64,000 nt of DNA from Spirochaetales bacterium (GTDB lineage Bacteria > Spirochaetota > Spirochaetia > SZUA-6 > DRHE01). The position numbers and the translations under genes are program-made. The first letter of the stretch is position 1. Every line of letters begins with the position of its first letter. Positions 1 to 64,000 of the stretch are shown here, in pieces. The notes under the pieces are model-generated. The model was not told the origin of the DNA, made no database searches, and saw only the letters and a list, made by a program, of their open reading frames with translations. The stretch is from positions 1-64,000 of the forward strand of contig JAUVWI010000012.1 in the NCBI GenBank assembly GCA_030604195.1, in the 5' to 3' direction.

Positions 1-102
1 AAGAATCTCGGCAGAAAGCTGGGCATTGATTTCAGCAAAAAATACAGAACGGTCCAGGAGATAAAGAAAATTATTGGGGATTCCAAAAAGACAGACAAAT
101 AA
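1..102 (+). CDS. C-terminal fragment of an unidentified protein
   Basis: The first 33 codons of the window are open in frame 1 and end at a TAA. The tail is lysine-rich (RKLGID, VQEIKKIIG, SKKTDK) and carries no motif I recognise. The start and most of the protein lie outside the window, so no function is assigned. It is too short and truncated for the ORF track. The following 190 bases, up to the FtsB-like gene, are AT-rich and contain no convincing gene; the 64-codon ORF listed at 74-268 has no ribosome binding site and overlaps this tail. Confidence 0.45.
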   Translation, partial: KNLGRKLGIDFSKKYRTVQEIKKIIGDSKKTDK

Positions 103-291
103 TACAACAACTTTGTGTAATATGTTAGCAGCTGTAATTCATTTCATAATAATGATTTACAGCTGTTTTTTTACTTTTCAACTGCAAAAGTCAGGATATT
201 ATACAATGCAAATATTATATCATCAACATACTGCCGTGATTCCACCGGATCTATTCAAGAGAAACTGAATCTAAGCCGTTTATTTAAAATA

Positions 292-732
292 ATGAGAGTT
301 ATCAGATTAATAGTGGCTCTTTATGCCGGTTTCCTCTTCAGTGGTAGTATGTTATTTTTCTGGGGTCACAGCGGCATTTACAGCTACAATAAATTAGTGA
401 ATTACCGCAATTCCCTGGAAGCAAATATCAGATATCTTGAGCAAATTAATCAGCAGCTGCTAAATGATATTGATGCTCTAGGCTCCAATCCCGAGATTAT
501 TACGCTCCAGGCCCGTGAACTTGGTTTTTTCAAGGATGATGAACACGTTATCAGAATTGAAAACTATTCAGCCAGGGGGAATATTCATCAGGTCGGAAGG
601 CTAATCTATAAAGCGGAAGGCAGAGCCACAGGAGATATCCTGATTAAAATATCTGCGCTGTTTCTGCTGTTGTTTTTTTATTTATTCAGCCATATAGTAT
701 TAAAAGAAAATGCTGGTAAATACAGGAGATAA
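292..732 (+). CDS. FtsB/DivIC-like septum formation initiator protein
   Basis: A 146-residue membrane protein of the septum formation initiator (FtsB/DivIC) type, which in other bacteria joins FtsL and FtsQ in the divisome. A hydrophobic N-terminal helix (about residues 4-25) is followed by a likely coiled coil (about 35-65) and the family-typical stretch NPEIITLQARELGFF ahead of a short charged segment. Unusually, it ends in a second strongly hydrophobic helix (about 117-138), so both ends may be membrane-anchored. The 3' end overlaps the next gene by 23 bases, which implies coupled translation with the TsaC-like gene. No strong ribosome binding site is visible. Family assignment is by pattern, so moderately sure. 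Confidence 0.7.
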   Translation: MRVIRLIVALYAGFLFSGSMLFFWGHSGIYSYNKLVNYRNSLEANIRYLEQINQQLLNDIDALGSNPEIITLQARELGFFKDDEHVIRIENYSARGNIHQVGRLIYKAEGRATGDILIKISALFLLLFFYLFSHIVLKENAGKYRR

Positions 733-1282
733 AAAGAGCTTTTGCCGCCTGGTTGATACTGTCAGGCGTGGCGGTGTGGCAATTATTCCCTGCGATACAA
801 TTTACGGAATTGTTGGCATAGCTCCGGATACGGAGCAGAAAATTCGCCGGATCAAGGGCAGGAGCAAAGACTCCCCCTTTGTCAGGCTGATCCAATCTGC
901 TGACTGGCTGCCGGGGATCACGGATCAAAAGCTGCCGGCAGTTTTGCATGCCTACTGGCCAGGTCCTTTAACTCTTATCTTTACTTCCAGGGAGGGAGGC
1001 AGTGTCGCCCTGCGGGTGCCTAAAGATGATCAATTGCAGCGGTTGCTTACGGAGATCGGCCAGCCGCTATTTTCCACCAGTGTAAATCGTAGCCAGGAGA
1101 AAGCTCTCTGGAGGATCAAAGATATTATTGAACAATTTGAGCATAAAGTTGATCTGATTGTCAGTGCCGGAGATATCAAAGCAGTAAAGCCTTCAACTAT
1201 TATAGATATTACCCAGAGCCCCTTCCGCCTGTTGCGCCAGGGTGTTCTGGAATTACCTGACTCGCTTTTTTTGGAAAAATGA
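710..1282 (+). CDS. tsaC: L-threonylcarbamoyladenylate synthase, YrdC/TsaC type
   Basis: A 190-residue YrdC-domain protein that makes threonylcarbamoyl-AMP from threonine, bicarbonate and ATP, the first step of t6A37 tRNA modification. Visible family signatures are RRGGVAIIPCDTIYGI near residue 20, the KGRSKDSPF basic loop (about 47-55) and STSVNRS (about 122-128), where YrdC proteins bind nucleotide. The length matches the short TsaC form without the extra Sua5 C-terminal domain. Its start lies inside the preceding FtsB-like gene, and its last 30 bases overlap the convergent carboxypeptidase gene. Confidence 0.88.
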   Translation: MLVNTGDKKSFCRLVDTVRRGGVAIIPCDTIYGIVGIAPDTEQKIRRIKGRSKDSPFVRLIQSADWLPGITDQKLPAVLHAYWPGPLTLIFTSREGGSVALRVPKDDQLQRLLTEIGQPLFSTSVNRSQEKALWRIKDIIEQFEHKVDLIVSAGDIKAVKPSTIIDITQSPFRLLRQGVLELPDSLFLEK

Positions 1283-2050
1283 GCTTTTCCGCTTCCAGAA
1301 TTCTAAAAAATATTGTTGCTGATTCAGAAAAAACTCCCTGGTAATCCTGGCGCCATGTCTGCCGATATAGCGATAGTGCCACGGTTCGTAACGGTAGCCG
1401 GTTATTTTTTCACTGTCCGGCGGATAGGAAAGCGAGAAGCCGAATTGCCAGCCATGTTCCGCCAGCCAGATCCCTGCAGGATGGGAAGCAAAACTGTCAT
1501 CTATACTGCCAAAATCAATCGTAGTTCCCAGTTGATGTTGTGAATGACCGGGTTTTGCCGATTCTCTATCCGCAATTTCCCGGCCAAGGCTCTGGACATT
1601 ATAATTATAGATCAATTCCTGTCGAGAATAAGAGCGGTAGGTGGAGGAAATAACCAGCTCAATCCCCTGTTCACGGCTGCTTTCCACCATGGCCAGCAAG
1701 TCAGGAATAATCATTCTGCGTAGTTCTAATTTATTTCCGGCCAAAGAAAGGGAATAACCCTGGAGATTGATCAGGTCAGGGGGAACATATTGCTTTTCCA
1801 GGGTGTGTTCTTTATCCACCAGGATTAACAGATCCTCAGGTGATTCCATCAGCTGCAAAATAAGATCAAGAAAGATCTGAGCTTTGGCTGCAATTTTGTC
1901 CCTGGTTGCTGCCGGCAGATCAGAGATTGATTCCATTAGCTCTTTCTCACTGATATTAAAAAGAGGATGCAGATTTTGAACCTCCTGTTTAACCTGTGGG
2001 CAGGAGGTCATGGAAAGCGCCGTCAGCAACAGCAGTAACAAGCTTCTCAA
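1253..2050 (-). CDS. D-alanyl-D-alanine carboxypeptidase lipoprotein, VanY/M15B family
   Basis: A 265-residue secreted peptidase that trims the terminal D-Ala of peptidoglycan stem peptides. It opens with a lipoprotein signal (MRSLLLLLLTALSMTSC; lipobox MTSC, lipidated Cys17). The C-terminal half carries the M15B zinc motifs: STYRSYSRQ, then GHSQHQLGTTIDFG supplying one His and an Asp, and EPWHYRYIG supplying the second His. The start is a TTG that overlaps the lon stop codon as TTGA, so it is translated after lon in a two-gene operon. The N-terminal 100 residues are predicted helical and not recognised. Confidence 0.85.
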   Translation of the reverse strand: MRSLLLLLLTALSMTSCPQVKQEVQNLHPLFNISEKELMESISDLPAATRDKIAAKAQIFLDLILQLMESPEDLLILVDKEHTLEKQYVPPDLINLQGYSLSLAGNKLELRRMIIPDLLAMVESSREQGIELVISSTYRSYSRQELIYNYNVQSLGREIADRESAKPGHSQHQLGTTIDFGSIDDSFASHPAGIWLAEHGWQFGFSLSYPPDSEKITGYRYEPWHYRYIGRHGARITREFFLNQQQYFLEFWKRKSSFFQKKRVR

Positions 2051-4386
2051 AATAGTCTGTCAATAACCTCCTCCATTTTAGATAAAGCATGGAAGCGTAT
2101 GCCTTTTTTAATGTGCTCGGGAATTTCCTCAAGATCCTTTTGGTTTTGCAGAGGAATGATTATTTCCTTTATTCTATTACGGCGTGCAGCAATAACCTTT
2201 TCTTTTAAGCCGCCGATAGGCAGTATGTCACCCACTAATGATAGTTCGCCGGTCATGGCCAGGGATCTATTTATTTTTTTATTCAAAGCCAGGGAAAGCA
2301 GGCAGGATGCCATGGTTATACCCGCTGATGGTCCATCCTTGGGGGTGGCTCCGGCCGGAATATGCAGGTGGATCTGGTTCCTTTCGAAAAACTTCCGATC
2401 AACTCCTAATTTTCCGGCTATATGACGGACATAGGTATAGGCTATACTGGCAGATTCCTGCATTACATCACCCAACTGTCCGGTAAGCTTGAAACCCTCT
2501 TTACCGGCATTCTCTACCGCTTCAATAATCAGGGTTGCTCCCCCTAAAGGAGTCCAGGCCAGACCTATGGCCATACCCGGCCTGGTAATCTTTTTTATAC
2601 CTTCATCATGGAACAGGGGTTTGCCAAGGTATTCCACCAGATTCTGTTTATCAATTTGTACAGGGAAATCTATCTCCTGCAGAACTCTCAATTTGGCTAA
2701 TTTCCGGTGGATTTTATCGAGAGCCTTCTCATAATTTCTCAAACCTGCTTCGCGGGCGTAATCACGGGCAATCCGCAGCAGAGCAGCTTTATCATATTTT
2801 AAAGCCTTTTTCGATAGTCCATTACGTTCCAGGGATTTGGGCAGAAGATACTTTCTGGCAATAGCAAGCTTTTCTTCATCGATATAACCTGATAGGCGGA
2901 TTATCTCCATGCGATCAAGCAGAGGTGAGGGGATAGTATCCACAGTATTTGCCGTTGTAATGAACAGGATGTTAGATAGGTCAAAGGGAAGATCGAGATA
3001 ATGATCACGGAAAGCAATATTCTGTTCGGGGTCGAGAACTTCAAGCAGCGCGGAGGAAGGGTCCCCCTGAAAAGAGGCGCCAAGCTTGTCAATTTCGTCG
3101 ATCATAAAAACCGGGTTCTTGACTTTTACTATTTTGAGTCCCTGCAGGATCTTTCCCGGCATGGCGCCGACATAGGTTCGCCTGTGCCCCTTGATCTCAG
3201 CTTCATCACGCATGCCTCCCACTGAAAAACGAAAAAACTTTTTTCCCATGGCTCTGGCTATGGATTTTCCTACTGATGTTTTACCCACACCCGGCGGGCC
3301 TACCAGACAGAGAATTGATCCTTTGGTATCTTTTTTCAACTTGCGTACAGCCAGGTACTCAATGATTCTCTCTTTGACATCTTCCAGCCCATAATGGTCG
3401 TGGTCGAGTACTCTCTTTGCCCTTACCATATCGATTTTTTCAGACTCGGGCTCTCTCCAGGGTAAATTGATAATAGTATCCAGATAATTCCTGGTAACAA
3501 TAAACTCAGATGAATTGGTGTCCATGAGTGAGAATTTTTCCAGTTCCTGGTTAACCGTTTCCAGGGTTTCCTCACTAAAGTTGGATTTTTCAATTGCCTC
3601 TTTAAAGCGGAGGTATTCACTGCTTTTGGAATCAACAGGCATACCAAGTTCAGCTTTGATGGCTTTGAGCTGTTCTTTGAGAAAATAATCTCTCTGGCTT
3701 TTAGATATTTTTTCATTGATTTGCTTCTGGATTTTTTTCTGAATATTGATCAGTTCCTGCTCTTTCTTTATAAAGATCAGAACCTGCATCATACGCTCAT
3801 GAACATCGAGTGTTTCCAGTATTTTCTGCTGTTCCTGCCGTTTAATGTTTAGAATGGAAGTAATGAAGTCTGCTATTTTTCCCGGGTGATCAATATTGAC
3901 CATATTAAGGCGCATTTCTTCGGAGAAGAGCGGGTTATTCTCTGATACCTGCTTCATCTCACTTATCAGGGCGCGGGTTAAAGCCTTTACCTCGTCATTT
4001 GTATAGTTCGTATCTTCAAGGTATTCTACAGCTGCAGTAATCGGGTTATCGCGTTTAAGGAACCTTTTTATCCTGAAACGGCTGAGTGTCGAAATAAAAA
4101 TATTCATGCCGCCATCGGGAAGATTAATCTTTTTAATAATCTTGGCGGCTGTACCGGTACGGTAAAGGTCGCCGGCGGCAGGCTCTTCTATCTCTCCGGA
4201 AAGGGTAAGCACCAGACCGATAAAACCATCTGCTGCCAAAGATTTTTCGATTACATCAATCTCTCTCTGCGAGGAGATCATCAACGGCGTTAAAAGGCCC
4301 GGAAAAAGAGGATTCCCATGAAGAGATATCAGGCACAATTTTGCGGGAAGAACCTTGGAAGTGGGGATTATCTGTTTATCAGCCAT
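2047..4386 (-). CDS. lon: ATP-dependent protease La (LonA)
   Basis: A 779-residue LonA, normal length. In order: an N-terminal LON substrate-binding domain (about 10-200), a coiled-coil segment (QKKIQKQINEKISKSQ), the AAA+ module with Walker A GPPGVGKTS (about 362) and Walker B VFMIDEIDK, a sensor-2 region, and the C-terminal peptidase domain with the catalytic serine in PKDGPSAG (about 685) and a lysine about 43 residues later. It degrades misfolded and regulatory proteins in the cytoplasm. First gene of a minus-strand operon with the VanY-like peptidase, divergent from recO. Confidence 0.97.
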   Translation of the reverse strand: MADKQIIPTSKVLPAKLCLISLHGNPLFPGLLTPLMISSQREIDVIEKSLAADGFIGLVLTLSGEIEEPAAGDLYRTGTAAKIIKKINLPDGGMNIFISTLSRFRIKRFLKRDNPITAAVEYLEDTNYTNDEVKALTRALISEMKQVSENNPLFSEEMRLNMVNIDHPGKIADFITSILNIKRQEQQKILETLDVHERMMQVLIFIKKEQELINIQKKIQKQINEKISKSQRDYFLKEQLKAIKAELGMPVDSKSSEYLRFKEAIEKSNFSEETLETVNQELEKFSLMDTNSSEFIVTRNYLDTIINLPWREPESEKIDMVRAKRVLDHDHYGLEDVKERIIEYLAVRKLKKDTKGSILCLVGPPGVGKTSVGKSIARAMGKKFFRFSVGGMRDEAEIKGHRRTYVGAMPGKILQGLKIVKVKNPVFMIDEIDKLGASFQGDPSSALLEVLDPEQNIAFRDHYLDLPFDLSNILFITTANTVDTIPSPLLDRMEIIRLSGYIDEEKLAIARKYLLPKSLERNGLSKKALKYDKAALLRIARDYAREAGLRNYEKALDKIHRKLAKLRVLQEIDFPVQIDKQNLVEYLGKPLFHDEGIKKITRPGMAIGLAWTPLGGATLIIEAVENAGKEGFKLTGQLGDVMQESASIAYTYVRHIAGKLGVDRKFFERNQIHLHIPAGATPKDGPSAGITMASCLLSLALNKKINRSLAMTGELSLVGDILPIGGLKEKVIAARRNRIKEIIIPLQNQKDLEEIPEHIKKGIRFHALSKMEEVIDRLF

Positions 4387-4400
4387 AATTATTATTTAAG

Positions 4401-4429
4401 AAGTTATTATTATGGTTCTCAGATGTCAA
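4401..4429 (-). promoter_or_regulatory. Candidate sigma-70 promoter of lon
   Basis: On the minus strand a perfect -35 TTGACA (4424-4429) is followed after exactly 17 bases by TAACTT (4401-4406), 15-20 bases ahead of the lon start. The -10 is a poor match, so this is tentative. No CIRCE-type inverted repeat is present. Confidence 0.4.
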
Positions 4430-4499
4430 GCTGAAATATTTGCCGCTCACCGCTTGCTACTGCTTAATATCTAAATTATTATATACCGGATTTAGAATT

Positions 4500-5249
4500 A
4501 TGTTTAGAACTTCTTCCACACAGGCTGTTGTGCTTCACAGGTACAGAGTCGGTGAAATTCACAAGGGATTGTCACTCTTAACTCTGGATATGGGTATGAT
4601 CAGGGCTCTAGCTCACGGTGCTTATAAAATGAGAAGCAGGTTCAGGACTTTAACCGAACCTTTCAGCAATATAAAAGTCTATCTTTACCATGATCCGGTT
4701 AAGGATCAGTATAAAATAACTGATATTGAAAGCCTTTCTCTATTCACCTGTATACAGGGCAATATGGTGAAATTCTTTACCGCTTCTCTATGGGCAGAGG
4801 TGATTATGAAATCATACGGCGGCGGTGAAAGTTCAGCGGAGTTATTCAATCTTTTTCGAAATGCTTTGAAATACCTTGATTCAGCAGCGCCGGGCAGTGA
4901 ACACTTCATTTCCCAGCAATTCCTCTGGCGCTTTATGGCCCTTTCGGGCTTCAGTCCTGAATTGTCTGTCTGCAGCAATTGTCACGCTGAGATCGCAAAC
5001 ACGCTTTTTTTCCCTGACGGGGAGATGGAGCCGTTCTGCAACAAGTGCATAAAAGGAAAATGCTCAAGCCTATCTTCAGGTGCGCGGCGCTACCTGCAGA
5101 CTACACTACAGCTTCCCCTGTCTGCCGCTTTGAAGGTAAGGTTAATGGCAGAGTCTGCCATTGCGCTTAAGCAAGTTACCTTTCAACTCGTACAAACCAT
5201 GGTGGAGAGTCCGTTGAATACTATTAAGAGCGGAATGGGTATATTATGA
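4500..5249 (+). CDS. recO: DNA repair protein RecO
   Basis: A 249-residue RecO, the recombination mediator that works with RecR to load RecA on SSB-coated DNA. I prefer the ATG at 4500 over the ORF-track start at 4440 because the family begins just before the conserved TQAVVLHRYRVGEIHKGL segment of the OB fold. A zinc-binding cluster CSNC-x19-CNKC is visible at about residues 158-184. It heads the + strand run recO-thpR-pdp-recJ and overlaps thpR by four bases (ATGA). Confidence 0.9.
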   Translation: MFRTSSTQAVVLHRYRVGEIHKGLSLLTLDMGMIRALAHGAYKMRSRFRTLTEPFSNIKVYLYHDPVKDQYKITDIESLSLFTCIQGNMVKFFTASLWAEVIMKSYGGGESSAELFNLFRNALKYLDSAAPGSEHFISQQFLWRFMALSGFSPELSVCSNCHAEIANTLFFPDGEMEPFCNKCIKGKCSSLSSGARRYLQTTLQLPLSAALKVRLMAESAIALKQVTFQLVQTMVESPLNTIKSGMGIL

Positions 5250-5809
5250 GGGTTTTTGCAGCACTACCGCTTTCTTCAGAAATCCGAAAGCTTCTGTCGG
5301 AGGTCATGGATAAATTAGATTTATTTTATAAAAACCTGAAAATGGTACCGGAGGCGAGTCTGCATATTACTCTTCATTTTTTCGGCGAAATAGGCAAGGA
5401 GAAAACAGAAAAACTAAAAAGCGCTCTGGATAATCCTCTCTTAGCAGGAAGGATAATTAAGGCCGCGTTAGGAGGGTTAGGTTCTTTCCCGGCGCGCGGT
5501 AATCCGCGGGTGATCTTCTGCACCCTCAAAGAGGGAGCGGAAGAGGTGGTCAGTTTCAGAAAAACATTCAATGAGATTATTCATAATTCCGGTTTAGCTG
5601 CACAAGAGGAGGAGCGAAGCTTCACCCCCCATATAACACTGGCTCGCAATAAACAGGGAAGAATCGACCCCCATTTCCTCAATTCATTCGATCTTGAGCA
5701 GCGGGTATTTTCATTTGATCGCTTGATTCTTTATCAATCTATTTTAAGGTCTACAGGTGCGGAACACTGCCCCTTGAAAACGTTGATCTTTACAGGGGAG
5801 GGAAAATGA
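5246..5809 (+). CDS. thpR: RNA 2',3'-cyclic phosphodiesterase (LigT/ThpR)
   Basis: A 187-residue 2H phosphoesterase. The two catalytic HxTL motifs are LHITLHFFGE (about residue 43) and PHITLAR (about 130), with the usual spacing. The family opens 2',3'-cyclic phosphates in RNA to 2'-phosphates. It overlaps the stop of recO (ATGA) and the start of pdp (ATGA), so the three genes are translationally coupled. Confidence 0.92.
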   Translation: MRVFAALPLSSEIRKLLSEVMDKLDLFYKNLKMVPEASLHITLHFFGEIGKEKTEKLKSALDNPLLAGRIIKAALGGLGSFPARGNPRVIFCTLKEGAEEVVSFRKTFNEIIHNSGLAAQEEERSFTPHITLARNKQGRIDPHFLNSFDLEQRVFSFDRLILYQSILRSTGAEHCPLKTLIFTGEGK

Positions 5810-7107
5810 GAGCAGTCGATCTGATTATGAAGAAAAGGGACGGCCAGGTATTAGATAGGGAGGAGATCAATTTCTTGATCACAGGCTATGTAAACGGAAA
5901 GATCCCCGACTATCAAATATCCAGTCTGGCCATGGCTGTTTTCTTCAAGGGAATGACTTTTGAGGAAACCGGTTTTCTGACCAGGGAAATGATCAATTCC
6001 GGAGATATCATTGATCTGTCAGATATTGAGGGGATGTTGATAGATAAACATTCCACAGGCGGAGTTGGTGATAAGGTTTCCCTTATTCTTGCGCCCCTGG
6101 CTGCTGCCTGTGGCCTTAAAGTGCCTATGATGAGCGGCAGAGCTCTGGGCCATACCGGAGGCACCCTGGATAAGTTGGAATCTATTCCCGGGTATCGCAC
6201 AAATCTTTCACTGGCTGAATTTAAAGAGGCTTTGGAGAAAATCGGTTTTGCCATGATAGGACAGAGCGAAAGCGTGGTTCCGGCTGACCGCAAGCTTTAC
6301 GCTTTAAGAGATGTAACAGCCACAGTGGAATCTATTCCCCTGATCACCGCCAGTATAATGTCGAAGAAATTCGCCGAGGACGCCGAATCCTTCGTTTTTG
6401 ATGTAAAGTGCGGCTCAGGCGCTTTTATGAAAACCCTTGAGCAGGCTGAAGGGCTGGCCATATCACTGGTTGAAACCGGCAGAAGTTTGAATAGAAAGAT
6501 CAAGGCAGTAATATCAGATATGGATCAGCCGCTGGGGCTGATGATCGGCAACTTCCCTGAAGTTCGGGAGGTTATTTCCTCTCTTCATAACCAGGGGCCA
6601 GATGATTTGATGGATCTGACAATACGGCTCACTGCCTGGATGGTTGTGCTGGGGGGTCTGGCCGCAGATATCTCCACTGCTGAAAAGATCTGCCGGGAGA
6701 AAATAATCGATGGCTCGGCCTGGAAGAAATTCCTGGAAAATGTTGAATACCAGGGAGGAGACATCGAAGTACTTTTAAACCCGGATAGAGCGCCCAGGGC
6801 GCAGCATATAATTCCCTTGAAGGCAGAAAATCAAGGTTTCCTGAAGAGAATCGATGCCTTTAAAATGGGGTTGGCCTCCGGTATGCTGGGAGCCGGCAGA
6901 TCCAGAAAGGAAGATCCCGTATTCCCGGCTGTCGGCATAGAGCTTCTTAAGGTACAGGGTGATGCAGTGAAACCTGGTGAAGAATTATGTTTGATCCATG
7001 GTGAGGATCTCTCGAAAATCGATGAAGTGAAAAAACTGCTTAAGGATTCTTATTCCTTTAATGAAGAGCCGCTTCCTCCGGGAGGGCGGGTCTTGAAAGA
7101 GCTTTAG
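5806..7107 (+). CDS. pdp: Pyrimidine-nucleoside phosphorylase
   Basis: A 433-residue member of the thymidine/pyrimidine-nucleoside phosphorylase family, which splits uridine and (deoxy)thymidine with phosphate to the base and (deoxy)ribose-1-phosphate. The signature DKHSTGGVGDKVSL (about residue 82) and the phosphate/substrate loop SGRALGHTGGTLDKLE (about 110) are intact, as are the KCGSGAFMK segment (about 200) and the C-terminal barrel-sandwich region. It could feed the uracil and cytosine metabolism suggested by the 21-35 kb region, though it sits in the recO-recJ operon. Confidence 0.92.
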   Translation: MRAVDLIMKKRDGQVLDREEINFLITGYVNGKIPDYQISSLAMAVFFKGMTFEETGFLTREMINSGDIIDLSDIEGMLIDKHSTGGVGDKVSLILAPLAAACGLKVPMMSGRALGHTGGTLDKLESIPGYRTNLSLAEFKEALEKIGFAMIGQSESVVPADRKLYALRDVTATVESIPLITASIMSKKFAEDAESFVFDVKCGSGAFMKTLEQAEGLAISLVETGRSLNRKIKAVISDMDQPLGLMIGNFPEVREVISSLHNQGPDDLMDLTIRLTAWMVVLGGLAADISTAEKICREKIIDGSAWKKFLENVEYQGGDIEVLLNPDRAPRAQHIIPLKAENQGFLKRIDAFKMGLASGMLGAGRSRKEDPVFPAVGIELLKVQGDAVKPGEELCLIHGEDLSKIDEVKKLLKDSYSFNEEPLPPGGRVLKEL

Positions 7108-7110
7108 AGA

Positions 7111-9237
7111 ATGAACTGGCAAAAAAAACCCCTTGATTCCCATACGGTACGGGAGCTCTCCAGGAAGTTTGATCTGAATCTGCTTGTTTCCTCAATCCTG
7201 GTGCGCAGGGAGTTGGATGCTGCGGAATCACTCTTTTTTTTCCTGGAAAGTGACCCCTGTTATCTTCATAACCCCTTTCTCTTCAGTGATATGGAAGAGG
7301 CTGTGGAACGTATCTATGCTGCTCTGGAGAGCGGTGAAAAAATTATGATTTTTGGAGATCGGGATGTCGACGGTATAACCGCCACTGTTCTATTAGTTGA
7401 GGCCCTTGGCGAGCGAAATGCACAGGTGGATTGGTTGCTCCCAAAAGGTGATGAGTCTTATGGGCTCACCGCCGAAGTCATTGATGCCATTGCTCTGAAA
7501 GGTGTGACCCTGCTGATTACCGTGGACTGCGGTATCTCCAATGTGGAAGAGGTCAGGCTGGCCGGAGAAGCAGGTATCGATACTATTATAATAGACCACC
7601 ATAATCCGCCCTCAATACTGCCCGATGCTCTGGCTATTATAAATCCTAAATCAACAGATACCCGTTATCCATTCAGGGACATGGCCGGCTGCGGCGTAGT
7701 TGCCAAGCTTGATTGGGCACTGCGCTTTTACCAGACCAGCTTTTATGGCCAGACTGTCTGTTTGCTTAATATTAAGCCGGTAAATGAGGGTTTCGAGGTT
7801 GGAGCGGTAAAAATTGTTAATCTGGTAGAAGAAGAGAGAGTAGTGGAGAATCTGATCCCGCCAACCGCTCCGGGGAGGGGAAGAGAATATTTCCAGCGAA
7901 CACGCCTGGCCAGGTTGATTGCCGGATATGATCTGCTTGTTTTTAATTCAGAGCAGCAGAAGCGAATGCTGGAAGAGGCCCTGGGCGGGGAAACTGAGCT
8001 ATCTTTTACCGATATCCGGCCCCTTTTGCTCGAACATTTCCCGGCATTGCAGGGGAAAAGCCTGCTTAAAATAATCGAAATGAGCAGGCTCTGCCGCTAT
8101 ACCTCCACCAGGTTCAGTGAGCTGGATATGCTGAAAACTCTCTTCATTGCTTTAGCGCACAGGCGTATACAGAATCTTGACCAGGCGCATACCAAGGTAA
8201 TGGACCTGGTGGCCCTGGGGACTTTAGCGGATCTAATGCCGTTGATCGATGAAAACAGGATAATGGTTAAAGAAGGGCTCGAAGTGCTCAACCGTATGGA
8301 GCGTCCCGGGCTCCGGGGTTTGCTAACACGTCAGGATCTGCAGGGAAAGAAAATAACCACGACGGATATTTCCTGGCATGTAAATCCGGTATTAAATTCA
8401 ACCGGCCGTCTTGGCAAACCGGAGATTGCTGCGGAGCTTCTTCTTTCAGATAATCCGGAAAGGATCAACGAACTGGTCGACCAGATTCGAAGTATGAATA
8501 AAGAGAGAAAAAAGCAGGGCGGTAAGGTATGGGAAAAAAATCTCCATAAAGCTCAGGAGAGTTATAAGAGATCAGAAGAGAAGTTCGTATTAATATACAA
8601 TGATAATATCAACCGGGGAAATACCGGTATTATTGCCGCCAGGTTAGTCAATTTTTTTAAGGCTCCGGCCATTGTTATTGCTCTATCCAAGGAAAGAGCA
8701 GTCGGTTCACTTAGAAGTCCCTATAATCTCGGCGGTTTCCTGGATAATTTCGCTGATATATTTGATAATTATGGGGGTCACAACCAGGCTGCCGGTTTCA
8801 GCATGGACAGCGGTAACCTTGCTCTCTTTGAAAAAAGATTATACGAGCAGGTGAAAAACCTGACGGCTCCCGATCGAAGTGAAGAAAAACTGGTAATTGA
8901 TGCTGAAGTACCGCATGAATATCTGAATCCGGATTTAATCAAAGTTGTCGAGTTTTTTGAACCATTTGGAGAGAGAAATCCTACTTTAGTATTTCTTACC
9001 AGGAAGGTTCGTATTGAATCACTGGAGTTTATCGGTAAGAAGGGAGCGCCTCATCTGAAGCTGCTTATTTCAGGCGGCAAATACCGTTGGCCGGCTGTTT
9101 TCTGGCGGGCTGCAGAAAGAGCAGGAAAGGATTTTGATATTAATGAAGAAGTGGATATTGTTTATCAATTAGCCAGAAATTACTTCCAAAATACAGATAC
9201 CCTGCAGCTAACCATATTAGATATACATAGATGCTAA
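7111..9237 (+). CDS. recJ: Single-stranded-DNA-specific exonuclease RecJ
   Basis: A 708-residue DHH-family 5'-3' ssDNA exonuclease. Metal-binding motifs are GDRDVDGITA (about residue 81), TVDCGISN (about 138), the DHH core IIIDHHNPP (about 157) and AGCGVVAK. The DHHA1 domain near the C-terminus has the GRLGKPE and YGGHNQAAGFS motifs. Between the two halves there is a long insertion (about 210-340) relative to minimal RecJ. The gene starts three bases after pdp, and its TAA overlaps the ATG of the repeat-derived start of the M23 gene (TAATG). Confidence 0.93.
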   Translation: MNWQKKPLDSHTVRELSRKFDLNLLVSSILVRRELDAAESLFFFLESDPCYLHNPFLFSDMEEAVERIYAALESGEKIMIFGDRDVDGITATVLLVEALGERNAQVDWLLPKGDESYGLTAEVIDAIALKGVTLLITVDCGISNVEEVRLAGEAGIDTIIIDHHNPPSILPDALAIINPKSTDTRYPFRDMAGCGVVAKLDWALRFYQTSFYGQTVCLLNIKPVNEGFEVGAVKIVNLVEEERVVENLIPPTAPGRGREYFQRTRLARLIAGYDLLVFNSEQQKRMLEEALGGETELSFTDIRPLLLEHFPALQGKSLLKIIEMSRLCRYTSTRFSELDMLKTLFIALAHRRIQNLDQAHTKVMDLVALGTLADLMPLIDENRIMVKEGLEVLNRMERPGLRGLLTRQDLQGKKITTTDISWHVNPVLNSTGRLGKPEIAAELLLSDNPERINELVDQIRSMNKERKKQGGKVWEKNLHKAQESYKRSEEKFVLIYNDNINRGNTGIIAARLVNFFKAPAIVIALSKERAVGSLRSPYNLGGFLDNFADIFDNYGGHNQAAGFSMDSGNLALFEKRLYEQVKNLTAPDRSEEKLVIDAEVPHEYLNPDLIKVVEFFEPFGERNPTLVFLTRKVRIESLEFIGKKGAPHLKLLISGGKYRWPAVFWRAAERAGKDFDINEEVDIVYQLARNYFQNTDTLQLTILDIHRC

Positions 9238-10397
9238 TGATAGCTCAAAAGTTTGTTATTTTAACAAGAAATATTAAAGTCAGCGACCGGAGGAAATCCT
9301 GTGGACGCCTGAATATATTGAGTTCGACTTCTGCCTTGAGAACTTCGGTTGCGGATGTAATTCGTAGACCGCAGGTGCCCGTACAGGGCGGCCCGCATGG
9401 GTGCTGCGATGGGAGAATAATTTATTTTATATTTCTGCTGATTTTTCAGCTGGCGGCTGCTTCTATAAATAGTGAGCAGTTATCCCAACCGCTGGCTATC
9501 TATGAGCGGGAACTGTATCGGGGAGATGTGTTGAAGGTGTTTATTTTTCCTCAAAAGCCTTTGCAGGAGCTCACTGCCCGGGTGCTGGATGGTTCCGGGG
9601 AGCCGGTAGTTAAAGGAAAGGGTTTTGCGCTGGGGGAAATCGAGGGTAATAATACCTGGTGTTTACTGTTAGGGCTGCCGAATTATCTGGAAGCACAGGA
9701 GTATGGGCTGGAGATTAGCGGCAGGAGCAGGCAGGCAGCCGCTCTGTCGGGGGAGGGTTTCTCATATCATGGCAGCATAGTGGTGAAGCATAAGGCATTT
9801 ATTTCAGAAAAAATATTCTTAGATGAAGAGCTGACTGATTTGAGAAGCGTGTTTGATCCACGGAAGCAGGAAGAGTCAGAATATTTGTGGAATATTTTAA
9901 CTACATTTAATAGCGATGCAATATTTCATGAAGAGAGCTTCAAGCTGCCCTTAGGCGAGACACGCAGAAGCGGGAATTATGGTGACCGCCGCACCTTTCA
10001 GTATTCAGACGGAGGCTCTGCTCTGTCCTGCCATCAGGGAATTGATTTCGCTGTGCCTGAAGGGACGCCGGTGGCTGCCTGCGGTTCGGGCAGTGTGGCG
10101 CTGGCGTGTTATCGGATTATTACTGGAAATACTATTGTGTTGGAGCATCTGCCTGGTCTTTACTCTATCTATTATCATCTTTCTTCTCTGTCGGTGAATC
10201 AGGGCGACTATGTGGAGAACGGCGATATTTTAGGGAAGGTAGGGAACTCGGGTTTGGCAACCGGACCACATTTGCACTGGGAAGTTCGGGTTAGCGGTGT
10301 AGCTGTAAATCCGGAGTGCTTTACCTGTGAATCTATTATTGACAAAAGTAATATTATTAGTATTATTAGAGAAACAATTGAAATTGAGGGGAGGTGA
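9231..10397 (+). CDS. M23-family metallopeptidase with a repeat-encoded N-terminus
   Basis: A 388-codon ORF whose C-terminal third is a LytM/M23 peptidase domain: [14 protein letters not shown] gives the first His and the Asp, and [10 protein letters not shown] the HxH. These enzymes cut peptidoglycan peptide bridges or regulate such cutting in the periplasm. The first about 62 codons are encoded by copy A of the dispersed repeat (MIAQKFV..., [17 protein letters not shown]). The hydrophobic export segment [16 protein letters not shown] begins only after it, and no normal ATG, GTG or TTG lies between repeat and signal. Translation therefore probably starts at 9231 or 9237, or at the in-repeat TTG. 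It ends overlapping rpsU (GTGA). Confidence 0.85.
9237..9417 (+). repeat. Dispersed two-hairpin repeat, copy A
   Basis: Starts at ATGATAGCTCAA immediately after the recJ stop, includes a small perfect hairpin (TTGTTA-TTT-TAACAA), and then the shared core GAATATATTGAGTT...GACTTCTGCC...AACTTCGGTTGCGGATGTAAT, ending near TGCGATGGGAG. It matches copies C, D and E over the core and copy B over the left part. It is longer than the others, with about 25 extra bases before the core and about 40 after it. The reading frame runs open through it into the M23 peptidase. Confidence 0.75.
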
Positions 10398-10612
10398 TTT
10401 CCATAGCTCAGGTATTAGTTGGTGAAGATGAAGTTTTGGAAAGGGCAATAAAGCGCTTTAAGCGCATAGTGGAGAAGGAAGGAATTATTAGAGAATGGAA
10501 AAGAAGAGAATATTTTGAAAAGCCTTCCACCATACGCAATCGCAAAAAAAAGGCTCTTATTCGCAAAAGAATGAAAAAACAGCGCAAGCTGAATATGATG
10601 AAGAATTATTAA
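10394..10612 (+). CDS. rpsU: 30S ribosomal protein S21
   Basis: A 69-72 residue bS21, the small basic protein near the 3' end of 16S rRNA that helps initiation. The body ([39 protein letters not shown]) is typical. The ORF track starts at GTG 10394, which overlaps the M23 stop as GTGA. However, a near-perfect Shine-Dalgarno GGGAGGTGAT spans that GTG and is spaced ideally for the in-frame ATA at 10403, which would give the family-like N-terminus (M)AQVLVGEDE. The exact start is therefore unsettled. Followed by a strong terminator. Confidence 0.93.
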
Positions 10613-10640
10613 AAAGGGGCCCAAGGGGGCCCTTTTTTTG
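10611..10640 (+). terminator. Bidirectional Rho-independent terminator
   Basis: A-run, GGGGCCC-AAG-GGGGCCC hairpin and T7 run between rpsU (+) and the convergent amino-acid ABC operon (-). The A and T flanks let it work in both directions. Confidence 0.85.
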
Positions 10641-11372
10641 TTATAGAATATGCTTCAGGAATCTCTTGGTTCTCTCTTCCTTAGGATTATCAAAGAGAAC
10701 ATCAGGCGGCGCAATTTCAATTACCTCGCCATTGTCCATGAAAACAACTTTATCCGCAGCGGCTCTGGCAAAACCCATCTCGTGTGATACCACTATCATA
10801 GTCATACCGTCGTTTACTACGGCCAGCATAACATCAAGCACTTCTTTTATCATCTCCGGATCTAAAGCTGAGGTTGGTTCGTCAAAGAGCATTACCTTGG
10901 GGTTCATGGCCAGGGCGCGGGCAATTGCCACCCGCTGCTGCTGGCCGCCTGATAGTTTGGAGGGATAAGAGTGCAGCTTGTCGGCCAGATCGATACGCTT
11001 CATAAGCTTTACACCGATCTCTTCAGCAGCATCACCTGACATTTTTTTTACTATTTTCAGCGCTATTGTAACATTCTCCAGAGCGGTGAGGTGCGGGAAA
11101 AGGTTGAAGGACTGGAAAACCATACCCACTTCTTCCCTGATCTTTCGGATATCCCCCCTGGGGTCGGTTACCAGCTCATCATCTATCCATATCTCGCCGG
11201 AGGAAAGGTTTTCCAGGCGGTTTATGCTGCGCAGCAGAGTGCTCTTGCCGCTCCCCGAGGGACCGATAACAAGCACCACCTCGCCATGCTTGACAGTCAG
11301 GTCAACATTAACCACGGCGTGAACATCTCCGAAATTCTTACAGGCCTTGATAATACGGACGCGGTCACTCAT
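10641..11372 (-). CDS. Polar amino-acid ABC transporter, ATP-binding protein
   Basis: A 243-residue GlnQ/ArtP-type ATPase. Walker [10 protein letters not shown] (about residue 38), Q-loop [13 protein letters not shown] signature LSGGQQQR (about 140) and Walker [13 protein letters not shown] are intact, followed by the switch His in VVSHEMGFA. It powers amino-acid import together with the permease (8-base overlap upstream) and binding protein. Last gene of a three-gene minus-strand operon ending at the shared terminator. Confidence 0.92.
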
Positions 11373-12147
11373 TTCTGTTCAACCTTTCTTCCATCAATGC
11401 TACCAGCCGGGAAAAGAATAGGGTCATTATCAGGTATATTATGGCTATAATTGTGTAGGTCTCAAAGTAATAGAAGGTTTTTGATGCAAACTCCCGGCCG
11501 CGGCGCAGCAGGTCTGAAACGGCAAGAATGGAAACCAAAGATGAATCCTTTAACAGGGCAATGAATTCATTTCCCACCGGCGGCAGAACCACTTTGATAG
11601 TCTGGGGCAGGATGATCCTGGTCATGGCTTGAGCCCGGGACATGCCCAGGGCCAGTGCCGCCTCCATTTGACCCTTGGGTATTGATTGGATACCTGCCCG
11701 GAAGATTTCACCCATATAGGCGCCGTAACAAACAGTCATGGCAATTACAGCGGCGGTAATGCGCGGTACCCGAACAATCTTACCCAGCGCATAATAGATA
11801 TAGAAGAGCTGTACCAGCAAAGGTATTCCCCGGATTATCTCAACATATATGGTGGCTATTCTATTGATAAAGACATTGCGGGATATGCGTCCCAGGCCGG
11901 TAAACAATCCCACAAAGAGTGAGAGTATAATGGCCATGGTTGTTACCTGAAAGGTGCGCAGTATGCCGTCAGGCACAAATTTTATGACCCGCCAGTAGGG
12001 ATCAGGGGAAATAACCGGGAGCAGAATAAGCAGGGCCAGGGCCCCGAAAAAGGAGATACGCCAGGCAGTAAAGACTGGCTTATCCCCCTTTCCCGGGATT
12101 AAAGCCCCGTCTGAGATATCAATTTTTGTCTTTTTTATCTCAGCCAC
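11365..12147 (-). CDS. Polar amino-acid ABC transporter, permease
   Basis: A 260-residue inner-membrane permease of the HisM/GlnP family. The N-terminal cytoplasmic stretch leads into about five transmembrane helices. The EAA-type coupling loop is visible as [21 protein letters not shown] (about residues 160-180), which docks on the ATPase. Its start overlaps the end of the binding-protein gene by 13 bases, consistent with coupled expression. Confidence 0.9.
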
Positions 12148-12896
12148 TTCTCTTCGATCTTCGTATAAGTTTTGGTATTCAAGACCTTTTCCAGTCCGGC
12201 ATTTATGGTCTCAAGAACCTTGGTGTTGCCCTTCTTAACGGCAATTCCATAGAACTCATCGGTAAAGGGCTCGCCGACTATTTTAAGCTTGCCCTTGTAA
12301 TTTTTGTTCTGCAGGGCGAAATCAGCGGCAACCGGTGTATCTGCTACAGCGCCGTCAATTCTGCCATTTACCAAATCTTCAAAGGCCAGGCCGATTTCAT
12401 CATAGGTCCTTAGGGTCAGGCCGGCGATTTTTTCAATTTCAAAGGAACCGGTAGTGCCGATCTGAGCGCCTACGGATTTGCCCTTTAGGTCTGCCAGCTT
12501 TTCTACACCCTTGACATCGGCGCGTACTATAAGGATCTGGCCGGCATTAATGTAGGGAATGGAAAAATCCATCTGTTTTTTTCTTTCCTTTGTAATGGTG
12601 ACGGAAGACATAACTGCATCATACTCGCCTGCGGGAAGACCGGCAAAGATGCCGTCCCAGGCAGTATTGCGGAATTCAACAGTGAAGCCGCCGGCTTCTG
12701 CAGCAGCATTCAGCAGATCAATATCGAAACCTACGATATTTTTGCTTTCATCCACCATCTCCATTGGCGGCCAGGTAGCGTCGGTTGCCACAATGATGTG
12801 CAGCGCACCTTCAGACTCTTCCTTAGTTCCGCCGGCTATCAGCAGACCGGTGAGAACAGTCAGACAAATCATTACCAGTAGTAATTTCTTAAACAT
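12135..12896 (-). CDS. Amino-acid ABC transporter substrate-binding protein
   Basis: A 253-residue family-3 periplasmic binding protein. The N-terminal signal ends LLIAGGTKEE; where a lipobox cysteine would be expected there is glycine, a junction seen in spirochaete binding proteins that are cut by signal peptidase I or anchored otherwise (my recollection of the group). The mature domain has DATWPPMEM, VGFDIDLLNAAAEAGG and GRIDGAVADTPVA, typical of this family. The ligand cannot be told from sequence alone. First gene of its operon. Confidence 0.9.
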   Translation of the reverse strand: MFKKLLLVMICLTVLTGLLIAGGTKEESEGALHIIVATDATWPPMEMVDESKNIVGFDIDLLNAAAEAGGFTVEFRNTAWDGIFAGLPAGEYDAVMSSVTITKERKKQMDFSIPYINAGQILIVRADVKGVEKLADLKGKSVGAQIGTTGSFEIEKIAGLTLRTYDEIGLAFEDLVNGRIDGAVADTPVAADFALQNKNYKGKLKIVGEPFTDEFYGIAVKKGNTKVLETINAGLEKVLNTKTYTKIEEKWLR

Positions 12897-12929
12897 AGCT
12901 TTCTCCTTTATCTTTTTGTGTGTTATAGG

Positions 12930-12957
12930 ATAATAATATAAATAACAGCTATGTCAA
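12930..12957 (-). promoter_or_regulatory. Sigma-70 promoter of the amino-acid ABC operon
   Basis: Minus strand TTGACA (12952-12957), 16-base spacer, TATTAT (12930-12935), about 35 bases ahead of the binding-protein start. A Shine-Dalgarno AAGGAG lies just before that start. Confidence 0.6.
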
Positions 12958-12979
12958 GGGGGCGGATATCTGCGGTGGC

Positions 12980-13008
12980 TTGACAATTTAGGGACAAGTG
13001 ATTATATT
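12980..13008 (+). promoter_or_regulatory. Sigma-70 promoter of the initiator tRNA gene
   Basis: TTGACA (12980-12985), exactly 17 bases, TATATT (13003-13008). Transcription would start about 5-6 bases before the mature tRNA 5' end. Confidence 0.75.
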
Positions 13009-13020
13009 AAGCTCAATCGA

Positions 13021-13093
13021 CGCAGGGTAGAGCAGTTGGCAGCTCGTCGGGCTCATAACCCGGAGGTCGCAGGTTCGAGTCCTGCCCCTGCTA
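13021..13093 (+). tRNA. Initiator tRNA-fMet (CAT)
   Basis: A 73-base cloverleaf: acceptor CGCAGGG/CCCTGCT, D arm GAGC/GCTC, anticodon loop CTCATAA, T arm GCAGG-TTCGAGT-CCTGC. The anticodon is CAT. Two initiator hallmarks are present: an unpaired 1-72 position (C:U) and three consecutive G:C pairs at the base of the anticodon stem (GGG/CCC). CCA is not encoded. Confidence 0.93.
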
Positions 13094-13110
13094 TATAAAA
13101 TTACTTTTCA

Positions 13111-13141
13111 GTCCCCGGATAGATGAGTCCGGGGATTTTTT
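13111..13141 (+). terminator. Rho-independent terminator after tRNA-fMet
   Basis: Perfect 8-bp stem TCCCCGGA/TCCGGGGA with an 8-base loop followed by T7. Confidence 0.88.
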
Positions 13142-13201
13142 TGCATACGAATTAAGGTTGTCACACAGCCTCGTGCAACCGCTGTTTGGGCCGGGCAGTT
13201 C

Positions 13202-14458
13202 TTAATCTTCCCTGCTTTTAATTTTAAGCAGCGGAAAAAAGATTAGCAGCAGAAACCCCATTATCAATAAAGCAGGTCCGATACCCAGAGCATCAGCTAT
13301 AGAGCCCATAAAAGGAGCAAGCAGGGCTACCAGTAGTGTCTTTAATTGAGATTCCCCTGATAATCCGGTTGCCATTACTCTGTTTGAAATAAGCTCACTG
13401 ATATAACCAATACTAAGAGGCCGCCGCAGGTTATGGAGCATATAGAAAAGAATAAAAAGTACTACTGCAATGACGGTGAATCCGGAAAAAAGGAACAGTC
13501 CGGTGATGATGATAAAAAGAGCGCCCAGAATAAAGGTAAGGTTTATGGCCCGGGGTAAAGAAGGGATTATCCTGCGTACAAGGCCGGCTCTGCTGGAAGC
13601 AAAAGAGGTTAACAGATAGAGCAGTGAGTAGACTATACCGGTTATCAGAGCCACCCTCTGGCTGTCGGCAAGCAATAGCAGAACCGGCAGAGATAGAGCC
13701 AGGCTCTGCAGGATTGGCTGTATGTAATCTTTTACAGTCTTAAAGACTGAATCAAAGGATGATGAGTTGATCAATATTTTCAAGAAACGGGGATTTTTGA
13801 AAATTGCAGCAAAGCTTCTCAGGGTATTGACTATCTGAACCATGCTGTCTTTGAGGGCATTACCGGTTTTTTCACGCTCAATTGAGCCGTCCAGTTCCTT
13901 CGGATAGGTTAGTATCAAAAAAAGATTTCCAATATAGGGTATTACCGAGGCAAGGAAGACTATGCGGTAGCTGCCCACGTAAAAAACAATTCCCGCAGCA
14001 ATCAAAGCGGAGAGCGCTGATCCCAATTGCGAACTGGCCCTGGTGTGGCCATAGTATTCAACTTTACTCTCCTGCATATTATTTACCTGCAGATATTCCA
14101 GGATCATGGCCTTATGGGTCCCGGTTCTGAAAGCCTCGCCTAAGGCAAACATGAGCATAGCAAGAGTGTAGTAGAAAAAGCTGGGAAAAAAATAGAATAT
14201 CAAAAATGAGAGAATATAGGAGAGGAAGGACATCACCATTGATTTCCTTCTTCCGTAGGAATCGGCCACCACCCCGGTGGGGATTTCCAGGATATTGGTG
14301 GCGATCTCCCGAATTGCAAAGAGAGTGCCTATCTGCAGAAAAGAGAAGCCCATTTCAAGGAAGAAGAGAATAATAAAGGGATCAAAAAAACGGAGGTTCT
14401 TGAGAAAACCGTAAGAGCAGAACTTGTAATACTGTTTATCTTTTACAAATGAAGCCAT
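13202..14458 (-). CDS. MFS transporter
   Basis: A 418-residue protein with about 12 hydrophobic helices in two bundles. The loop between helices 2 and 3 (LEIPTGVVADSYGRRKSMVMS) is the major facilitator motif A. A charged central loop follows near residue 200 (KELDGSIEREKTG). The substrate cannot be inferred; the GVVADxxGRR form of motif A and the overall pattern resemble drug/efflux-type permeases. Monocistronic between two tRNA genes. Confidence 0.85.
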   Translation of the reverse strand: MASFVKDKQYYKFCSYGFLKNLRFFDPFIILFFLEMGFSFLQIGTLFAIREIATNILEIPTGVVADSYGRRKSMVMSFLSYILSFLIFYFFPSFFYYTLAMLMFALGEAFRTGTHKAMILEYLQVNNMQESKVEYYGHTRASSQLGSALSALIAAGIVFYVGSYRIVFLASVIPYIGNLFLILTYPKELDGSIEREKTGNALKDSMVQIVNTLRSFAAIFKNPRFLKILINSSSFDSVFKTVKDYIQPILQSLALSLPVLLLLADSQRVALITGIVYSLLYLLTSFASSRAGLVRRIIPSLPRAINLTFILGALFIIITGLFLFSGFTVIAVVLFILFYMLHNLRRPLSIGYISELISNRVMATGLSGESQLKTLLVALLAPFMGSIADALGIGPALLIMGFLLLIFFPLLKIKSRED

Positions 14459-14476
14459 TATTCCGGGAAAAAAAAT

Positions 14477-14549
14477 TAGCGGCGAAGGGACTTGAACCCC
14501 TGACCCAGCGGATATGAGCCGCTTGCTCTACCATCTGAGCTACGCCGCC
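14477..14549 (-). tRNA. Elongator tRNA-Met (CAT)
   Basis: A 73-base cloverleaf on the minus strand: acceptor GGCGGCG/CGCCGCT, D arm GCTC/GAGC, anticodon stem AGCGG/CCGCT around CTCATAT, T arm AGGGG-TTCAAGT-CCCTT. Anticodon CAT without the GGG/CCC initiator pairs. I call it elongator Met; a lysidine-modified tRNA-Ile2 is the alternative and would need a tRNA-specific model to separate. Confidence 0.85.
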
Positions 14550-14765
14550 AACAATTATAGGAATATAGCAGGCTTTTGCTGACAGTGTCAATAATTATAA
14601 AGGTGGAAAGCGTCCACTTGACCCACGGCTGGTAACTAATTACAATTCTCTTCAGATTATTAAGTGGCGTGGGCAAGTATCAGTGTAGAAAAAAGTCATA
14701 GGTTGTCAATTGTCCGTTGTTGATTGGTCGGCCGACAGCGGCCCGGCAAAAAGGAGAAAGCTAAT

Positions 14766-15158
14766 TTGGAGCATAAGTGTTCTTTGACCGTACGGGCGTA
14801 TGAATGCGACAGTTACGGTCATGTGAATAATGCTGTCTATCTCAACTATTTGGAATATGCCCGCCATGAGTTTCTCAATTCCGCCGGGATCACTCTGAAA
14901 ACCTTCAGGGAAATGGGGTTTGGCCTTATCGTAGCCAGATTGTGCATAGATTATAAGCGCCAGGCAGTAGAGGGTGATCTTCTTGATATCATCACCGTGC
15001 CGATTAGGAAGAATAAAGCAAGCGGAGTTTTTAGACAAACCGTGCTTAATAATGAAGAAGTAATAGCAGAGGCTGAGGTTACCTGGGTCTGTATTGACAG
15101 TAAAATGCGGCCGGTCAGGATACCGGCCGGTCTGGATCTCCCGGAGCTGGAGCCGTGA
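14766..15158 (+). CDS. 4-hydroxybenzoyl-CoA-type acyl-CoA thioesterase
   Basis: About 130 residues, single hot-dog domain of the YbgC/4HBT group, hydrolysing acyl-CoA or acyl-ACP thioesters. The family motif YGHVNNAVYLNYLEYAR (about 17-33), with the catalytic Asp-equivalent region ECDSYGHVNN, is clear. I prefer the TTG at 14766 over the ORF start at 14724 because it has an AAGGAG Shine-Dalgarno at correct spacing and begins right before the conserved domain. Its stop overlaps the next start (GTGA), placing it at the head of the cyclase/kinase cluster. Confidence 0.85.
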   Translation: MEHKCSLTVRAYECDSYGHVNNAVYLNYLEYARHEFLNSAGITLKTFREMGFGLIVARLCIDYKRQAVEGDLLDIITVPIRKNKASGVFRQTVLNNEEVIAEAEVTWVCIDSKMRPVRIPAGLDLPELEP

Positions 15159-16072
15159 AAAAAAATCCTTATCTGGTAAGAATGATAATCGATTCCCTGG
15201 CCCGTTCCATGCATGTTCATCGAATGGTAAAACTGGCTGCCAGGGTTATACCCAATTATGACCTCTATAAGAGAAGCGGCTTTCCCAAGAGCATCGCCAT
15301 ACCTCAAATCGATGCAGCCCGGCAGATTGTCCACGATATTGAGCAGAGTGGTCTTCTGACTCGCTTTGTAGAAGTATTAATAGATGTGCATGAAAATGGT
15401 GAAATGGGCAGAAAAATTTCCATCAGACTTCTGCCGCAGATAATAAAGGAAATAGAATCTGTGGGCTATGCCTATAGGATTGAAGATGGGATTTTTATTG
15501 AATCGGGAGACGGTGTAAAAACCAAGGGGTGGGGTGTCCTGCGTGAGGGTTCATTTTACGATTTTTCTTTCTTGCGGGTGGATATTGTAGGTAACACGGA
15601 ATTGGTCAGGATGTATCCTGAAAAAGAGATTTCCCGGCTCTACTCTGATCTGCAGAAACTCTTCGGCCGGCTGGTGGAAAATAGAGAGGGACGCGTCTGG
15701 GGCTGGGAGGGGGATGGCGGGTTGGCTGCCTTTTATTTTTCCAATAAGAATATTGATGCAACAATCTGCGGCATAGAGGTGCTCCTGGAACTTTTTCTGT
15801 ACAATTTGTTGAAAAGGCCCGGCAAAAAACCCCTTGCCCTGCGCGCTGCCGTACATACCGGCGAGTGCCGGTTCCTGAATAATACTGAGCAGATTGAAAG
15901 TGAGACCTTAAAAAGGGTCAATTTGATTGAATCACAGCAGACAGAGGTTGATAGTCTCACAATTTCACCGGGAGTGTATAGCGATCTCGGTGGCAAACTG
16001 GCCACTTTTTTTCGGCCATTTGAAATATCATCTCAGAACTTTCTATATAAATATCGATTGAGGTGGGAGTAA
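15155..16072 (+). CDS. Class III adenylate/guanylate cyclase-like protein
   Basis: A 305-residue soluble protein. The C-terminal half (about 135-290) looks like a class III cyclase homology domain: FLRVDIVGNTELVR supplies a metal-binding Asp, GWEGDGGLAAFYF matches the GDG turn, and ALRAAVHTGE the following strand. The second metal Asp falls in EGDG. The first 130 residues are a helical region I do not recognise. Activity as a nucleotide cyclase is plausible but unproven. Starts GTG, overlapping the thioesterase stop; three bases before the next gene. Confidence 0.65.
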   Translation: MKKNPYLVRMIIDSLARSMHVHRMVKLAARVIPNYDLYKRSGFPKSIAIPQIDAARQIVHDIEQSGLLTRFVEVLIDVHENGEMGRKISIRLLPQIIKEIESVGYAYRIEDGIFIESGDGVKTKGWGVLREGSFYDFSFLRVDIVGNTELVRMYPEKEISRLYSDLQKLFGRLVENREGRVWGWEGDGGLAAFYFSNKNIDATICGIEVLLELFLYNLLKRPGKKPLALRAAVHTGECRFLNNTEQIESETLKRVNLIESQQTEVDSLTISPGVYSDLGGKLATFFRPFEISSQNFLYKYRLRWE

Positions 16073-16075
16073 ATA

Positions 16076-17080
16076 GTGGACCTTCTGATTTTCTCGGATA
16101 ACTGCCAGGCTCATGATTATTTCAGCTCATTCCGCAGGAACAAGTTTTTCTCTGGTCCGGCATATTATTCACTTAATGAGCTTAAAAAGAGGGTCAGCCT
16201 GGCTGAAATTAAGAATATTCCCACTTTAATATATTTGGATCGAAGCACCCTTTCGGAAGAAGAGACTACCAGTTTATTCAGATTTCTCAGCCGGAAACGT
16301 GGCATTTATTGGGGATTGATCGATCCGCAAAATCATACCAGGGATATCGGCGCCTTATTCCATCAGGGCGGTGTTGATTATGCCGGTTCAAGTATACTTC
16401 AAGATGTGATCTCGCTTAAGAGACTCAAAGGTGTTCAAAAATATCTGCACGAATACAGAAAGGTAATTGTTGATAATCCTCCGGATAAAGAGCAGGCTGC
16501 AATACAAAACGATCTGACACCGGTTAGGCAAGGCTGGCGGGAAATTGTTCCCGGGAAAGAATATACCTTTTTTTTGATGTATATTGAGCTGGATGACAGG
16601 TCGGAGATGGAGAAGAAATATGGGTCCAGTAACCTCGCTGTTGCCCTCAACTCTTTCAGAGATTATGTTGAATCCTCTATTCAACCTTACGGTGGCAGGC
16701 TCTGGATCTGGTCCCGTTTTGGCGGGATTGCGCTTTTCCCTTTTTCTCCGAATAGTAATGATTTTATTTGCAGTGTTTTTAGAATGAGACTTTTTAAAGA
16801 GCTTTACGATGTTGAGGCTTCACTTTTCCCAAATTTTATCTCCTTGCGTATTGTGCTCCATGCCGGCAACCTGGTGTATGTTAAAGAGAATACCGGACAG
16901 GTTATCTCGGATACACTGAATTCCCTTTTTCATCTGGGACAGAAATATGCTGAAAAAGGCAATCTTTATGTTACCGAAGAAGTCTTTCCGTATCTGCCAG
17001 TACGGTTAAAAGATTATTTTGTGCCAGCGGCTGATTTTGACGGCAGGAGAATATTACGTATGAAAATTCCCGGCTATTAG
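16076..17080 (+). CDS. Degenerate cyclase-domain protein with receiver-like N-terminus
   Basis: A 334-residue protein. The N-terminal 110 residues (LLIFSDNCQAHDYF, LIYLDRSTLSEEE, GVDYAGSS) resemble a response-regulator-like fold in rhythm. Residues about 160-330 run parallel to the upstream cyclase-like domain: FFLMYIELDDRSE, SRFGGIALFPF in place of EGDGGLAAF, then LRIVLHAGNLVY. The GDG metal site is lost, so catalysis is unlikely; a regulatory partner of the upstream protein is my inference. GTG start with GGTGGGAG upstream. Confidence 0.55.
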   Translation: MDLLIFSDNCQAHDYFSSFRRNKFFSGPAYYSLNELKKRVSLAEIKNIPTLIYLDRSTLSEEETTSLFRFLSRKRGIYWGLIDPQNHTRDIGALFHQGGVDYAGSSILQDVISLKRLKGVQKYLHEYRKVIVDNPPDKEQAAIQNDLTPVRQGWREIVPGKEYTFFLMYIELDDRSEMEKKYGSSNLAVALNSFRDYVESSIQPYGGRLWIWSRFGGIALFPFSPNSNDFICSVFRMRLFKELYDVEASLFPNFISLRIVLHAGNLVYVKENTGQVISDTLNSLFHLGQKYAEKGNLYVTEEVFPYLPVRLKDYFVPAADFDGRRILRMKIPGY

Positions 17081-17100
17081 TTGAAGGAAAGCAGCTGCTG

Positions 17101-19215
17101 ATGAAAGAGCGATCCTTAATGCGTTTTTTAAAATTCAAATGGCGCTTTTTAATTCTATTTTCATTTGCTCTAATTCTCTCTTCTTTTTCAGCCGCTTATT
17201 TTATTCGCTACCTCTTTAAACCCAATACCGGGCTGGTAGTTAATTACCCTGAAGTGATTTATGATCAGGGGGAGGTGTTTTTTTCACCTAAAACCCCTTT
17301 TTCACCGGCAGTTGCCGCGGGGCTCAATCCGGATAAGGATGTAATATTAGAGATCGATGGCCGGCCCATCAAGGGCAGCCGTGATGTGGTGCTGGCGGAT
17401 GCAGAAGTATGGGATTTTGATCCTGTAGAAGTTAAGGTTAAAAGCAGGGAATCAGGCGAAAGAACAGTATATATACAGCCGGCAATCAATCCTGCCAGGA
17501 TTGACTGGCTCTTCACTTTAATATTTGCCATTGCTTTAGCATTTACGGTATTTTATCTTATTTTTAATATGCCGGAGGATAGAGCTTCCAATTTTATTGC
17601 CCTTGCCGCTCTTTTTTACCTGGTTTTTACCTGTGTTAAGCCCTTTTATTATGAGAGTTTTTTTTCAAATTTATTAATCCACTTCGGCAAACTGACATCG
17701 TGGTTCATGTTTTTTTTTGGATTGTACTTTCCATTCCCACGCTTCAAGCGCTTAATACGTTTGACGCTTATCTGGGGGATTCTGGGGATATATATTTTTT
17801 TCATAGCCATAAGGCTGTATTACTACTCCATGTGGAGCTGGAGCGGGCAGGAATCCTGGCTGGTCCAGTATCGTTATTTAGGCAAATTAAATAATATTGC
17901 TGATGGTATTGCCTATATTGCCTATACCGCCTTACTGGTAAGCGCCTATATCAAAACCCCTCACTTAAGCGATAAGCGGCAGATCGAGTGGATCCTGGCT
18001 GGCTTTTTAATTGCAATTCCTCCCTATTTTTTCCTGGATCAGCTGCCCCTGATCGTTGGCGGTTCTCAAGGGCTGCGCATGAGTATGGGTAATTTTGCCA
18101 ACCTTTTCCTGGTATTTGTTCCTATGTTTTTTGTTATTGGTTTGATAAAACATCGTGTTTTTAATATTAAATACTTTGTCAATCGCTATATTGTCTATGG
18201 TGTTTTATTTTTAATAATATTCGCTTTTTTTACCATCCTATACGAACCGGTTCTGAGGCTTTTTATTATCAACTATGGACTTACTGAAAGGGTGGCGGGA
18301 TTCCTGGTAACCTCTCTGCTGTTTGTTTTACTGCTGCCGATCAGAGCGCTGATCGGCACCCTGGCCGAGCGGGTTTTTTATAAAGCTTACTATAGCAAAT
18401 CGCTGAAGTATTCGGCTGCTCTGGAAAAACGCAACATGGAGCTGCTTATTATTGTTGACGAGCTGAACCGTCAGCAGTTAAGGACTTTTCAAACGGATAA
18501 AATAAAAGAACTCAGAGGAATTATTACCGGTATCGCTCATCGCATAAATAATCCCGCTAATTTTATTTCCAGCGGACTGGGTTCACTGGAGAACAGGCTC
18601 AATACTCTCTTTAAAAGTCTGAAAGACAGCAATGCTCTACCCCGGGAAGAGCTTGTGAAGCACGAAACAGAGATAGGGCGCTTTATGAGTATTGTTGAAG
18701 AGGGTAGTCTGCTGATAAAGGATTTTATCCGTAAGCTCGTATCTCTGACCGGAAGCCGGTCAAGTATACCGGTAAGTGTGGAAGTAATGCGTTTGGTTAA
18801 AAACAGCGAGATGGAGATGCGGCAAAGATATCCGCAGATGATTTTAGAGCTGCAGATAAACTCTTCAGCAAAGATAAAATGTTATCCGGCGGAACTAATT
18901 CAAGCTATAGAGTATATTTTAGAAAATGCAGTAGAGGCCAACCAGGGCTATGAACAGGCAATCTCCGTAAGAGTTATCGAAGACGATGGAGCTGTCAGCA
19001 TTATTATCGAAGATCAGGGGATTGGTATTGATGATCTAAATATAAAAAGGGTTTTTGACCCCTTTTTTACCACCAAGGTTGATCATGAGGGCCTTGGTCT
19101 TTATTTTGCAAAGACCATAGTCGAGCGCAACTCTGGCCAGGTCAATCTACGCAGTAAGAGTGATGGCGGCACTATAGCTCAATTCCTCTTTGCTTCAGAA
19201 AAAAATCCGGTATAA
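17101..19215 (+). CDS. Membrane sensor histidine kinase with PDZ-like extracytoplasmic domain
   Basis: A 704-residue kinase. In order: one N-terminal helix (about 10-35), a PDZ-like domain (about 55-130: SPAVAAGLNPDKDVILEIDGRPIKG), about eight transmembrane helices (140-430), a linker helix, the phosphoacceptor box GIAHRINNPANFI (about 478-490) and a HATPase domain with N box ILENAVEAN, G1 EDQGIGIDD, F box FDPFFTTK and G2 HEGLGLYFA. Phosphotransfer His is in AHRINNP. The signal is unknown; the PDZ part suggests sensing of peptides or envelope proteins. No response regulator is adjacent. Confidence 0.82.
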   Translation: MKERSLMRFLKFKWRFLILFSFALILSSFSAAYFIRYLFKPNTGLVVNYPEVIYDQGEVFFSPKTPFSPAVAAGLNPDKDVILEIDGRPIKGSRDVVLADAEVWDFDPVEVKVKSRESGERTVYIQPAINPARIDWLFTLIFAIALAFTVFYLIFNMPEDRASNFIALAALFYLVFTCVKPFYYESFFSNLLIHFGKLTSWFMFFFGLYFPFPRFKRLIRLTLIWGILGIYIFFIAIRLYYYSMWSWSGQESWLVQYRYLGKLNNIADGIAYIAYTALLVSAYIKTPHLSDKRQIEWILAGFLIAIPPYFFLDQLPLIVGGSQGLRMSMGNFANLFLVFVPMFFVIGLIKHRVFNIKYFVNRYIVYGVLFLIIFAFFTILYEPVLRLFIINYGLTERVAGFLVTSLLFVLLLPIRALIGTLAERVFYKAYYSKSLKYSAALEKRNMELLIIVDELNRQQLRTFQTDKIKELRGIITGIAHRINNPANFISSGLGSLENRLNTLFKSLKDSNALPREELVKHETEIGRFMSIVEEGSLLIKDFIRKLVSLTGSRSSIPVSVEVMRLVKNSEMEMRQRYPQMILELQINSSAKIKCYPAELIQAIEYILENAVEANQGYEQAISVRVIEDDGAVSIIIEDQGIGIDDLNIKRVFDPFFTTKVDHEGLGLYFAKTIVERNSGQVNLRSKSDGGTIAQFLFASEKNPV

Positions 19216-19243
19216 TGAGAAAAAAACACAACGCAGAGGGTTC

Positions 19244-19711
19244 ATGGCTGATATAAAAGTGTTTACTGACGGCGGCTGCTCCGGTAATCCGGGGCCCGGG
19301 GCCTGGTCTTTCATAATTCTTAAAGGATCATTTCAGTTACAGAACTCAGGCTCCGTAGAGGCTACAACCAATAACCGGATGGAATTAACCGCTGTTATCT
19401 CTGCATTAATAGAAATAGATGCCAGACCGGAATTGCAGCAGAACACAATAGATCTTTTCACCGATTCCCGTTATGTGCAGAGGGGAATCAGCGAGTGGAT
19501 AGATAAATGGGAGAGGAATGGCTGGCTTACAGTCTCCAAAAAACCGGTTAAAAACCAGGATCTGTGGAAAAAGCTTAAAAATCTGTCCGGCACAATGAAA
19601 ATAAACTGGCACTGGCTTGAAGGCCACAGCGGTCATGAGTTTAATGAGCGGTGTGACCGTATGGTTCAGGAAGAAATAAAAAAAATAAAAAATAAAAGCA
19701 GCGCCTCTTAA
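19244..19711 (+). CDS. rnhA: Ribonuclease HI
   Basis: A 155-residue type 1 RNase H that removes RNA from RNA:DNA hybrids. Acidic catalytic residues are visible: FTDGGCSGNPGPG (Asp), NRMELTAV (Glu), FTDSRYVQRGI (Asp) and HEFNERCDR (His and Asp). I start at ATG 19244 with AGAGGG upstream; the ORF-track start at 19190 lies inside the kinase gene. Confidence 0.94.
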   Translation: MADIKVFTDGGCSGNPGPGAWSFIILKGSFQLQNSGSVEATTNNRMELTAVISALIEIDARPELQQNTIDLFTDSRYVQRGISEWIDKWERNGWLTVSKKPVKNQDLWKKLKNLSGTMKINWHWLEGHSGHEFNERCDRMVQEEIKKIKNKSSAS

Positions 19712-19739
19712 AACCCCTTTTAATAATACAGAGGGGTAA

Positions 19740-21296
19740 ATGTTATCTGTTATTATTAGCCATGCACCTTTGGGTATAAATGGCCGGCTGATCTATGTTG
19801 AAGTGGATATTCGCCGGGGCATGCCCGGTATAGATATTGTTGGTCTTCCCGATAATGCTGTGCGGGAGGCTAAGGAAAGGGTCAGGGTAGCTATCCGCAA
19901 CAGCGGTTTTTCTTTTCCGGCAGATAGGATCCTGGTTAATCTGGCACCTGCCGGCATTCGCAAAGAGGGAGCCGCCTATGATCTTTCTTTGGCGCTTGGA
20001 ATATTAGCGGCATCAAAACAAATTCCCTTTGATATTACCCGGAAAATTATGGTGCTCGGAGAGCTTAACCTGCGTGGAGCTGTGCGTTCTACTACCGGTG
20101 TGCTTTCAGCTGTGGGTTGTGGATTAGAGAACGGAACAGATTATTTTATTGTGCCTAAAGAAAACTTAAGGGAAGCTCAAGGGTTAAAGGGTGGAGAAAT
20201 TTTCGGTATCTCCTCTCTATCAGAAGCTGCTAAGATATTTTCCGGCATTACTAAGAAGAACCAGCTCAAACCTGATAAATGTGACCCTGTTCCCATATCC
20301 TCTGATTTGTATTCAAACAGCAGCTATGGGGATTTTTCTGATATCAGGGGGCAGGAATTTATGAAGCGGGCACTGGAGGTGGCAGCGGCGGGCAGGCATC
20401 ATCTGCTGATCTTCGGACCTCCCGGGAGCGGAAAGACTATGTCGGTTAACAGATTTCCAACCATACTGCCGCAACTTACTAAGGAAGAGTCCCTTACAGT
20501 GACCCGCATTCATTCTCTGGCTGGAATTCTCCCGGATAGTGCAGGGCTGATCCGCTATCCTCCCTTTCGTAAACCTCATCATACCGCCTCGAATGAGGGA
20601 ATTATTGGCGGCGGCGCTCTTCCACGTCCCGGTGAGGTTTCTCTGGCTCATGAGGGAGTCCTCTTTCTCGATGAAGCGCCTGAATTTAAAGTATCTCTCC
20701 TGCAAAGTCTTAGGGAGCCGGTTGAAGAGGGCAAAGTCACTATTGTGCGCGCAAGTTCAAAACTCTGGTTTCCATCTTCATTTCAACTAATACTGGCAAT
20801 CAATCCCTGCCCATGTGGAAATCTGGGTCAGAAAGGGCTGGCATGTATCTGTACCACCAGTGAGATTCATCGCTACTGGAAAAAGATCGGGGGAGCCCTT
20901 CTGGATAGGATTGATATCAGGATTCCATTACAGGCTGTGCCGGCAGAGGAGCTGGTTGGTGAAAAAGGTGAATCCAGTGTAAAAGTAAGGGCGCGTGTTT
21001 TACGGGCCGTCAATATTCAGAGAGAGAGATACCAGGGCATGGACTTTTCCTGGAACTCCCGTGTTCCACCGGGCCAGTTATCCAGGTTCTGTGCCCTGGA
21101 TAAGCAGGGAATGTTGCTCATGGCTCAAACGGCCAGAAAGCTGGGGCTCTCCTCCAGAGCCTGCCACTCAATTATAAAGGTTGCCAGAACAATTGCTGAT
21201 CTGGCGGCTTCTGCCGTAATAAAGAGTGATCACCTTTTAGAGGCGGCACAGCACCGGCGGTTTGGCGATAATGATATTTTCTGGAACTTTTCTTAA
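19740..21296 (+). CDS. comM: YifB/ComM-family AAA+ ATPase (Mg-chelatase-like)
   Basis: A 518-residue protein with an N-terminal LonC/S5-like domain (about 1-165), a central Mg-chelatase-type AAA+ domain with Walker A FGPPGSGKTM (about 226), Walker B FLDEAPEF, a CxC-containing loop NPCPCGNLG, and a C-terminal helical ChlI domain. In Haemophilus and others ComM is a hexameric helicase promoting branch migration during transformation; the broad family role here is inferred. Good GGGG Shine-Dalgarno before ATG 19740. Confidence 0.9.
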   Translation: MLSVIISHAPLGINGRLIYVEVDIRRGMPGIDIVGLPDNAVREAKERVRVAIRNSGFSFPADRILVNLAPAGIRKEGAAYDLSLALGILAASKQIPFDITRKIMVLGELNLRGAVRSTTGVLSAVGCGLENGTDYFIVPKENLREAQGLKGGEIFGISSLSEAAKIFSGITKKNQLKPDKCDPVPISSDLYSNSSYGDFSDIRGQEFMKRALEVAAAGRHHLLIFGPPGSGKTMSVNRFPTILPQLTKEESLTVTRIHSLAGILPDSAGLIRYPPFRKPHHTASNEGIIGGGALPRPGEVSLAHEGVLFLDEAPEFKVSLLQSLREPVEEGKVTIVRASSKLWFPSSFQLILAINPCPCGNLGQKGLACICTTSEIHRYWKKIGGALLDRIDIRIPLQAVPAEELVGEKGESSVKVRARVLRAVNIQRERYQGMDFSWNSRVPPGQLSRFCALDKQGMLLMAQTARKLGLSSRACHSIIKVARTIADLAASAVIKSDHLLEAAQHRRFGDNDIFWNFS

Positions 21297-21348
21297 GTAT
21301 TGTGCTGAATGACAGCTATGAGCTATAATGTATAATCAGGAGTCATTG

Positions 21349-22554
21349 ATGAGTTTTGATTTACTTATAAAAAATGCCGGAACCCGGTTTTCTAAAGAAA
21401 AACTTGTTGATATCGGCATCAAAGATGGTAGAATTGCCCGAATCGCAACAGGCCTGAATGAAAGGGCTGACAGTACCATAGATGCTGCAGGTAAACTGGT
21501 AACTGAATCCTATGTAAACGGACATTTGCATCTCTGCAAAGTATATACCCTGACTATGGTAGGACAGGAAGCGCTTACCACCTACCAGGGAGGATCTATG
21601 GGCGGGGCTATGACGGCAATTGAGCTGGCCGCAAAAGTTAAGGAAAAGTATGACGAAAGCTGGATTATTGAGAATGTTCGCCGGGCGGTAAAACTTGCTG
21701 TTAAATATGGCAATACTCATATACGGGCATTTGCCGATACGGATACGAAAGCCAAACTCGAAGGGGTAAAAGCCCTGATCAAGGCCAGGGAGGAGTTTAA
21801 AGATTCTGTTGAGCTCCAGGTTGTTGCTTTTCCCCAGGATGGTGTAGTAAGAGACCCCGGAGCTGAGGATTATGTAAGAGAGGCTATGGAACTCGGCGCC
21901 GATGTTGTGGGGGGTATTCCCTGGATCGAATATACCGATGAAGATTCTCAAACTCACATTGACCTGATGTTCGAACTGGCCAAAAAATATGACCGTGATG
22001 TCTCTATGCTTATCGATGATGCCGGTGATCCCGGTTTAAGAACACTGGAAATGCTTGTTGTTAAAACTATAAAGGAAGGCTGGCAGGGAAGGGTCATGGT
22101 ACACCATGCCAGGGCAATGCAGCTCTATCCCGAACCTTACTTCAGAAAGATCGCGGCCCTGTTGAAGCAGGCTGAAATCGGCATAGTGAGTGATCCGCAC
22201 ACCGGTCCATTGCATGCGCGAGTGCGGGATCTCTATGACGGCGGTGTGGCCGTGGCTCTGGGGCAGGATGATATTGCGGATGCTTATTATCCCTTCGGGC
22301 GCAACAATATGCCCGAAGTGGCTTTCCTGGCCGCACACCTGCTGTGGATGACCACCTTTGAAGAAATGGAAATACTCTATGACCTGATCACTGTTAATGG
22401 GGCCCGGGCTATGGGAATTAAATATTTCACACTTGAAGAGGGAAATAAAGCCAACCTGGTGGTTGCCAATGCCGGGAGTGTCTGGGAAACTCTTACCAAT
22501 CATGAAGCGCCACTGCATGTAATCAAGGATGGTAAAGAGGTAACCGGCCGATAA
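21349..22554 (+). CDS. CodA-like cytosine deaminase/amidohydrolase family protein
   Basis: About 401 residues of the metal-dependent amidohydrolase superfamily. N-terminal beta-sandwich then GHLHLCK (metal HxH), LIDDAGDPG, VHHARAMQLY with a metal His, and the late metal Asp in ALGQDDIADAYYPFG. That last motif and its context are characteristic of cytosine deaminase relatives, so a cyclic amine or amide substrate such as cytosine or a related pyrimidine is plausible. Start ATG 21349 has GGAG upstream. It neighbours the nucleoside-type ABC transporter (convergent), supporting a nucleobase role. Confidence 0.8.
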   Translation: MSFDLLIKNAGTRFSKEKLVDIGIKDGRIARIATGLNERADSTIDAAGKLVTESYVNGHLHLCKVYTLTMVGQEALTTYQGGSMGGAMTAIELAAKVKEKYDESWIIENVRRAVKLAVKYGNTHIRAFADTDTKAKLEGVKALIKAREEFKDSVELQVVAFPQDGVVRDPGAEDYVREAMELGADVVGGIPWIEYTDEDSQTHIDLMFELAKKYDRDVSMLIDDAGDPGLRTLEMLVVKTIKEGWQGRVMVHHARAMQLYPEPYFRKIAALLKQAEIGIVSDPHTGPLHARVRDLYDGGVAVALGQDDIADAYYPFGRNNMPEVAFLAAHLLWMTTFEEMEILYDLITVNGARAMGIKYFTLEEGNKANLVVANAGSVWETLTNHEAPLHVIKDGKEVTGR

Positions 22555-22571
22555 AAATAGAGGAGGTGCCT

Positions 22572-23054
22572 GTGCCTATGAAGCGATTTCTGTTATTGCT
22601 CTTATTCTTAGCGCTTGTCTCTACTGCAATTTTTCCAGACCAATTTTACCTGAGTGCGACTCTGGACTGGGCATTCGCCCTGCAGGCGGGTTTTGAATGT
22701 CGGGGATCTGATTTTACCGGTGTAAAGGCGGACCTGGGCCTTTCCCTGTTCGGCCTCCTGGTCTGTGATATTTTTACTGTTTTCTACTTATTGCCGCAGG
22801 ATAATCCATTCAGATTGAATCTGCTGGTGGGCATACCCACGGCCGCTGTTCCCTTGAGCTTTAATGCGGCCATGATATCTTTCGGCGGTTCAGTTGTCCT
22901 TGGTTACAATTTAAGTGACTCCGTCAGCCTTGATCTACGACTGGGCGCCGGCTTTCCCCTATTTTTTGAAAAGGATAAGGAGATGATCCGCGATATCCAT
23001 TTCCCCCTGGATCTTTGGCCGGATGCTGCGATCAGTTTGAATTTTAAGAAATAA
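22572..23054 (+). CDS. Small exported protein, possible outer-membrane beta-barrel
   Basis: About 160 residues. A signal peptide (KRFLLLLLFLALVSTAIFPDQ) is followed by alternating hydrophobic strands (FYLSATLDWAFALQAGFEC, VSLDLRLGAGFPLFF) and a terminal aromatic strand AAISLNF. The pattern suggests a small beta-barrel or periplasmic protein, but I do not recognise a family. AGGAGG sits five bases ahead of GTG 22572; ATG 22578 is the alternative start. Convergent with the ABC permease gene. Confidence 0.55.
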   Translation: MPMKRFLLLLLFLALVSTAIFPDQFYLSATLDWAFALQAGFECRGSDFTGVKADLGLSLFGLLVCDIFTVFYLLPQDNPFRLNLLVGIPTAAVPLSFNAAMISFGGSVVLGYNLSDSVSLDLRLGAGFPLFFEKDKEMIRDIHFPLDLWPDAAISLNFKK

Positions 23055-23083
23055 TCTTAAGCAGGCTGCCTGTGAGGCGCCCG

Positions 23084-24034
23084 CTATCCCCCCTTTTCCT
23101 CCCTTCTATAGGGTTTGAGCAGCCCGGCCGGCACAGTTGCCTTCCTGGATACAATAATCAGGGCTACAATAGTCAATATGTAAGGGATCATCAGGAAGAT
23201 GTCAAAGGGAACCCTGAAACCCAGGCCTTGAAGCCGGAGCTGCAGGCCATCGAGGAAGCCGAACATAATTGCACCCAGGGCTCCTTTTAAAGGATCCCAG
23301 TTGCCGAAAATGACCATGGCAATGGCGATCCAGCCCCTGCCCCCGATTACATCGATGAGGAACATATTCTGATGTGCCAGGGTCAGGAAGGCGCCGCCTA
23401 TACCCATAAGAGCGCCGCCTGCTACCAGACAGAGGGTACGGGTCAGATTTACATTAACCCCTACTGTGTCAGCGGCAAAAGGATTCTCACCCACGGTTCT
23501 GATCTTTAAGCCCACCTGGGTTTTGTAGAGGATAAGGGAAATAACCGGGATTAAAAGCAGGGCCAGGTAGGTCAATAGATACTGGTTGAAGAGGCCCTCT
23601 CCAATAATCGGGATCCTGGAAAGCAGGGGTATGGCCACCTGGGTAAAGGGCTGTACAGTGGGCGGAATAATGGGAGAGCCTATATAAAGGCGGTAGATAA
23701 ACATGGCTAAACCGGTGGAAAATAGGGTGATGCTAAGTCCGGAAACATGCTGGCTTAAACCCAGGTATACGGCGAGCAGGGCCATAAGCAGGGCGAGCGC
23801 CATACCAACTAAAGCGGCAGCTATTACACCCACCCAGAGTGAGCCGGTGATATAGGTAACCAAAAAACCAGTCATGGCTCCCATGAGCATGATGCCTTCA
23901 ATCCCTAAGTTAAGAACACCGGATCGTTCAGATAAGATCTCTCCCAGGGTGGCAAAGATAATTGGCGTGGCCATACGCATTGCGGCGGCGATCAGTCCGG
24001 TAATAAAGGCTATATTAAATATTTCATTGATCAT
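23084..24034 (-). CDS. Nucleoside-type ABC transporter permease, second subunit
   Basis: A 316-residue permease of the BMP-associated (NupQ/YufQ-like) branch of the LivH/LivM superfamily. It starts with FATLGEILSERSGVLNLGIEGIMLMGA (about residues 28-54), the most conserved motif of this group, and has about nine helices with an AADTVGVNV coupling loop. It partners with the 353-residue permease; start overlaps that gene's stop (ATGA). Last gene of the transporter operon. Confidence 0.88.
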   Translation of the reverse strand: MINEIFNIAFITGLIAAAMRMATPIIFATLGEILSERSGVLNLGIEGIMLMGAMTGFLVTYITGSLWVGVIAAALVGMALALLMALLAVYLGLSQHVSGLSITLFSTGLAMFIYRLYIGSPIIPPTVQPFTQVAIPLLSRIPIIGEGLFNQYLLTYLALLLIPVISLILYKTQVGLKIRTVGENPFAADTVGVNVNLTRTLCLVAGGALMGIGGAFLTLAHQNMFLIDVIGGRGWIAIAMVIFGNWDPLKGALGAIMFGFLDGLQLRLQGLGFRVPFDIFLMIPYILTIVALIIVSRKATVPAGLLKPYRREEKGG

Positions 24035-25092
24035 TTTCGCACCGCCTTTATCTTATATTCAGTTAAGAGAAGGAAAACGAGCATGATCATCAAGGCCATA
24101 CCCTGGATTACCTCCGCAATGTAGGAGGGCACTCCGGTCATGCGGCTCATGGTCTGGGCGCCCACAATAATTACACTGAAGAAAAAAGAAGATAAAAGCA
24201 CGCCAACGGGATGAAGGTTGCCCAACATGGCGATTACGATACCGGAGTAACCGTATCCCGGGGAAATATCCAGGATCAGCCGCTGTTGAATGGCGCAGAG
24301 TTCTCCCACTCCGGCCATCCCGGCAAGGCCGCCGGAAATAATCGCGGTTTTAAGGATTACAGAGGTGGTATTAATGCCGCCGAAATGGGCCGCTTTAATA
24401 TTTACTCCAACTGCCCGTGACTGGTAGCCGAACACGGTCTTTTTGTTGATAAACCAGATAATAGCCACTGCAATTACAGCAAGGGGTATACCCAGGTGAA
24501 ATCGGGAGCGAAAGATCAGCATTGGGTATTTGGCTGCCTCCATGATCTCTGATGATCTTGGCCAGCTGGAACCCGGCTGCTGCAGCGGGCCGAACAGAAG
24601 TGCGCCCATGATGTGCAGCATAACGTAGTTTAAGAGCAGGGTAGATACAACATCATCTACCTTAAGCCTGGTCTTAAGAATAGCCGGTACAGCCGCCCAG
24701 GCCCCGCCGGCCAGGAAGCCGGCAACCATAACCAGGGGCAGCATTAAGAGGGGAGGGACCCGGGTAAAGTATATACCTACCCAGGTGGCCATTAAAGCTC
24801 CGGCTAAAAGCTGGCCTTCTGCACCGATGTTCCAGAACCTGGCACGGAAGGCAAAAGCCACGGCTAAGCCGGTAAAGATGAGAGGGCTGGCTTTGACACA
24901 GGTTTCGAGAAAATTAAACCTGGTTCCCAGGGCGCCCTTAAAGAGATAATAATAAGATTTCCAGAGGTTGCCCCCGGCTACCATAATGGGGATTGCCGAG
25001 AGGATCATTGTTACAAAAATTGCGGCAAGGGGGATTAATAATTTAGCCCAGCCCGGAAGAGGTTCGCGTTTTACAATTCTGAAACTGATCAT
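24031..25092 (-). CDS. Nucleoside-type ABC transporter permease, first subunit
   Basis: A 353-residue permease with about nine helices, of the NupP/YufP-like type that imports purine or pyrimidine nucleosides. Family motifs: FRARFWNIGAEGQLLAGAL (about 81-99) and the coupling segment VGVNIKAAHFGGIN (about 237-250), plus YGYSGIVIAMLG. ATGA overlaps on both sides bind it to the ATPase and the second permease in one operon. Confidence 0.88.
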   Translation of the reverse strand: MISFRIVKREPLPGWAKLLIPLAAIFVTMILSAIPIMVAGGNLWKSYYYLFKGALGTRFNFLETCVKASPLIFTGLAVAFAFRARFWNIGAEGQLLAGALMATWVGIYFTRVPPLLMLPLVMVAGFLAGGAWAAVPAILKTRLKVDDVVSTLLLNYVMLHIMGALLFGPLQQPGSSWPRSSEIMEAAKYPMLIFRSRFHLGIPLAVIAVAIIWFINKKTVFGYQSRAVGVNIKAAHFGGINTTSVILKTAIISGGLAGMAGVGELCAIQQRLILDISPGYGYSGIVIAMLGNLHPVGVLLSSFFFSVIIVGAQTMSRMTGVPSYIAEVIQGMALMIMLVFLLLTEYKIKAVRK

Positions 25093-26582
25093 TTTTCTAC
25101 TCCGCTCATCCAGAGGCCCACCTGCTCTCTGGAAGCTTCATCTATGGTGATATCTCCCATTATTTCACCTTCATACATAACGATTATCCTGTCGCTTAAA
25201 GAAAAGATCTCATCGAGATCATCAGAGATAACCAGGATGCCGGCGCCCCGTTCCTTTTCCTCAAGCAGCCGCTGGTGGATATATTCCATGGCGCCTACAT
25301 CGAGACCCCTGGTAGGCAGTGAAGCGATTATTAAGCTGGGAAATCCTGATAGTTCCCGGGCAAGGATTACTTTCTGCAGGTTGCCGCCGGACAGGCTCTT
25401 TGCTGCAGCATCCCTGCCCGCAGTTTTTATGCTGAAGCTTTTAATCAACTCATCACTATAGTCATTAATTGCCTGGAAATTGATCAGGCCCTTTTTACTG
25501 AAATCACTTGAAATATGGTTTTCCAGGACCATATTCTCCGCCACTGTCAGGTCCATCAGCAGCCCGGTTTCAATACGGTCTTCAGGGATCCTGGCCATTC
25601 CGGCGCGTATGGCACTTTGGGGGTTGCCGGCAGGCAGCGGCTTTCCCTCTATTTTAATAGTTCCGGCCAGAGGTACTCTCAAGCCGAAGAGGGCCTGACA
25701 GAGCTCGCTCTGTCCATTTCCGGAAACCCCTGCTAAACCGACTATTTCCTTCTTTCGCACCAGTAGATCGATTTTTTTAACTGCTTCCAACCCCTTGTCA
25801 TTCGCTACAGTAAGCTCCTTAATTTCCAGTACCGCTTCACCGGCAGAGGTCTTTTTCTTTTCCAGCCGTTCCAGCATTTCCCTGCCAACCATTAGATTTA
25901 CCAATTCTCTGGTACTGGTTTCTTTTTTATTTTTTTCAGCAACGACCTCCCCGCCTCTCAAAACCAGAATACGGTCGCAGATCTCCATTACTTCATTCAA
26001 TTTGTGGGAAATAAAGATTACGGATTTATTTTCTTTTACTAATGACTTGAGGGTTTTAAATAATTCCCTTATTTCAATTGGAGCAAGCACAGCAGTAGGC
26101 TCATCCATTATAAGTATATCTACATCCCGGTACAGGGCTTTAAGTATTTCCACCTTCTGCTGCTCACCTACAGAAAGGCTCCACACCCTGGCCTGGTGGT
26201 CAACCTGAAGACCGAACCTTTCCTGAAGATGCAGTAGTTTTTCCGTTGCTGCTTTAATATCCAGAAAGAGACCCTTGCTCGATTTAGTGCCGATTATGAT
26301 ATTTTCCAGTACAGTCTGCGAGGGCGCTAAAGTAAAATGCTGGTGGATCATGCCGATGCCCCGGGATATGGCATCTCGGGGAGAGGTCAGCTCGGCTTTT
26401 TCCCCTTTAATGAATATCTCGCCATCATCACAGGTGTAGTAGCCGAAGAGGATATTCATCAATGTAGTTTTTCCGGCGCCATTCTCGCCCAGAAGAGCGC
26501 AGATTTCACCGGCATTTAAATAATATAACTTATTAATCGGAAATGGGTGGTTCCTCAACAACCGGAACGCGGAAAGTACCAT
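25089..26582 (-). CDS. Nucleoside-type ABC transporter ATP-binding protein, altered N-terminus
   Basis: A 497-residue double-domain sugar/nucleoside-type ATPase. First domain: Walker A GENGAGKTT (about residue 33), signature LSVGEQQKVEI, Walker B ILIMDEPTAVL. Second: degenerate Walker GVSGNGQSE, signature LSGGNLQKVILAREL. The usual opening strand (L-x-I-T-K-x-F) is missing: the ORF begins inside the binding-protein gene (MVLSAFRLLRNHPFP) and joins family sequence only at INKLYYLNAGEI. No other in-frame start exists before the Walker A. This looks like a small deletion at the gene junction, and activity is uncertain. Confidence 0.82.
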   Translation of the reverse strand: MVLSAFRLLRNHPFPINKLYYLNAGEICALLGENGAGKTTLMNILFGYYTCDDGEIFIKGEKAELTSPRDAISRGIGMIHQHFTLAPSQTVLENIIIGTKSSKGLFLDIKAATEKLLHLQERFGLQVDHQARVWSLSVGEQQKVEILKALYRDVDILIMDEPTAVLAPIEIRELFKTLKSLVKENKSVIFISHKLNEVMEICDRILVLRGGEVVAEKNKKETSTRELVNLMVGREMLERLEKKKTSAGEAVLEIKELTVANDKGLEAVKKIDLLVRKKEIVGLAGVSGNGQSELCQALFGLRVPLAGTIKIEGKPLPAGNPQSAIRAGMARIPEDRIETGLLMDLTVAENMVLENHISSDFSKKGLINFQAINDYSDELIKSFSIKTAGRDAAAKSLSGGNLQKVILARELSGFPSLIIASLPTRGLDVGAMEYIHQRLLEEKERGAGILVISDDLDEIFSLSDRIIVMYEGEIMGDITIDEASREQVGLWMSGVEK

Positions 26583-27610
26583 TGAGAATTTTTTGTTCCA
26601 GATCTCTTACCTCTTTGATAACGGCTGCCGGTAATTTCTGCTCAAAAGCGTGAAGGGGAGCCAGGCTGGCTCCGCCCTTAGCCATCATGGACCATTCGCC
26701 GAGATCCATGGAAACCCAGGCATCTTTCTTTACCATATCGATGGCATATTCGATTGTGGCGATACATATTCCAGACCGGACCGGAAATAACTACATCAGG
26801 AGCCATTTGATTCTGGTCTGACATGTTGCCGAAGGCCAGAACACCCCTCTCTTTAGCGGCCTCAAATACACCGAAGCGTTCAGCATAGATCAGGTCGACC
26901 CCTGCCTCGATCTGGGCTAAAGCGGCTTCCTTGGCCTTGGGAGGATCAAACCAACCGCCGATATAAGCGATCTTGACTTTGGTAGCGGGATTCACCGACA
27001 GGGCGCCGGCTTTGAAGGCATTCACCAGCCTGTTTACTTCGCCTATTGGAATGGCTGCCACCACGCCCAGGGTATTGGATTTGGTCATTCTTCCCGCTAT
27101 TACACCGCAGAGGAAAGCGGGCTCATGGATCCAGTTGTCTAAAACACTGAAATTGGGAGCCACCGGACCGAATTCGGAACCGAAGGCAAAGGCAATTTCC
27201 GGGTAATCTTTAGCGACTCTTCTGGCCGGGTCTTCACCAGCCAGGAAGGCGTCGCCCACGATCAAATCAAAGCCGCGTTCAGCATACTCTCTTAAGACCT
27301 TTTCAAAGTCAGCAGCAGCGATCTTTTCTGTGAACTCATATTCGACGCCCAGTTCCTTCTGCGCCTGTAAACAGGCCTGGTGGATCACTCCATCCCAGGG
27401 CTCTTCAATAGCCGTCTGAAAGAGGGCGGCAATACGGAAGGGCTGTTCCTGCTTCTCTTCTACAACCTCTTTTTTTTCACAGCCTATAAAACCGAGCGAA
27501 GCGACAAGCAGAATGACTAAAAGAAACAGCACTCTTTTTCTCCCATAGCAGTCTTCGACTGCAATGGACTTAATCTTTCTTACTGTAGTAACAAAATATT
27601 GAGCTATCAT
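26533..27610 (-). pseudogene. BMP-family nucleoside-binding lipoprotein, frameshifted
   Basis: Two ORFs (26678-27610 and 26533-26736) together make one Bmp/Med-type binding lipoprotein. The first carries the lipobox LGFIGC and family segments (IAALFQTAIEEPWDG, FDLIVGDAFLAG, GGWFDPPKAKEAALAQIEAGVDLIYAERFGVFEAA) up to VISGPVWNMY. There one extra base near 26761 shifts the frame; removing it restores ATIEYAIDMVKKDAWVSMDLGEWS and the rest. The 5' end is repeat copy B, which supplies the ATG and about 23 codons, behind an AGAGGAGGA Shine-Dalgarno. Either a true frameshift or a sequencing error. Confidence 0.8.
27541..27610 (-). repeat. Dispersed two-hairpin repeat, copy B (short form)
   Basis: Minus strand: begins ATGATAGCTCAA like copy A, has a left hairpin TTAC-TACA-GTAA, then AAGTCC and a compact right hairpin CCATTGCAGTC-GAA-GACTGCTATGG ending GGGAGA. 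The long core of copies A, C, D and E is absent, but the paired ends are kept with changed bases on both sides (CCAT/ATGG against CCAG/CTGG). It encodes the first residues of the BMP lipoprotein. Confidence 0.65.
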
Positions 27611-27711
27611 AACATAAAATCCTCCTCTAAAAGATTATTTAATAAACTCTTGAGCAAAATTATTCTATTTCAATAAAAATTATCTGTTAAATAAAAGTTG
27701 AACAATAACTG

Positions 27712-28653
27712 TCATGATTTGTCAGTTCCTGCCGGAAGGGGGAATTGCTTATACCTGATGCGGATAACTATGAATGCGCCAGAGACCAGCAGCAGGCCGC
27801 CGAAGAGCCGCAGCAGGGAAAAATGTTCATTAAAGACAAAATATGAGATAGTACCGGCCACCAGCGGCACGAGCAGAGCCAGGTTGGAAGTGAGAGCCAG
27901 CCCTAAATGGGGTAGACATTTATAATGCAGGTACTGCCCCAGATAAACAGCGATTATGCCGGAGAGGAACATAAGTATCCAGGCAAAGAGGGGCGCATCA
28001 GGTATAAGGGGCCCGTCAGTTGAAAAGAGATAGGTGAACAAAAAGAGAGGGGTAACAATAGTATAGACAATACTTAATGAAAAAGTAGGGGGAATTGCGC
28101 GAAGCCACTTTTTTATCAGCGCGCTGAGCAGGGCCCAGCACGCGGCGCAGCTTATTACCACCAGGGCGCCGAGGTTTAATTGAGGCTGACTTAAATTTCG
28201 GCCGGCGCTGATTGTAATAACCACTCCGGCAATAGAGATGAGTATGCCGCCGAGAAATCGAAAGTTCCGCAGAGATTCACGTTCATCGGGAAAAAGAACC
28301 ATAGCCAGAAAAACTGAAAAAATAATGGCTGATTGAAAGAGCAGGGTAAATAAACCCGGATAAACCAGGAAGAGACCCAGGGTAAAGGTGATCTGGAAAA
28401 TAAATTGAACAGCTGTTATCGCAATTATTTTTAACACAAAACCACGGACCTTTTTTATTTTCTCTCTTCCCTTCCTCATTCCCCCGGACATAATGAGGAA
28501 AGGCCAGATCAGTGATAGAGAGATTAAGTAGCGGCAGAAATTCTGGAAATTCACTGAAAAATAATCTTTGCAGTAATGAACCATAGCCGGCGCCAGCGCC
28601 CAGAAAAGGATTGCCAGCAGATATAATAGGATGTATTTTGTCTTATTGTTCAC
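27712..28653 (-). CDS. EamA/DMT-superfamily transporter
   Basis: A 313-residue membrane protein with about ten helices and two EamA repeats (about 10-145 and 158-298). The substrate is unknown; the superfamily includes metabolite and amino-acid exporters. GTG start. It is divergent from the DUF2877 gene with about 50 bases between starts and lies 101 bases upstream of the BMP lipoprotein on the same strand, so it may belong to the same catabolic region. Confidence 0.85.
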   Translation of the reverse strand: MNNKTKYILLYLLAILFWALAPAMVHYCKDYFSVNFQNFCRYLISLSLIWPFLIMSGGMRKGREKIKKVRGFVLKIIAITAVQFIFQITFTLGLFLVYPGLFTLLFQSAIIFSVFLAMVLFPDERESLRNFRFLGGILISIAGVVITISAGRNLSQPQLNLGALVVISCAACWALLSALIKKWLRAIPPTFSLSIVYTIVTPLFLFTYLFSTDGPLIPDAPLFAWILMFLSGIIAVYLGQYLHYKCLPHLGLALTSNLALLVPLVAGTISYFVFNEHFSLLRLFGGLLLVSGAFIVIRIRYKQFPLPAGTDKS

Positions 28654-28703
28654 CAGGCGGCCAGTGTAACCGGCCTACGAAATACTGACAAGGGCAGGCA
28701 GGA

Positions 28704-29603
28704 ATGGAGCGGCAGGGAAGGAAAAAAAGTTTCAAGGCTCAGGCTGTTGGTGATTTTGTTGAACAGATTATCACCAGGGGTGAGGTGGTTTCCATACACC
28801 AGGGTGCTGTTAATATTTTCGGTAGCAGGGACTTGCTTTTTTCACTGGTGGCAGATTTATCCGCCATGACCGCTCTAAGCATTTATCTGCCCGCCATGTT
28901 TCAGGATAAATTCCGGGGGAACCGGCAAGGAGCGGCGAAAATCAGGGCGGGTCTCGAGGTCAGAGGGCAGGGAAACAAACTTTATCTGGCCGATATGGTT
29001 ATCTCTCTGGATTTCAGTAATACGTGGAAAGGGACTCTCTCTCTTACCGATGTGGCCGGTTTTACAAAGCAGAATATTGATAATTTAGAGGAAACGCTTC
29101 TGGCATCAAAGATTGAGGAAGGTTTCATAGCTCTACACAAAAGCGCGCCGGCAGGTGATCTTTTTGTGCGCCAGGCACAAAAAATATTAGCTGGATTGTT
29201 GATTACGGGAAAACCGGCGCTGCTTAGAGGGTTATCCCGTATGGTAGGGCTGGGCATAGGCCTGACCCCTTCCGGCGATGATTTCATTGCCGGCGCCCTG
29301 CTTGGTGAAGGTATTCGGCAGCTGCTTGACAACACTGATCAGCAAAACTCCAACTTCCCGGCAATAGATAGAGCGGAGATTAATGGTGTATTATCAAAAA
29401 CCAGTTACGGTGGCAGAGCCCTGCTCTGGCTGGCGCTTCAGGGATCATTCCCCAATTACCTGATTCATACAGCCAGGGGGTTGGCCGGAGCCGTCTGCCT
29501 GGATGATATGGAGCTGGTAGTCAAAACGGCGATGCTCCACGGAGCGACTTCAGGAAGCGATGCTCTTTCGGGTCTTTTATGGTACTTGAGGCAAGCTTTT
29601 TAG
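28704..29603 (+). CDS. DUF2877 protein, AllH-type carbamoyltransferase component
   Basis: A 299-residue DUF2877 protein. The diagnostic C-terminal motif MVGLGIGLTPSGDDFIAGAL (about 184-203) is intact. In Escherichia coli the DUF2877 protein (YlbF) works with FdrA and the DUF1116 protein (YlbE) in oxamate carbamoyltransferase (AllFGH), moving a carbamoyl group onto phosphate. Here FdrA and DUF1116 follow directly downstream, though behind a separate promoter. The physiological carbamoyl donor is unknown. Confidence 0.85.
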   Translation: MERQGRKKSFKAQAVGDFVEQIITRGEVVSIHQGAVNIFGSRDLLFSLVADLSAMTALSIYLPAMFQDKFRGNRQGAAKIRAGLEVRGQGNKLYLADMVISLDFSNTWKGTLSLTDVAGFTKQNIDNLEETLLASKIEEGFIALHKSAPAGDLFVRQAQKILAGLLITGKPALLRGLSRMVGLGIGLTPSGDDFIAGALLGEGIRQLLDNTDQQNSNFPAIDRAEINGVLSKTSYGGRALLWLALQGSFPNYLIHTARGLAGAVCLDDMELVVKTAMLHGATSGSDALSGLLWYLRQAF

Positions 29604-29695
29604 TGGAAATGCTTGAGAGTACGGAGCTTTAAAAGTGCAATCCTGGGTTGCTAAGCCAAACAAAACAGATTTTAGATTATACTTTCAAATATTAT

Positions 29696-29724
29696 TTGAC
29701 AGGTATTGATATATTTTTTATTAT
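29696..29724 (+). promoter_or_regulatory. Sigma-70 promoter ahead of fdrA
   Basis: TTGACA (29696-29701), 17-base spacer, TATTAT (29719-29724), in an AT-rich 147-base gap between the DUF2877 gene and fdrA. Suggests that fdrA, the DUF1116 gene and the PF04199 gene can be transcribed separately from the DUF2877 gene. Confidence 0.6.
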
Positions 29725-29777
29725 AATTTTTTATTTTTATCTAAATAAGGGTGCTAATGCTTCAAAGGAGGATGTTT

Positions 29778-31334
29778 TTGAAAAGGATTATTGTTGAGAA
29801 AGACTCCTATTACGATTCGGTATTCCTCATGTTGATCAACAGAGATGTTAAGAAAATTGAGGGGGTTAAAGATGCCGTAGTTTCTATGGGTACGGAGATG
29901 AACATAGACCTATTAAAAGAAATCGGGCTTTCTTCACCTGAGGTGGAAAGAGCTACGGCAAATGATCTTATTATTGCTGTGGAAGCTGAAAGTGAAGAAA
30001 CTTTAGCCAGGGCCTGTGACGCAGCTAATGACCTTTTAAAGAAAAAAAAGAGCACTGTGGAGGATAGCGGCGAATATAGACCGGCAAGCCTGGAGACTGC
30101 CCTTAACATGGTACCTGATGCCAACCTGGCAATTATTTCGCTGCCTGGACAGTATGCAGCGCGCGAGGTAAGAAAAGCCCTTTCCAGGGATCTACATGTA
30201 ATGCTTTTTTCGGATAATGTTCCGCTGGAAGATGAGATTGAGCTTAAGAAACTGGCCGTGGAAAAGGGGCTTTTAATGATGGGTCCCGACTGTGGTACCG
30301 CTATCATCAATGGCAAGCCGCTCTGCTTTGCCAATGTGGTTAGAGATGGTGATATCGGTATTGTGGCAGCTTCGGGAACCGGACTGCAGGAGGTTTTCTG
30401 CTGCATAGATAACCTGGGCAGCGGTGTAACCCAGGCAATCGGCACCGGCGGCAGAGACCTGAAAAATGCCAGGGTCGGCGGTATGATGATGATGCTCGGC
30501 ATAGAAGCCCTGGAAAAAGATCCACGCACAAAGGTGATCGTGGTAATTTCCAAACCCCCTGCACCTGATGTAGCTGATAAAGTAGTTGCCAGGTTGAAAG
30601 AAACCGGTAAGCCGGCGGTTATTCACTTCATTGGTCTTGAAGCTAAAGAGCAGAGGCATAACCTCTACTTTGCCGGTAATCTGGAAGAGGCTGCCGGCAT
30701 GGCAGTTTCCCTGTCAAGGTGCGAAGTCTACAAGCCCAGGGTCTTTACTTTACCGGAAGAAAAAGTAGGGGAAATTGTAGCAAGAGAGAGCGCCATGATC
30801 TCTTCCGGGCAAAAATACCTGCGCGGTTTGTATACGGGGGGTACCCTGGCGGATGAAGCGATGATTCTCTTTGATCGCGAGATAGGTGGGATTTATTCCA
30901 ATAACCAGGTAAAGCCGGAGCTGGTGCCTGCTGATCCCCATGTTTCTCAAGAACATACAATAGTGGATCTTGGGGATGATGTATTTACCGTTGGCCGTCC
31001 CCACCCGATGATCGACCCCTCCACCCGTGAGCAAAGGATTGTCAGGGAAATGGAGGATCCCGAGGTAGCCCTCCTGCTGCTGGACATTGTTCTCGGTTAC
31101 GGTTCTCATAATGATCCTGCCGGGGCTATTCTGGACAGCCTCAAAGAGGCCAGGGAAAAGGCCAAACAGAGAGGCGGCTATCTGGCCGTTATCGCTTCCA
31201 TTACCGGCACTGAGGGTGATTTTCAAAATATGGCGGAGCAGCAGAAAAAACTGGAATCAATTGGCTGTATTGTTATGTCTTCCAACTATCAGGCATCAAT
31301 GCTGTCCCTTGAGATTATCAGAAAGGTGGTTTAA
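29778..31334 (+). CDS. fdrA: FdrA/AllF-type acyl-CoA-synthetase-like carbamoyltransferase subunit
   Basis: About 518 residues, full FdrA length. The N-terminus KRIIVEKDSYYDSVFLMLIN and KKIEGVKDAVVSMGTEMN are family hallmarks. Two succinyl-CoA-synthetase-like Rossmann parts follow: GPDCGTAIINGKPLCFANV and AASGTGLQEVFC (about 170-215), then RGLYTGGTLADEAM and VGRPHPMIDPSTR (about 355-415). I choose TTG 29778 because AAGGAGG lies six bases upstream; the ORF-track ATG is inside or before that site. It is two bases from the DUF1116 gene. Likely transfers a carbamoyl group to or from phosphate with its two partners. Confidence 0.88.
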   Translation: MKRIIVEKDSYYDSVFLMLINRDVKKIEGVKDAVVSMGTEMNIDLLKEIGLSSPEVERATANDLIIAVEAESEETLARACDAANDLLKKKKSTVEDSGEYRPASLETALNMVPDANLAIISLPGQYAAREVRKALSRDLHVMLFSDNVPLEDEIELKKLAVEKGLLMMGPDCGTAIINGKPLCFANVVRDGDIGIVAASGTGLQEVFCCIDNLGSGVTQAIGTGGRDLKNARVGGMMMMLGIEALEKDPRTKVIVVISKPPAPDVADKVVARLKETGKPAVIHFIGLEAKEQRHNLYFAGNLEEAAGMAVSLSRCEVYKPRVFTLPEEKVGEIVARESAMISSGQKYLRGLYTGGTLADEAMILFDREIGGIYSNNQVKPELVPADPHVSQEHTIVDLGDDVFTVGRPHPMIDPSTREQRIVREMEDPEVALLLLDIVLGYGSHNDPAGAILDSLKEAREKAKQRGGYLAVIASITGTEGDFQNMAEQQKKLESIGCIVMSSNYQASMLSLEIIRKVV

Positions 31335-31336
31335 AA

Positions 31337-32758
31337 ATGAATGTTGAGAAGATAAATAAGCTCTTTAATCAGGACCTGGTTGCAGTTAATATGGGGCTCG
31401 AATCTTTTGCGGATAACCTGAAAAAAGAGGGTGCCAGGGCTATACAGGTAAATTGGAAGCCGCCTGCAGGAGGCAATGCCAGGATGGCTGTGCTGCTCGC
31501 TAAATTAGGGCGCTATCTCAAGGGAGATAGGGCGAACCAGGAAGCTGTTTCCCGTATTCTCAAGAGCAAGCCAACCCTGGTGGATATTTCCACAGCCGGT
31601 GAAGCTGTGCCCGGTATGCAGAAGAAGATGATTCTCCATGCGGGACCCCCGGTAACCTGGGAACGAATGTGCGGTCCCATGCGCGGAGCGGTAATCGGCG
31701 GCTTGCTGCTTGAAGGTCTGGCCGCTGATCAAGAAGAGGCGGAAAAGCTGGCTGCTTCCGGTGATATCATTTTTGAACCCTGTCACCATCACGATAGTGT
31801 CGGCCCCATGGCCGGTATTATGACCTACTCCATGCCGGTGTGGGTTCTGGAAAACAAGACCTACGGCAACCGGGCCTACTGCACCTTGAATGAAGGCCTT
31901 GGCAAAGTGCTACGGTACGGAGCCTACTCTGCGGAGGTAATTGATAAGCTTAAGTGGATGGCTTCGGAGCTGGCGCCGATTCTGAAAAAGGCTCTGCAGG
32001 CTCATGGCGAAATCGATATGAAGAATCTGATCTCTCAAGCTCTGCAGATGGGTGATGAGGGACACAACCGTAACCGGGCAGCCACTTCTCTGGTAATCAG
32101 GGAGTTGGCTCCATACCTGGTAATGCTCGATGAGGAGAGGGAAAAGATCGCCGGAGTGCTGAATTTCATGCACACAAACGATCATTTCTTTCTTAATCTC
32201 TCCATGCCTGCGAGCAAATGCACTGTAGATGCGGCTGCCGGTATTGAGGGCAGTTCTGTGATCACCACCATGGCAAGAAACGGCACCGACTTTGGTATCC
32301 GTATTTCCGGGCTTGGGGTTCAATGGTTTACCGCGCCGGCCACCATGGTGGATGGCCTCTATCTGCCCGGTTACCAGGCTGAAGATGCGGCTCCCGACAT
32401 CGGTGATTCGGTAATAACCGAAACAGTGGGTATAGGTGGTTTTGCCATGGCTGCGGCGCCGGCAATTGTCAAATTCGTGGGCGGCAGCCCCAAAGACGCT
32501 ATCAACTTCACCCTGTCCATGTATGAAATCACCCTGGCCGAGAATGATACCTTCCAGATCCCCGCTTTAGATTTCCGGGGCACACCCACAGGGATTGACC
32601 TGGTAAGGATTATTGAAACCGGAATACTCCCGGCCATTAACACCGGTATTGCCCATAAGGATCCGGGTATAGGTATGGTCGGCGCCGGGCTGGTTAAGCC
32701 CCCTGAGGAGTGTTTCCAGGATGCACTGGAAGCCTTTGTAGAGAGGTATGGTGATTAA
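31337..32758 (+). CDS. DUF1116 protein, AllG-type carbamoyltransferase component
   Basis: A 473-residue DUF1116 (YlbE-like) protein. Recognisable blocks include VNWKPPAGG, GPPVTWERMCGPMRGAVIGGL, EPCHHHDSVGPMAGI and MGDEGHNRNRAAT, plus the glycine-rich TVGIGGFAMAAAPAIVKFVGG. It normally accompanies FdrA and DUF2877. Gap to fdrA is two bases, so it is coupled. Its exact role in the complex is not visible from sequence. Confidence 0.88.
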   Translation: MNVEKINKLFNQDLVAVNMGLESFADNLKKEGARAIQVNWKPPAGGNARMAVLLAKLGRYLKGDRANQEAVSRILKSKPTLVDISTAGEAVPGMQKKMILHAGPPVTWERMCGPMRGAVIGGLLLEGLAADQEEAEKLAASGDIIFEPCHHHDSVGPMAGIMTYSMPVWVLENKTYGNRAYCTLNEGLGKVLRYGAYSAEVIDKLKWMASELAPILKKALQAHGEIDMKNLISQALQMGDEGHNRNRAATSLVIRELAPYLVMLDEEREKIAGVLNFMHTNDHFFLNLSMPASKCTVDAAAGIEGSSVITTMARNGTDFGIRISGLGVQWFTAPATMVDGLYLPGYQAEDAAPDIGDSVITETVGIGGFAMAAAPAIVKFVGGSPKDAINFTLSMYEITLAENDTFQIPALDFRGTPTGIDLVRIIETGILPAINTGIAHKDPGIGMVGAGLVKPPEECFQDALEAFVERYGD

Positions 32759-32786
32759 AAGTATAAAAATAATTTAGGAGGAAAAG

Positions 32787-33656
32787 ATGAAAATGATCGA
32801 TCTGACGATTCCTTTTGGAATCGCCACCCCGCCCTGGCCCAGCTACGAGCCGCTGCAGGTAAAATACTTCAAAAGGCTGGCCCCCAATGGCGCCAATGGA
32901 CAGCTGGTAACCCATTCCAACCATGTGGGGACCCATCTTGACGGCGAGATTCACTTCTACACCCCGGGTAAAGATATTGCCTCACTGGATATGGACTTCC
33001 TGGTAAATGAAGGTGTTGTAGTAGATCTTTCCGACTGCACTACCGACTACGATGTCTATACATCAAAGCAGGTAGAGGAAAGGGTAGAGGTAAAAGAAGG
33101 GGATATCCTGATTATCCATACCGGTTATCACCACTACGGCTGGGATCAGCCTACTGCGGATGAGATCCGTTACATGGTTAAACACCCGGGCCCGGACCGC
33201 GAGTTTGCCGAATGGGCCAAAAAGAAAAAACTGCGCTGGATCGGTGTAGACTGCGGCAGCGCCGACCATCCAATGAATACCATTATCCGGGATTGGATGC
33301 CGCGGCAGAAAAAGGAGGCTGAAGCCTTCTTTCAGAAGAAATTCGGCAAGAGCCTGGAAGAATATTTTACCGATGACAAGTACCAGTTAATGCACATCGA
33401 GATGTTTAACCACGGTATTATCCACCTGGAATGTGCAGGCGGTGACCTGGACCTGCTCCTTAATCAGCGGGTCACTATAGGCTGTTTTCCCTGGAGATTT
33501 GTAGATGGAGAATCGAGCATTGCCAGGCTGGTTGCCATGGTTGATGACGATCGTTATGAGAAATTGATGGAGAAGAAGAAGAAGGCCAGGCTTACCAGGT
33601 TCGGCGATGTAGCCGGCGCCCTCAATGACTGGCTCCATGAGGAAGCCAGGAAGTAA
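32787..33656 (+). CDS. Cyclase-family (PF04199) metal-dependent hydrolase
   Basis: A 289-residue member of the family that includes kynurenine formamidase and isatin hydrolase. The metal motif HVGTHLDGEIHF (about 48-59) matches HxGTHxDxPxHF, except that glutamate replaces the usual proline region. Other blocks: LIIHTGYHHYG and IGVDCGSADHP (about 155). Such enzymes open cyclic or linear amides, so it may replace a dihydropyrimidinase or act on a ureide here (inference). Good GGAGG before ATG 32787; third gene after fdrA. Confidence 0.85.
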   Translation: MKMIDLTIPFGIATPPWPSYEPLQVKYFKRLAPNGANGQLVTHSNHVGTHLDGEIHFYTPGKDIASLDMDFLVNEGVVVDLSDCTTDYDVYTSKQVEERVEVKEGDILIIHTGYHHYGWDQPTADEIRYMVKHPGPDREFAEWAKKKKLRWIGVDCGSADHPMNTIIRDWMPRQKKEAEAFFQKKFGKSLEEYFTDDKYQLMHIEMFNHGIIHLECAGGDLDLLLNQRVTIGCFPWRFVDGESSIARLVAMVDDDRYEKLMEKKKKARLTRFGDVAGALNDWLHEEARK

Positions 33657-33691
33657 TCAAGAATAATCCGGCAGTGTAAGAGGGTGATTAT

Positions 33692-33724
33692 TTGGGGCTC
33701 CTTATAAAGAGGAGCCCTTTTTAT
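33692..33724 (+). terminator. Rho-independent terminator between convergent genes
   Basis: Stem GGGCTCC/GGAGCCC with loop TTATAAAGA followed by T5, between the PF04199 gene (+) and the PreA-like gene (-). Reading the minus strand it also has a short U-run, so it may serve both. Confidence 0.8.
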
Positions 33725-34926
33725 TTGGCCTCCATACCTATGGCACCCTTTGGACAGAGATCCACACAGGTGGAACAGGCCAGGCATTTGTCATGATCTA
33801 TGGTTGTGACATCTTCAGGGTGGCTGATGGCCGGACAATGGCCGATTTTCCAGCAGATACCGCAGGAATTGCATTTTTCCGGATCAACCCGGGCATAGCC
33901 GTCGTATATGGTGAGTTCATCAGCCGCCTTGATATTCTTATGCAGCAGGTCCCGGAAATCTCTTATCCGCCGGTAGCCCATTTCCCGCATGTAACTTTTT
34001 AGCTGTTCGAGCATTTTTGGCAGCCAGTCAAAGCCCCTGAGCATAGTCTCCGTACAGATCTGTACGGCATCACTGCCTACCATGATTTGCTGCACACCGC
34101 TCTGCAGGTCGGAGACGCCGCCCGACCCCATTATAAAGGGCTCCGGCCCCAGGTAGTAGCGCATCTCGTAAGTATCCCTTAAAGCCAGGGGTCTGATCCA
34201 GGGGCCTGACAAACACCCCAGCGTAATATTATCCTGCAGGCGGTAGATGGTTCCCATGGGATTGCGGATATCTATGTCCGGTATTCCCAGCCTGTTGGCT
34301 ACACTGACCACTGCGGCGGCTCCGGCATGGATCGATTGGTATGCCGCCTGGGCTATCTTGCCCCCCTCTGGAGTGAGCTTGACAAATACCGGTATTTTAA
34401 CCGCATCTACGATAATCTTTACCACCCTGGGCAGCTCCACAAGGTCTGATCCCAGGCTGGCGCCGGTGGCCTGTTCGGGATTCTCTCCTGTGGCAGTCAA
34501 ATTAAAGGACATGTTGGGGCAGCACATGTTGAGCTCAATGGCTTGAGCCCCGGCATCTTCATATCTTTTAGCCAATAGGGGCCAGCCCTCGCGGTCTTTG
34601 CCGTCATAAGTAATATTGGGGAAGACGAGTATATCTTTGGTAAACCTTCTGGCCTCTTCAATCAGTTTCAGGGATACATCAGGAGTAAGACGGCTTTCAG
34701 CTGTGAAGATGTGGAGCTTCTGTTTCTTGAGCCAGCGGTAGCGCGGCGGCCTGTTAATATAGGGCGCCGGATCAATGGCCAGCTTAATGGAAACACCGGC
34801 CCAGCCATTGTCTTCCGCTTCCCTTATCTGATCGACCGTTTTAACGGTAGGACCCGAGCCCACAATAAAGGGATTGCGCAGGGTTAGATTACCCAGTTTG
34901 ACAGATATATCTACAGCTTCCGCCAT
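33721..34926 (-). CDS. preA: PreA-like dihydropyrimidine dehydrogenase subunit
   Basis: A 401-residue flavoprotein of the dihydroorotate/dihydropyrimidine dehydrogenase family. An FMN-binding TIM barrel (about 8-320; FIVGSGPTVKT, IELNMCCPN, KLTPEGGKIA, IMGSGGVSD) is followed by a bacterial ferredoxin domain with two 4Fe-4S clusters (CNSCGICWKIGHCP and CLACSTCVDLCP). PreA with PreT reduces uracil and thymine with NADH; no PreT-like partner is in the window. The barrel lacks the clear catalytic Cys context I can place with certainty; SVANRLG-type blocks are present. Convergent with the PF04199 gene. Confidence 0.87.
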   Translation of the reverse strand: MAEAVDISVKLGNLTLRNPFIVGSGPTVKTVDQIREAEDNGWAGVSIKLAIDPAPYINRPPRYRWLKKQKLHIFTAESRLTPDVSLKLIEEARRFTKDILVFPNITYDGKDREGWPLLAKRYEDAGAQAIELNMCCPNMSFNLTATGENPEQATGASLGSDLVELPRVVKIIVDAVKIPVFVKLTPEGGKIAQAAYQSIHAGAAAVVSVANRLGIPDIDIRNPMGTIYRLQDNITLGCLSGPWIRPLALRDTYEMRYYLGPEPFIMGSGGVSDLQSGVQQIMVGSDAVQICTETMLRGFDWLPKMLEQLKSYMREMGYRRIRDFRDLLHKNIKAADELTIYDGYARVDPEKCNSCGICWKIGHCPAISHPEDVTTIDHDKCLACSTCVDLCPKGAIGMEAK

Positions 34927-35012
34927 TTTTTTTCCCTTTTACAGATTTTATAATATTGACCTGATAATAGGCTGGAGCATATCTGCCTGTCAATTGCTAC
35001 CGAAAATATCTG

Positions 35013-35080
35013 ATTATAGTTGACTTTATTACAATTAGCACTATTATTATAGTTGACTTTATACAAAAGAATGGTATTTA
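35013..35080 (+). promoter_or_regulatory. Tandem duplicated promoter/operator ahead of the AAA ATPase
   Basis: The 16-mer ATTATAGTTGACTTTA occurs at 35013-35028 and again at 35046-35061, 33 bases apart (about three helical turns). Each contains TTGACT, followed after 16 bases by TATTAT (first copy) or TATTTA (second). It looks like a duplicated promoter or a two-site operator in the 158-base gap between preA and the ATPase. Confidence 0.5.
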
Positions 35081-35084
35081 ATAA

Positions 35085-36410
35085 TTGATCGAGAGAACTT
35101 TATTCAAGGAACTTTTTAAATGGAAAGAACGGAAAACACGCAAACCAATAATTATAAGAGGGGCGCGGCAGGTTGGAAAGACAACCGCAATTAATCTTTT
35201 CTCTAAAAACTTTAAACAGTATATATATTTAAACCTTGAGCAAGATGAAGATCGAAAGTTTTTTGAATCTGGAATATCTTTTGAGGATGTAGTAGCTGCC
35301 ATCTTTCTTTCAAGGAACAAAGCTCGAAACATAGAAACTCTTTTATTTATAGATGAAATTCAGAATAGTCCTGATGCTGTTAAAGGGCTGAGATACTTTT
35401 ACGAAAAAAATCCTGAAATATTTGTTATTGCAGCAGGTTCCCTTTTGGAGACTCTAATTGATAAGAATACCAGTTTTCCTGTTGGGAGGGTTGAGTATCT
35501 AATTCTTCGTCCTTTTTCCTTTATTGAATTTTTACAGCTTTTGGAAGAAAAAAGCGCCTTAGATGCAATTACTACTTTTCCTGTCCCGAATTTTGCACAT
35601 GATAAGCTGCTAAGCCTTTTTCACAAGTATGTTCTCATAGGAGGAATGCCGGATGCTGTTTCTGTCTATAGTCGCAATCGGGATTTTACTGAGACAAATA
35701 GAGTTTATGAAAGTTTGATTGTATCCTATATAGATGATGTTGAAAAATATTCAAAGAATTTTATGCAGACAAATGTCATAAGACATATAATAAATCATAT
35801 TTTTATTGAAGCAGGAACTAGAATTAAGTTTGAGGGTTTTGGAAGAGGTCCATATAAATCCAGGGAAGTAGGGGAAGGGATTAGAATATTAGAAAAAGCT
35901 ATGCTTCTGAATCTTGTCTATCCTTTTACAGGATACTCTTTACCCATTATACCGGATAGGAAAAAATCTCCTCGACTTCATTTTCTTGATACCGGGCTAA
36001 TTAACTATTTTTCAGGTATTCAGGATACATTATTGCTTTCAAAAGACATTTCATCTCTCTATAAAGGTCGAATTATAGAACATATAGTTGGACAGGAAAT
36101 ACTTGCTTCAACTCACTCACCATTGACAAATTTACATTTCTGGGTAAAGGAAAAGAAACAGTCGAACGCGGAAATTGATTACCTTATACAATTTGAAAAT
36201 ATATTAATTCCAATTGAAGTAAAATCAGGTGCAACAGGCCGGTTACGTTCTTTACATCAATTTATGGATAATAGCTCAGAATCTTTCGCTATTCGACTTT
36301 ATTCAGGAAGAATAAAAATCGAACAAGTCCGGACAATAGCAGGGAAAAAATTTCAACTTCTGAATTTACCCTATTACCTCGCAGGAAATCTGCATAGCTA
36401 TATAGAATAA
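35085..36410 (+). CDS. AAA-14 ATPase with DUF4143 domain
   Basis: A 441-residue ATP-binding protein of the AAA_14/DUF4143 type. Walker A ARQVGKTTA (about 26-34), Walker B LLFIDEIQN (about 86-94), sensor VIAAGSLLE and a C-terminal nuclease-like segment LIPIEVKSGATG (about 375). The cellular role of the family is unknown; it is common, patchily distributed and probably horizontally spread. The gene is clearly more AT-rich than its neighbours, in keeping with transfer. TTG start without a clear Shine-Dalgarno, preceded by tandem repeats. Confidence 0.85.
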   Translation: MIERTLFKELFKWKERKTRKPIIIRGARQVGKTTAINLFSKNFKQYIYLNLEQDEDRKFFESGISFEDVVAAIFLSRNKARNIETLLFIDEIQNSPDAVKGLRYFYEKNPEIFVIAAGSLLETLIDKNTSFPVGRVEYLILRPFSFIEFLQLLEEKSALDAITTFPVPNFAHDKLLSLFHKYVLIGGMPDAVSVYSRNRDFTETNRVYESLIVSYIDDVEKYSKNFMQTNVIRHIINHIFIEAGTRIKFEGFGRGPYKSREVGEGIRILEKAMLLNLVYPFTGYSLPIIPDRKKSPRLHFLDTGLINYFSGIQDTLLLSKDISSLYKGRIIEHIVGQEILASTHSPLTNLHFWVKEKKQSNAEIDYLIQFENILIPIEVKSGATGRLRSLHQFMDNSSESFAIRLYSGRIKIEQVRTIAGKKFQLLNLPYYLAGNLHSYIE

Positions 36411-36466
36411 AAAAGCGTTTGGATTTTCGCTTTCCACTGGTTATATTGTTTATGGAGGATAATCTA

Positions 36467-37669
36467 GTGAAATTATACAGCAGATTTCAGGTGATAATCT
36501 ACGCAGTATTGAGCGGCTGCCTGGTTCTGGCCGCAGCCGCTCTTTTAGGATTCCTGAGTTTTCCGCAACAATCTTCTCTTACCGGTATTGCGGCGGCTGA
36601 AGCAAGGCAGCCTGTTGAATTAACCGGACAATCCGTCCAGTATAACACCCTTTATACTGTTTCTGACGATGAAGAGAATAACATTCAGATATATGAGCAT
36701 CTCAATAATGCAGTCGTGAATATCACCACGGTTACCTTTGAGTATAACTGGTTTTTAGAGCCAATTCCCAATGAGGGCACCGGTTCGGGTTCCATTATCG
36801 ATCAGCAGGGGCATATCTTGACCAATTACCATGTTGTGAAGGATGCCCAGAAGTTAAGCATAACCCTTGCAGATGGTGAGGAGTATGAGGGAAAGGTTAT
36901 CGGGGTGGATCCGGAGAATGACCTGGCTGTTATTAAGTTCAACCCCGGTGGTAAGAGCCTGGTTGCCATTCCCTTCGGCGTCTCGAAAAACATAAAGGTA
37001 GGGCAGAAGGTACTGGCCATAGGCAATCCCTTTGCCCTGGATAGAACCCTGACTACCGGGATTGTCTCCGGTTTGGGACGTCCGGTTAAAACTAATTCAG
37101 GATTGGTAATCCGGGAGATGATCCAGACTGATGCCTCTATTAATCCCGGCAACTCGGGCGGGCCGCTGCTCAACTCCCGTGGCCGGATGATCGGCATCAA
37201 TACCATGATATTTTCGCCGTCAGGCGGTTCGGTGGGTATCGGTTTTGCCGTGCCCATAGATACGGCAAAAAGGATAGTGCCTGATCTTATCAAATACGGA
37301 AAGGTACAGCGAGGCTGGATCGATTTTACCCCGGTCCAGCTTTTTCCGGCATTGGTTCGCTATGCCAAACTGCCCGTTACCGAGGGAATATTAGTATCAG
37401 AGGTGAAGAAGGGCAGTAATGCCGCCAATGCCGGTCTTGCGGGGGGCAATCCAGGACAGGGAGTACGCTACGGACGTTCAATAATATACCTTGGCGGGGA
37501 TATTATTATCGAGGTCGATAAGCTGCCGGTTACCTCGCTCTATGACCTGCTCGGCGCCCTGGAGGATAACAAGCCGGGAGAAACTGTCGAGGTTAAGGTA
37601 TTGCGCGGACGCAAGGAGAAAACCCTCTATATTAAGCTCTCCGAGCGCCCGAAAAATTTCCGCTGGTAG
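36467..37669 (+). CDS. HtrA/DegP-type serine protease with PDZ domain
   Basis: About 400 residues. One N-terminal membrane helix ([17 protein letters not shown]) anchors a trypsin-like domain with the triad His in LTNYHVV, Asp in ENDLAVIKF and Ser in [10 protein letters not shown], followed by one PDZ domain (about 300-390). It works as an envelope quality-control protease. I prefer GTG 36467, with GGAGG upstream, to the ORF-track start at 36419. Two bases separate it from uvrB. Confidence 0.92.
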
Positions 37670-37671
37670 TA

Positions 37672-39654
37672 ATGAAGGAATTCAAAGTTGTTGCTGATTT
37701 CTCTCCTGCCGGAGATCAGGCCGGGGCTATTGAGAGTTTAAGCCGCGGCATACTCGATAATTTTAGCTATCAGACCCTTAAAGGGGTTACCGGTTCGGGC
37801 AAGACCTTTACCATGGCAAAGATCATTGAAAAGGTTCAACTGCCCAGCCTGGTAATATCGCACAATAAGACCCTGGCAGCCCAGCTTTACCGGGAGTTTA
37901 AAGATTTCTTTCCAGAAAATGCTGTTGAATATTTCGTCTCTTACTATGACTACTATCAGCCCGAAGCCTATGTACCGGGCAAGGATCTCTATATAGAGAA
38001 GGATGCCTCAATTAACCAGGAAATAGACAGGATGCGCCTTTCTACTACCGCCTCACTAATGGAGCGGCGTGATGTTATTGTGGTGGCTACGGTTTCCTGC
38101 ATCTACGGTATCGGCAACCCCAGGGATTACCGGGATATGCGCCTGGAGCTTAATGTAGGTGAGAGTAAGGAGCGCAGCGGGATTATAAGGAGACTCGTAT
38201 CTCTGCAATATGAAAGGAACGATGCAGTGCTGGAACGCTCCCATTTCCGGGTAAAGGGTGATGTGCTGGAGATATGTCCCTCTTATACTACGGATGCTGT
38301 GCGCATAGAATTTTTTGGTGATCAGGTGGAGCGTATCAGAAAAATCAATCCCTTAACCGGTGAATCCCTGGAGGAACTTGATTTCTGCCAGATATATCCC
38401 GCCAAACACTTTGTTATGCCGGAACAATCAGTACACCAGGCTCTGGACAGCATCAGGGAAGAATTGGAAAAGAGCTACAATGATTTCCTTGCAGCCGGTA
38501 AACTTGTAGAAGCACAGCGGCTTAAGTCCAGGACTGAGTATGATCTGGAGATGCTGGAGGAAATGGGTTACTGCGCAGGTATAGAGAATTATTCCCGCCC
38601 CTTAAGTGGACGTCAGGAAGGGGAAAGGCCGGCTGTGTTAATAGATTTTTTTCCCGATAAATTCCTGACCTTTATCGATGAATCCCATATTACCATTCCC
38701 CAGATCAGGGGTATGTATGCAGGCGACCGCTCACGCAAGCTCTCTTTGGTTCAATACGGCTTTCGCCTGCCTTCGGCCCTGGATAACCGGCCCCTTTATT
38801 TTGCCGAGTTCGAGTCTCTTCTGGACCGTACCCTATGTGCTTCTGCTACGCCCAAGCAGGAAGAACTGGATAAGTCATCACAGCTGGTAGAGCAGATAAT
38901 CAGGCCCACTGGTTTGCTTGACCCCGAGATTGAGGTACGCCCCAGTGATGGGCAGGTTGATGATCTCTACAGTGAAATAAAAGAGCGGATCGGCAGAAAG
39001 GAAAGAACCCTGGTTACCACCCTTACCAAGAGAATGGCCGAGGATCTCTCCGATTATTTAAGCGACCTGGGGTTGAAGGTCAGCTATCTTCATTCCGAAA
39101 TCGAGACAATTGAACGGGTGGAGATCCTGAAGAGCCTGCGCACCGGGGATTATGATGTGCTGGTGGGCATCAACCTGCTGCGAGAAGGACTCGACCTTCC
39201 GGAGGTTTCTCTGATCGCCATTCTGGATGCGGACAAGCTGGGATTCTTACGCTCCGCCACATCACTGATCCAGACTATCGGCCGGGCAGCCAGAAATGTG
39301 AACGGTAAAGTGATCATGTATGCTGACCGCCGCTCTGCAGCCATGGAAGAAGCCATTACCGAAACCTACAGGCGCCGCAAGATCCAGGCGGAACATAACC
39401 GCAAACATGGAATAACCCCCCGAACTATTACTAAATCCATCCAGGACCTGCTGGTGCGCAAAAAAGAGGAAAAGCGGGAACTGGAGCATCTCGATCTGCA
39501 GATAATGGAAGAGCAGTATAACCTGCTCATACCCAAAGAGCGTAAGGCTCTGATCCGCGCACTGGAAAAGGAGATGTTTGAGCTGGCCAAAGACCTGGAG
39601 TTTGAGAAGGCGGCAGTGGTCAGGGATGAGATAGAACGGCTTAAACAAGGCTGA
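37672..39654 (+). CDS. uvrB: Excinuclease ABC subunit B
   Basis: A 660-residue UvrB of normal length. Walker [10 protein letters not shown] (about 41), the DNA-wedging beta-hairpin [16 protein letters not shown] (about 88-103), helicase motifs ([13 protein letters not shown]) and the C-terminal UvrC-binding UVR motif ([11 protein letters not shown]). Verifies lesions and recruits UvrC in nucleotide excision repair. No UvrA or UvrC gene is nearby. Confidence 0.97.
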
Positions 39655-39676
39655 AAGAACTCAACCCTTGGAACTA

Positions 39677-40762
39677 CTACTTTACGGTGTGCTTGCCCCG
39701 GAGGAGCATTATTTCAGAAAGGCCTGTTCCCTGCTCCGATAGATGCTTGCCTTCAATATCGAGCTTCAGTGCAACCCGGCTTCTAAATCGGAAATAGTAG
39801 GGCTTTGAAAATAGTCTTGCCATAAACCGGGTTAAGCAGGGCAGGTTCTCAATTAAGCTTGCGGCTTCGATAAGAACCGGTTGGGATAGATAAAGCTGAG
39901 CTCTTTTAGTTCCTTCCCGGACTTTAATAACAAGTTCTTCCGGATATTCCCTGCCGCTTTCATGGATAACCCAATCTGAGGTGTCAACCGTCATTTCAAT
40001 ATTTTCCACGAATAGAATATCTTCTCCTTTTGCCAGGAAAAAGACAGGAAGTATTTTCTCTCCATAGGCAGGGGAGGTAAGCATCTGCGAAAAAATTACC
40101 GTATATTCGCCAATACGGGCCCTTCCCCAGTACCATTGAGTCATTACCCGGTTGAGCTTTACATTTCCCCAGTTGTGATCATGGTATCCTGAGCCTTTGA
40201 CCTGGTAGCTTTTCTGATCATAGCTCAGGACACCATCTACATATCCCCATCGCAGATTACATCCGCAACCGAAGTTCTTAACGCAGAAGTACAACCCAAT
40301 ATATTCGGGCGCTGGACTTAATACTTCTTGCTAACACTGGTAATCCTTGAGATCTCCCTTTACCCGGCAGTTCCCTATTCGCACATCACACTGCTCTTTC
40401 GAAGCATAAAATACATCACTGCTAATCTCAGCTGTTCTTCTTCCTCCGTCAGGGAGTGTAATGGTAATACTTACCATCGGTCGGGCCGGTCCCGAAGGTT
40501 CCAACGGTCCCTTTGTAAAAAATACAATAACAGCTGTGGAGCCGTCGTTGAAAGAAGCGTCAAAATACCACCATTCAAAGGAATCTCCCTCCGGGTTTGT
40601 GCGCAGACCGTCCTCCCGGATATTGACAGCATCAGTAAGCCCATCCCTTTCAAGAAATTCCGGGCCGGTCGCTGGTATTGCTTTTCCCGTAGTACAGCCC
40701 GCGAGGATAATGAGAATGGAAAGTATAATAGGAATTGAATAGTGTCTTGAAAATATATTCAC
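39677..40762 (-). pseudogene. AttH/CrtC-like lipocalin-fold lipoprotein, interrupted by repeat copy C
   Basis: Two ORFs (40331-40762 and 39677-40294) lie in the same frame and form one AttH/CrtC-type protein. The first has a lipobox (ILAGC) and the family blocks EWWYFDASFNDGS and ASKEQCDVRIGNCRVKGDLKDY. The second resumes at VDGVLSYDQKSYQVKGSGYHDHNWGN and continues to the family end. Between them the expected roughly 50-residue strand region is replaced by repeat copy C, with one in-frame TAG at 40331. The GTG start overlaps the upstream MNT gene's stop. Probably inactivated; a truncated secreted fragment is possible. Confidence 0.78.
40245..40336 (-). repeat. Dispersed two-hairpin repeat, copy C (inside a gene)
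   Basis: Minus strand: GTTAGCAAGAAGTATTAAGTCCAGCGCCCGAATATATTGGG..., then ACTTCTGCGTTAAGAACTTCGGTTGCGGATGTAATCTGCGATGGGG. About 90% identical to copies D and E over the core by eye. The last codons of the interrupted lipoprotein lie directly against both edges. Confidence 0.75.
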
Positions 40763-41064
40763 ACTTCAATACCGGTCTTAATGATCTCACAAGCAAATGG
40801 ATTAGAGTCGTTAAAATCCTCAACTTCAATTGGATGGGGTTCAATTCGTGTGTCAAAATTTCTTCGCAATTTCATTAAATCAATCTGTGTATCAAAATGG
40901 TCATCAATATTTTCCATGATTATAGCTATATCGATATCACTGTCCTCAGTGTATGTGTTTTTAGAGTATGAGCCAAAAATATAAGCCTTTTTTATTTTAT
41001 ATCTTCGCTTTTTCAGGAAATCGAGATATTTATTTACAGTTTGGATAGCTGTTTTTTGATCCAT
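40759..41064 (-). CDS. MNT-type nucleotidyltransferase (antitoxin-like)
   Basis: About 101 residues. The minimal nucleotidyltransferase motif GSYSKNTYTEDSDIDIAI (GS-x10-DxD) is complete, so the active-site metals can be bound. MNT proteins paired with HEPN proteins AMPylate and silence them (MntA/HepT). I start at ATG 41064; the ORF-track start at 41118 lies deeper in the HEPN gene. It overlaps the HEPN gene by 31 bases and the lipoprotein gene by four. Confidence 0.8.
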   Translation of the reverse strand: MDQKTAIQTVNKYLDFLKKRRYKIKKAYIFGSYSKNTYTEDSDIDIAIIMENIDDHFDTQIDLMKLRRNFDTRIEPHPIEVEDFNDSNPFACEIIKTGIEV

Positions 41065-41429
41065 ATTCTTAATGCCCTGATATTCTGTATCCATTTTTTG
41101 GCGAATTCCATAGTACATTTTCTATAGAAGCTTTGCTTATAATCGTTATATCGAGTATTTATATTAAAGCCTGAGATTGTGTCTAACATATCTTTTCGCT
41201 TTTCACTGATTTCTAATCCCCCTTTTTCAGCCAATCGTAATAAATCGTGAATAAAGGGTGGATTTTTATCAATTTGCTTTACATAATATGCCTTAAGCAA
41301 TTTTTCAAGGACTAAATGCCCTATAAACAGGGACCATTGATAGTCGCCCTTCTCAAACATATGCTCCATAGCTTTATAGTCATGTTCCGAGCTTTCGCTC
41401 CAATATGAAACCAATTTATCTTTTTCCAT
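41034..41429 (-). CDS. HEPN-domain protein (toxin-like partner of MNT)
   Basis: A 131-residue helical HEPN protein: HDYKAMEHMFEKGDYQWSLFIGHLVLEKLLKAYYV and PPFIHDLLRLAEKGG are typical of the PF05168 group. I cannot find the RX4-6H ribonuclease motif of active HepT toxins, so it may be a non-nuclease HEPN. First gene of the HEPN-MNT pair. Both are AT-rich relative to the surroundings. Confidence 0.8.
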   Translation of the reverse strand: MEKDKLVSYWSESSEHDYKAMEHMFEKGDYQWSLFIGHLVLEKLLKAYYVKQIDKNPPFIHDLLRLAEKGGLEISEKRKDMLDTISGFNINTRYNDYKQSFYRKCTMEFAKKWIQNIRALRIWIKKQLSKL

Positions 41430-41522
41430 AATTCTACTGACTAATAGTATAGCTATAAATATTGATCTTTCAATAGAGCCTTGAAGCCTATAGGTAGGAG
41501 ATGTTAGCGTTTTTTTCAGATT

Positions 41523-42425
41523 TTACTGGGCTTCAAAGAGCACGAAGTCGACCGGGCCTCCGGACACGTGGGGAGCGTAAACCTGGGAAGAACCGCTGAA
41601 CAGGGACAACAGGTTTGCCCTGGCATAGTAGTAGGCCTCGGTTACCGTTACATAGCCGTCGCCATTGTTGTCGCCATATTGCGGGGTTTCCAGCAGGAAA
41701 TAGGTGAAGAAGCCATTCTCGATCGGCGGTGGGGGAGAAGAAGGTGCCGGTTCCATAGAAAACTCGCCTTCCCCTGCAGCGCTTATTACCAGGGCATCGT
41801 AGGGGGAGATATCGTATGCCGCTCCTGAAAAATTGGCCCAGAGGGAGATGGCCTCACCCAGGGAGCTGTCAGTTGTGCCGGTGTAATCGGGCGGGGTGGC
41901 GTCTACCTCCCGGCTGTTGCCTATCAGCCCCCCGGAGTGACAGGCGTCGATAATCACTATCTTTTTAAGGGCGGGTATGGAGGCGATCAGATCACCCAGC
42001 TCGTTGTCATAGATAAGATAGTTAGCTCCAAAATCTCCATCTGAAAGTACGATAAATTCGTCGGCATCATCACCCGGCGGCGGTTCGCTGAATTGACCTG
42101 AGGAATCCTGTCCTCCGTGGCCCGAGAAAAAGAATAGAAAGAGATCATCCTTGCCGGCCTGGGCTTTGGCAGCTTTGAAGTCAGTTATCATATTGTTTTT
42201 GGTAACTGCATGCATTTCGCTGTTAACGATTGAATATCCTTGAGCAATCAGCAAGGCTTTCATATCAACTGCATCATCATCAGTGTAGTTCAGATCGCTG
42301 CCACTATAATTAGCTATTCCATACACAATGGCATAGCGGTTGTAATCCAGGTCAAAGCTGCAGCCGCCAAAGAGCAGGGCCGCCACCATCAGCACCATAA
42401 AAATAAAACCTCTAAAATGCTTCAT
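41523..42425 (-). CDS. Caspase-like (C14) lipoprotein
   Basis: A 300-residue lipoprotein (signal ending LLFGGC) with a C14/metacaspase p20-like domain. The catalytic dyad is visible as FFFSGHGGQD (His, about 105) and IIDACHSGG (Cys, about 158); the start of the fold YAIVYGIANYSGSDLNYTDDDA is also typical. Near the C-terminus DNNGDGYVTVTEA looks like a calcium-binding EF-hand/dockerin loop. It probably acts in the periplasm or at the surface. Its start overlaps the end of the beta-barrel gene by 14 bases. Confidence 0.87.
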   Translation of the reverse strand: MKHFRGFIFMVLMVAALLFGGCSFDLDYNRYAIVYGIANYSGSDLNYTDDDAVDMKALLIAQGYSIVNSEMHAVTKNNMITDFKAAKAQAGKDDLFLFFFSGHGGQDSSGQFSEPPPGDDADEFIVLSDGDFGANYLIYDNELGDLIASIPALKKIVIIDACHSGGLIGNSREVDATPPDYTGTTDSSLGEAISLWANFSGAAYDISPYDALVISAAGEGEFSMEPAPSSPPPPIENGFFTYFLLETPQYGDNNGDGYVTVTEAYYYARANLLSLFSGSSQVYAPHVSGGPVDFVLFEAQ

Positions 42426-43002
42426 AATTTTTCCTTAAATACCAGCGCAGGGACATCCCCAGGCTCGCTGACAGTGACAGCTTCAGATCCCGCCTGAAAT
42501 AGTAATCCAGGGGCAGGGAGACTACCAGGCTTAAGCGCCCCGCCTTGCCCACCTCGACAAAGGGCTGCAGGAAGATGCCGGGATAAAAGAAATAGAGGGT
42601 GGTAAGCTCATACTTGTCATAGCGGGCCAGAAAGCCGGCTGATAAGCCGGGATAAATACGGAAATCTCTGAGCCGAAAGGGAAGCAGAATGCGCTCCGCT
42701 GTCAGATAAAGTCGGCTGTCCATTCCCGAATGGCCCCGGTAGAGAAAGCCCCCGTCCAGGGAAGAGGCAGCCGTATTGTGAAAAGCCAGTCCCAGCCCCA
42801 GAGAAAGCGTTTGGCCGATGGGAAGATCGGCGGCAGCTCCCAGATTGATATCCCACTGAGGTTTCATGGGAAAGCGCTCATCCCTGGTAAAGGCTCCACC
42901 GCCTGCAGCCCCAAAGCTTAAAGAAAGGGGCCTCTTTTCCGCAAAGATCGGCGCTGCACCTGTGACAAAGATTAATAAAAGGGTTATAATCCTTCGATAC
43001 AT
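42412..43002 (-). CDS. Exported beta-barrel-like protein
   Basis: A 196-residue protein with a cleavable signal (RRIITLLLIFVTGAAPIFAE) and alternating amphipathic strands through to a C-terminal aromatic strand (LRWYLRKNYEAF), suggesting an outer-membrane barrel. No family recognised. I start at ATG 43002; the ORF-track start at 43296 would read back through the divergent SH3 gene. It is co-transcribed with the caspase-like lipoprotein, so the two may work together at the surface. Confidence 0.6.
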   Translation of the reverse strand: MYRRIITLLLIFVTGAAPIFAEKRPLSLSFGAAGGGAFTRDERFPMKPQWDINLGAAADLPIGQTLSLGLGLAFHNTAASSLDGGFLYRGHSGMDSRLYLTAERILLPFRLRDFRIYPGLSAGFLARYDKYELTTLYFFYPGIFLQPFVEVGKAGRLSLVVSLPLDYYFRRDLKLSLSASLGMSLRWYLRKNYEAF

Positions 43003-43048
43003 TATGTAATAAAGATGTAATTGATCCGGAAAAAAATCAAGGGTATAA

Positions 43049-43441
43049 ATGGATAAAGTTAAATATCTGCAATTTTCAGCAGCAATCTCTATTGCGCTAC
43101 TGGCCATAATGGTTTCATGCCAGCGGCAAGTCGAACCGGAAAAAATTACCCTGCCGCCTACGCCGGTGCTCTCCATACGTTCCAGTTGGGCAGTGGTAAA
43201 CTCCCCATTCTTAAGAGTGCGTGAAGAGCCTTTTGCAGACGCAAAAATTCTCACCCATGTACGTCGGGGTGGTGTACTGGAGATTATCTCGCGCACGGAA
43301 AGAAAAGAAACGGTGGAGAATGAAAGTTCCTATTGGTACAATGTAAACTATGAAGGGCTGAGGGGGTGGGTTTTCGGTTCCTATATCGAGGTATTGGATT
43401 CACAGAGCAAAGCCCGGGAATATTCGGCAGGCCTTGAATAA
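43049..43441 (+). CDS. SH3b-domain lipoprotein
   Basis: A 130-residue lipoprotein (lipobox near LAIMVSC) with one bacterial SH3 domain (about 50-115): FLRVREEPFADAKILTHVRRGGVLEII then WYNVNYEGLRGWVFGSYIEV. Such domains bind cell-wall peptides or glycans. Divergent from the beta-barrel gene; DUF445 follows 14 bases downstream. Confidence 0.78.
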   Translation: MDKVKYLQFSAAISIALLAIMVSCQRQVEPEKITLPPTPVLSIRSSWAVVNSPFLRVREEPFADAKILTHVRRGGVLEIISRTERKETVENESSYWYNVNYEGLRGWVFGSYIEVLDSQSKAREYSAGLE

Positions 43442-43455
43442 ACGGGTTACCTGAA

Positions 43456-45024
43456 ATGACAACAGAAGCCATTGTCAATCTTCTCCCCTGGGTGCTGCCT
43501 CCCTTTATCGGCGCGGTTATTGGTTATGTAACCAATGCTCTGGCTATTCGTATGCTTTTCCGGCCGCTGACCCAAAAGAGGTTCCTGGGTTTGCGTATAC
43601 CGCTTACACCGGGGATTATTCCCAAACAGAGGTTTGAGCTGGCGGAAAGCATCGGACGTATGGTGTCCCGGGAGCTGATTACCGAAGATGCTCTGAAACG
43701 GCAGCTCACTTCAGAGAAATTTCAGAATCGTCTTAATGTGAATATTGCTTCATTAGTTGAACATCTCTCTGAAATAAATCTGGCAGCTCTTCGTCAGAAA
43801 AAATACTCCTTTTTTTATACTTTTTTAGAGGAGTTCCTCGATGAATCTCTGTACCGGGCTTTTACTTCTTTAAGCTTCATCCGGAGCTCAAGGACATTTA
43901 TCTTTGACCTGGTTCATTCATTTTACCAGCGTGAGCTTGATGATCTGGCCGGAGCCGGTACTATAGAGACTTTTCTCAAAGGGAATCTGGTTCCAAAGCT
44001 GACTTCAAGAGAAACCCGAAAGACTATATCGCATACCGTACAGAAGTGGCTCAAGCAAGCCGGTGAAGAGGGGAGAGCCTTAAGCGCCTTTATTCCCGAG
44101 GAGCTCCCGGCGGTTCTGGCTGGATTTCTCTCCACCATGCTATCCCCTTTGTTTGATGCTCTTTTTCGCTGGCTGCGTACGCAAGGTATGCGCCGGGAGC
44201 TGGAGACCAGGGGTAAGTTCCTGCTGCGGGATATCTTTGCAAAGCTCAACCTCCTGCAGAAGTTCATTATCTCTGCCGGTCAGTTTGACCGGACCCTGGA
44301 AGAAAAGATGCCCGCAATAGTGGAAGAGGCCATCAACTACCTGGAGCAGACTTCAGCAGCTGAGGAAAACCGGGCCAGGATTATTCAGGCGGTAGAGAGC
44401 GGCATCAGTAAATGGCGTTCCCTGACTCTTAATGAGGTAACGGCAAAGGTGGAGAAAAAGGTTGACCTGGGTTCACTGCTGGAGAATATTCTGCTTTCCA
44501 TTGATGAAGAAAAATTAAAATCAGGGATCTCCGCCGCCCTGGAAGGGATTTTTACCAATTACCGGAAACGTCCCATCGGCCAGATGTTGGCCCAATATCT
44601 GGGGCTTCAGGAGCAGAATATTGGTGATTTCCTGGCCAATCAGTTCCTATCTTATATTTCAAAAAGAGAATCTTCAAAGAACCTGGCCGGAGAGATGATT
44701 TCCTTTGTGCACCGCTTTTTAGAGGAACAGGAAGAAACAACCATCGGAAATCTTTTTGATATAGACAATGAAAAGAAGGAAAAGATCACTCTTTTTCTTA
44801 CTGATGAGCTGATCAAGATACTTAACAATCAGCTTCCCTCATTGATCAGAAGTTTTGATATCCAGGAGCTGGTGGTAGATAAGGTAAATACTCTGGAGGT
44901 GATCGAAGTGGAGCGGCTGCTCCTGCTGGTTATTGCCAGGCATTTGAAGTGGATCAATCTCTTTGGCGCATTCCTGGGAGCGCTTATCGGTTTGTCACAG
45001 ATTGCCCTGCGCTTGCTTGACTAG
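43456..45024 (+). CDS. DUF445-family membrane protein
   Basis: A 522-residue DUF445 (YheB-like) protein. Hydrophobic helices at both ends enclose a long amphipathic helical region. The opening FIGAVIGYVTNALAIRMLFRPL and PLTPGIIPKQR are hallmarks of the family, and the closing GAFLGALIGLSQIALRLL mirrors the first helix. Function unknown. The last 41 bases overlap the convergent gene. Confidence 0.88.
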   Translation: MTTEAIVNLLPWVLPPFIGAVIGYVTNALAIRMLFRPLTQKRFLGLRIPLTPGIIPKQRFELAESIGRMVSRELITEDALKRQLTSEKFQNRLNVNIASLVEHLSEINLAALRQKKYSFFYTFLEEFLDESLYRAFTSLSFIRSSRTFIFDLVHSFYQRELDDLAGAGTIETFLKGNLVPKLTSRETRKTISHTVQKWLKQAGEEGRALSAFIPEELPAVLAGFLSTMLSPLFDALFRWLRTQGMRRELETRGKFLLRDIFAKLNLLQKFIISAGQFDRTLEEKMPAIVEEAINYLEQTSAAEENRARIIQAVESGISKWRSLTLNEVTAKVEKKVDLGSLLENILLSIDEEKLKSGISAALEGIFTNYRKRPIGQMLAQYLGLQEQNIGDFLANQFLSYISKRESSKNLAGEMISFVHRFLEEQEETTIGNLFDIDNEKKEKITLFLTDELIKILNNQLPSLIRSFDIQELVVDKVNTLEVIEVERLLLLVIARHLKWINLFGAFLGALIGLSQIALRLLD

Positions 45025-45793
45025 GCAGAGTTGCCAGCAGCCAGCTGGAAATTGCTTTAATACGGTTGTAAAATGAGGCTTCCTTGCGTTTTTCCAGGCC
45101 GAAAAAGCTTAAACTGTGCACGCTGGAGAGGCCATAGATAAGCAGATTCTTTTTTTGTGGTATAAAAATAAAATAATTGATTATATCCCCGGCCTTGACC
45201 ATGGGAATAAAAAAGTAGTGCATGGGGGTGAGATTCCGGATTTTCATAATCAGGTGATCATCGTGAGCAAAGTACTCCACTGAATTGATATTTTTGCCAA
45301 AGGTCAAATCATGCTGGTATATATAAATCTTGCTGTAAGCGGGGATATGGTCAGTCAGGGGGTCAGGTAGTTTCTGCTTGTTCTCAGGAGAATCAATTAC
45401 GTAGGATTCACGGAATAGAGTGCGCATACGGTTTCTGGAAGCGGAGAAATATTCAATTCCCTCCATAGTGCTGATGGATCTTAATGTGTTGTAGAGGGAT
45501 AGAAGACCACTTTCAGATTGGAGGTTCCCCAGACCGGTTTCATGACGGGTTATAACCTCAACACTCATTGTAGGTTCCAGGCCGGCAAGCTCCTGCAGAA
45601 TGGTATTCTTATAGGGAATATCAGGGATCAGGGTGGATGATCCATCTTTCCAGAAGGTTTGCCTGACTTCACCGGTTGAATAGAGCTCTTTTTTTATTTT
45701 CTCATCGAGTAATTGGTCTGCGGAAATAAGCGGGTTGATAATGATTAGAACAGGCAGCAGGAAAAACAATATTGATATAGGGTGTTTGGTCAT
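44984..45793 (-). CDS. Exported protein of unknown function
   Basis: A 269-residue protein with an N-terminal signal (ISILFFLLPVLIIINPLISA). The mature part contains YSTGEVRQTFWKDG, a long central block (LLSLYNTLRSISTMEGIEYFSASRNRMRTLF) and aromatic strands (MHYFFIPMVKAGDIINYFIFIP). It resembles conserved spirochaete exported proteins in my memory, but I cannot assign a function. Divergent from murG with about 50 bases between them. Confidence 0.6.
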   Translation of the reverse strand: MTKHPISILFFLLPVLIIINPLISADQLLDEKIKKELYSTGEVRQTFWKDGSSTLIPDIPYKNTILQELAGLEPTMSVEVITRHETGLGNLQSESGLLSLYNTLRSISTMEGIEYFSASRNRMRTLFRESYVIDSPENKQKLPDPLTDHIPAYSKIYIYQHDLTFGKNINSVEYFAHDDHLIMKIRNLTPMHYFFIPMVKAGDIINYFIFIPQKKNLLIYGLSSVHSLSFFGLEKRKEASFYNRIKAISSWLLATLPSQASAGQSVTNR

Positions 45794-45842
45794 GGTATTA
45801 TGAGTTTAAACAATACCAGGTTAACGATCAAGGAATATTTTG

Positions 45843-46925
45843 ATGTCGGAAAGCATTGTTTTTACCGGCGGCGGTACCGGGGGTCATGTTTTTCCCGCTT
45901 TAGCTGTGGCTGAGGAGCTGAAATCCCTCTGGCAGGGAAGGATTATCTGGATTGGCTCTAATAAGGGAATTGAACGGCAGCTTTTAAAGGCCACCGGGAT
46001 TCCCTTCTTTGGCATCCCGGCAGGAAAACTGAGACGTTATTTCTCAATCAAGAATATTATTGATATTTTCCGCGTGATGGGCGGGCTGGCAGCTTCTCTC
46101 CATATTTTAGCCAGAGAAAAGCCGCTGCTGCTCTTCTCCAAGGGCGGTTATGTCAGTGTGCCGCCGGTAATTGCGGCCAGATTGCTGGGAATCAGGGTGA
46201 TCACCCATGAATCGGATGCGCAACCCGGATTGGCTACCCGAATTAATTCCCGTTTTGCCGAGAAAATACTGATATCTTTCAGTGAATCGGCCGGTTATTT
46301 TAGTGATAAAATACGTAAACGGGTGGTGCATGTGGGGAATCCGGTACGCAGAGATATCTTTGAGGGTAAAAAGAAATATGGCCGGCATTTAGTAGGCTGC
46401 CCGGAGAATGAGAAATTACTGCTGGTGCTGGGCGGCAGCCAGGGCTCGGCGCAGATAAATTATTTAATTCGCAATAATCTTGACCGGCTGACCAAAGCCT
46501 GTTTTGTGGTTCACCAGGCTGGCAGAGCCGATTTCAGGGAGGGCAAGCAGCAGAATTATTTTACCGCTCCTTTTTTTGATGATGAACTGAAGCATTTGCT
46601 GGCTGCCGCCGATCTGGTTGTCTGCCGGGCAGGGGCCAATACACTCTGGGAACTCGCTTCTCTTGGCAAGCCGGCTGTGCTGATTCCTCTTCCCAGGAAC
46701 GCCAGCAGGGGTGACCAGCTGCTTAACGCCGAGATCTTTGCCCGTAATGGGGCTGCCGTGGTGCTGCCTGAAAATGATACCAGCGGCGCCAGGCTTCTTG
46801 AAATTATTCTTGATCTTCTTGATAATAAGAAGAAACTTAAACAGATGAAAAGCCGGGCTCGAACCTTGGACTTTCCCGGTTCAGCGGCAAAAATCGCGGA
46901 GTTGATATTAACATATGGCCATTAA
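45843..46925 (+). CDS. murG: UDP-GlcNAc:lipid I N-acetylglucosaminyltransferase MurG
   Basis: A 360-residue GT28 enzyme that adds GlcNAc to lipid I, making lipid II at the inner membrane. N-terminal loop GGGTGGHVFPALAVAEEL, donor-site G-loops LGGSQGSAQIN and VCRAGANTLWELA are intact. I start at ATG 45843 rather than TTG 45840. The end overlaps the cvpA-like gene by 11 bases. Confidence 0.95.
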   Translation: MSESIVFTGGGTGGHVFPALAVAEELKSLWQGRIIWIGSNKGIERQLLKATGIPFFGIPAGKLRRYFSIKNIIDIFRVMGGLAASLHILAREKPLLLFSKGGYVSVPPVIAARLLGIRVITHESDAQPGLATRINSRFAEKILISFSESAGYFSDKIRKRVVHVGNPVRRDIFEGKKKYGRHLVGCPENEKLLLVLGGSQGSAQINYLIRNNLDRLTKACFVVHQAGRADFREGKQQNYFTAPFFDDELKHLLAAADLVVCRAGANTLWELASLGKPAVLIPLPRNASRGDQLLNAEIFARNGAAVVLPENDTSGARLLEIILDLLDNKKKLKQMKSRARTLDFPGSAAKIAELILTYGH

Positions 46926-47415
46926 TTTTTCACTGATAGACATAATAATTACGCTGGTAATTATTGCAGCAGCTATTCGCGCTACAATAAAAGGCTTTGT
47001 TGCCGAAGCGGCCTCCATGGCAGCATTAATCCTCGGTATAGGAGGAGCCATTCTGTTTTCCAGGAAATTATCTTTAGTCCTGGAAAAATATCTGGGCCGT
47101 ACAGCCTGGAACCAGATAATCACTTTTCTGCTTATCTTTTTGGTAATTTATATTGCAATAAAACTGCTTGAAGGCATAATGCACGCAATATTCGAGAAAT
47201 TGAATCTGAATAAACTCGATAGCGCGCTCGGCTTTTTTCTGGGTATTGCCGAAGGTCTGCTTGTAGGCGGACTGGCGCTTTTTGTATTAAATTGGCAGCC
47301 TGTTTTTGAGACCCATGAACTCCTGAGACACAGCCTCTTTTATCGCCTGCTTTTGCCTTTTCTGCCCAGGACAGATATTTTATTTACTCCCGGAGTTCTG
47401 CTTAATAATGTTTGA
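46915..47415 (+). CDS. CvpA-family membrane protein
   Basis: A 166-residue protein with about four helices. The family pattern IDIIITLVIIAAAIRATIKGFVAEAASMAALILG and LDSALGFFLGIAEGLLVG is clear. CvpA is linked to colicin V production and envelope homeostasis in E. coli; the role here is unknown. Overlaps murG and the next gene. Confidence 0.85.
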   Translation: MAINFSLIDIIITLVIIAAAIRATIKGFVAEAASMAALILGIGGAILFSRKLSLVLEKYLGRTAWNQIITFLLIFLVIYIAIKLLEGIMHAIFEKLNLNKLDSALGFFLGIAEGLLVGGLALFVLNWQPVFETHELLRHSLFYRLLLPFLPRTDILFTPGVLLNNV

Positions 47416-48604
47416 AAATATCATCGGTCAGGGAACGACAATTGAAATACTTAAAAAAGAGCTGCTGGCCAAAAACCTTCCCCGCGCCCTTCTCTTTTCC
47501 GGTCCTCAATACACCGGCAAACTTTCCACTGCACTGGAAACGGCAAGAGTTCTGACCTGCCAGGCTGAGAAAGGGGAATGGAATTGTTCCTGTAAAGCCT
47601 GCCGGGATCAGAGAGTGCTCAGCCATAATGACACACTGCTGCTTGGTCCGCATGATTTTAATGTTGAAATTGCAGCCGCAGCCGACGTTTTACGCAGAAC
47701 TAAAAAACTTTCAGCGCAGTATCTTTTTACCCGGGCAGTAAGAAAGCTGACCAGAAGATTCGATCAGATACTCTGGGAGGGTGAGGATACTAAGATTCGC
47801 AAAGTTCAGCCCCTGATTGCTGAACTTGAAGAGAGACTTGATGAATTTTCTCCGGATTCTGATCTACCGGCAAAAGAAGAGCTGGAAAAGGGTATTGAAC
47901 GTATTATGGAGATATCTTTAAAACTCATAACGGTTTTAAGTGCCGATAATATCCCTATTAATCAAGTTCGCCGGGCAAGTTACTGGTCACACCTTTCAAC
48001 AACGGGATCAAGTAAGGTTTTGATACTGGAGAATGCCGATCGTATGCATGAATCATCGCGCAACTCTCTATTGAAGATACTGGAAGAGCCTCCTGAAGAT
48101 GTATTCCTTATCCTGCTAACTTCTAATAAAGGAGCCATGATATCTACAATACTTTCGCGAGTTCGTTCTTACTCTTTTATTGAGCGATCTGTTCGGGAAA
48201 CAAGAGATGTTTTGAGGAGAATATTCCAGGAAGAGGATGAAAAGTATTCAACCATCAGGAAATATTTTTCATACTGGCAGGAGCTGAACCCCGAAGTCCT
48301 TACTAAGTTGGCGCGGAAATATGTCGATTTTCTTTTAGATGATAAAAAGGAAGAGCTGGATATTCTCACCGAAATGAAAATGCTGCTTTCCACAAAGGAA
48401 AAACGAAGTTCCGTTTCTTTCTTCCTGGAGGAGCTGGTCAATATTTTTTATGATCGTTATAGAGGCGGACAGCTATCACCATCCGGATTAAAAACAAGGC
48501 TTTCCCTGACACAGAATAAGCATATGGTTTTAAACCGGCTCAATCTCAATCCGGAGCTGGTTGTTGAATCTTTATTCTATTCCTTGAGTGAGCTTTCCCA
48601 ATGA
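47408..48604 (+). CDS. DNA polymerase III delta-prime-like clamp-loader subunit
   Basis: A 398-residue AAA+ clamp-loader protein. Zinc module CQAEKGEWNCSCKACRD, degenerate Walker A SGPQYTGKLS, Walker B-like VLILENADRMHE, NSLLKILEEPP and the arginine-finger region ILSRVRSY. The central 90-residue insertion (about 100-195) is unlike E. coli HolB. Degenerate nucleotide site fits delta-prime rather than DnaX. ATGA overlap with the kinase downstream. Confidence 0.82.
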   Translation: MFENIIGQGTTIEILKKELLAKNLPRALLFSGPQYTGKLSTALETARVLTCQAEKGEWNCSCKACRDQRVLSHNDTLLLGPHDFNVEIAAAADVLRRTKKLSAQYLFTRAVRKLTRRFDQILWEGEDTKIRKVQPLIAELEERLDEFSPDSDLPAKEELEKGIERIMEISLKLITVLSADNIPINQVRRASYWSHLSTTGSSKVLILENADRMHESSRNSLLKILEEPPEDVFLILLTSNKGAMISTILSRVRSYSFIERSVRETRDVLRRIFQEEDEKYSTIRKYFSYWQELNPEVLTKLARKYVDFLLDDKKEELDILTEMKMLLSTKEKRSSVSFFLEELVNIFYDRYRGGQLSPSGLKTRLSLTQNKHMVLNRLNLNPELVVESLFYSLSELSQ

Positions 48605-49767
48605 AAAGATTCGTTAATAAAGCTATTGAAAAAATTGCCAGGCTGGATAAAGAGCAGATCCATTCTTTCCTCACTGCTTTAGCTGCGGATAATGAGCTTT
48701 TAAAAATGGTATTTGACTCAATGCTCGACGGGGTTATTGTGACCGACTCCCAGCATAAAATACTTTTATATAATAAATCGGCTAAAAGAATGATCCCCTT
48801 TGTAAATGGTGACGCTTCCGGAAAGCTGATCTGGAAGATGATCAGTGATCGGGAAATAGCCGAATATTTTAAAGAAAAGCTGGTAAATCAGGAAAAAGTA
48901 AAAGACTATGAATTTACCCTGGCTAATGGCCTGGCGCTCACTCTTTCCTGTACTTTGATGCCACTGGTGCTGGAAGGAACAATAAGGGGCAATGTTCTGC
49001 ATATTGAGGATGTAACTGATAAAAGAGCCAGAGAAGCCCGTCTTCGGCGGGCGGAGAATTTGGCGGCGCTCACCACGCTGGCAGCCGGAGTGGCTCATGA
49101 AATAAAGAATCCTCTTGCCTCCATCGGCATTCACCTGCAGTTGATAAAAAGAGAAATAGAAGGAAAGAAAAAAGTAAATGTCAAACCGATTAAAGAATGC
49201 CACGCCATCCTGAACGAAGAGGTTGACCGCTTAAACCGCATTGTAGTTGATTTCCTTTTTGCAGTACGTCCAATGGACACCAGGTTAAAGATAAATGACC
49301 TTAACAGAGTTATTCGTGATCTTCTTGATTTTCTCAAGTTCGAACTTGATCAGGGGGGAATTGGCGTTGAGCTTAATCTCTCCAGGTATATTCCGGAAAT
49401 TGGGCTCGATGAAAAATATATGAAGCAGGCGCTGCTGAATATTATAAAAAACGCGATTTCCGCTATGCCCAATGGCGGTAAGTTGATTATCGAAACTCTG
49501 CAGCAGGGTGATGAGATCCAGTTGAAAGTTACTGATACGGGAACCGGGATACCGGATGAAATAATAGGTAAAATATTTGAACCCTATTTTACCACTAAAG
49601 ATTTTGGTTCAGGTTTGGGATTGACCCTGGTTTATAAAATTGTAAAGGAACATAAGGGAGACATAGCGATAAAATCAAAAGAGGGAGAGGGAACTACTTT
49701 TACGCTCAGCTTTCCAATACCACGGGGAGAAAAGAGACTCATCGGCTTTAAAGGAGAAACGGCATGA
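48601..49767 (+). CDS. PAS-containing sensor histidine kinase, NtrB-like
   Basis: A 388-residue cytoplasmic kinase without transmembrane helices. PAS domain (about 35-145; SMLDGVIVTDSQHKILLYN), phosphoacceptor box AAGVAHEIKNPLASI (about 160-175), and a HATPase domain with N box NIIKNAISAMPNGG, G1 DTGTGIPDE, F box FEPYFTTK and G2 GSGLGLTLVYK. The layout matches NtrB-type kinases that serve sigma-54 activators. Overlaps the response-regulator gene by four bases (ATGA). Confidence 0.9.
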   Translation: MKRFVNKAIEKIARLDKEQIHSFLTALAADNELLKMVFDSMLDGVIVTDSQHKILLYNKSAKRMIPFVNGDASGKLIWKMISDREIAEYFKEKLVNQEKVKDYEFTLANGLALTLSCTLMPLVLEGTIRGNVLHIEDVTDKRAREARLRRAENLAALTTLAAGVAHEIKNPLASIGIHLQLIKREIEGKKKVNVKPIKECHAILNEEVDRLNRIVVDFLFAVRPMDTRLKINDLNRVIRDLLDFLKFELDQGGIGVELNLSRYIPEIGLDEKYMKQALLNIIKNAISAMPNGGKLIIETLQQGDEIQLKVTDTGTGIPDEIIGKIFEPYFTTKDFGSGLGLTLVYKIVKEHKGDIAIKSKEGEGTTFTLSFPIPRGEKRLIGFKGETA

Positions 49768-51113
49768 AATACAACATTCTTGTTGTAGATGATGAGAAGA
49801 ATATCCGGGAGGGTTTGGGGCGTGTTCTGGAATTAGACGGCTACCGCGTTTTTCTGGCTGCAGACGGCAGAAAAGGGTTGGAGCTGGTTGAGAGTGGAGA
49901 TATTGATTTAGTGATCAGCGATTTGAAAATGCCCGGGGTCAGCGGCGAAGAGCTGTTAAGGAAAACCAGGGATAAATATACGAATCTGCCGGTTATTATT
50001 CTCACCGGTCACGGCACAGTTGAAAATGCGGTACAAGCTATGAAGGATGGGGCCTTTGATTTTCTTACCAAGCCGATCAATCTTGAACATTTTGCTATCC
50101 TGGTTAAGAGAGCCCTCTCCAATAGAGAGTTGATACTGCAGCATCGTCATATGCAGAAGGAGCTGGAAAAGAGGAGCCAGTTCGCCAATATCATCGGAAA
50201 AAGCGCAGCTATGCATAGTATCTTTGAAAAGATTCGACAGGTGGCTCCCACCAGGGCTTCGATATTGATCACCGGAGAAAGCGGTGTGGGTAAGGAAGTA
50301 ATAGCAGAGGCAATTCATTATACCTCTCCACGCAAGGATAAACCTCTTATTAAGGTGCACTGCGCGGCTCTTACAGAAACGCTGCTGGAAAGCGAGCTCT
50401 TCGGTCATGAGAGAGGAGCTTTTACCGGTGCAGTGGCACGAAAAAGGGGACGCTTTGAACTTGCTCATCTGGGAAGCCTGTTCTTAGACGAAATAGGTGA
50501 AATAAGCCAGAGTGTTCAGATAAAATTACTGAGGGTGCTTCAGGATAAACAATTTGAAAGGGTGGGTGGTGAAGAGACTATTGAAACAGATGTGCGTATT
50601 ATTGCCGCAACCAACCGCGATTTAATGGCTGATATCAGTACAGGAAAATTCCGTGAAGATCTGTATTACAGGTTGAATGTTATAAATATCCATATCCCGC
50701 CGTTAAAGGAAAGAAACGAAGATATTCCTCTTTTGGTAGCTGCTTTTTTAAAAGAGTTTTCCCGGGAAAATAGCAAAAATATCGAGGGCATTGAGACAAA
50801 AGCGCGTCTGGCGCTGTATAATTATTCCTGGCCGGGGAATGTGCGTGAACTCAGGAATTGTATTGAGAGCGCGGTGGTTATGTCCAAAGATACAATTCTC
50901 TCATTGGAAGACCTGCCCCCGCATATCGGACAAACCTCCGGTGGGCAGAGCTTAAGGTTATCACCGGGAATATCTCTTGCAGAGGGAGAGAAAGAAATCA
51001 TACGTTCCGCTTTAAATATGAATAAGGGGAATAAAAGCAAGACAGCTGAAATTTTGGGTATTGGGAGAAAGACACTGCATCGCAAGATACAGGAATATAG
51101 TCTGGAGGGTTAG
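49764..51113 (+). CDS. NtrC-type sigma-54-dependent response regulator
   Basis: A 449-residue activator. Receiver domain (about 1-120) with phosphoacceptor Asp in LVISDLKMPG and Lys in FLTKPIN; AAA+ domain (about 140-370) with Walker A TGESGVGKEV, the sigma-54-contacting loop HERGAFTGAV intact, and Walker B LFLDEIGE; a C-terminal Fis-type helix-turn-helix (KTAEILGIGRKTLHRKIQEY). It would activate sigma-54 promoters such as that at 62.2 kb. Coupled to its kinase partner. Confidence 0.95.
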   Translation: MKYNILVVDDEKNIREGLGRVLELDGYRVFLAADGRKGLELVESGDIDLVISDLKMPGVSGEELLRKTRDKYTNLPVIILTGHGTVENAVQAMKDGAFDFLTKPINLEHFAILVKRALSNRELILQHRHMQKELEKRSQFANIIGKSAAMHSIFEKIRQVAPTRASILITGESGVGKEVIAEAIHYTSPRKDKPLIKVHCAALTETLLESELFGHERGAFTGAVARKRGRFELAHLGSLFLDEIGEISQSVQIKLLRVLQDKQFERVGGEETIETDVRIIAATNRDLMADISTGKFREDLYYRLNVINIHIPPLKERNEDIPLLVAAFLKEFSRENSKNIEGIETKARLALYNYSWPGNVRELRNCIESAVVMSKDTILSLEDLPPHIGQTSGGQSLRLSPGISLAEGEKEIIRSALNMNKGNKSKTAEILGIGRKTLHRKIQEYSLEG

Positions 51114-51125
51114 AGGGTACAGGTT

Positions 51126-51248
51126 ATGCTATTACCTTTAAAATCTTGCGTGTTAAGCGCAAAAAATAATCAAGTCCAGCGCCCGAATATATATTGTGTT
51201 GGACTTTTGCTTTAAGGAGTTCGGTTGTGGATGTAATCTGCGCTGGGA
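51126..51248 (+). repeat. Dispersed two-hairpin repeat, copy D
   Basis: Full-length copy beginning ATGCTATTACCTTTAAAAT and ending GCGCTGGGA. Left hairpin TTGCG/CGCAA, outer right-hand hairpin ends CCAGCGC/GCGCTGG, inner pair CCGAA/TTCGG. It differs from copy E by a two-base insertion (ATATAT) and by AAGGAG in place of AAGAAC. That change makes a Shine-Dalgarno seven bases before a GTG in frame with the MCP. Confidence 0.8.
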
Positions 51249-52846
51249 AAGAGAAAATAATCAGCAGGTTCTATCTTGGATATTCTATTATTGCTATAGC
51301 TCTGCTGCTTACAATTTTATCTGCGCTTGCGGCTGTCACCATTGTCAAACTGGGTAATACTGACAGAACTATCATGAATGAACTTAAAGGTAAACTCAGC
51401 CGCATAAGCGCTGCAGCAGTTGTTTTACCCTTTGAAGAGAGATCTGAGAATTTGCTGCTCCTCGGCCTTTTGCATGAGGAATTAACCGGTCAATTAGAGC
51501 AGTTTGAGACTCTGCCGGATAAATATTTTCTATCGAAAAAAATCAATCAACAATTTGCTGCTTTACGCTCTTCCATACTCCTTGAGTTTCAACAGGCTTT
51601 TAAGAAACTGGAGCTTGTTTTTACTGAGCAGCAATATTATTCAACCTCTGCTCTCGTGGCTGATCTTACGACAATTGAAACCCTTAAATTATACCTGCTC
51701 AAATCTTCCGGTTATATAGAAGATATAATCAACCTTGAAGAAGCTGTTCAGATTTACAGGGGAAATATTTTAAACCTGGTAATTATAATTTTTGTTTTCA
51801 TTGTGGCTCTTGGCACTGCCGGGGCTATGGTTTTTTTCATATTTTATATTACCGATCTGGTTCGGGATTTTCGTAAGCTGGTTTCTTTCAGCAGGCGGAT
51901 TGCAGGCGGAGATCTGCAAAAAGAAGAGGAACTGGTGCGCGAAGATGAGCTGGCAGAGATTTATGCATTAATAGAAGAGACGGCAGCTTTGAAAGAAAGG
52001 TTCCTTCAGGTGAAGGATGCTTCAGACGGGACCATGAAGAATTACACAAAAATTGAGGAAATTGTCAAGCAGATATATACATCGGTAACCAGGCAGGCTG
52101 ATCTGCTGGAGCAAACCATGACAGCTTTCAGTAGAATTGTTACTGCAGTGAGGGAGAGCAGCAACAATTCTCATGCTAACCTTGATAATGCAAATGAAAA
52201 GGGAAAAGAGATAATGGAGATAATTCAGAAGGTTGGCAGAGGGGTGGATGATGTGAATCTTTTAGAGGAACAAACTGGTCGTATTGAAGAGATTGTCACC
52301 CTTATCGGTGATATTGCTGATCAGACAGATCTGCTCTCGCTTAACGCGGCAATTGAGGCCGCGCGTGCCGGAGAGTTTGGTAAAGGATTCAGCGTAGTAG
52401 CCCTTGAAGTGCGTAAGCTTGCCGATAAAAGCTCCAGAGCAGCCTATGAAATAGCAGAGTTGATTCAACTGGTGGTTGACGGCGTGAAAGCGGTGGGCAA
52501 AAGTGCTGCTGGTTCTTCTGCCGCAATGGTTTCTATTCAGAAAGGAGTCAGTGAGCTCACAGCTGGAATAGGCAAAGTCGTTGAGATTTCCAAATCAACC
52601 ACCAGAGATGCTGAAAGTGTAACCACCTCTATTGATTCGATTATGAACCTTACAATGGAAAATTTAAATAATACCGATGAAATTGTCTCAGTAAATAAAT
52701 TGCTGAAAGAAGTGGTAGAGCAGCTTAAGGGAATTGTTTCCGGAAGAGTTGACAGCAGGGCAGAGTTAACGGATGGATTAATACCGGATACGCCTGTTAT
52801 GGCGATAGAAGAAGAAGTTGAAGAGCTTGAGGTTGTGGAGGATTAA
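51227..52846 (+). CDS. Methyl-accepting chemotaxis protein with repeat-derived start
   Basis: About 539 residues: N-terminal helix ([26 protein letters not shown]), periplasmic helical domain (about 35-185), second helix (about 192-222), HAMP region, and a signalling domain whose hairpin tip reads [40 protein letters not shown], intact for CheA/CheW. I prefer GTG 51227: the only good Shine-Dalgarno (AAGGAG) lies in repeat copy D, so the first codons (VDVICAG) are repeat-encoded. No CheW-binding pentapeptide tail is seen. Confidence 0.9.
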
Positions 52847-53956
52847 TTATGATGACTTTTCTTCTGCTTCAGCCTCTTCTTCTACCCCGGACAAGTGTCT
52901 TCTAGCATCAATGTAGCTTAAAAACCAGTAGCCAAGCATACTGCCAATCCAGACAACCATTATCAGATAAACATTTATCTCTTTAGGCAGGACAACTGAA
53001 GTGATGGATACCACGCCAAGGTAGAAAGAAATACCGTAGATAACGCTCAGGATCTGCTTTTCACTCAAACCCATGTCCAGCAGTTTGTGATGAATGTGTT
53101 CTTTATCAGCGGAATGGATCGGCCTTTTTTGTCTGATACGGCGCAATATTGCTCCTGCAGTATCCATAATTGGAATTAACAGCAGGGTAATCGGCACAAT
53201 TAGAGTGCCGAAAGCTGAGGCTTTAGATATACCCATAAGGGGAAATACGGAAAGGGAAAAACCCAGAAGCAGGCTGCCGGAATCACCCATAAAAATCTTT
53301 GCCGGAGGATAGTTGTAGAATAAGAATCCGGCAATTGAACCAAAAAAGGCAAAGCATAAGACTGCAATAAGGATCTGTCCCTGAATTAAGGCGATTATAC
53401 CCATTGACAGGGCGGCAAATGCGCATATGCCGCCGGCCAGGCCATCCATACCATCAATTAAATTAACTGCGTTACTTATACCCACTATCCAGATAATGGT
53501 AACCGGATAGGCAAAATACCCCAAATTGAATGTTCCTAAATAGGGAATGGTCAGGGAGTGGATCAGGTATCCTCCGCCGGCTACAATGGTGGCTGCCAGG
53601 ATCTGAAAAAAAAGCTTTAACGGTGCTTTTACATTTCTCAAGTCATCGTATAATCCAAATATATGGATTAGAAATATGCCGGCAAAAAGAATATGAAGAT
53701 TTGATTGCGATTGAAGAAGAAGGTCTGTGGAATTAAAAATATGTAAAATTAAATATGTTAGAATGATCGTGGTTATAAAAGAAAGGAAAATACCGGATCC
53801 TCCCAGGCGTGGTATCAGCCCGGTATGTATTTTCCTTCTATCCGGAATATCATAGAGTTGGAAATGGTGAGCAAATTTAATGATCAGCGGGATCAGGCCC
53901 AGGTTGATAAACAGGGCGATAAATCCGGCTAATACTACAACGCTTAATTGAATCAT
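52847..53956 (-). CDS. WecA/TagO-type polyprenyl-phosphate sugar-1-phosphate transferase
   Basis: A 369-residue protein with about eleven helices, moving a sugar-1-phosphate such as GlcNAc-1-P onto undecaprenyl phosphate. Motifs: GLYDDLRN (magnesium site), NAVNLIDGMDGLAGG, GDSGSLLLGF and the WecA/TagO-specific EHIHHKLLDMG, which MraY lacks. So it probably begins surface-polysaccharide or teichoic-type polymer synthesis rather than peptidoglycan. Convergent with and one base from the MCP gene. Confidence 0.9.
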   Translation of the reverse strand: MIQLSVVVLAGFIALFINLGLIPLIIKFAHHFQLYDIPDRRKIHTGLIPRLGGSGIFLSFITTIILTYLILHIFNSTDLLLQSQSNLHILFAGIFLIHIFGLYDDLRNVKAPLKLFFQILAATIVAGGGYLIHSLTIPYLGTFNLGYFAYPVTIIWIVGISNAVNLIDGMDGLAGGICAFAALSMGIIALIQGQILIAVLCFAFFGSIAGFLFYNYPPAKIFMGDSGSLLLGFSLSVFPLMGISKASAFGTLIVPITLLLIPIMDTAGAILRRIRQKRPIHSADKEHIHHKLLDMGLSEKQILSVIYGISFYLGVVSITSVVLPKEINVYLIMVVWIGSMLGYWFLSYIDARRHLSGVEEEAEAEEKSS

Positions 53957-54042
53957 AACTTATTATTATATTATATCACCTTTTTTCAGTAAAAGCTGTA
54001 TTAAATAACTTAATATAATCATAGTTAATTTAAATATCCATG

Positions 54043-54459
54043 TCAATTATAAGGGTTGCGGAATTGGTTATTCTTTAGTCGAACAATGCGTTGATAGGAT
54101 ACATTTAATTTTTGAGTAATTTTGGTTGCCATTTGTTGTTTTTGCGGATTATCCGCATGGCGGTCCGGGTGATATTTACGCAGTAATTTTTTATAGGATC
54201 GCCTCACTTCTTCTAAAGAAGCTGCGGGAGGAACTTCCAGATTAATGAAATCCTGCTTATAACTCTCCGGTACAGGGATATCTTTAACCGGCCTGCTCTG
54301 AGCGCTGCTTCGCGGCCTGTTATAACCGGTTTTTAAGAATTCATCAATTTCTTCCCACGCCGCTCTAAGGTCCGGGTCTCTTTGATTAATATTATCCTCC
54401 GGCTCTTCCCGGATTATTGAACGCAGTAAATTTCCCAGTTTATCAAAGAAGCGGTCCAT
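54043..54459 (-). CDS. DnaJ-domain protein
   Basis: About 138 residues. The N-terminal part (DRFFDKLGNLLRSIIREEPED) is not recognised; the C-terminal 60 residues are a J domain with the obligatory KYHPDRH. It would stimulate an Hsp70 on an unknown client. I start at ATG 54459; the ORF-track start at 54549 runs into the hairpin that flanks repeat copy E. Confidence 0.82.
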   Translation of the reverse strand: MDRFFDKLGNLLRSIIREEPEDNINQRDPDLRAAWEEIDEFLKTGYNRPRSSAQSRPVKDIPVPESYKQDFINLEVPPAASLEEVRRSYKKLLRKYHPDRHADNPQKQQMATKITQKLNVSYQRIVRLKNNQFRNPYN

Positions 54460-54515
54460 GGCAGTAAGGATAGCTGATGAAGAAGAAAAAGACAACTCCC
54501 GGCATGGTTTGGGTA

Positions 54516-54548
54516 TGATCCCGGTTTTGTTTGACCTGGCCGGGATCA
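54516..54548. other. Perfect 9-bp inverted repeat bordering repeat copy E
   Basis: TGATCCCGG (54516-54524) and CCGGGATCA (54540-54548) with a 15-base loop, three bases before the ATG of copy E. No T-run, so not a standard terminator. Confidence 0.6.
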
Positions 54549-54551
54549 TTT

Positions 54552-54672
54552 ATGCTATTACCTTTAAAATTTTGCGTGTTCAGCGCAAAAAATAATCAAG
54601 TCCAGCGCCCGAATATATTGAGTTGGACTTCTGCCTTAAGAACTTCGGTTGTGGATGTAATCTGCGCTGGGA
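54552..54672 (+). repeat. Dispersed two-hairpin repeat, copy E
   Basis: The cleanest copy (121 bases): ATGCTATTACCTTTAAAAT, left hairpin TTTTGCG/CGCAAAA, linker AATAATCAAGT, then CCAGCGC...GCGCTGG enclosing CCGAA...TTCGG. It ends directly at the 3' end of the aminotransferase gene on the other strand. The open frame through it (54531-54779) is the repeat's own and not a gene. Confidence 0.85.
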
Positions 54673-54673
54673 A

Positions 54674-55855
54674 TCAATATTTGAGTTTTTTGATCCTATG
54701 GGCAGCTTGTCTGGTATCTTCGATCGAAGGCACTAAAGCAAAACGGATATATCCCTCGCCCGGGTTGAGTCCGCTTTGAGTTTCTTGAGATATCCAGGCC
54801 CCCGGGGTAGTTACAATCGCTGTTTCTTCCTGGAGCAGCAGGGCGGCAAACTCTAAAGATGTATAACCCGCAGGCACTTGCTGCCAGATATATAGTGTAG
54901 ATTCAGGTGTACAATCCTCCAGGCCGCCGGCAGAGAGGGCATTGCAGAGAATATCTCTTTTTTCCCTGTATTGCAGGCGGAAATTCTGTACATGTCCCTC
55001 GTCGGAGAGAGCGGCAATTGCCCCTTCCTGAATAAAGTTAGGTGTCCCTGAATCGATATTGGTTTTTACTTTTTTAAAAATAGAAATCAGCTCAGGGTCG
55101 CCCATAGCCCAGCCAATGCGGTGACCGGTCATGGCGGAACGTTTGGAGAGTGAATTGAATACAATCACTCCTTCTTCAGCAATATTCAGAAAGGAGAGAG
55201 GAGCCTTATCTGTAAAATAGATTTCTGAATAGGCTTCATCCGAGGCGATGATGATGTCATGCTTGCGGGCAAAATTGTAGGCCTCTCGATAAAACTTCTC
55301 ATCTGCCAGAGCGCCCGAAGGTGAGTTGGGATAATTAAGCCACATCAATTTCGTTTTACCGGCTATTTCTTCCGGAATTTGGGAGAAATCAATGAGAAAA
55401 CCCTTCTCTTTTAGCAGCGGAACCTGATAGGGAATACCCTCGGCAAAGAGAGTGCCGCGTGAATAAGGGGGGTAACCGGGAGAGGGGCAGAGCACATAAT
55501 CACCGGGATCAATCACCCCTTCGTGAAAATTAAATACCCCTTCCTTTGAACCGATGGTCGATGTAATTTGATTTTCCGGATTCAGATCTAACCCGAAACG
55601 GAGCTTGACCCATTGAGCTACAGCTTCACGGAAATGGGCGCTGCCTATATAGCTTGGATAACCGCTGGCTTTATTGGTATCTATTCCCTGCTTTGCTGCA
55701 CGGCGAATATGCTCAGGCGTGGGCACAGTGGGATCACCAACACCAAAATCTATTGGCTTAATCCCTCTTTCTTTCAGTTCTTGAACTTTTTTATCAACCT
55801 CGGCAAAAGCATAGCTGCCGATTGATTGAATTCGTTTAGATGTCCAGTTTTTCAA
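54674..55855 (-). CDS. DapL/DapC-like pyridoxal-phosphate aminotransferase
   Basis: A 393-residue class I/II aminotransferase. GVGDPTVPTPEHI near the start, GSKEGVFNFHEGVIDPGDYVLCPSPGYPPY (about 104-135), NYPNSPSGAL, ASDEAYSE and the PLP lysine in SLSKRSAMTGHRIGW (about 235). The GSKEG and DPGDxVLxPxPGYPxY blocks resemble LL-diaminopimelate or N-succinyl-DAP aminotransferases. It follows asd by 51 bases on the same strand behind the lysine riboswitch, supporting a lysine/DAP role. Confidence 0.85.
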   Translation of the reverse strand: MKNWTSKRIQSIGSYAFAEVDKKVQELKERGIKPIDFGVGDPTVPTPEHIRRAAKQGIDTNKASGYPSYIGSAHFREAVAQWVKLRFGLDLNPENQITSTIGSKEGVFNFHEGVIDPGDYVLCPSPGYPPYSRGTLFAEGIPYQVPLLKEKGFLIDFSQIPEEIAGKTKLMWLNYPNSPSGALADEKFYREAYNFARKHDIIIASDEAYSEIYFTDKAPLSFLNIAEEGVIVFNSLSKRSAMTGHRIGWAMGDPELISIFKKVKTNIDSGTPNFIQEGAIAALSDEGHVQNFRLQYREKRDILCNALSAGGLEDCTPESTLYIWQQVPAGYTSLEFAALLLQEETAIVTTPGAWISQETQSGLNPGEGYIRFALVPSIEDTRQAAHRIKKLKY

Positions 55856-55906
55856 TTATAAGCTCCTTGGTTTTCCGTACAACAACAGGTGTCTATCAGG
55901 ACAGAG

Positions 55907-56944
55907 TCATGACAGGTACCCTTTTTTTAGCAGAGTTTCCGCATTAAGAATTGCAGCTCCGGCAGCTCCCCGTACAGTGTTATGACCCATAATAACCATC
56001 TTAATATCAAATACGGGGCAGGTACGAATTCGGCCTATACAGGTGGACATACCACGGTTCAACCAGATATCTCTGGCCGGCTGGGGGCGGTCCCCTTCTT
56101 CAAAGAGGAGTAAAGGCTGTGCCGGAGCAAAGGGCAGTCCCATTTCCTGGGGAAGACCTCGAAATTCCCTTAAGACCTTTTTTACCTCTTCCACCTCAGC
56201 CTTATCTTTCAGCTTAATGGAAAGGGTTTCCGTATGACCGTCAAAAACCGGGACCCGGTTGCATTGGGCGCTGATTTGAAAATTAGCGGGAATGATGCGG
56301 TTATTATCGAGTTTTCCCAGTATTTTTAAGGGTTCTATCTCCATCTTCTCTTCTTCACCGCCGATGTGGGGGATAACATTGCCCAGAATATCCATGGAAG
56401 CAACACCGGGATAACCGGCGCCGGAGATTGCCTGTAGAGTGGTAACCTGAACGGCTTCAATGCCGAACTCAGTATAGAGGGGGGCCAGGGCCATGGTCAG
56501 GAACATGGTTGAACAATTTGAATTGGTAATAATCGCCCCTTTATACCTCTGGGTTTTAATAATTTCAAAATGATCATGATTGATTTCAGGTATAATCAGA
56601 GGGACATCCTCATCCATGCGGTGGTTCTTTGAATTGCTGATCACGAAATGGCCCTGGTCAGCATAAGCTTCCTCCACCGAACCGGCTATAGATGAATCCA
56701 GCCCGGAAAAAAGCAGGGGGCTCCGCAGCTTTTGATCAGTGCTTTTAACCTTTAACCGGCCAATATGTTCCGGCACCGGTATATCCTGCTTCCAGCGGCA
56801 GGCTTCGCGGTACAACTTTCCTGCTGATCGTGATGATGCCACCAATTCCGTAATCTCGAAGAAGGGATGATCCTCAAGTAAAACAATAAACTTCTGTCCC
56901 ACAGTACCGGTTGCGCCAAGAATGGCAACGGGAATTCTTTCCAT
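55907..56944 (-). CDS. asd: Aspartate-semialdehyde dehydrogenase
   Basis: A 345-residue Asd that reduces aspartyl phosphate to aspartate semialdehyde, shared by lysine/DAP, threonine and methionine synthesis. N-terminal NADP loop [10 protein letters not shown], catalytic Cys in [11 protein letters not shown] (about 144), and a C-terminal active-site block HTETLSIKL. The sequence type resembles the archaeal/fungal-like class. I start at ATG 56944, five bases after GGAGG. Controlled by the lysine riboswitch upstream. Confidence 0.93.
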
Positions 56945-56995
56945 GTTTTCCTCCAAAAAAAGTATGTGTGGATCTTTAAGCTATAGAGGAGTTAT

Positions 56996-57172
56996 GATAA
57001 ATAGCTCTCCACCATAAATGGTGACAGTCCCAGGGATTTAGCCCTGGCAACCAGGTAATGGACGGAATAGGGCGCCCATTCCTTCGGCGGCAAAACCCTT
57101 TTTCATACCCTTATGGAAGCCCTTTCCTTACCGGTTGGTATGATACTTATGATTGCCGCGCCTCTATTGATC
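56996..57172 (-). promoter_or_regulatory. Lysine riboswitch (L box) ahead of asd
   Basis: The 333-base gap before asd holds a 177-nt lysine aptamer on the minus strand. Conserved blocks are AGAGGCGCGGCAATCATAAGTA, GGGTTTTGCCGCCGAAGG, CTGGGACTGTCACC and GGTGGAGAGCTA. Stem P1 can form between GATCAATAG and CTATTTATC. Downstream, CTCCTC can pair with the asd Shine-Dalgarno GGAGGA, and an alternative hairpin (GAGCTAT/ATAGCTT) competes with P1, suggesting translational repression when lysine binds; a T7 run before the Shine-Dalgarno could instead support termination. The rest of the gap, to 57289, shows nothing else. Confidence 0.88.
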
Positions 57173-57289
57173 CTTTTAAGAGGCTTAAATAACACATCGC
57201 GGGAGAATTGTCAACTATTGAAATTTAAGTTTTCCGGACTTGCTGGAAATGCATGTTGAAATTTACGGCGTAAAAGGCATAATTAAGTA

Positions 57290-58267
57290 ATGGCAAAAAA
57301 ATTAAGGATCCAGGTTATAGGCTCCGGCGCAATCGGCTCACTGATAGGCGGTCTTTTGGCAGAGAAAAATCATCAGGTATCTTTTGTCACTAATAAGAAG
57401 GATCTTAAAACTCCGGAGCAACTGGATCTCCGTATTATACTTCCCGATAACTTTATAAATACTAAAATATTTGTGAGCAGACCGGGGGAAGAGGCTGATC
57501 TATTGATTGTTGCCCTGAAGAGGTTCCATCTTAAGAATCTGACTAAAGAGTTTTTCGCTGATTTCAAGCTCGCTCCAGGGGGAAAAATACTATTTATAAA
57601 CTGTGACCCCTCTATCATGAGGAGCCTCGTTCCTGATGGGGTGAAGTGGAGAGTTGCTCTGACCCTGCTGAATGCGGTACAGTTTGAAGCCGGGGAAGTT
57701 GAGCTCTGTTCAAAGCGCTCACTCTTGCTTGTCGAGAGGGATAAGGAGCTTAAGAATGTTATGAATGAGCTGCGCGGCTATGGGTTGGAAATAAAGGAAA
57801 GTGATAATATGGAGTCCTCTGCCAATTCATTTTTTATCCTGCAGCTGCTCAACCTGCCCGTAGCCATGTGCAATACAACACTTAACTATTTTCTCTCTTA
57901 CAAAGAAGGGCGTAAGATGGCGGTAAAGGTCATGGAGGAGGGAGTGGCCGCCATGATGCGCAGCGGCAGGAAATTAAAGGAGCTGCCCTTCATGGATCCT
58001 CAGGAGTTATTGAAAAGCCTGCAGAAACATGGTAATGATTTTGATGTTTATCGTTTTCCTCCTGATCGCTGCTACAACTCCATACTCCAGTCAATCATCA
58101 GAAATAAGATGACCGAGACCATGGAAATAAACGGGCAGCTGGTTAAAATGGCCGGCCCGGCAGGAGTAAATCCTCTATGGAATTGGCGCCTCACCCAGAA
58201 ACTATCCCGGGTAATTAGGGTGGGGTTTTATAGCACGCCAATTGATCTATTTAGAGCCTTAAAATAG
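57290..58267 (+). CDS. Ketopantoate-reductase-family (PanE/ApbA) oxidoreductase
   Basis: A 325-residue NADP-dependent reductase. The dinucleotide-binding opening IQVIGSGAIGSLIGGLLAEKNHQV is typical of PanE/ApbA. The C-terminal helical domain (about 175-320) has a KEGRKMAVKVMEEG segment. The usual catalytic Lys-Asn-Glu set is hard to place with confidence, so substrate (ketopantoate or another 2-oxoacid) is uncertain. Monocistronic or leading into the phosphorylase 28 bases downstream. Confidence 0.75.
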   Translation: MAKKLRIQVIGSGAIGSLIGGLLAEKNHQVSFVTNKKDLKTPEQLDLRIILPDNFINTKIFVSRPGEEADLLIVALKRFHLKNLTKEFFADFKLAPGGKILFINCDPSIMRSLVPDGVKWRVALTLLNAVQFEAGEVELCSKRSLLLVERDKELKNVMNELRGYGLEIKESDNMESSANSFFILQLLNLPVAMCNTTLNYFLSYKEGRKMAVKVMEEGVAAMMRSGRKLKELPFMDPQELLKSLQKHGNDFDVYRFPPDRCYNSILQSIIRNKMTETMEINGQLVKMAGPAGVNPLWNWRLTQKLSRVIRVGFYSTPIDLFRALK

Positions 58268-58295
58268 CTTAATCACCAGAATAAAGGAGAAGGAT

Positions 58296-59102
58296 ATGTT
58301 TTCCGGATTTGAAGAACGTGTTAAGAGGGCAGTCGACTCTGTAAAAGAGGTTGAAAGTGTATCGCCGCAAGTGGGGATTATTCTTGGTTCCGGTCTGGGA
58401 GATTTTATCGACCGCTTTTCAGGCAGGGAAATTCCCTATAAAAAGATCCACGGGTTTCCCTTGCCTACGGTGGAGGGCCATCGAGGAACTCTAAAAATCG
58501 GCTCTTCTGCTGCAGTTTTAGCCGGAAGGTTCCATTATTATGAAGGTTATGATCCTGATAATATTGTACTGCCGATATTTCTTTTACATGGACTGGGTGT
58601 GCGAACCCTTATTATCACCAATGCCGCCGGAGCCGTTAATCCCGCTTATAAACCCGGTGAGCTGGTGTTAATCCGTGATCATGTTAACCTGATGGGCGTA
58701 AACCCCCTGCGGGGACCGAATATAGCTGATCTGGGCCCCCGTTTTCCCGATATGAGCGAAGTTTATAGCTCGCAGCTGCGGCAACTGGTGAACAGTATTT
58801 CCAGGCAGGAATATAAAGAGGGAGTGTATGCGGCTTTTCAAGGCCCCTGTTATGAAACCCCGGCGGAGATCAGGATGGCTGCGGCTTTTGGCGCCGATCT
58901 GGTGGGAATGTCTACCGTACCGGAAGTAATTGCCGCTGCTTATCTGGGAATCAGGGTGATAGGAATTTCCTGTGTTACCAATATGGCTGCCGGTATTCTG
59001 AAGCAGCCCCTGAGTCACGAAGAGGTTGTGGCGACCGGTAAGAAAGTAGCGCCCCAGTTCGCTGAATTGATCACCGCCATTCTGAATAACCTTTCAGGCT
59101 GA
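58296..59102 (+). CDS. punA: Purine-nucleoside phosphorylase
   Basis: A 268-residue trimeric-type PNP that cleaves inosine and guanosine with phosphate. Motifs: GIILGSGLGDFID, VEGHRGTLKIG, AGRFHYYEGY, ITNAAGAVNP and the purine-binding GPCYETPAEIRM with VGMSTVPEV and SCVTNMAAG. Good AGGAG before ATG 58296. Together with pdp it completes purine and pyrimidine nucleoside breakdown for the window. Confidence 0.94.
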   Translation: MFSGFEERVKRAVDSVKEVESVSPQVGIILGSGLGDFIDRFSGREIPYKKIHGFPLPTVEGHRGTLKIGSSAAVLAGRFHYYEGYDPDNIVLPIFLLHGLGVRTLIITNAAGAVNPAYKPGELVLIRDHVNLMGVNPLRGPNIADLGPRFPDMSEVYSSQLRQLVNSISRQEYKEGVYAAFQGPCYETPAEIRMAAAFGADLVGMSTVPEVIAAAYLGIRVIGISCVTNMAAGILKQPLSHEEVVATGKKVAPQFAELITAILNNLSG

Positions 59103-59107
59103 TATTG

Positions 59108-61570
59108 ATGAGAGCGGCGAGCAGATTTACTCAAGAGTCGATCCTGCATGTACGGCAGGCAATCAATGAGGCGCAGGGAAATGAAGTACTGGTTGTCGGC
59201 TCTCTGGATGATAATAAAAAGATATGCTCAATCACTGTTGCCGCCCGCGGCAATGAAGAGGCCGTGCCGGCGCTGAAACCATATCTGGAAAAAGGCGATG
59301 TAATTGTTCACAATCACCCCTCTGCTTTATTGAAGCCCAGCTATGCAGATCTCCGGATTGCCGCCCAGTTGGGAAATCAGGGAATCGGATTCTATATTGT
59401 AGACAACAATGTGGAAAACACCTATGTGGTAGCCGAACCGGTAACGGGCAGGGAAATAAAGGCTCTGGATAGTGAAGAGTTATCGGCAATTTTAGAGCCC
59501 GGGGGAAAGTTAAACAGTTGCTTCCCCGCTTATGAGGAAAGGTTATCGCAGATTGAGATGCTCAAGTTTTGTACCATGGGTTTCAATAAAGATCTGATCT
59601 GTCTTTCTGAAGCAGGCACCGGTATAGGCAAATCCCTGGCCTATTTAATACCTGCATTTTCCTGGGTGTTGCGCAATGATGAAAGGGTGGTTGTATCCAC
59701 CGCAACCATCAATCTTCAGCAGCAGCTTATCGAAAAGGACATCCCCCTGGTAAAGCGTCTCTTGGGCAGTGATCCCGGTGTTGTACTGGTAAAGGGAAGA
59801 AGCAATTATCTCTGCCTTACACGTTTACGCGAGAGCAGCAGTGAGCTGTCCCTCTTTGATGAGGTTAATGAGAATTTGAACGCCATTGTTGAGTGGTCTT
59901 TGACTACAGCTACTGGAAGCAGGAGCGATCTCTCTTTTTTCCCTGATGATGACCTGTGGTACAGGCTATGTTCAGAGGCCGATGCCTGCAGGGGGTTGCG
60001 CTGCCCGGAGCGGGAGAGATGTTTCGTGCTTCGAGCCCGCAGGGAAGCGGCTGCAGCCCGTATTCTGGTGGTCAATCATCACCTGCTTTTCGCAGATCTC
60101 TCCATGCGTATTGCCGGCGCAGGATTTGAGAGTTCCGCCGTGCTGCCGCCCTTCCATAGAATTATCTTTGATGAAGCACATAACATAGAGAAAAGCGCTA
60201 CTTCCTTTTTTTCCCGGAGTTTCAGCTGCTTGAGTATAGCCAGGTATTCAGGCAGGCTTCTGCGGCAGAAAAAGGGGCGAAACTACGGTTTGCTGCCGGG
60301 CCTGGAGAAGCTATTACATCATCATAATCTTATAAATCAGATACAGAATTTTCTTAGTGAGGTAGCGGGGAAATCCCGTTCTCTGGATGCAATGTCTGCA
60401 CAGCTTCTCGACGGGAACCTTCCCGGCAGGAAGCTGAATTTTCGTCTTACCAATGAAACGCCTGAAATACAAACCCTGCTTCTGGAACCTTTGAATGATC
60501 TGCGAAAGAGTATAATGGTTCTACTCTCCTGTTTTGAAGAGCTCTTTAAGGGTCTCAGTGAGGAACAGGAAGAGGAGAGTATAGTATATGAGTGCCGGAT
60601 TGAGCTGCGCAGGTTGAACACAGTTGCCGAGATCTGCAGCCATTTTTTAAGATTTCAGGATAATGATCAAGATGTTTTCTGGCTGGAAAACCGCAAGAAT
60701 TACCGGGGTGAGAATTATACCAGATTTGTAATTACCCCCCTGGATATCTCGCTGTTGATGAATGAAGCGGTATATAAACCATATAAAACAGTCATTTTCA
60801 CCTCCGCTACTTTAGCTGTGAACCATAATTTTGATTTCTGGAAATCAAGGGTCGGTTTTAACAGCGCTGTTGAAAGGGAAATCAAGGAAGGATTTTTTGT
60901 TTCTCCTTTTAACTACAAAAGAGATGTGCTTCTGGGTATACCAAAAGAGGCGCCTCCGCCCTCGGAAGAGGGCTATACGGCTTTCATCTCTGCATTTGTG
61001 CAGGAGGTCTTGAAGATATCAGAGGGCAGAGCCTTACTCTTATTTACTTCTTACTCAATGTTGAAAGAGGTATACGACGAAGTGGCAGCGGGATTAAGGG
61101 AATGGGGAATCAATGTGCTGAGGCAGGGCGAGGATGACCGTAGCCGCCTGCTGCAGCGTTTCCAGGAGGACACGGCCAGCGTACTTCTGGCTACCGATTC
61201 ATTCTGGGAGGGTGTAGATACGCCTGGAGAAGCCTTAGAGGTAGTAATTATGTGCCGGCTTCCATTTCGAGTGCCTACCGATCCGGTTATTGAAGCTCGT
61301 TTAGAGGCTATAGAGAAAAGGGGCGGCAACTCTTTCTGGGAGCTCTTGCTGCCCGATGCAGTATTACGGTTGAAGCAGGGTTTTGGCCGGTTAATACGCC
61401 GGAAGAGCGACCGGGGCATAGTATTAATCCTGGATTCCAGGATAATTACAAAATCCTATGGCCGGATTTTTCTCTCTTCTCTTCCTGAAACTCCGCAAAT
61501 TGTTTCAGAGAGCAGGTTCCTGTTGGAGAAAGTGGAGAATTTTATTGTTAATATGCGAAGCAATCGGTAA
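59108..61570 (+). CDS. DinG/XPD-type helicase with N-terminal JAMM domain
   Basis: About 820 residues in two parts. Residues 1-120 are a JAB/MPN domain with the metal motif VIVHNHPSALLKPSYADLRIA (HxHPS-x6-S-x2-D). Residues about 150-820 are an XPD/DinG-type superfamily 2 helicase: Walker A SEAGTGIGKSL, an iron-sulfur cysteine set (CSEADACRGLRCPERERC, about 293-310), DEAH box IIFDEAHNIE and QGFGRLIRRKSDRG. The iron-sulfur helicases unwind R-loops and G-quadruplexes; the JAMM part suggests a linked peptidase or nucleotide-binding role. Confidence 0.87.
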   Translation: MRAASRFTQESILHVRQAINEAQGNEVLVVGSLDDNKKICSITVAARGNEEAVPALKPYLEKGDVIVHNHPSALLKPSYADLRIAAQLGNQGIGFYIVDNNVENTYVVAEPVTGREIKALDSEELSAILEPGGKLNSCFPAYEERLSQIEMLKFCTMGFNKDLICLSEAGTGIGKSLAYLIPAFSWVLRNDERVVVSTATINLQQQLIEKDIPLVKRLLGSDPGVVLVKGRSNYLCLTRLRESSSELSLFDEVNENLNAIVEWSLTTATGSRSDLSFFPDDDLWYRLCSEADACRGLRCPERERCFVLRARREAAAARILVVNHHLLFADLSMRIAGAGFESSAVLPPFHRIIFDEAHNIEKSATSFFSRSFSCLSIARYSGRLLRQKKGRNYGLLPGLEKLLHHHNLINQIQNFLSEVAGKSRSLDAMSAQLLDGNLPGRKLNFRLTNETPEIQTLLLEPLNDLRKSIMVLLSCFEELFKGLSEEQEEESIVYECRIELRRLNTVAEICSHFLRFQDNDQDVFWLENRKNYRGENYTRFVITPLDISLLMNEAVYKPYKTVIFTSATLAVNHNFDFWKSRVGFNSAVEREIKEGFFVSPFNYKRDVLLGIPKEAPPPSEEGYTAFISAFVQEVLKISEGRALLLFTSYSMLKEVYDEVAAGLREWGINVLRQGEDDRSRLLQRFQEDTASVLLATDSFWEGVDTPGEALEVVIMCRLPFRVPTDPVIEARLEAIEKRGGNSFWELLLPDAVLRLKQGFGRLIRRKSDRGIVLILDSRIITKSYGRIFLSSLPETPQIVSESRFLLEKVENFIVNMRSNR

Positions 61571-61591
61571 GGTTGATATTTAATAGAAGAT

Positions 61592-61627
61592 AAAAAAAGG
61601 AGCGCATTGCTGTAATACGCTCCTTTT
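61592..61627. terminator. Bidirectional Rho-independent terminator
   Basis: A-run, GGAGCG/CGCTCC stem with a 13-base loop, T5 run, between the helicase gene (+) and groES (-). Confidence 0.82.
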
Positions 61628-61633
61628 CGATTT

Positions 61634-61897
61634 TTATTCGATAACAGCTAGAAGGTCATCCATCTTAAGGATAAGCTGTTCTTCGCCCTCTACCTTAATG
61701 GTGGAACCGGCGTATTTATCATAAATTACGCGGTCCTTGACTTTTACTTTAATTTCCTCATCAGTGCCGACCGCAAGGACAATACCTTCCTGGGTTTTCT
61801 CCTGAGCGGTCTGGGGAATTAGGATTCCTCCGGCGGTTTTTGCTTCTGCTTCCACCATTTTTACCAGCACACGTTCTCCTAGAGGCTTGATTTTCAC
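61634..61897 (-). CDS. groS: Co-chaperonin GroES
   Basis: An 87-residue co-chaperonin that caps GroEL. KIKPLGERVLVKMVEAEAKTAGGILIPQTAQEKTQEG includes the mobile loop, and the C-terminal block DRVIYDKYAGSTIKVEGEEQLILKMDDLLAVI is typical. GTG start with AGGAGG upstream. No groEL follows: the gene is alone and ends at a terminator. Confidence 0.95.
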   Translation of the reverse strand: MKIKPLGERVLVKMVEAEAKTAGGILIPQTAQEKTQEGIVLAVGTDEEIKVKVKDRVIYDKYAGSTIKVEGEEQLILKMDDLLAVIE

Positions 61898-61959
61898 TGC
61901 TTTCCTCCTGAATTTGATTAAAAAGTTCTACAAAGGTTAATGATTTGTATTTTAAAGTG

Positions 61960-61988
61960 AATATACGCATTAAGATCATCAGGGTCAA
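61960..61988 (-). promoter_or_regulatory. Sigma-70 promoter of groES
   Basis: Minus strand TTGACC (61983-61988), exactly 17 bases, TATATT (61960-61965), giving a leader of about 55 bases. No CIRCE (TTAGCACTC inverted repeat) is visible. The 335-base gap between groES and the sigma gene is accounted for by this promoter, the dyads at 62048-62104 and the sigma-54 promoter. Confidence 0.7.
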
Positions 61989-62047
61989 GCAAATTGTTTC
62001 ACAAAATCATTTTACCGGAGCAGTAGATTAACTGCAATCTTGCTCTT

Positions 62048-62104
62048 TGAATCATTTTGTCCCAGTTTTATGGTTGTAAGGAGGAATTGGGACATTTTGT
62101 CCCA
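62048..62104 (+). promoter_or_regulatory. Paired upstream activator sites (TGGGACA-TTT-TGTCCCA)
   Basis: A perfect 7-3-7 inverted repeat TGGGACATTTTGTCCCA at 62088-62104 and a half-degenerate one of identical geometry (TGAATCA-TTT-TGTCCCA) at 62048-62064, centres 40 bases apart (about four helical turns). They lie about 95-135 bases upstream of the sigma-54 promoter, the typical place for an NtrC-type enhancer. Confidence 0.7.
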
Positions 62105-62190
62105 TTTCAGTGAAATATTATAGTATGGCCAATACATGACATTTAATTTCTTGTTTAATAAAGAGATGTAAAGCATTATAATTGAGTGTT

Positions 62191-62207
62191 TGGCACGATA
62201 GTTGCAT
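62191..62207 (+). promoter_or_regulatory. Sigma-54 (-24/-12) promoter
   Basis: TGGCACGATAGTTGCAT matches the RpoN consensus TGGCACG-N4-TTGCW at every fixed base, with GG and GC exactly ten bases apart. Transcription would start near 62216, just before the GGAGG of the sigma-factor gene. Confidence 0.85.
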
Positions 62208-62232
62208 ATACTTCATTGGAGGAAATTAAAAA

Positions 62233-63132
62233 ATGATTACAGCAACCAAAGAAACAAAAATTAAGAATACAAGAAAGGGAAAAATTATAAATACTAACAA
62301 CAATGATGACAATATTCTCTCCTTATATCTGAAGGAAATCAATACTATTTCCCTGCTGACCAGAGAGGAAGAGGTAAAATATGCAACAGAAGCGGCTTCA
62401 GGAAATGAGTTTGCCAAAAACAAACTCATTAAAGCCAACCTTCGTTTTGTAGTAAATGTAGCTAAAAAATACCAGAATCAGGGTTTGCCTTTAGCTGATC
62501 TGATAAGTGAGGGCAATATCGGTCTGATGAATGCGATCGAACGTTTTGATGTTGAAAAGGGCTATCATTTTATTTCTTATGCGGTCTGGTGGATTCGACA
62601 GGCTATACTCAAAGCAATCTGTGAAAAATCAAGAATGATCAGGCTACCTTTAAATAGGGCGAATGAACTGGTGCAGATTGAGAAGGTGCGTAAGGACATG
62701 CAGAGCGATAACGGCCTTGAACCGGAAATGGAGGAAATCGCCAAAAAACTTTCCATGGATAAAGAACATGTAGAGGATTTATTGAATATTTCCCGTGACC
62801 TCGTTTCCCTGGATACACCGGTCTATGATGAAAAGGATTCTTCACTCTTAAGCGATTTTGTTGAAGATAAAGGATATCAGGCGCCTGATGAAATGGCCAT
62901 CGATAATTCTTTACGGGCTGATATTAATGATCTACTGGACACCTTGAGCCACAAGGAATCTGATATTATCCAGTATCGTTACGGGCTTAACGGCAGAAGG
63001 CCCATGTCACTTAAAGAGATAGGAACCCGTTATAATCTCACTAAAGAACGTATACGACAAATAGAGAAAAAGGCTATCAAACGCCTGCAGCACCCTTCGC
63101 GCAGCCAGTATTTAGCCTCATATATAGCCTGA
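62233..63132 (+). CDS. Sigma-70-family (RpoD/RpoS-like) sigma factor
   Basis: A 299-residue sigma factor with region 1.2 (LSLYLKEINTISLLTREEEVKYA), full region 2 (LIKANLRFVVNVAKKYQNQGLPLADLISEGNIGL, FDVEKGYHFISYAVWWIRQAI), region 3, and region 4 with the helix-turn-helix MSLKEIGTRYNLTKERIRQIEKKAIKRL. It lacks the long region 1.1 of a housekeeping sigma, so it is a group 2 (RpoS-like) alternative. ATG with GGAGG, driven by the sigma-54 promoter and followed by a terminator. Confidence 0.9.
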   Translation: MITATKETKIKNTRKGKIINTNNNDDNILSLYLKEINTISLLTREEEVKYATEAASGNEFAKNKLIKANLRFVVNVAKKYQNQGLPLADLISEGNIGLMNAIERFDVEKGYHFISYAVWWIRQAILKAICEKSRMIRLPLNRANELVQIEKVRKDMQSDNGLEPEMEEIAKKLSMDKEHVEDLLNISRDLVSLDTPVYDEKDSSLLSDFVEDKGYQAPDEMAIDNSLRADINDLLDTLSHKESDIIQYRYGLNGRRPMSLKEIGTRYNLTKERIRQIEKKAIKRLQHPSRSQYLASYIA

Positions 63133-63163
63133 TTTTAACCAGTAATCAAGTTGTATTAGCTGA

Positions 63164-63297
63164 TCAACCTTCCTGGTCGGTCCTCCTACAGGACTTCCGC
63201 CGGGTGTCAAGCCTTCCTGGTCGGTCGCCCAAAGGATTCCCTTCGGTCATCCCACAGGGATTTCCTACGGTCAGCTGTCAACCCTCCCTAGTTGGTC
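63164..63297 (+). repeat. Degenerate triple repeat TCAANCCTTCCTGGTCGGTC
   Basis: Three related blocks at 63164-63182, 63207-63226 and 63278-63297 (the third with T for G in two places), spaced 43 and 71 bases apart, in the non-coding gap between the sigma gene and ppdK. The blocks are uneven, so this is not a CRISPR. The third lies in the loop of the terminator. Confidence 0.45.
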
Positions 63298-63319
63298 AGC
63301 TTGACAGCAATTTTTTTTT
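63274..63319 (+). terminator. Rho-independent terminator after the sigma gene
   Basis: Perfect 8-bp stem GCTGTCAA/TTGACAGC with a 19-base loop, followed by AATTTTTTTTT. Confidence 0.8.
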
Positions 63320-63374
63320 GTTTTAGATTGACCACAACTAAATAAAAATAACAGTACAGATGGAGGTGTCTTTG

Positions 63375-64000
63375 GTGGCTAAAGATAAAAAAGATAAATT
63401 TGTATATTTCTTCGGCGGCGGTAAGGCTGAAGGTAAAACAGAGATGAAGGATTTGCTTGGCGGCAAGGGCGCCAATCTTGCAGAGATGACCAATATAGGA
63501 ATTCCCGTGCCCCCGGGTTTTACAATTACAACCGAGGTTTGTGATATTTATAATAAAAATAACAATAAATATCCCGCATCCCTGAGCGGTGAAGTAAAAG
63601 AGAATCTGAAAAAACTGGAATCTCTGATGGGCAAGAAGCTAGGTGATCCTAAAGATCCGCTTCTGGTTTCAGTTCGTTCAGGTGCGGCAGTCTCCATGCC
63701 TGGCATGATGGATACCGTACTGAACCTGGGATTAACAGACAGTGCGGTTGCCGCTCTGGCAGAGATGTCCGGCAATGAGCGTTTTGCCTGGGACGCGTAC
63801 AGGCGTTTTATCCAGATGTATGGAAACGTGGTAATGGGTGTTCCTCACCATGACTTTGAGCAGGAGCTTGCCAGTGTAAAAAAGGAAAAGGGTATCGAAG
63901 AGGACACTCATCTGGACGTAGATGATCTGAAGAAAGTGGTTGCCGGGTATAAAAAGATATATAGGAAGCATACAAAAGAAGATTTCCCCCAGGAACCGGA
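63375..64000 (+). CDS. ppdK: Pyruvate, phosphate dikinase (5' part)
   Basis: The first 208 codons of PpdK, cut by the window end. N-terminal YFFGGGKAEG, LLGGKGANLAEMTNIGIPVPPGFTI and the ATP-grasp blocks SVRSGAAVSMPGMMDTVLNLG and RRFIQMYGNVVMGV are unmistakable. It converts pyruvate, ATP and phosphate to PEP, AMP and PPi reversibly, and serves glycolysis or gluconeogenesis in anaerobes. GGAGG precedes GTG 63375; TTG 63372 is the alternative. It is absent from the ORF track because it is open-ended. Confidence 0.93.
   Translation, partial: MAKDKKDKFVYFFGGGKAEGKTEMKDLLGGKGANLAEMTNIGIPVPPGFTITTEVCDIYNKNNNKYPASLSGEVKENLKKLESLMGKKLGDPKDPLLVSVRSGAAVSMPGMMDTVLNLGLTDSAVAALAEMSGNERFAWDAYRRFIQMYGNVVMGVPHHDFEQELASVKKEKGIEEDTHLDVDDLKKVVAGYKKIYRKHTKEDFPQEP

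Follow-up and report, generated by a model that had tools for sequence, protein, structure and literature searches.

The four-gene cassette described here appears to belong to a bacterial route not described before, which opens the ring of an oxidized pyrimidine base (such as uracil) and recovers the carbamoyl group as carbamoyl phosphate for ATP; we consider that the cassette probably encodes the central steps of oxidative pyrimidine breakdown. Its gene families, their conserved order, their co-occurrence and their linkage to pyrimidine genes are observed, as is a carbamate kinase in the same genome. In the literature searched, we found no description of this combination of genes (an AllFGH-type carbamoyltransferase, the PF04199 hydrolase here called Cyc, and a molybdenum hydroxylase). 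If our reading is true, the cassette would provide genes for an anaerobic oxidative pyrimidine pathway, which has none in anaerobes, and offer a candidate enzyme for the uracil/thymine dehydrogenase step, for which we know of no gene. It would also contain a second barbiturase family, unrelated to the first, and give AllFGH carbamoyltransferases, the first of which was not identified until 2024, a second substrate. Pyrimidines would then serve as an energy source through two coupling mechanisms.

Anatomy of the cassette and its neighbors

The window (the whole 64,000-nucleotide stretch of DNA that was analyzed) and the genome to which it belongs contain the following features:

21328-22554, + strand: CodA-like amidohydrolase (PRK07572, 262 bits, below the cut-off of 438)
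23084-27610, - strand: BMP/Nup-type ABC importer, near the cassette
28704..29603, + strand: AllH-like subunit (DUF2877, PF11392; Pfam 50.6 bits, cut-off 25)
29751..31334, + strand: AllF-like subunit (FdrA; PF02629 and PF00549; PRK06091 543 bits, cut-off 433)
31337..32758, + strand: AllG-like subunit (DUF1116, PF06545; Pfam 342 bits)
32787..33656, + strand: Cyc, PF04199 metal-dependent hydrolase, predicted to be ring-opening and barbiturase-like (Pfam 109 bits)
33721-34926, - strand: PreA-like dihydroorotate-dehydrogenase-type flavoprotein with two [4Fe-4S] motifs (best match PRK08318, 184 bits)
C54:9062-11437, elsewhere in the genome: XDH-family molybdenum hydroxylase, with FAD and 2Fe-2S subunits
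C75:8712-9644, elsewhere in the genome and outside the operon: carbamate kinase (TIGR00746 405 bits, cut-off 358)

The AllH, AllF, AllG and Cyc genes are co-directional at 28704-33656 and the PreA-like gene faces them, an arrangement that a sequence-only reading had described and with which open reading frames and profile scores agree; the nucleoside-type importer and CodA-like deaminase that it placed nearby were also seen, the latter as a PRK07572-type amidohydrolase. With homologues of AllF, AllG and AllH all together, the window holds a full AllFGH-type carbamoyltransferase set, and operons of this kind in other genomes also include AllH homologues. AllF (41% identical to E. coli AllF and 46% to YahF) is separated from AllG by 2 bp, and AllG from Cyc by 28 bp; in three relatives (G402, G294 and G429), AllF is fused to AllG. 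Since the AllF-AllG-Cyc order is kept in many Spirochaetota families, the comparison of sequences indicates that the arrangement is not due to chance. A second AllFG copy in the window genome (G000:C88) is 98.4% identical to a contig of a different genome (L008/G075), probably reflecting contamination or very recent transfer, and was set aside as evidence.

Cyc possesses the metal motif HxGTHxDxxxH, and its residues H46, G48, T49, H50, D52 and H56 are invariant among the aligned bacterial and archaeal homologues. Orthologues 73-92% identical adjoin AllFG in Spirochaetota. The protein belongs to PF04199 and not to the AtzD/barbiturase fold family PF09663, for which a search of 61 relatives' genomes, run without a positive control, gave no match. 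A predicted structure, computed from an 8-sequence input, reached a pLDDT of 46.5, too low for interpretation. From its sequence, Cyc is predicted to be a candidate barbiturase-like ring opener.

Conservation in relatives and linkage to pyrimidine genes

Of 61 relatives, 9 have a close AllG; precisely these, spread over five families, also have Cyc orthologues (at least 76% identical), and cassette-type Mo-hydroxylase genes are found in the same nine (75-100% identical in seven, 58% and 43% in the remaining two). Across 36 Cyc-bearing Spirochaetota loci, the same stretch includes AllG in 31, the Mo-hydroxylase large subunit in 19, an NCS2 nucleobase permease in 13, an amidase in 13 and a CaiB gene in 11; one operon type includes both the CoA-transferase and the amidase. 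The distance matrices are correlated for AllG-Cyc (r=0.71), Cyc-MoL (r=0.81) and AllG-MoL (r=0.60), with Mantel p of about 0.0005.

The link to pyrimidines is most direct in relative G294, in which AllFG(fused)-Cyc-Aldedh-M20-PreT-PydA-HydA-aminotransferase genes are co-directional with gaps of at most 125 bp, so that a complete set of reductive pyrimidine genes follows AllFG-Cyc directly in one operon. Relative G046 has the complete reductive functions on the contig that also carries the cassette. These two loci lend support to the general idea of an energy-yielding pyrimidine module, as does the carbamate kinase found in the window genome, which that idea called for. More distant loci offer partial parallels: Citrobacter plasmids combine AllHFG-ArcC with a ring-opening hydrolase annotated as AtzD/barbiturase and an NCS2 permease, and haloarchaeal plasmids carry a Cyc homologue with NCS2 and CaiB genes and, in two of three, Mo-hydroxylase genes. 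AllFGH was not found in the haloarchaeal Cyc loci inspected, which counts against the oxidative pathway.

The survey of co-occurrence thus bears out only part of the originally suggested module: AllFG and Cyc travel together, whereas in relatives' loci neither CodA nor the PreA-like gene nor the Nup importer keeps its place next to the cassette. The CodA-like gene, 28% identical to YahJ, is not near the cassette in other genomes and was set aside. The PreA-like gene was rejected as a module part: its orthologues (66-77%), found in genomes with and without AllG, lie apart from the cassette and adjoin GFO/IDH/MocA, MTTB-like or Liv-transporter genes. Its PRK08318 score of 184 bits is well under the cut-off of 335, and its alignment lacks counterparts of Asn609, Glu611 and Thr737 of DPD and keeps N668, C671 and N736, all of which we take to be uracil-site residues. 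Among the window ORFs, no PreT-like one adjoins the PreA-like gene; the genome does encode a PreT-like protein, at its C13 locus. There, a separate HydA-PydA-PreT locus places a dihydropyrimidinase (513 bits) beside PydA and PreT, and the genome also has ureidopropionase-type hydrolases (M20 and CN-hydrolase).

These findings weigh on the pathway proposed by the sequence-only reading, in which PreA would yield dihydrouracil, Cyc would open it, and AllFGH would phosphorolyze N-carbamoyl-beta-alanine in place of beta-ureidopropionase. The pyrimidine linkage on which that proposal relied is real, carbamate kinase is present, a PreA-like gene adjoins the cassette in the window, and catabolic OTCase offers a precedent for the use of alkyl-ureido phosphorolysis. 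Yet the PreA-like gene is unlinked to the cassette elsewhere and its product lacks counterparts of DPD residues, AllFG and a canonical M20 carbamoylase stand together in the G294 operon, and the conserved Mo hydroxylase would be left unexplained. The normal dihydropyrimidinase and the ureidopropionase-type hydrolases also speak against a replacement; their presence is what the sequence-only reading had itself named as a refutation. We thus retain the idea of pyrimidine catabolism and regard its reductive version as improbable.

Partner enzymes and the proposed oxidative route

The gene found in company with AllFG-Cyc codes for a molybdenum hydroxylase, which points to oxidation instead. All three subunits (FAD, 2Fe-2S, Moco) were found. 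The catalytic Glu is kept, in a GVAEH motif that aligns in the region of XDH Glu1261, and the position of XDH Arg880 is not kept; as read from the alignment, these residues are not diagnostic of the substrate.

We infer every substrate, product and reaction direction of the pathway that follows. After nucleobase import, the XDH-family hydroxylase would convert uracil or thymine to (methyl)barbiturate, whose ring Cyc would hydrolyze. The expected product, ureidomalonate, resembles oxalurate in being an N-carbamoyl amide, and phosphorolysis by the AllFGH-type enzyme would turn it into malonamate and carbamoyl phosphate, from which carbamate kinase would form ATP, NH3 and CO2. Since malonamate was proposed as the product, a need for its processing was recognized before the amidase was identified: the amidase of relatives' operons has malonamidase E2 as its best PDB match (E 5e-47) and contains the TQTxGSxxRP motif and the Ser-cisSer-Lys region, and the operon CaiB matches dicarboxylate CoA-transferases. 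In relatives, these enzymes would produce malonate and then malonyl-CoA, which a biotin-dependent Na+-pump decarboxylase would convert to acetyl-CoA (or, from thymine, propionyl-CoA). As a cassette-specific partner, the decarboxylase is weakened by its presence in AllG-negative relatives too.

In the window genome, no malonamidase-like gene was found at E 1e-20 and the CaiB homologues, 40-45% identical, are unlinked to the cassette, which together form a counterpoint to the oxidative reading. It also counts against this reading that the genes for the Mo hydroxylase, the carbamate kinase, the permease and the decarboxylase lie on non-cassette contigs here, in a MAG with 5.9% contamination.

The NCS2 permeases linked to the cassette are closer to xanthine (PbuX) than to uracil permease models, a further counterpoint that would also fit a purine substrate. 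In that case, the Mo hydroxylase would have a purine or a similar heterocycle as its substrate, Cyc would open a cyclic imide and AllFGH would phosphorolyze the ureido product. This is consistent with the Mo subunits scoring highest, below cut-off, on XdhA among NCBIfam models, and with AllHFG-ArcC lying beside genes annotated as xanthine permeases in Peptoclostridium. Against it, the operons showed no genes for imidazole degradation, the linked genes encode dihydropyrimidine dehydrogenase and dihydropyrimidinase, and a malonamidase-like enzyme and a dicarboxylate CoA-transferase suit malonate rather than an imidazole; we hold it to be unlikely. A likeness to purine fermentation was discarded, the published xanthinase gene context differing from the cassette loci.

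Alternatively, Cyc might convert parabanate to oxalurate, with AllFGH a true oxamate carbamoyltransferase. E. coli AllFGH performs such chemistry (PMC11326118), and the title of a published reference refers to transcarbamylase induction by parabanic acid. However, window AllG is 47% identical to E. coli AllG, the lowest value among the AllG proteins compared, against 50-57% for the YahG, plasmid and Peptoclostridium forms (57% for the last). Moreover, no allantoin or ureidoglycolate genes are among the annotated neighbors, either in the window, as the sequence-only reading had remarked, or in relatives, and the malonamidase-like and CoA-transferase partners would be left unexplained. We find this explanation highly improbable.

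For the oxidative pathway, which we prefer, a further counterpoint is that the organism already has a reductive route, such that a second needs a reason. The electrons from oxidation could be taken up through the reductive pyrimidine genes of the same genomes, and the presence of oxidative beside reductive genes suggests pyrimidine disproportionation. More tentatively, a complete anaerobic pyrimidine fermentation could be envisaged, in which one molecule enters the oxidized branch, a second is reduced by Pyd enzymes for electron balance, ATP derives from carbamoyl phosphate and a sodium gradient from (methyl)malonyl-CoA decarboxylation.

Comparison with known systems

The closest precedent is E. 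coli AllFGH (with AllK), whose products, oxamate and carbamoyl phosphate, are analogous to those proposed here (PMC11326118). By this analogy, both would phosphorolyze an N-carbamoyl amide; all three subunit families and a genomic carbamate kinase are shared. The window proteins are nevertheless divergent (AllF and AllG as given above, AllH weakly similar), the cassette has a Mo hydroxylase and a PF04199 hydrolase as partners in place of allantoin genes, and its predicted substrate is one CH2 longer.

Similarly, the aerobic oxidative pathway (uracil/thymine dehydrogenase, barbiturase, ureidomalonase) shares the predicted barbiturate and ureidomalonate intermediates, but there the ring is opened by a PF09663 barbiturase and ureidomalonate is hydrolyzed to malonate and urea, rather than phosphorolyzed to malonamate and carbamoyl phosphate as proposed here. 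The reductive Pyd pathway (PydA/PreAT, PydB, PydC) also serves pyrimidine catabolism; its genes lie in one operon with the cassette in G294, on one contig with it in G046 and at a separate locus in the window genome. The cassette enzymes are of different families and appear to handle the oxidized branch. Finally, the AllFGHK-BiuH loci of nitrifiers and enterobacterial plasmids likewise join an AllFGH-type enzyme and carbamate kinase to ureide hydrolases and nucleobase transporters, whereas their hydrolase is a cysteine or AtzD-type enzyme, the loci inspected having neither PF04199 nor a Mo hydroxylase.

A conserved cassette of AllFGH-type and PF04199 genes

The ORFs singled out by the sequence-only reading were all found where it had placed them, and its observation of the gene set is confirmed. 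Pfam and NCBIfam supported every family assignment except that of the PreA-like gene.

28704-29603, + strand: AllH, predicted carbamoyltransferase subunit
29751-31334, + strand: AllF, predicted carbamoyltransferase subunit
31337-32758, + strand: AllG, predicted carbamoyltransferase subunit
32787-33656, + strand: Cyc, PF04199 gene, predicted ring-opening hydrolase
33721-34926, - strand: PreA-like gene, 184 bits against the PreA model (cut-off 335)

In the window, 2 bp separate AllF from AllG and 28 bp AllG from Cyc. The order AllF-AllG-Cyc is kept in Spirochaetota relatives, with AllF and AllG fused in G402, G294, and G429. Cyc, at 73-92% across relatives, is usually better conserved than AllF, and its orthologues (at least 76%) occur in exactly the 9 of 61 relatives, from five families, that have a close AllG. 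In most relatives' loci, three XDH-family molybdenum hydroxylase subunits lie upstream of AllF-AllG-Cyc; in those nine genomes the large subunit stands at 75-100% in seven and at 58% and 43% in the remaining two. Distance matrices compared pairwise among AllG, Cyc, and the Mo subunit correlate (r 0.60-0.81, Mantel p about 0.0005), although common descent alone could yield the same.

Cyc was detected in 27 of 393 Spirochaetota genomes (E ≤ 1e-40). Among all fetched loci, 36 carry Cyc: AllG shares the stretch in 31 (contig ends cut three of the other five), the Mo-hydroxylase large subunit in 19, an NCS2 nucleobase permease and an amidase in 13 each, and a CaiB CoA-transferase and a thiolase in 11 each. 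Carbamate kinase lies within the gene run at one locus (G352), and in family f6 the operon includes a biotin-dependent Na+-pump decarboxylase of methylmalonyl-CoA type. Cyc-CaiB-amidase and Cyc-hyp230-thiolase are recurrent operon types. At L155, L157, L159, L160, L166, L003, and L088, Cyc is followed by a GNAT-like protein of 230 residues and then a thiolase; in most of these loci the two stand in place of the CaiB-amidase pair.

The window-type PreA-like gene and the Nup importer each accompany Cyc at only 1 of 36 loci, the window itself, and are not conserved beside the cassette elsewhere. The importer's BMP lipoprotein ORF (26536-27610, - strand) is frameshifted near 26760: orthologues align in frame -1 as far as 26762 and switch to frame -2 for 26757-26536. 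Either an assembly error or a genuine lesion could account for this. In the Nup ATPase ORF (25089-26582, - strand), similarity to orthologues begins at 26525 and the initial ~20 residues match none of them, which probably means that the authentic start has been altered or that the sequence near the BMP frameshift is faulty.

A predicted oxidative route

Molybdenum hydroxylases insert water-derived oxygen into heteroaromatic rings. An XDH-family member would oxidise uracil to barbiturate, Cyc would open the ring to ureidomalonate, and the AllFGH-type enzyme would convert ureidomalonate and Pi to malonamate and carbamoyl phosphate. The described oxidative pathway likewise forms barbiturate first, followed by barbiturase and then ureidomalonase (PMC3758960). 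Malonamate is proposed by analogy with E. coli AllFGH, which interconverts oxalurate plus Pi and oxamate plus carbamoyl phosphate (PMC11326118), oxalurate and the predicted ureidomalonate both being N-carbamoyl amides.

Malonamate was put forward before the ~450-residue conserved operon protein was matched to malonamidase E2, its best PDB match (164 bits; biuret hydrolase, 135 bits). The malonamidase E2 motif TQTxGSxxRP is kept in 9 of 9 operon amidase sequences, and the neighbouring CaiB protein resembles dicarboxylate CoA-transferases. The apparent agreement of the malonamidase-like amidase, CaiB, and the decarboxylase with a malonamate product is support, not proof, since amidase-signature proteins vary in substrate. 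A structure model of Cyc was of too low quality to be informative, and a search of 61 relatives for the PF09663 barbiturase family, run without a positive control, returned no match. Our best reading is that the cassette serves oxidative pyrimidine catabolism as a variant of the known pathway, in which we infer all the substrates.

Pyrimidine linkage and the reductive alternative

Linkage to pyrimidine genes suggests that the cassette handles pyrimidines. In G294, a co-directional run with gaps of at most 125 bp comprises fused AllFG, Cyc, aldehyde dehydrogenase, M20 carbamoylase, PreT, PydA, HydA, and a class III aminotransferase. A single G046 contig carries AllH, Mo hydroxylase, AllF, AllG, Cyc, aldehyde dehydrogenase, and aminotransferase, together with the Na+-pump-type decarboxylase, HydA, PydA-PreT, an M20 hydrolase, a CN-hydrolase, and an NCS2 permease. 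In the window's genome (G000; 3.83 Mb, 145 contigs, completeness 97%, contamination 5.9%), a permease 79% to that of G046 adjoins a CN-hydrolase (beta-ureidopropionases among its top PDB matches), a gene resembling aldehyde dehydrogenases, a class III aminotransferase, and the Na+-pump-type decarboxylase. A purine-derived ureide as substrate is a live rival, because the NCS2 permeases score closer to xanthine than to uracil models.

For pyrimidines, the sequence-only reading had proposed reduction by the PreA-like protein, ring opening by Cyc, and phosphorolysis of N-carbamoyl-beta-alanine by AllFGH. Its theme of pyrimidine, carbamoyl phosphate, and ATP holds, and the carbamate kinase it called for is present (C75:8712-9644, 405 bits), adjoining a second BMP/Nup importer; its steps are probably wrong. 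At C13, G000 encodes a dihydropyrimidinase (513 bits, over the cut-off) whose neighbours are a PydA paralogue and a PreT-like protein; C79 holds an M20 gene of ureidopropionase type. Dihydropyrimidinase plus ureidopropionase is the pair which that reading had itself named as refuting it. Moreover, M20 carbamoylase and AllFG share one run in G294, so AllFG is not a simple substitute for the former. Aligned with pig DPD, the PreA-like protein lacks counterparts of the uracil-site residues Asn609, Glu611, and Thr737, and its orthologues adjoin unrelated genes.

This flavoprotein represents a subfamily of its own, conserved at 66-77% across 9 other genomes, with a GFO/IDH/MocA oxidoreductase adjacent in most and an MTTB-like methyltransferase or molybdenum hydroxylase paralogue in some. 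The loci L082 and L087, from G011 and G016, combine orthologues of the window's Nup importer (69-83%) with the PreA-like gene, a gene resembling TIM-barrel isomerases, and a paralogous Mo hydroxylase (about 41% to that of the cassette), which suggests another heterocycle or nucleoside module.

The proposed oxidative pathway would be distributed in G000 across contigs C64, C54, C8, C13, and C75. C54 carries the Mo-hydroxylase large-subunit orthologue (82%) with its partner subunits, next to a BMP/Nup importer. A search of G000 for a malonamidase-like gene found none; the CaiB homologues of this genome reach no more than 40-45% identity and show no linkage. Fermentation by disproportionation is possible, one pyrimidine being oxidised via the cassette and a second reduced via the Pyd pathway. 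G000 encodes about 10 molybdenum-hydroxylase large subunits (11 listed hits), which suggests heterocycle specialisation. A second AllFG copy (L022, C88, 3064 bp) matches a contig from a different genome (L008) at 98.4% identity, which points to MAG contamination or recent transfer.

Parallels in other organisms

In Rhodococcus ruber pmega_2 (L092), nitrilase, cupin, and Rieske oxygenase and reductase genes surround a homologue of Cyc (about 40%), with a DUF1116 gene 11 kb away; this locus is possibly an aerobic counterpart. The E. coli yahE-F-G-I-J cluster (L095), for which we know of no function, likewise combines DUF2877, FdrA, DUF1116, and carbamate kinase, and adds an amidohydrolase. On haloarchaeal plasmids, NCS2 and CaiB genes accompany a homologue of Cyc (about 50%); Mo-hydroxylase genes join them in two of three cases, and AllFGH is absent. 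Citrobacter plasmids combine AllHFG-ArcC with an NCS2 symporter and an annotated ring-opening amidohydrolase (AtzD/barbiturase family by name). In E. coli plasmids and Peptoclostridium, AllHFG-ArcC occurs with nucleobase permeases and a cysteine hydrolase, which in Peptoclostridium resembles BiuH. In genomes of nitrifiers, BiuH itself is paired with AllFGHK (PMC12625717).
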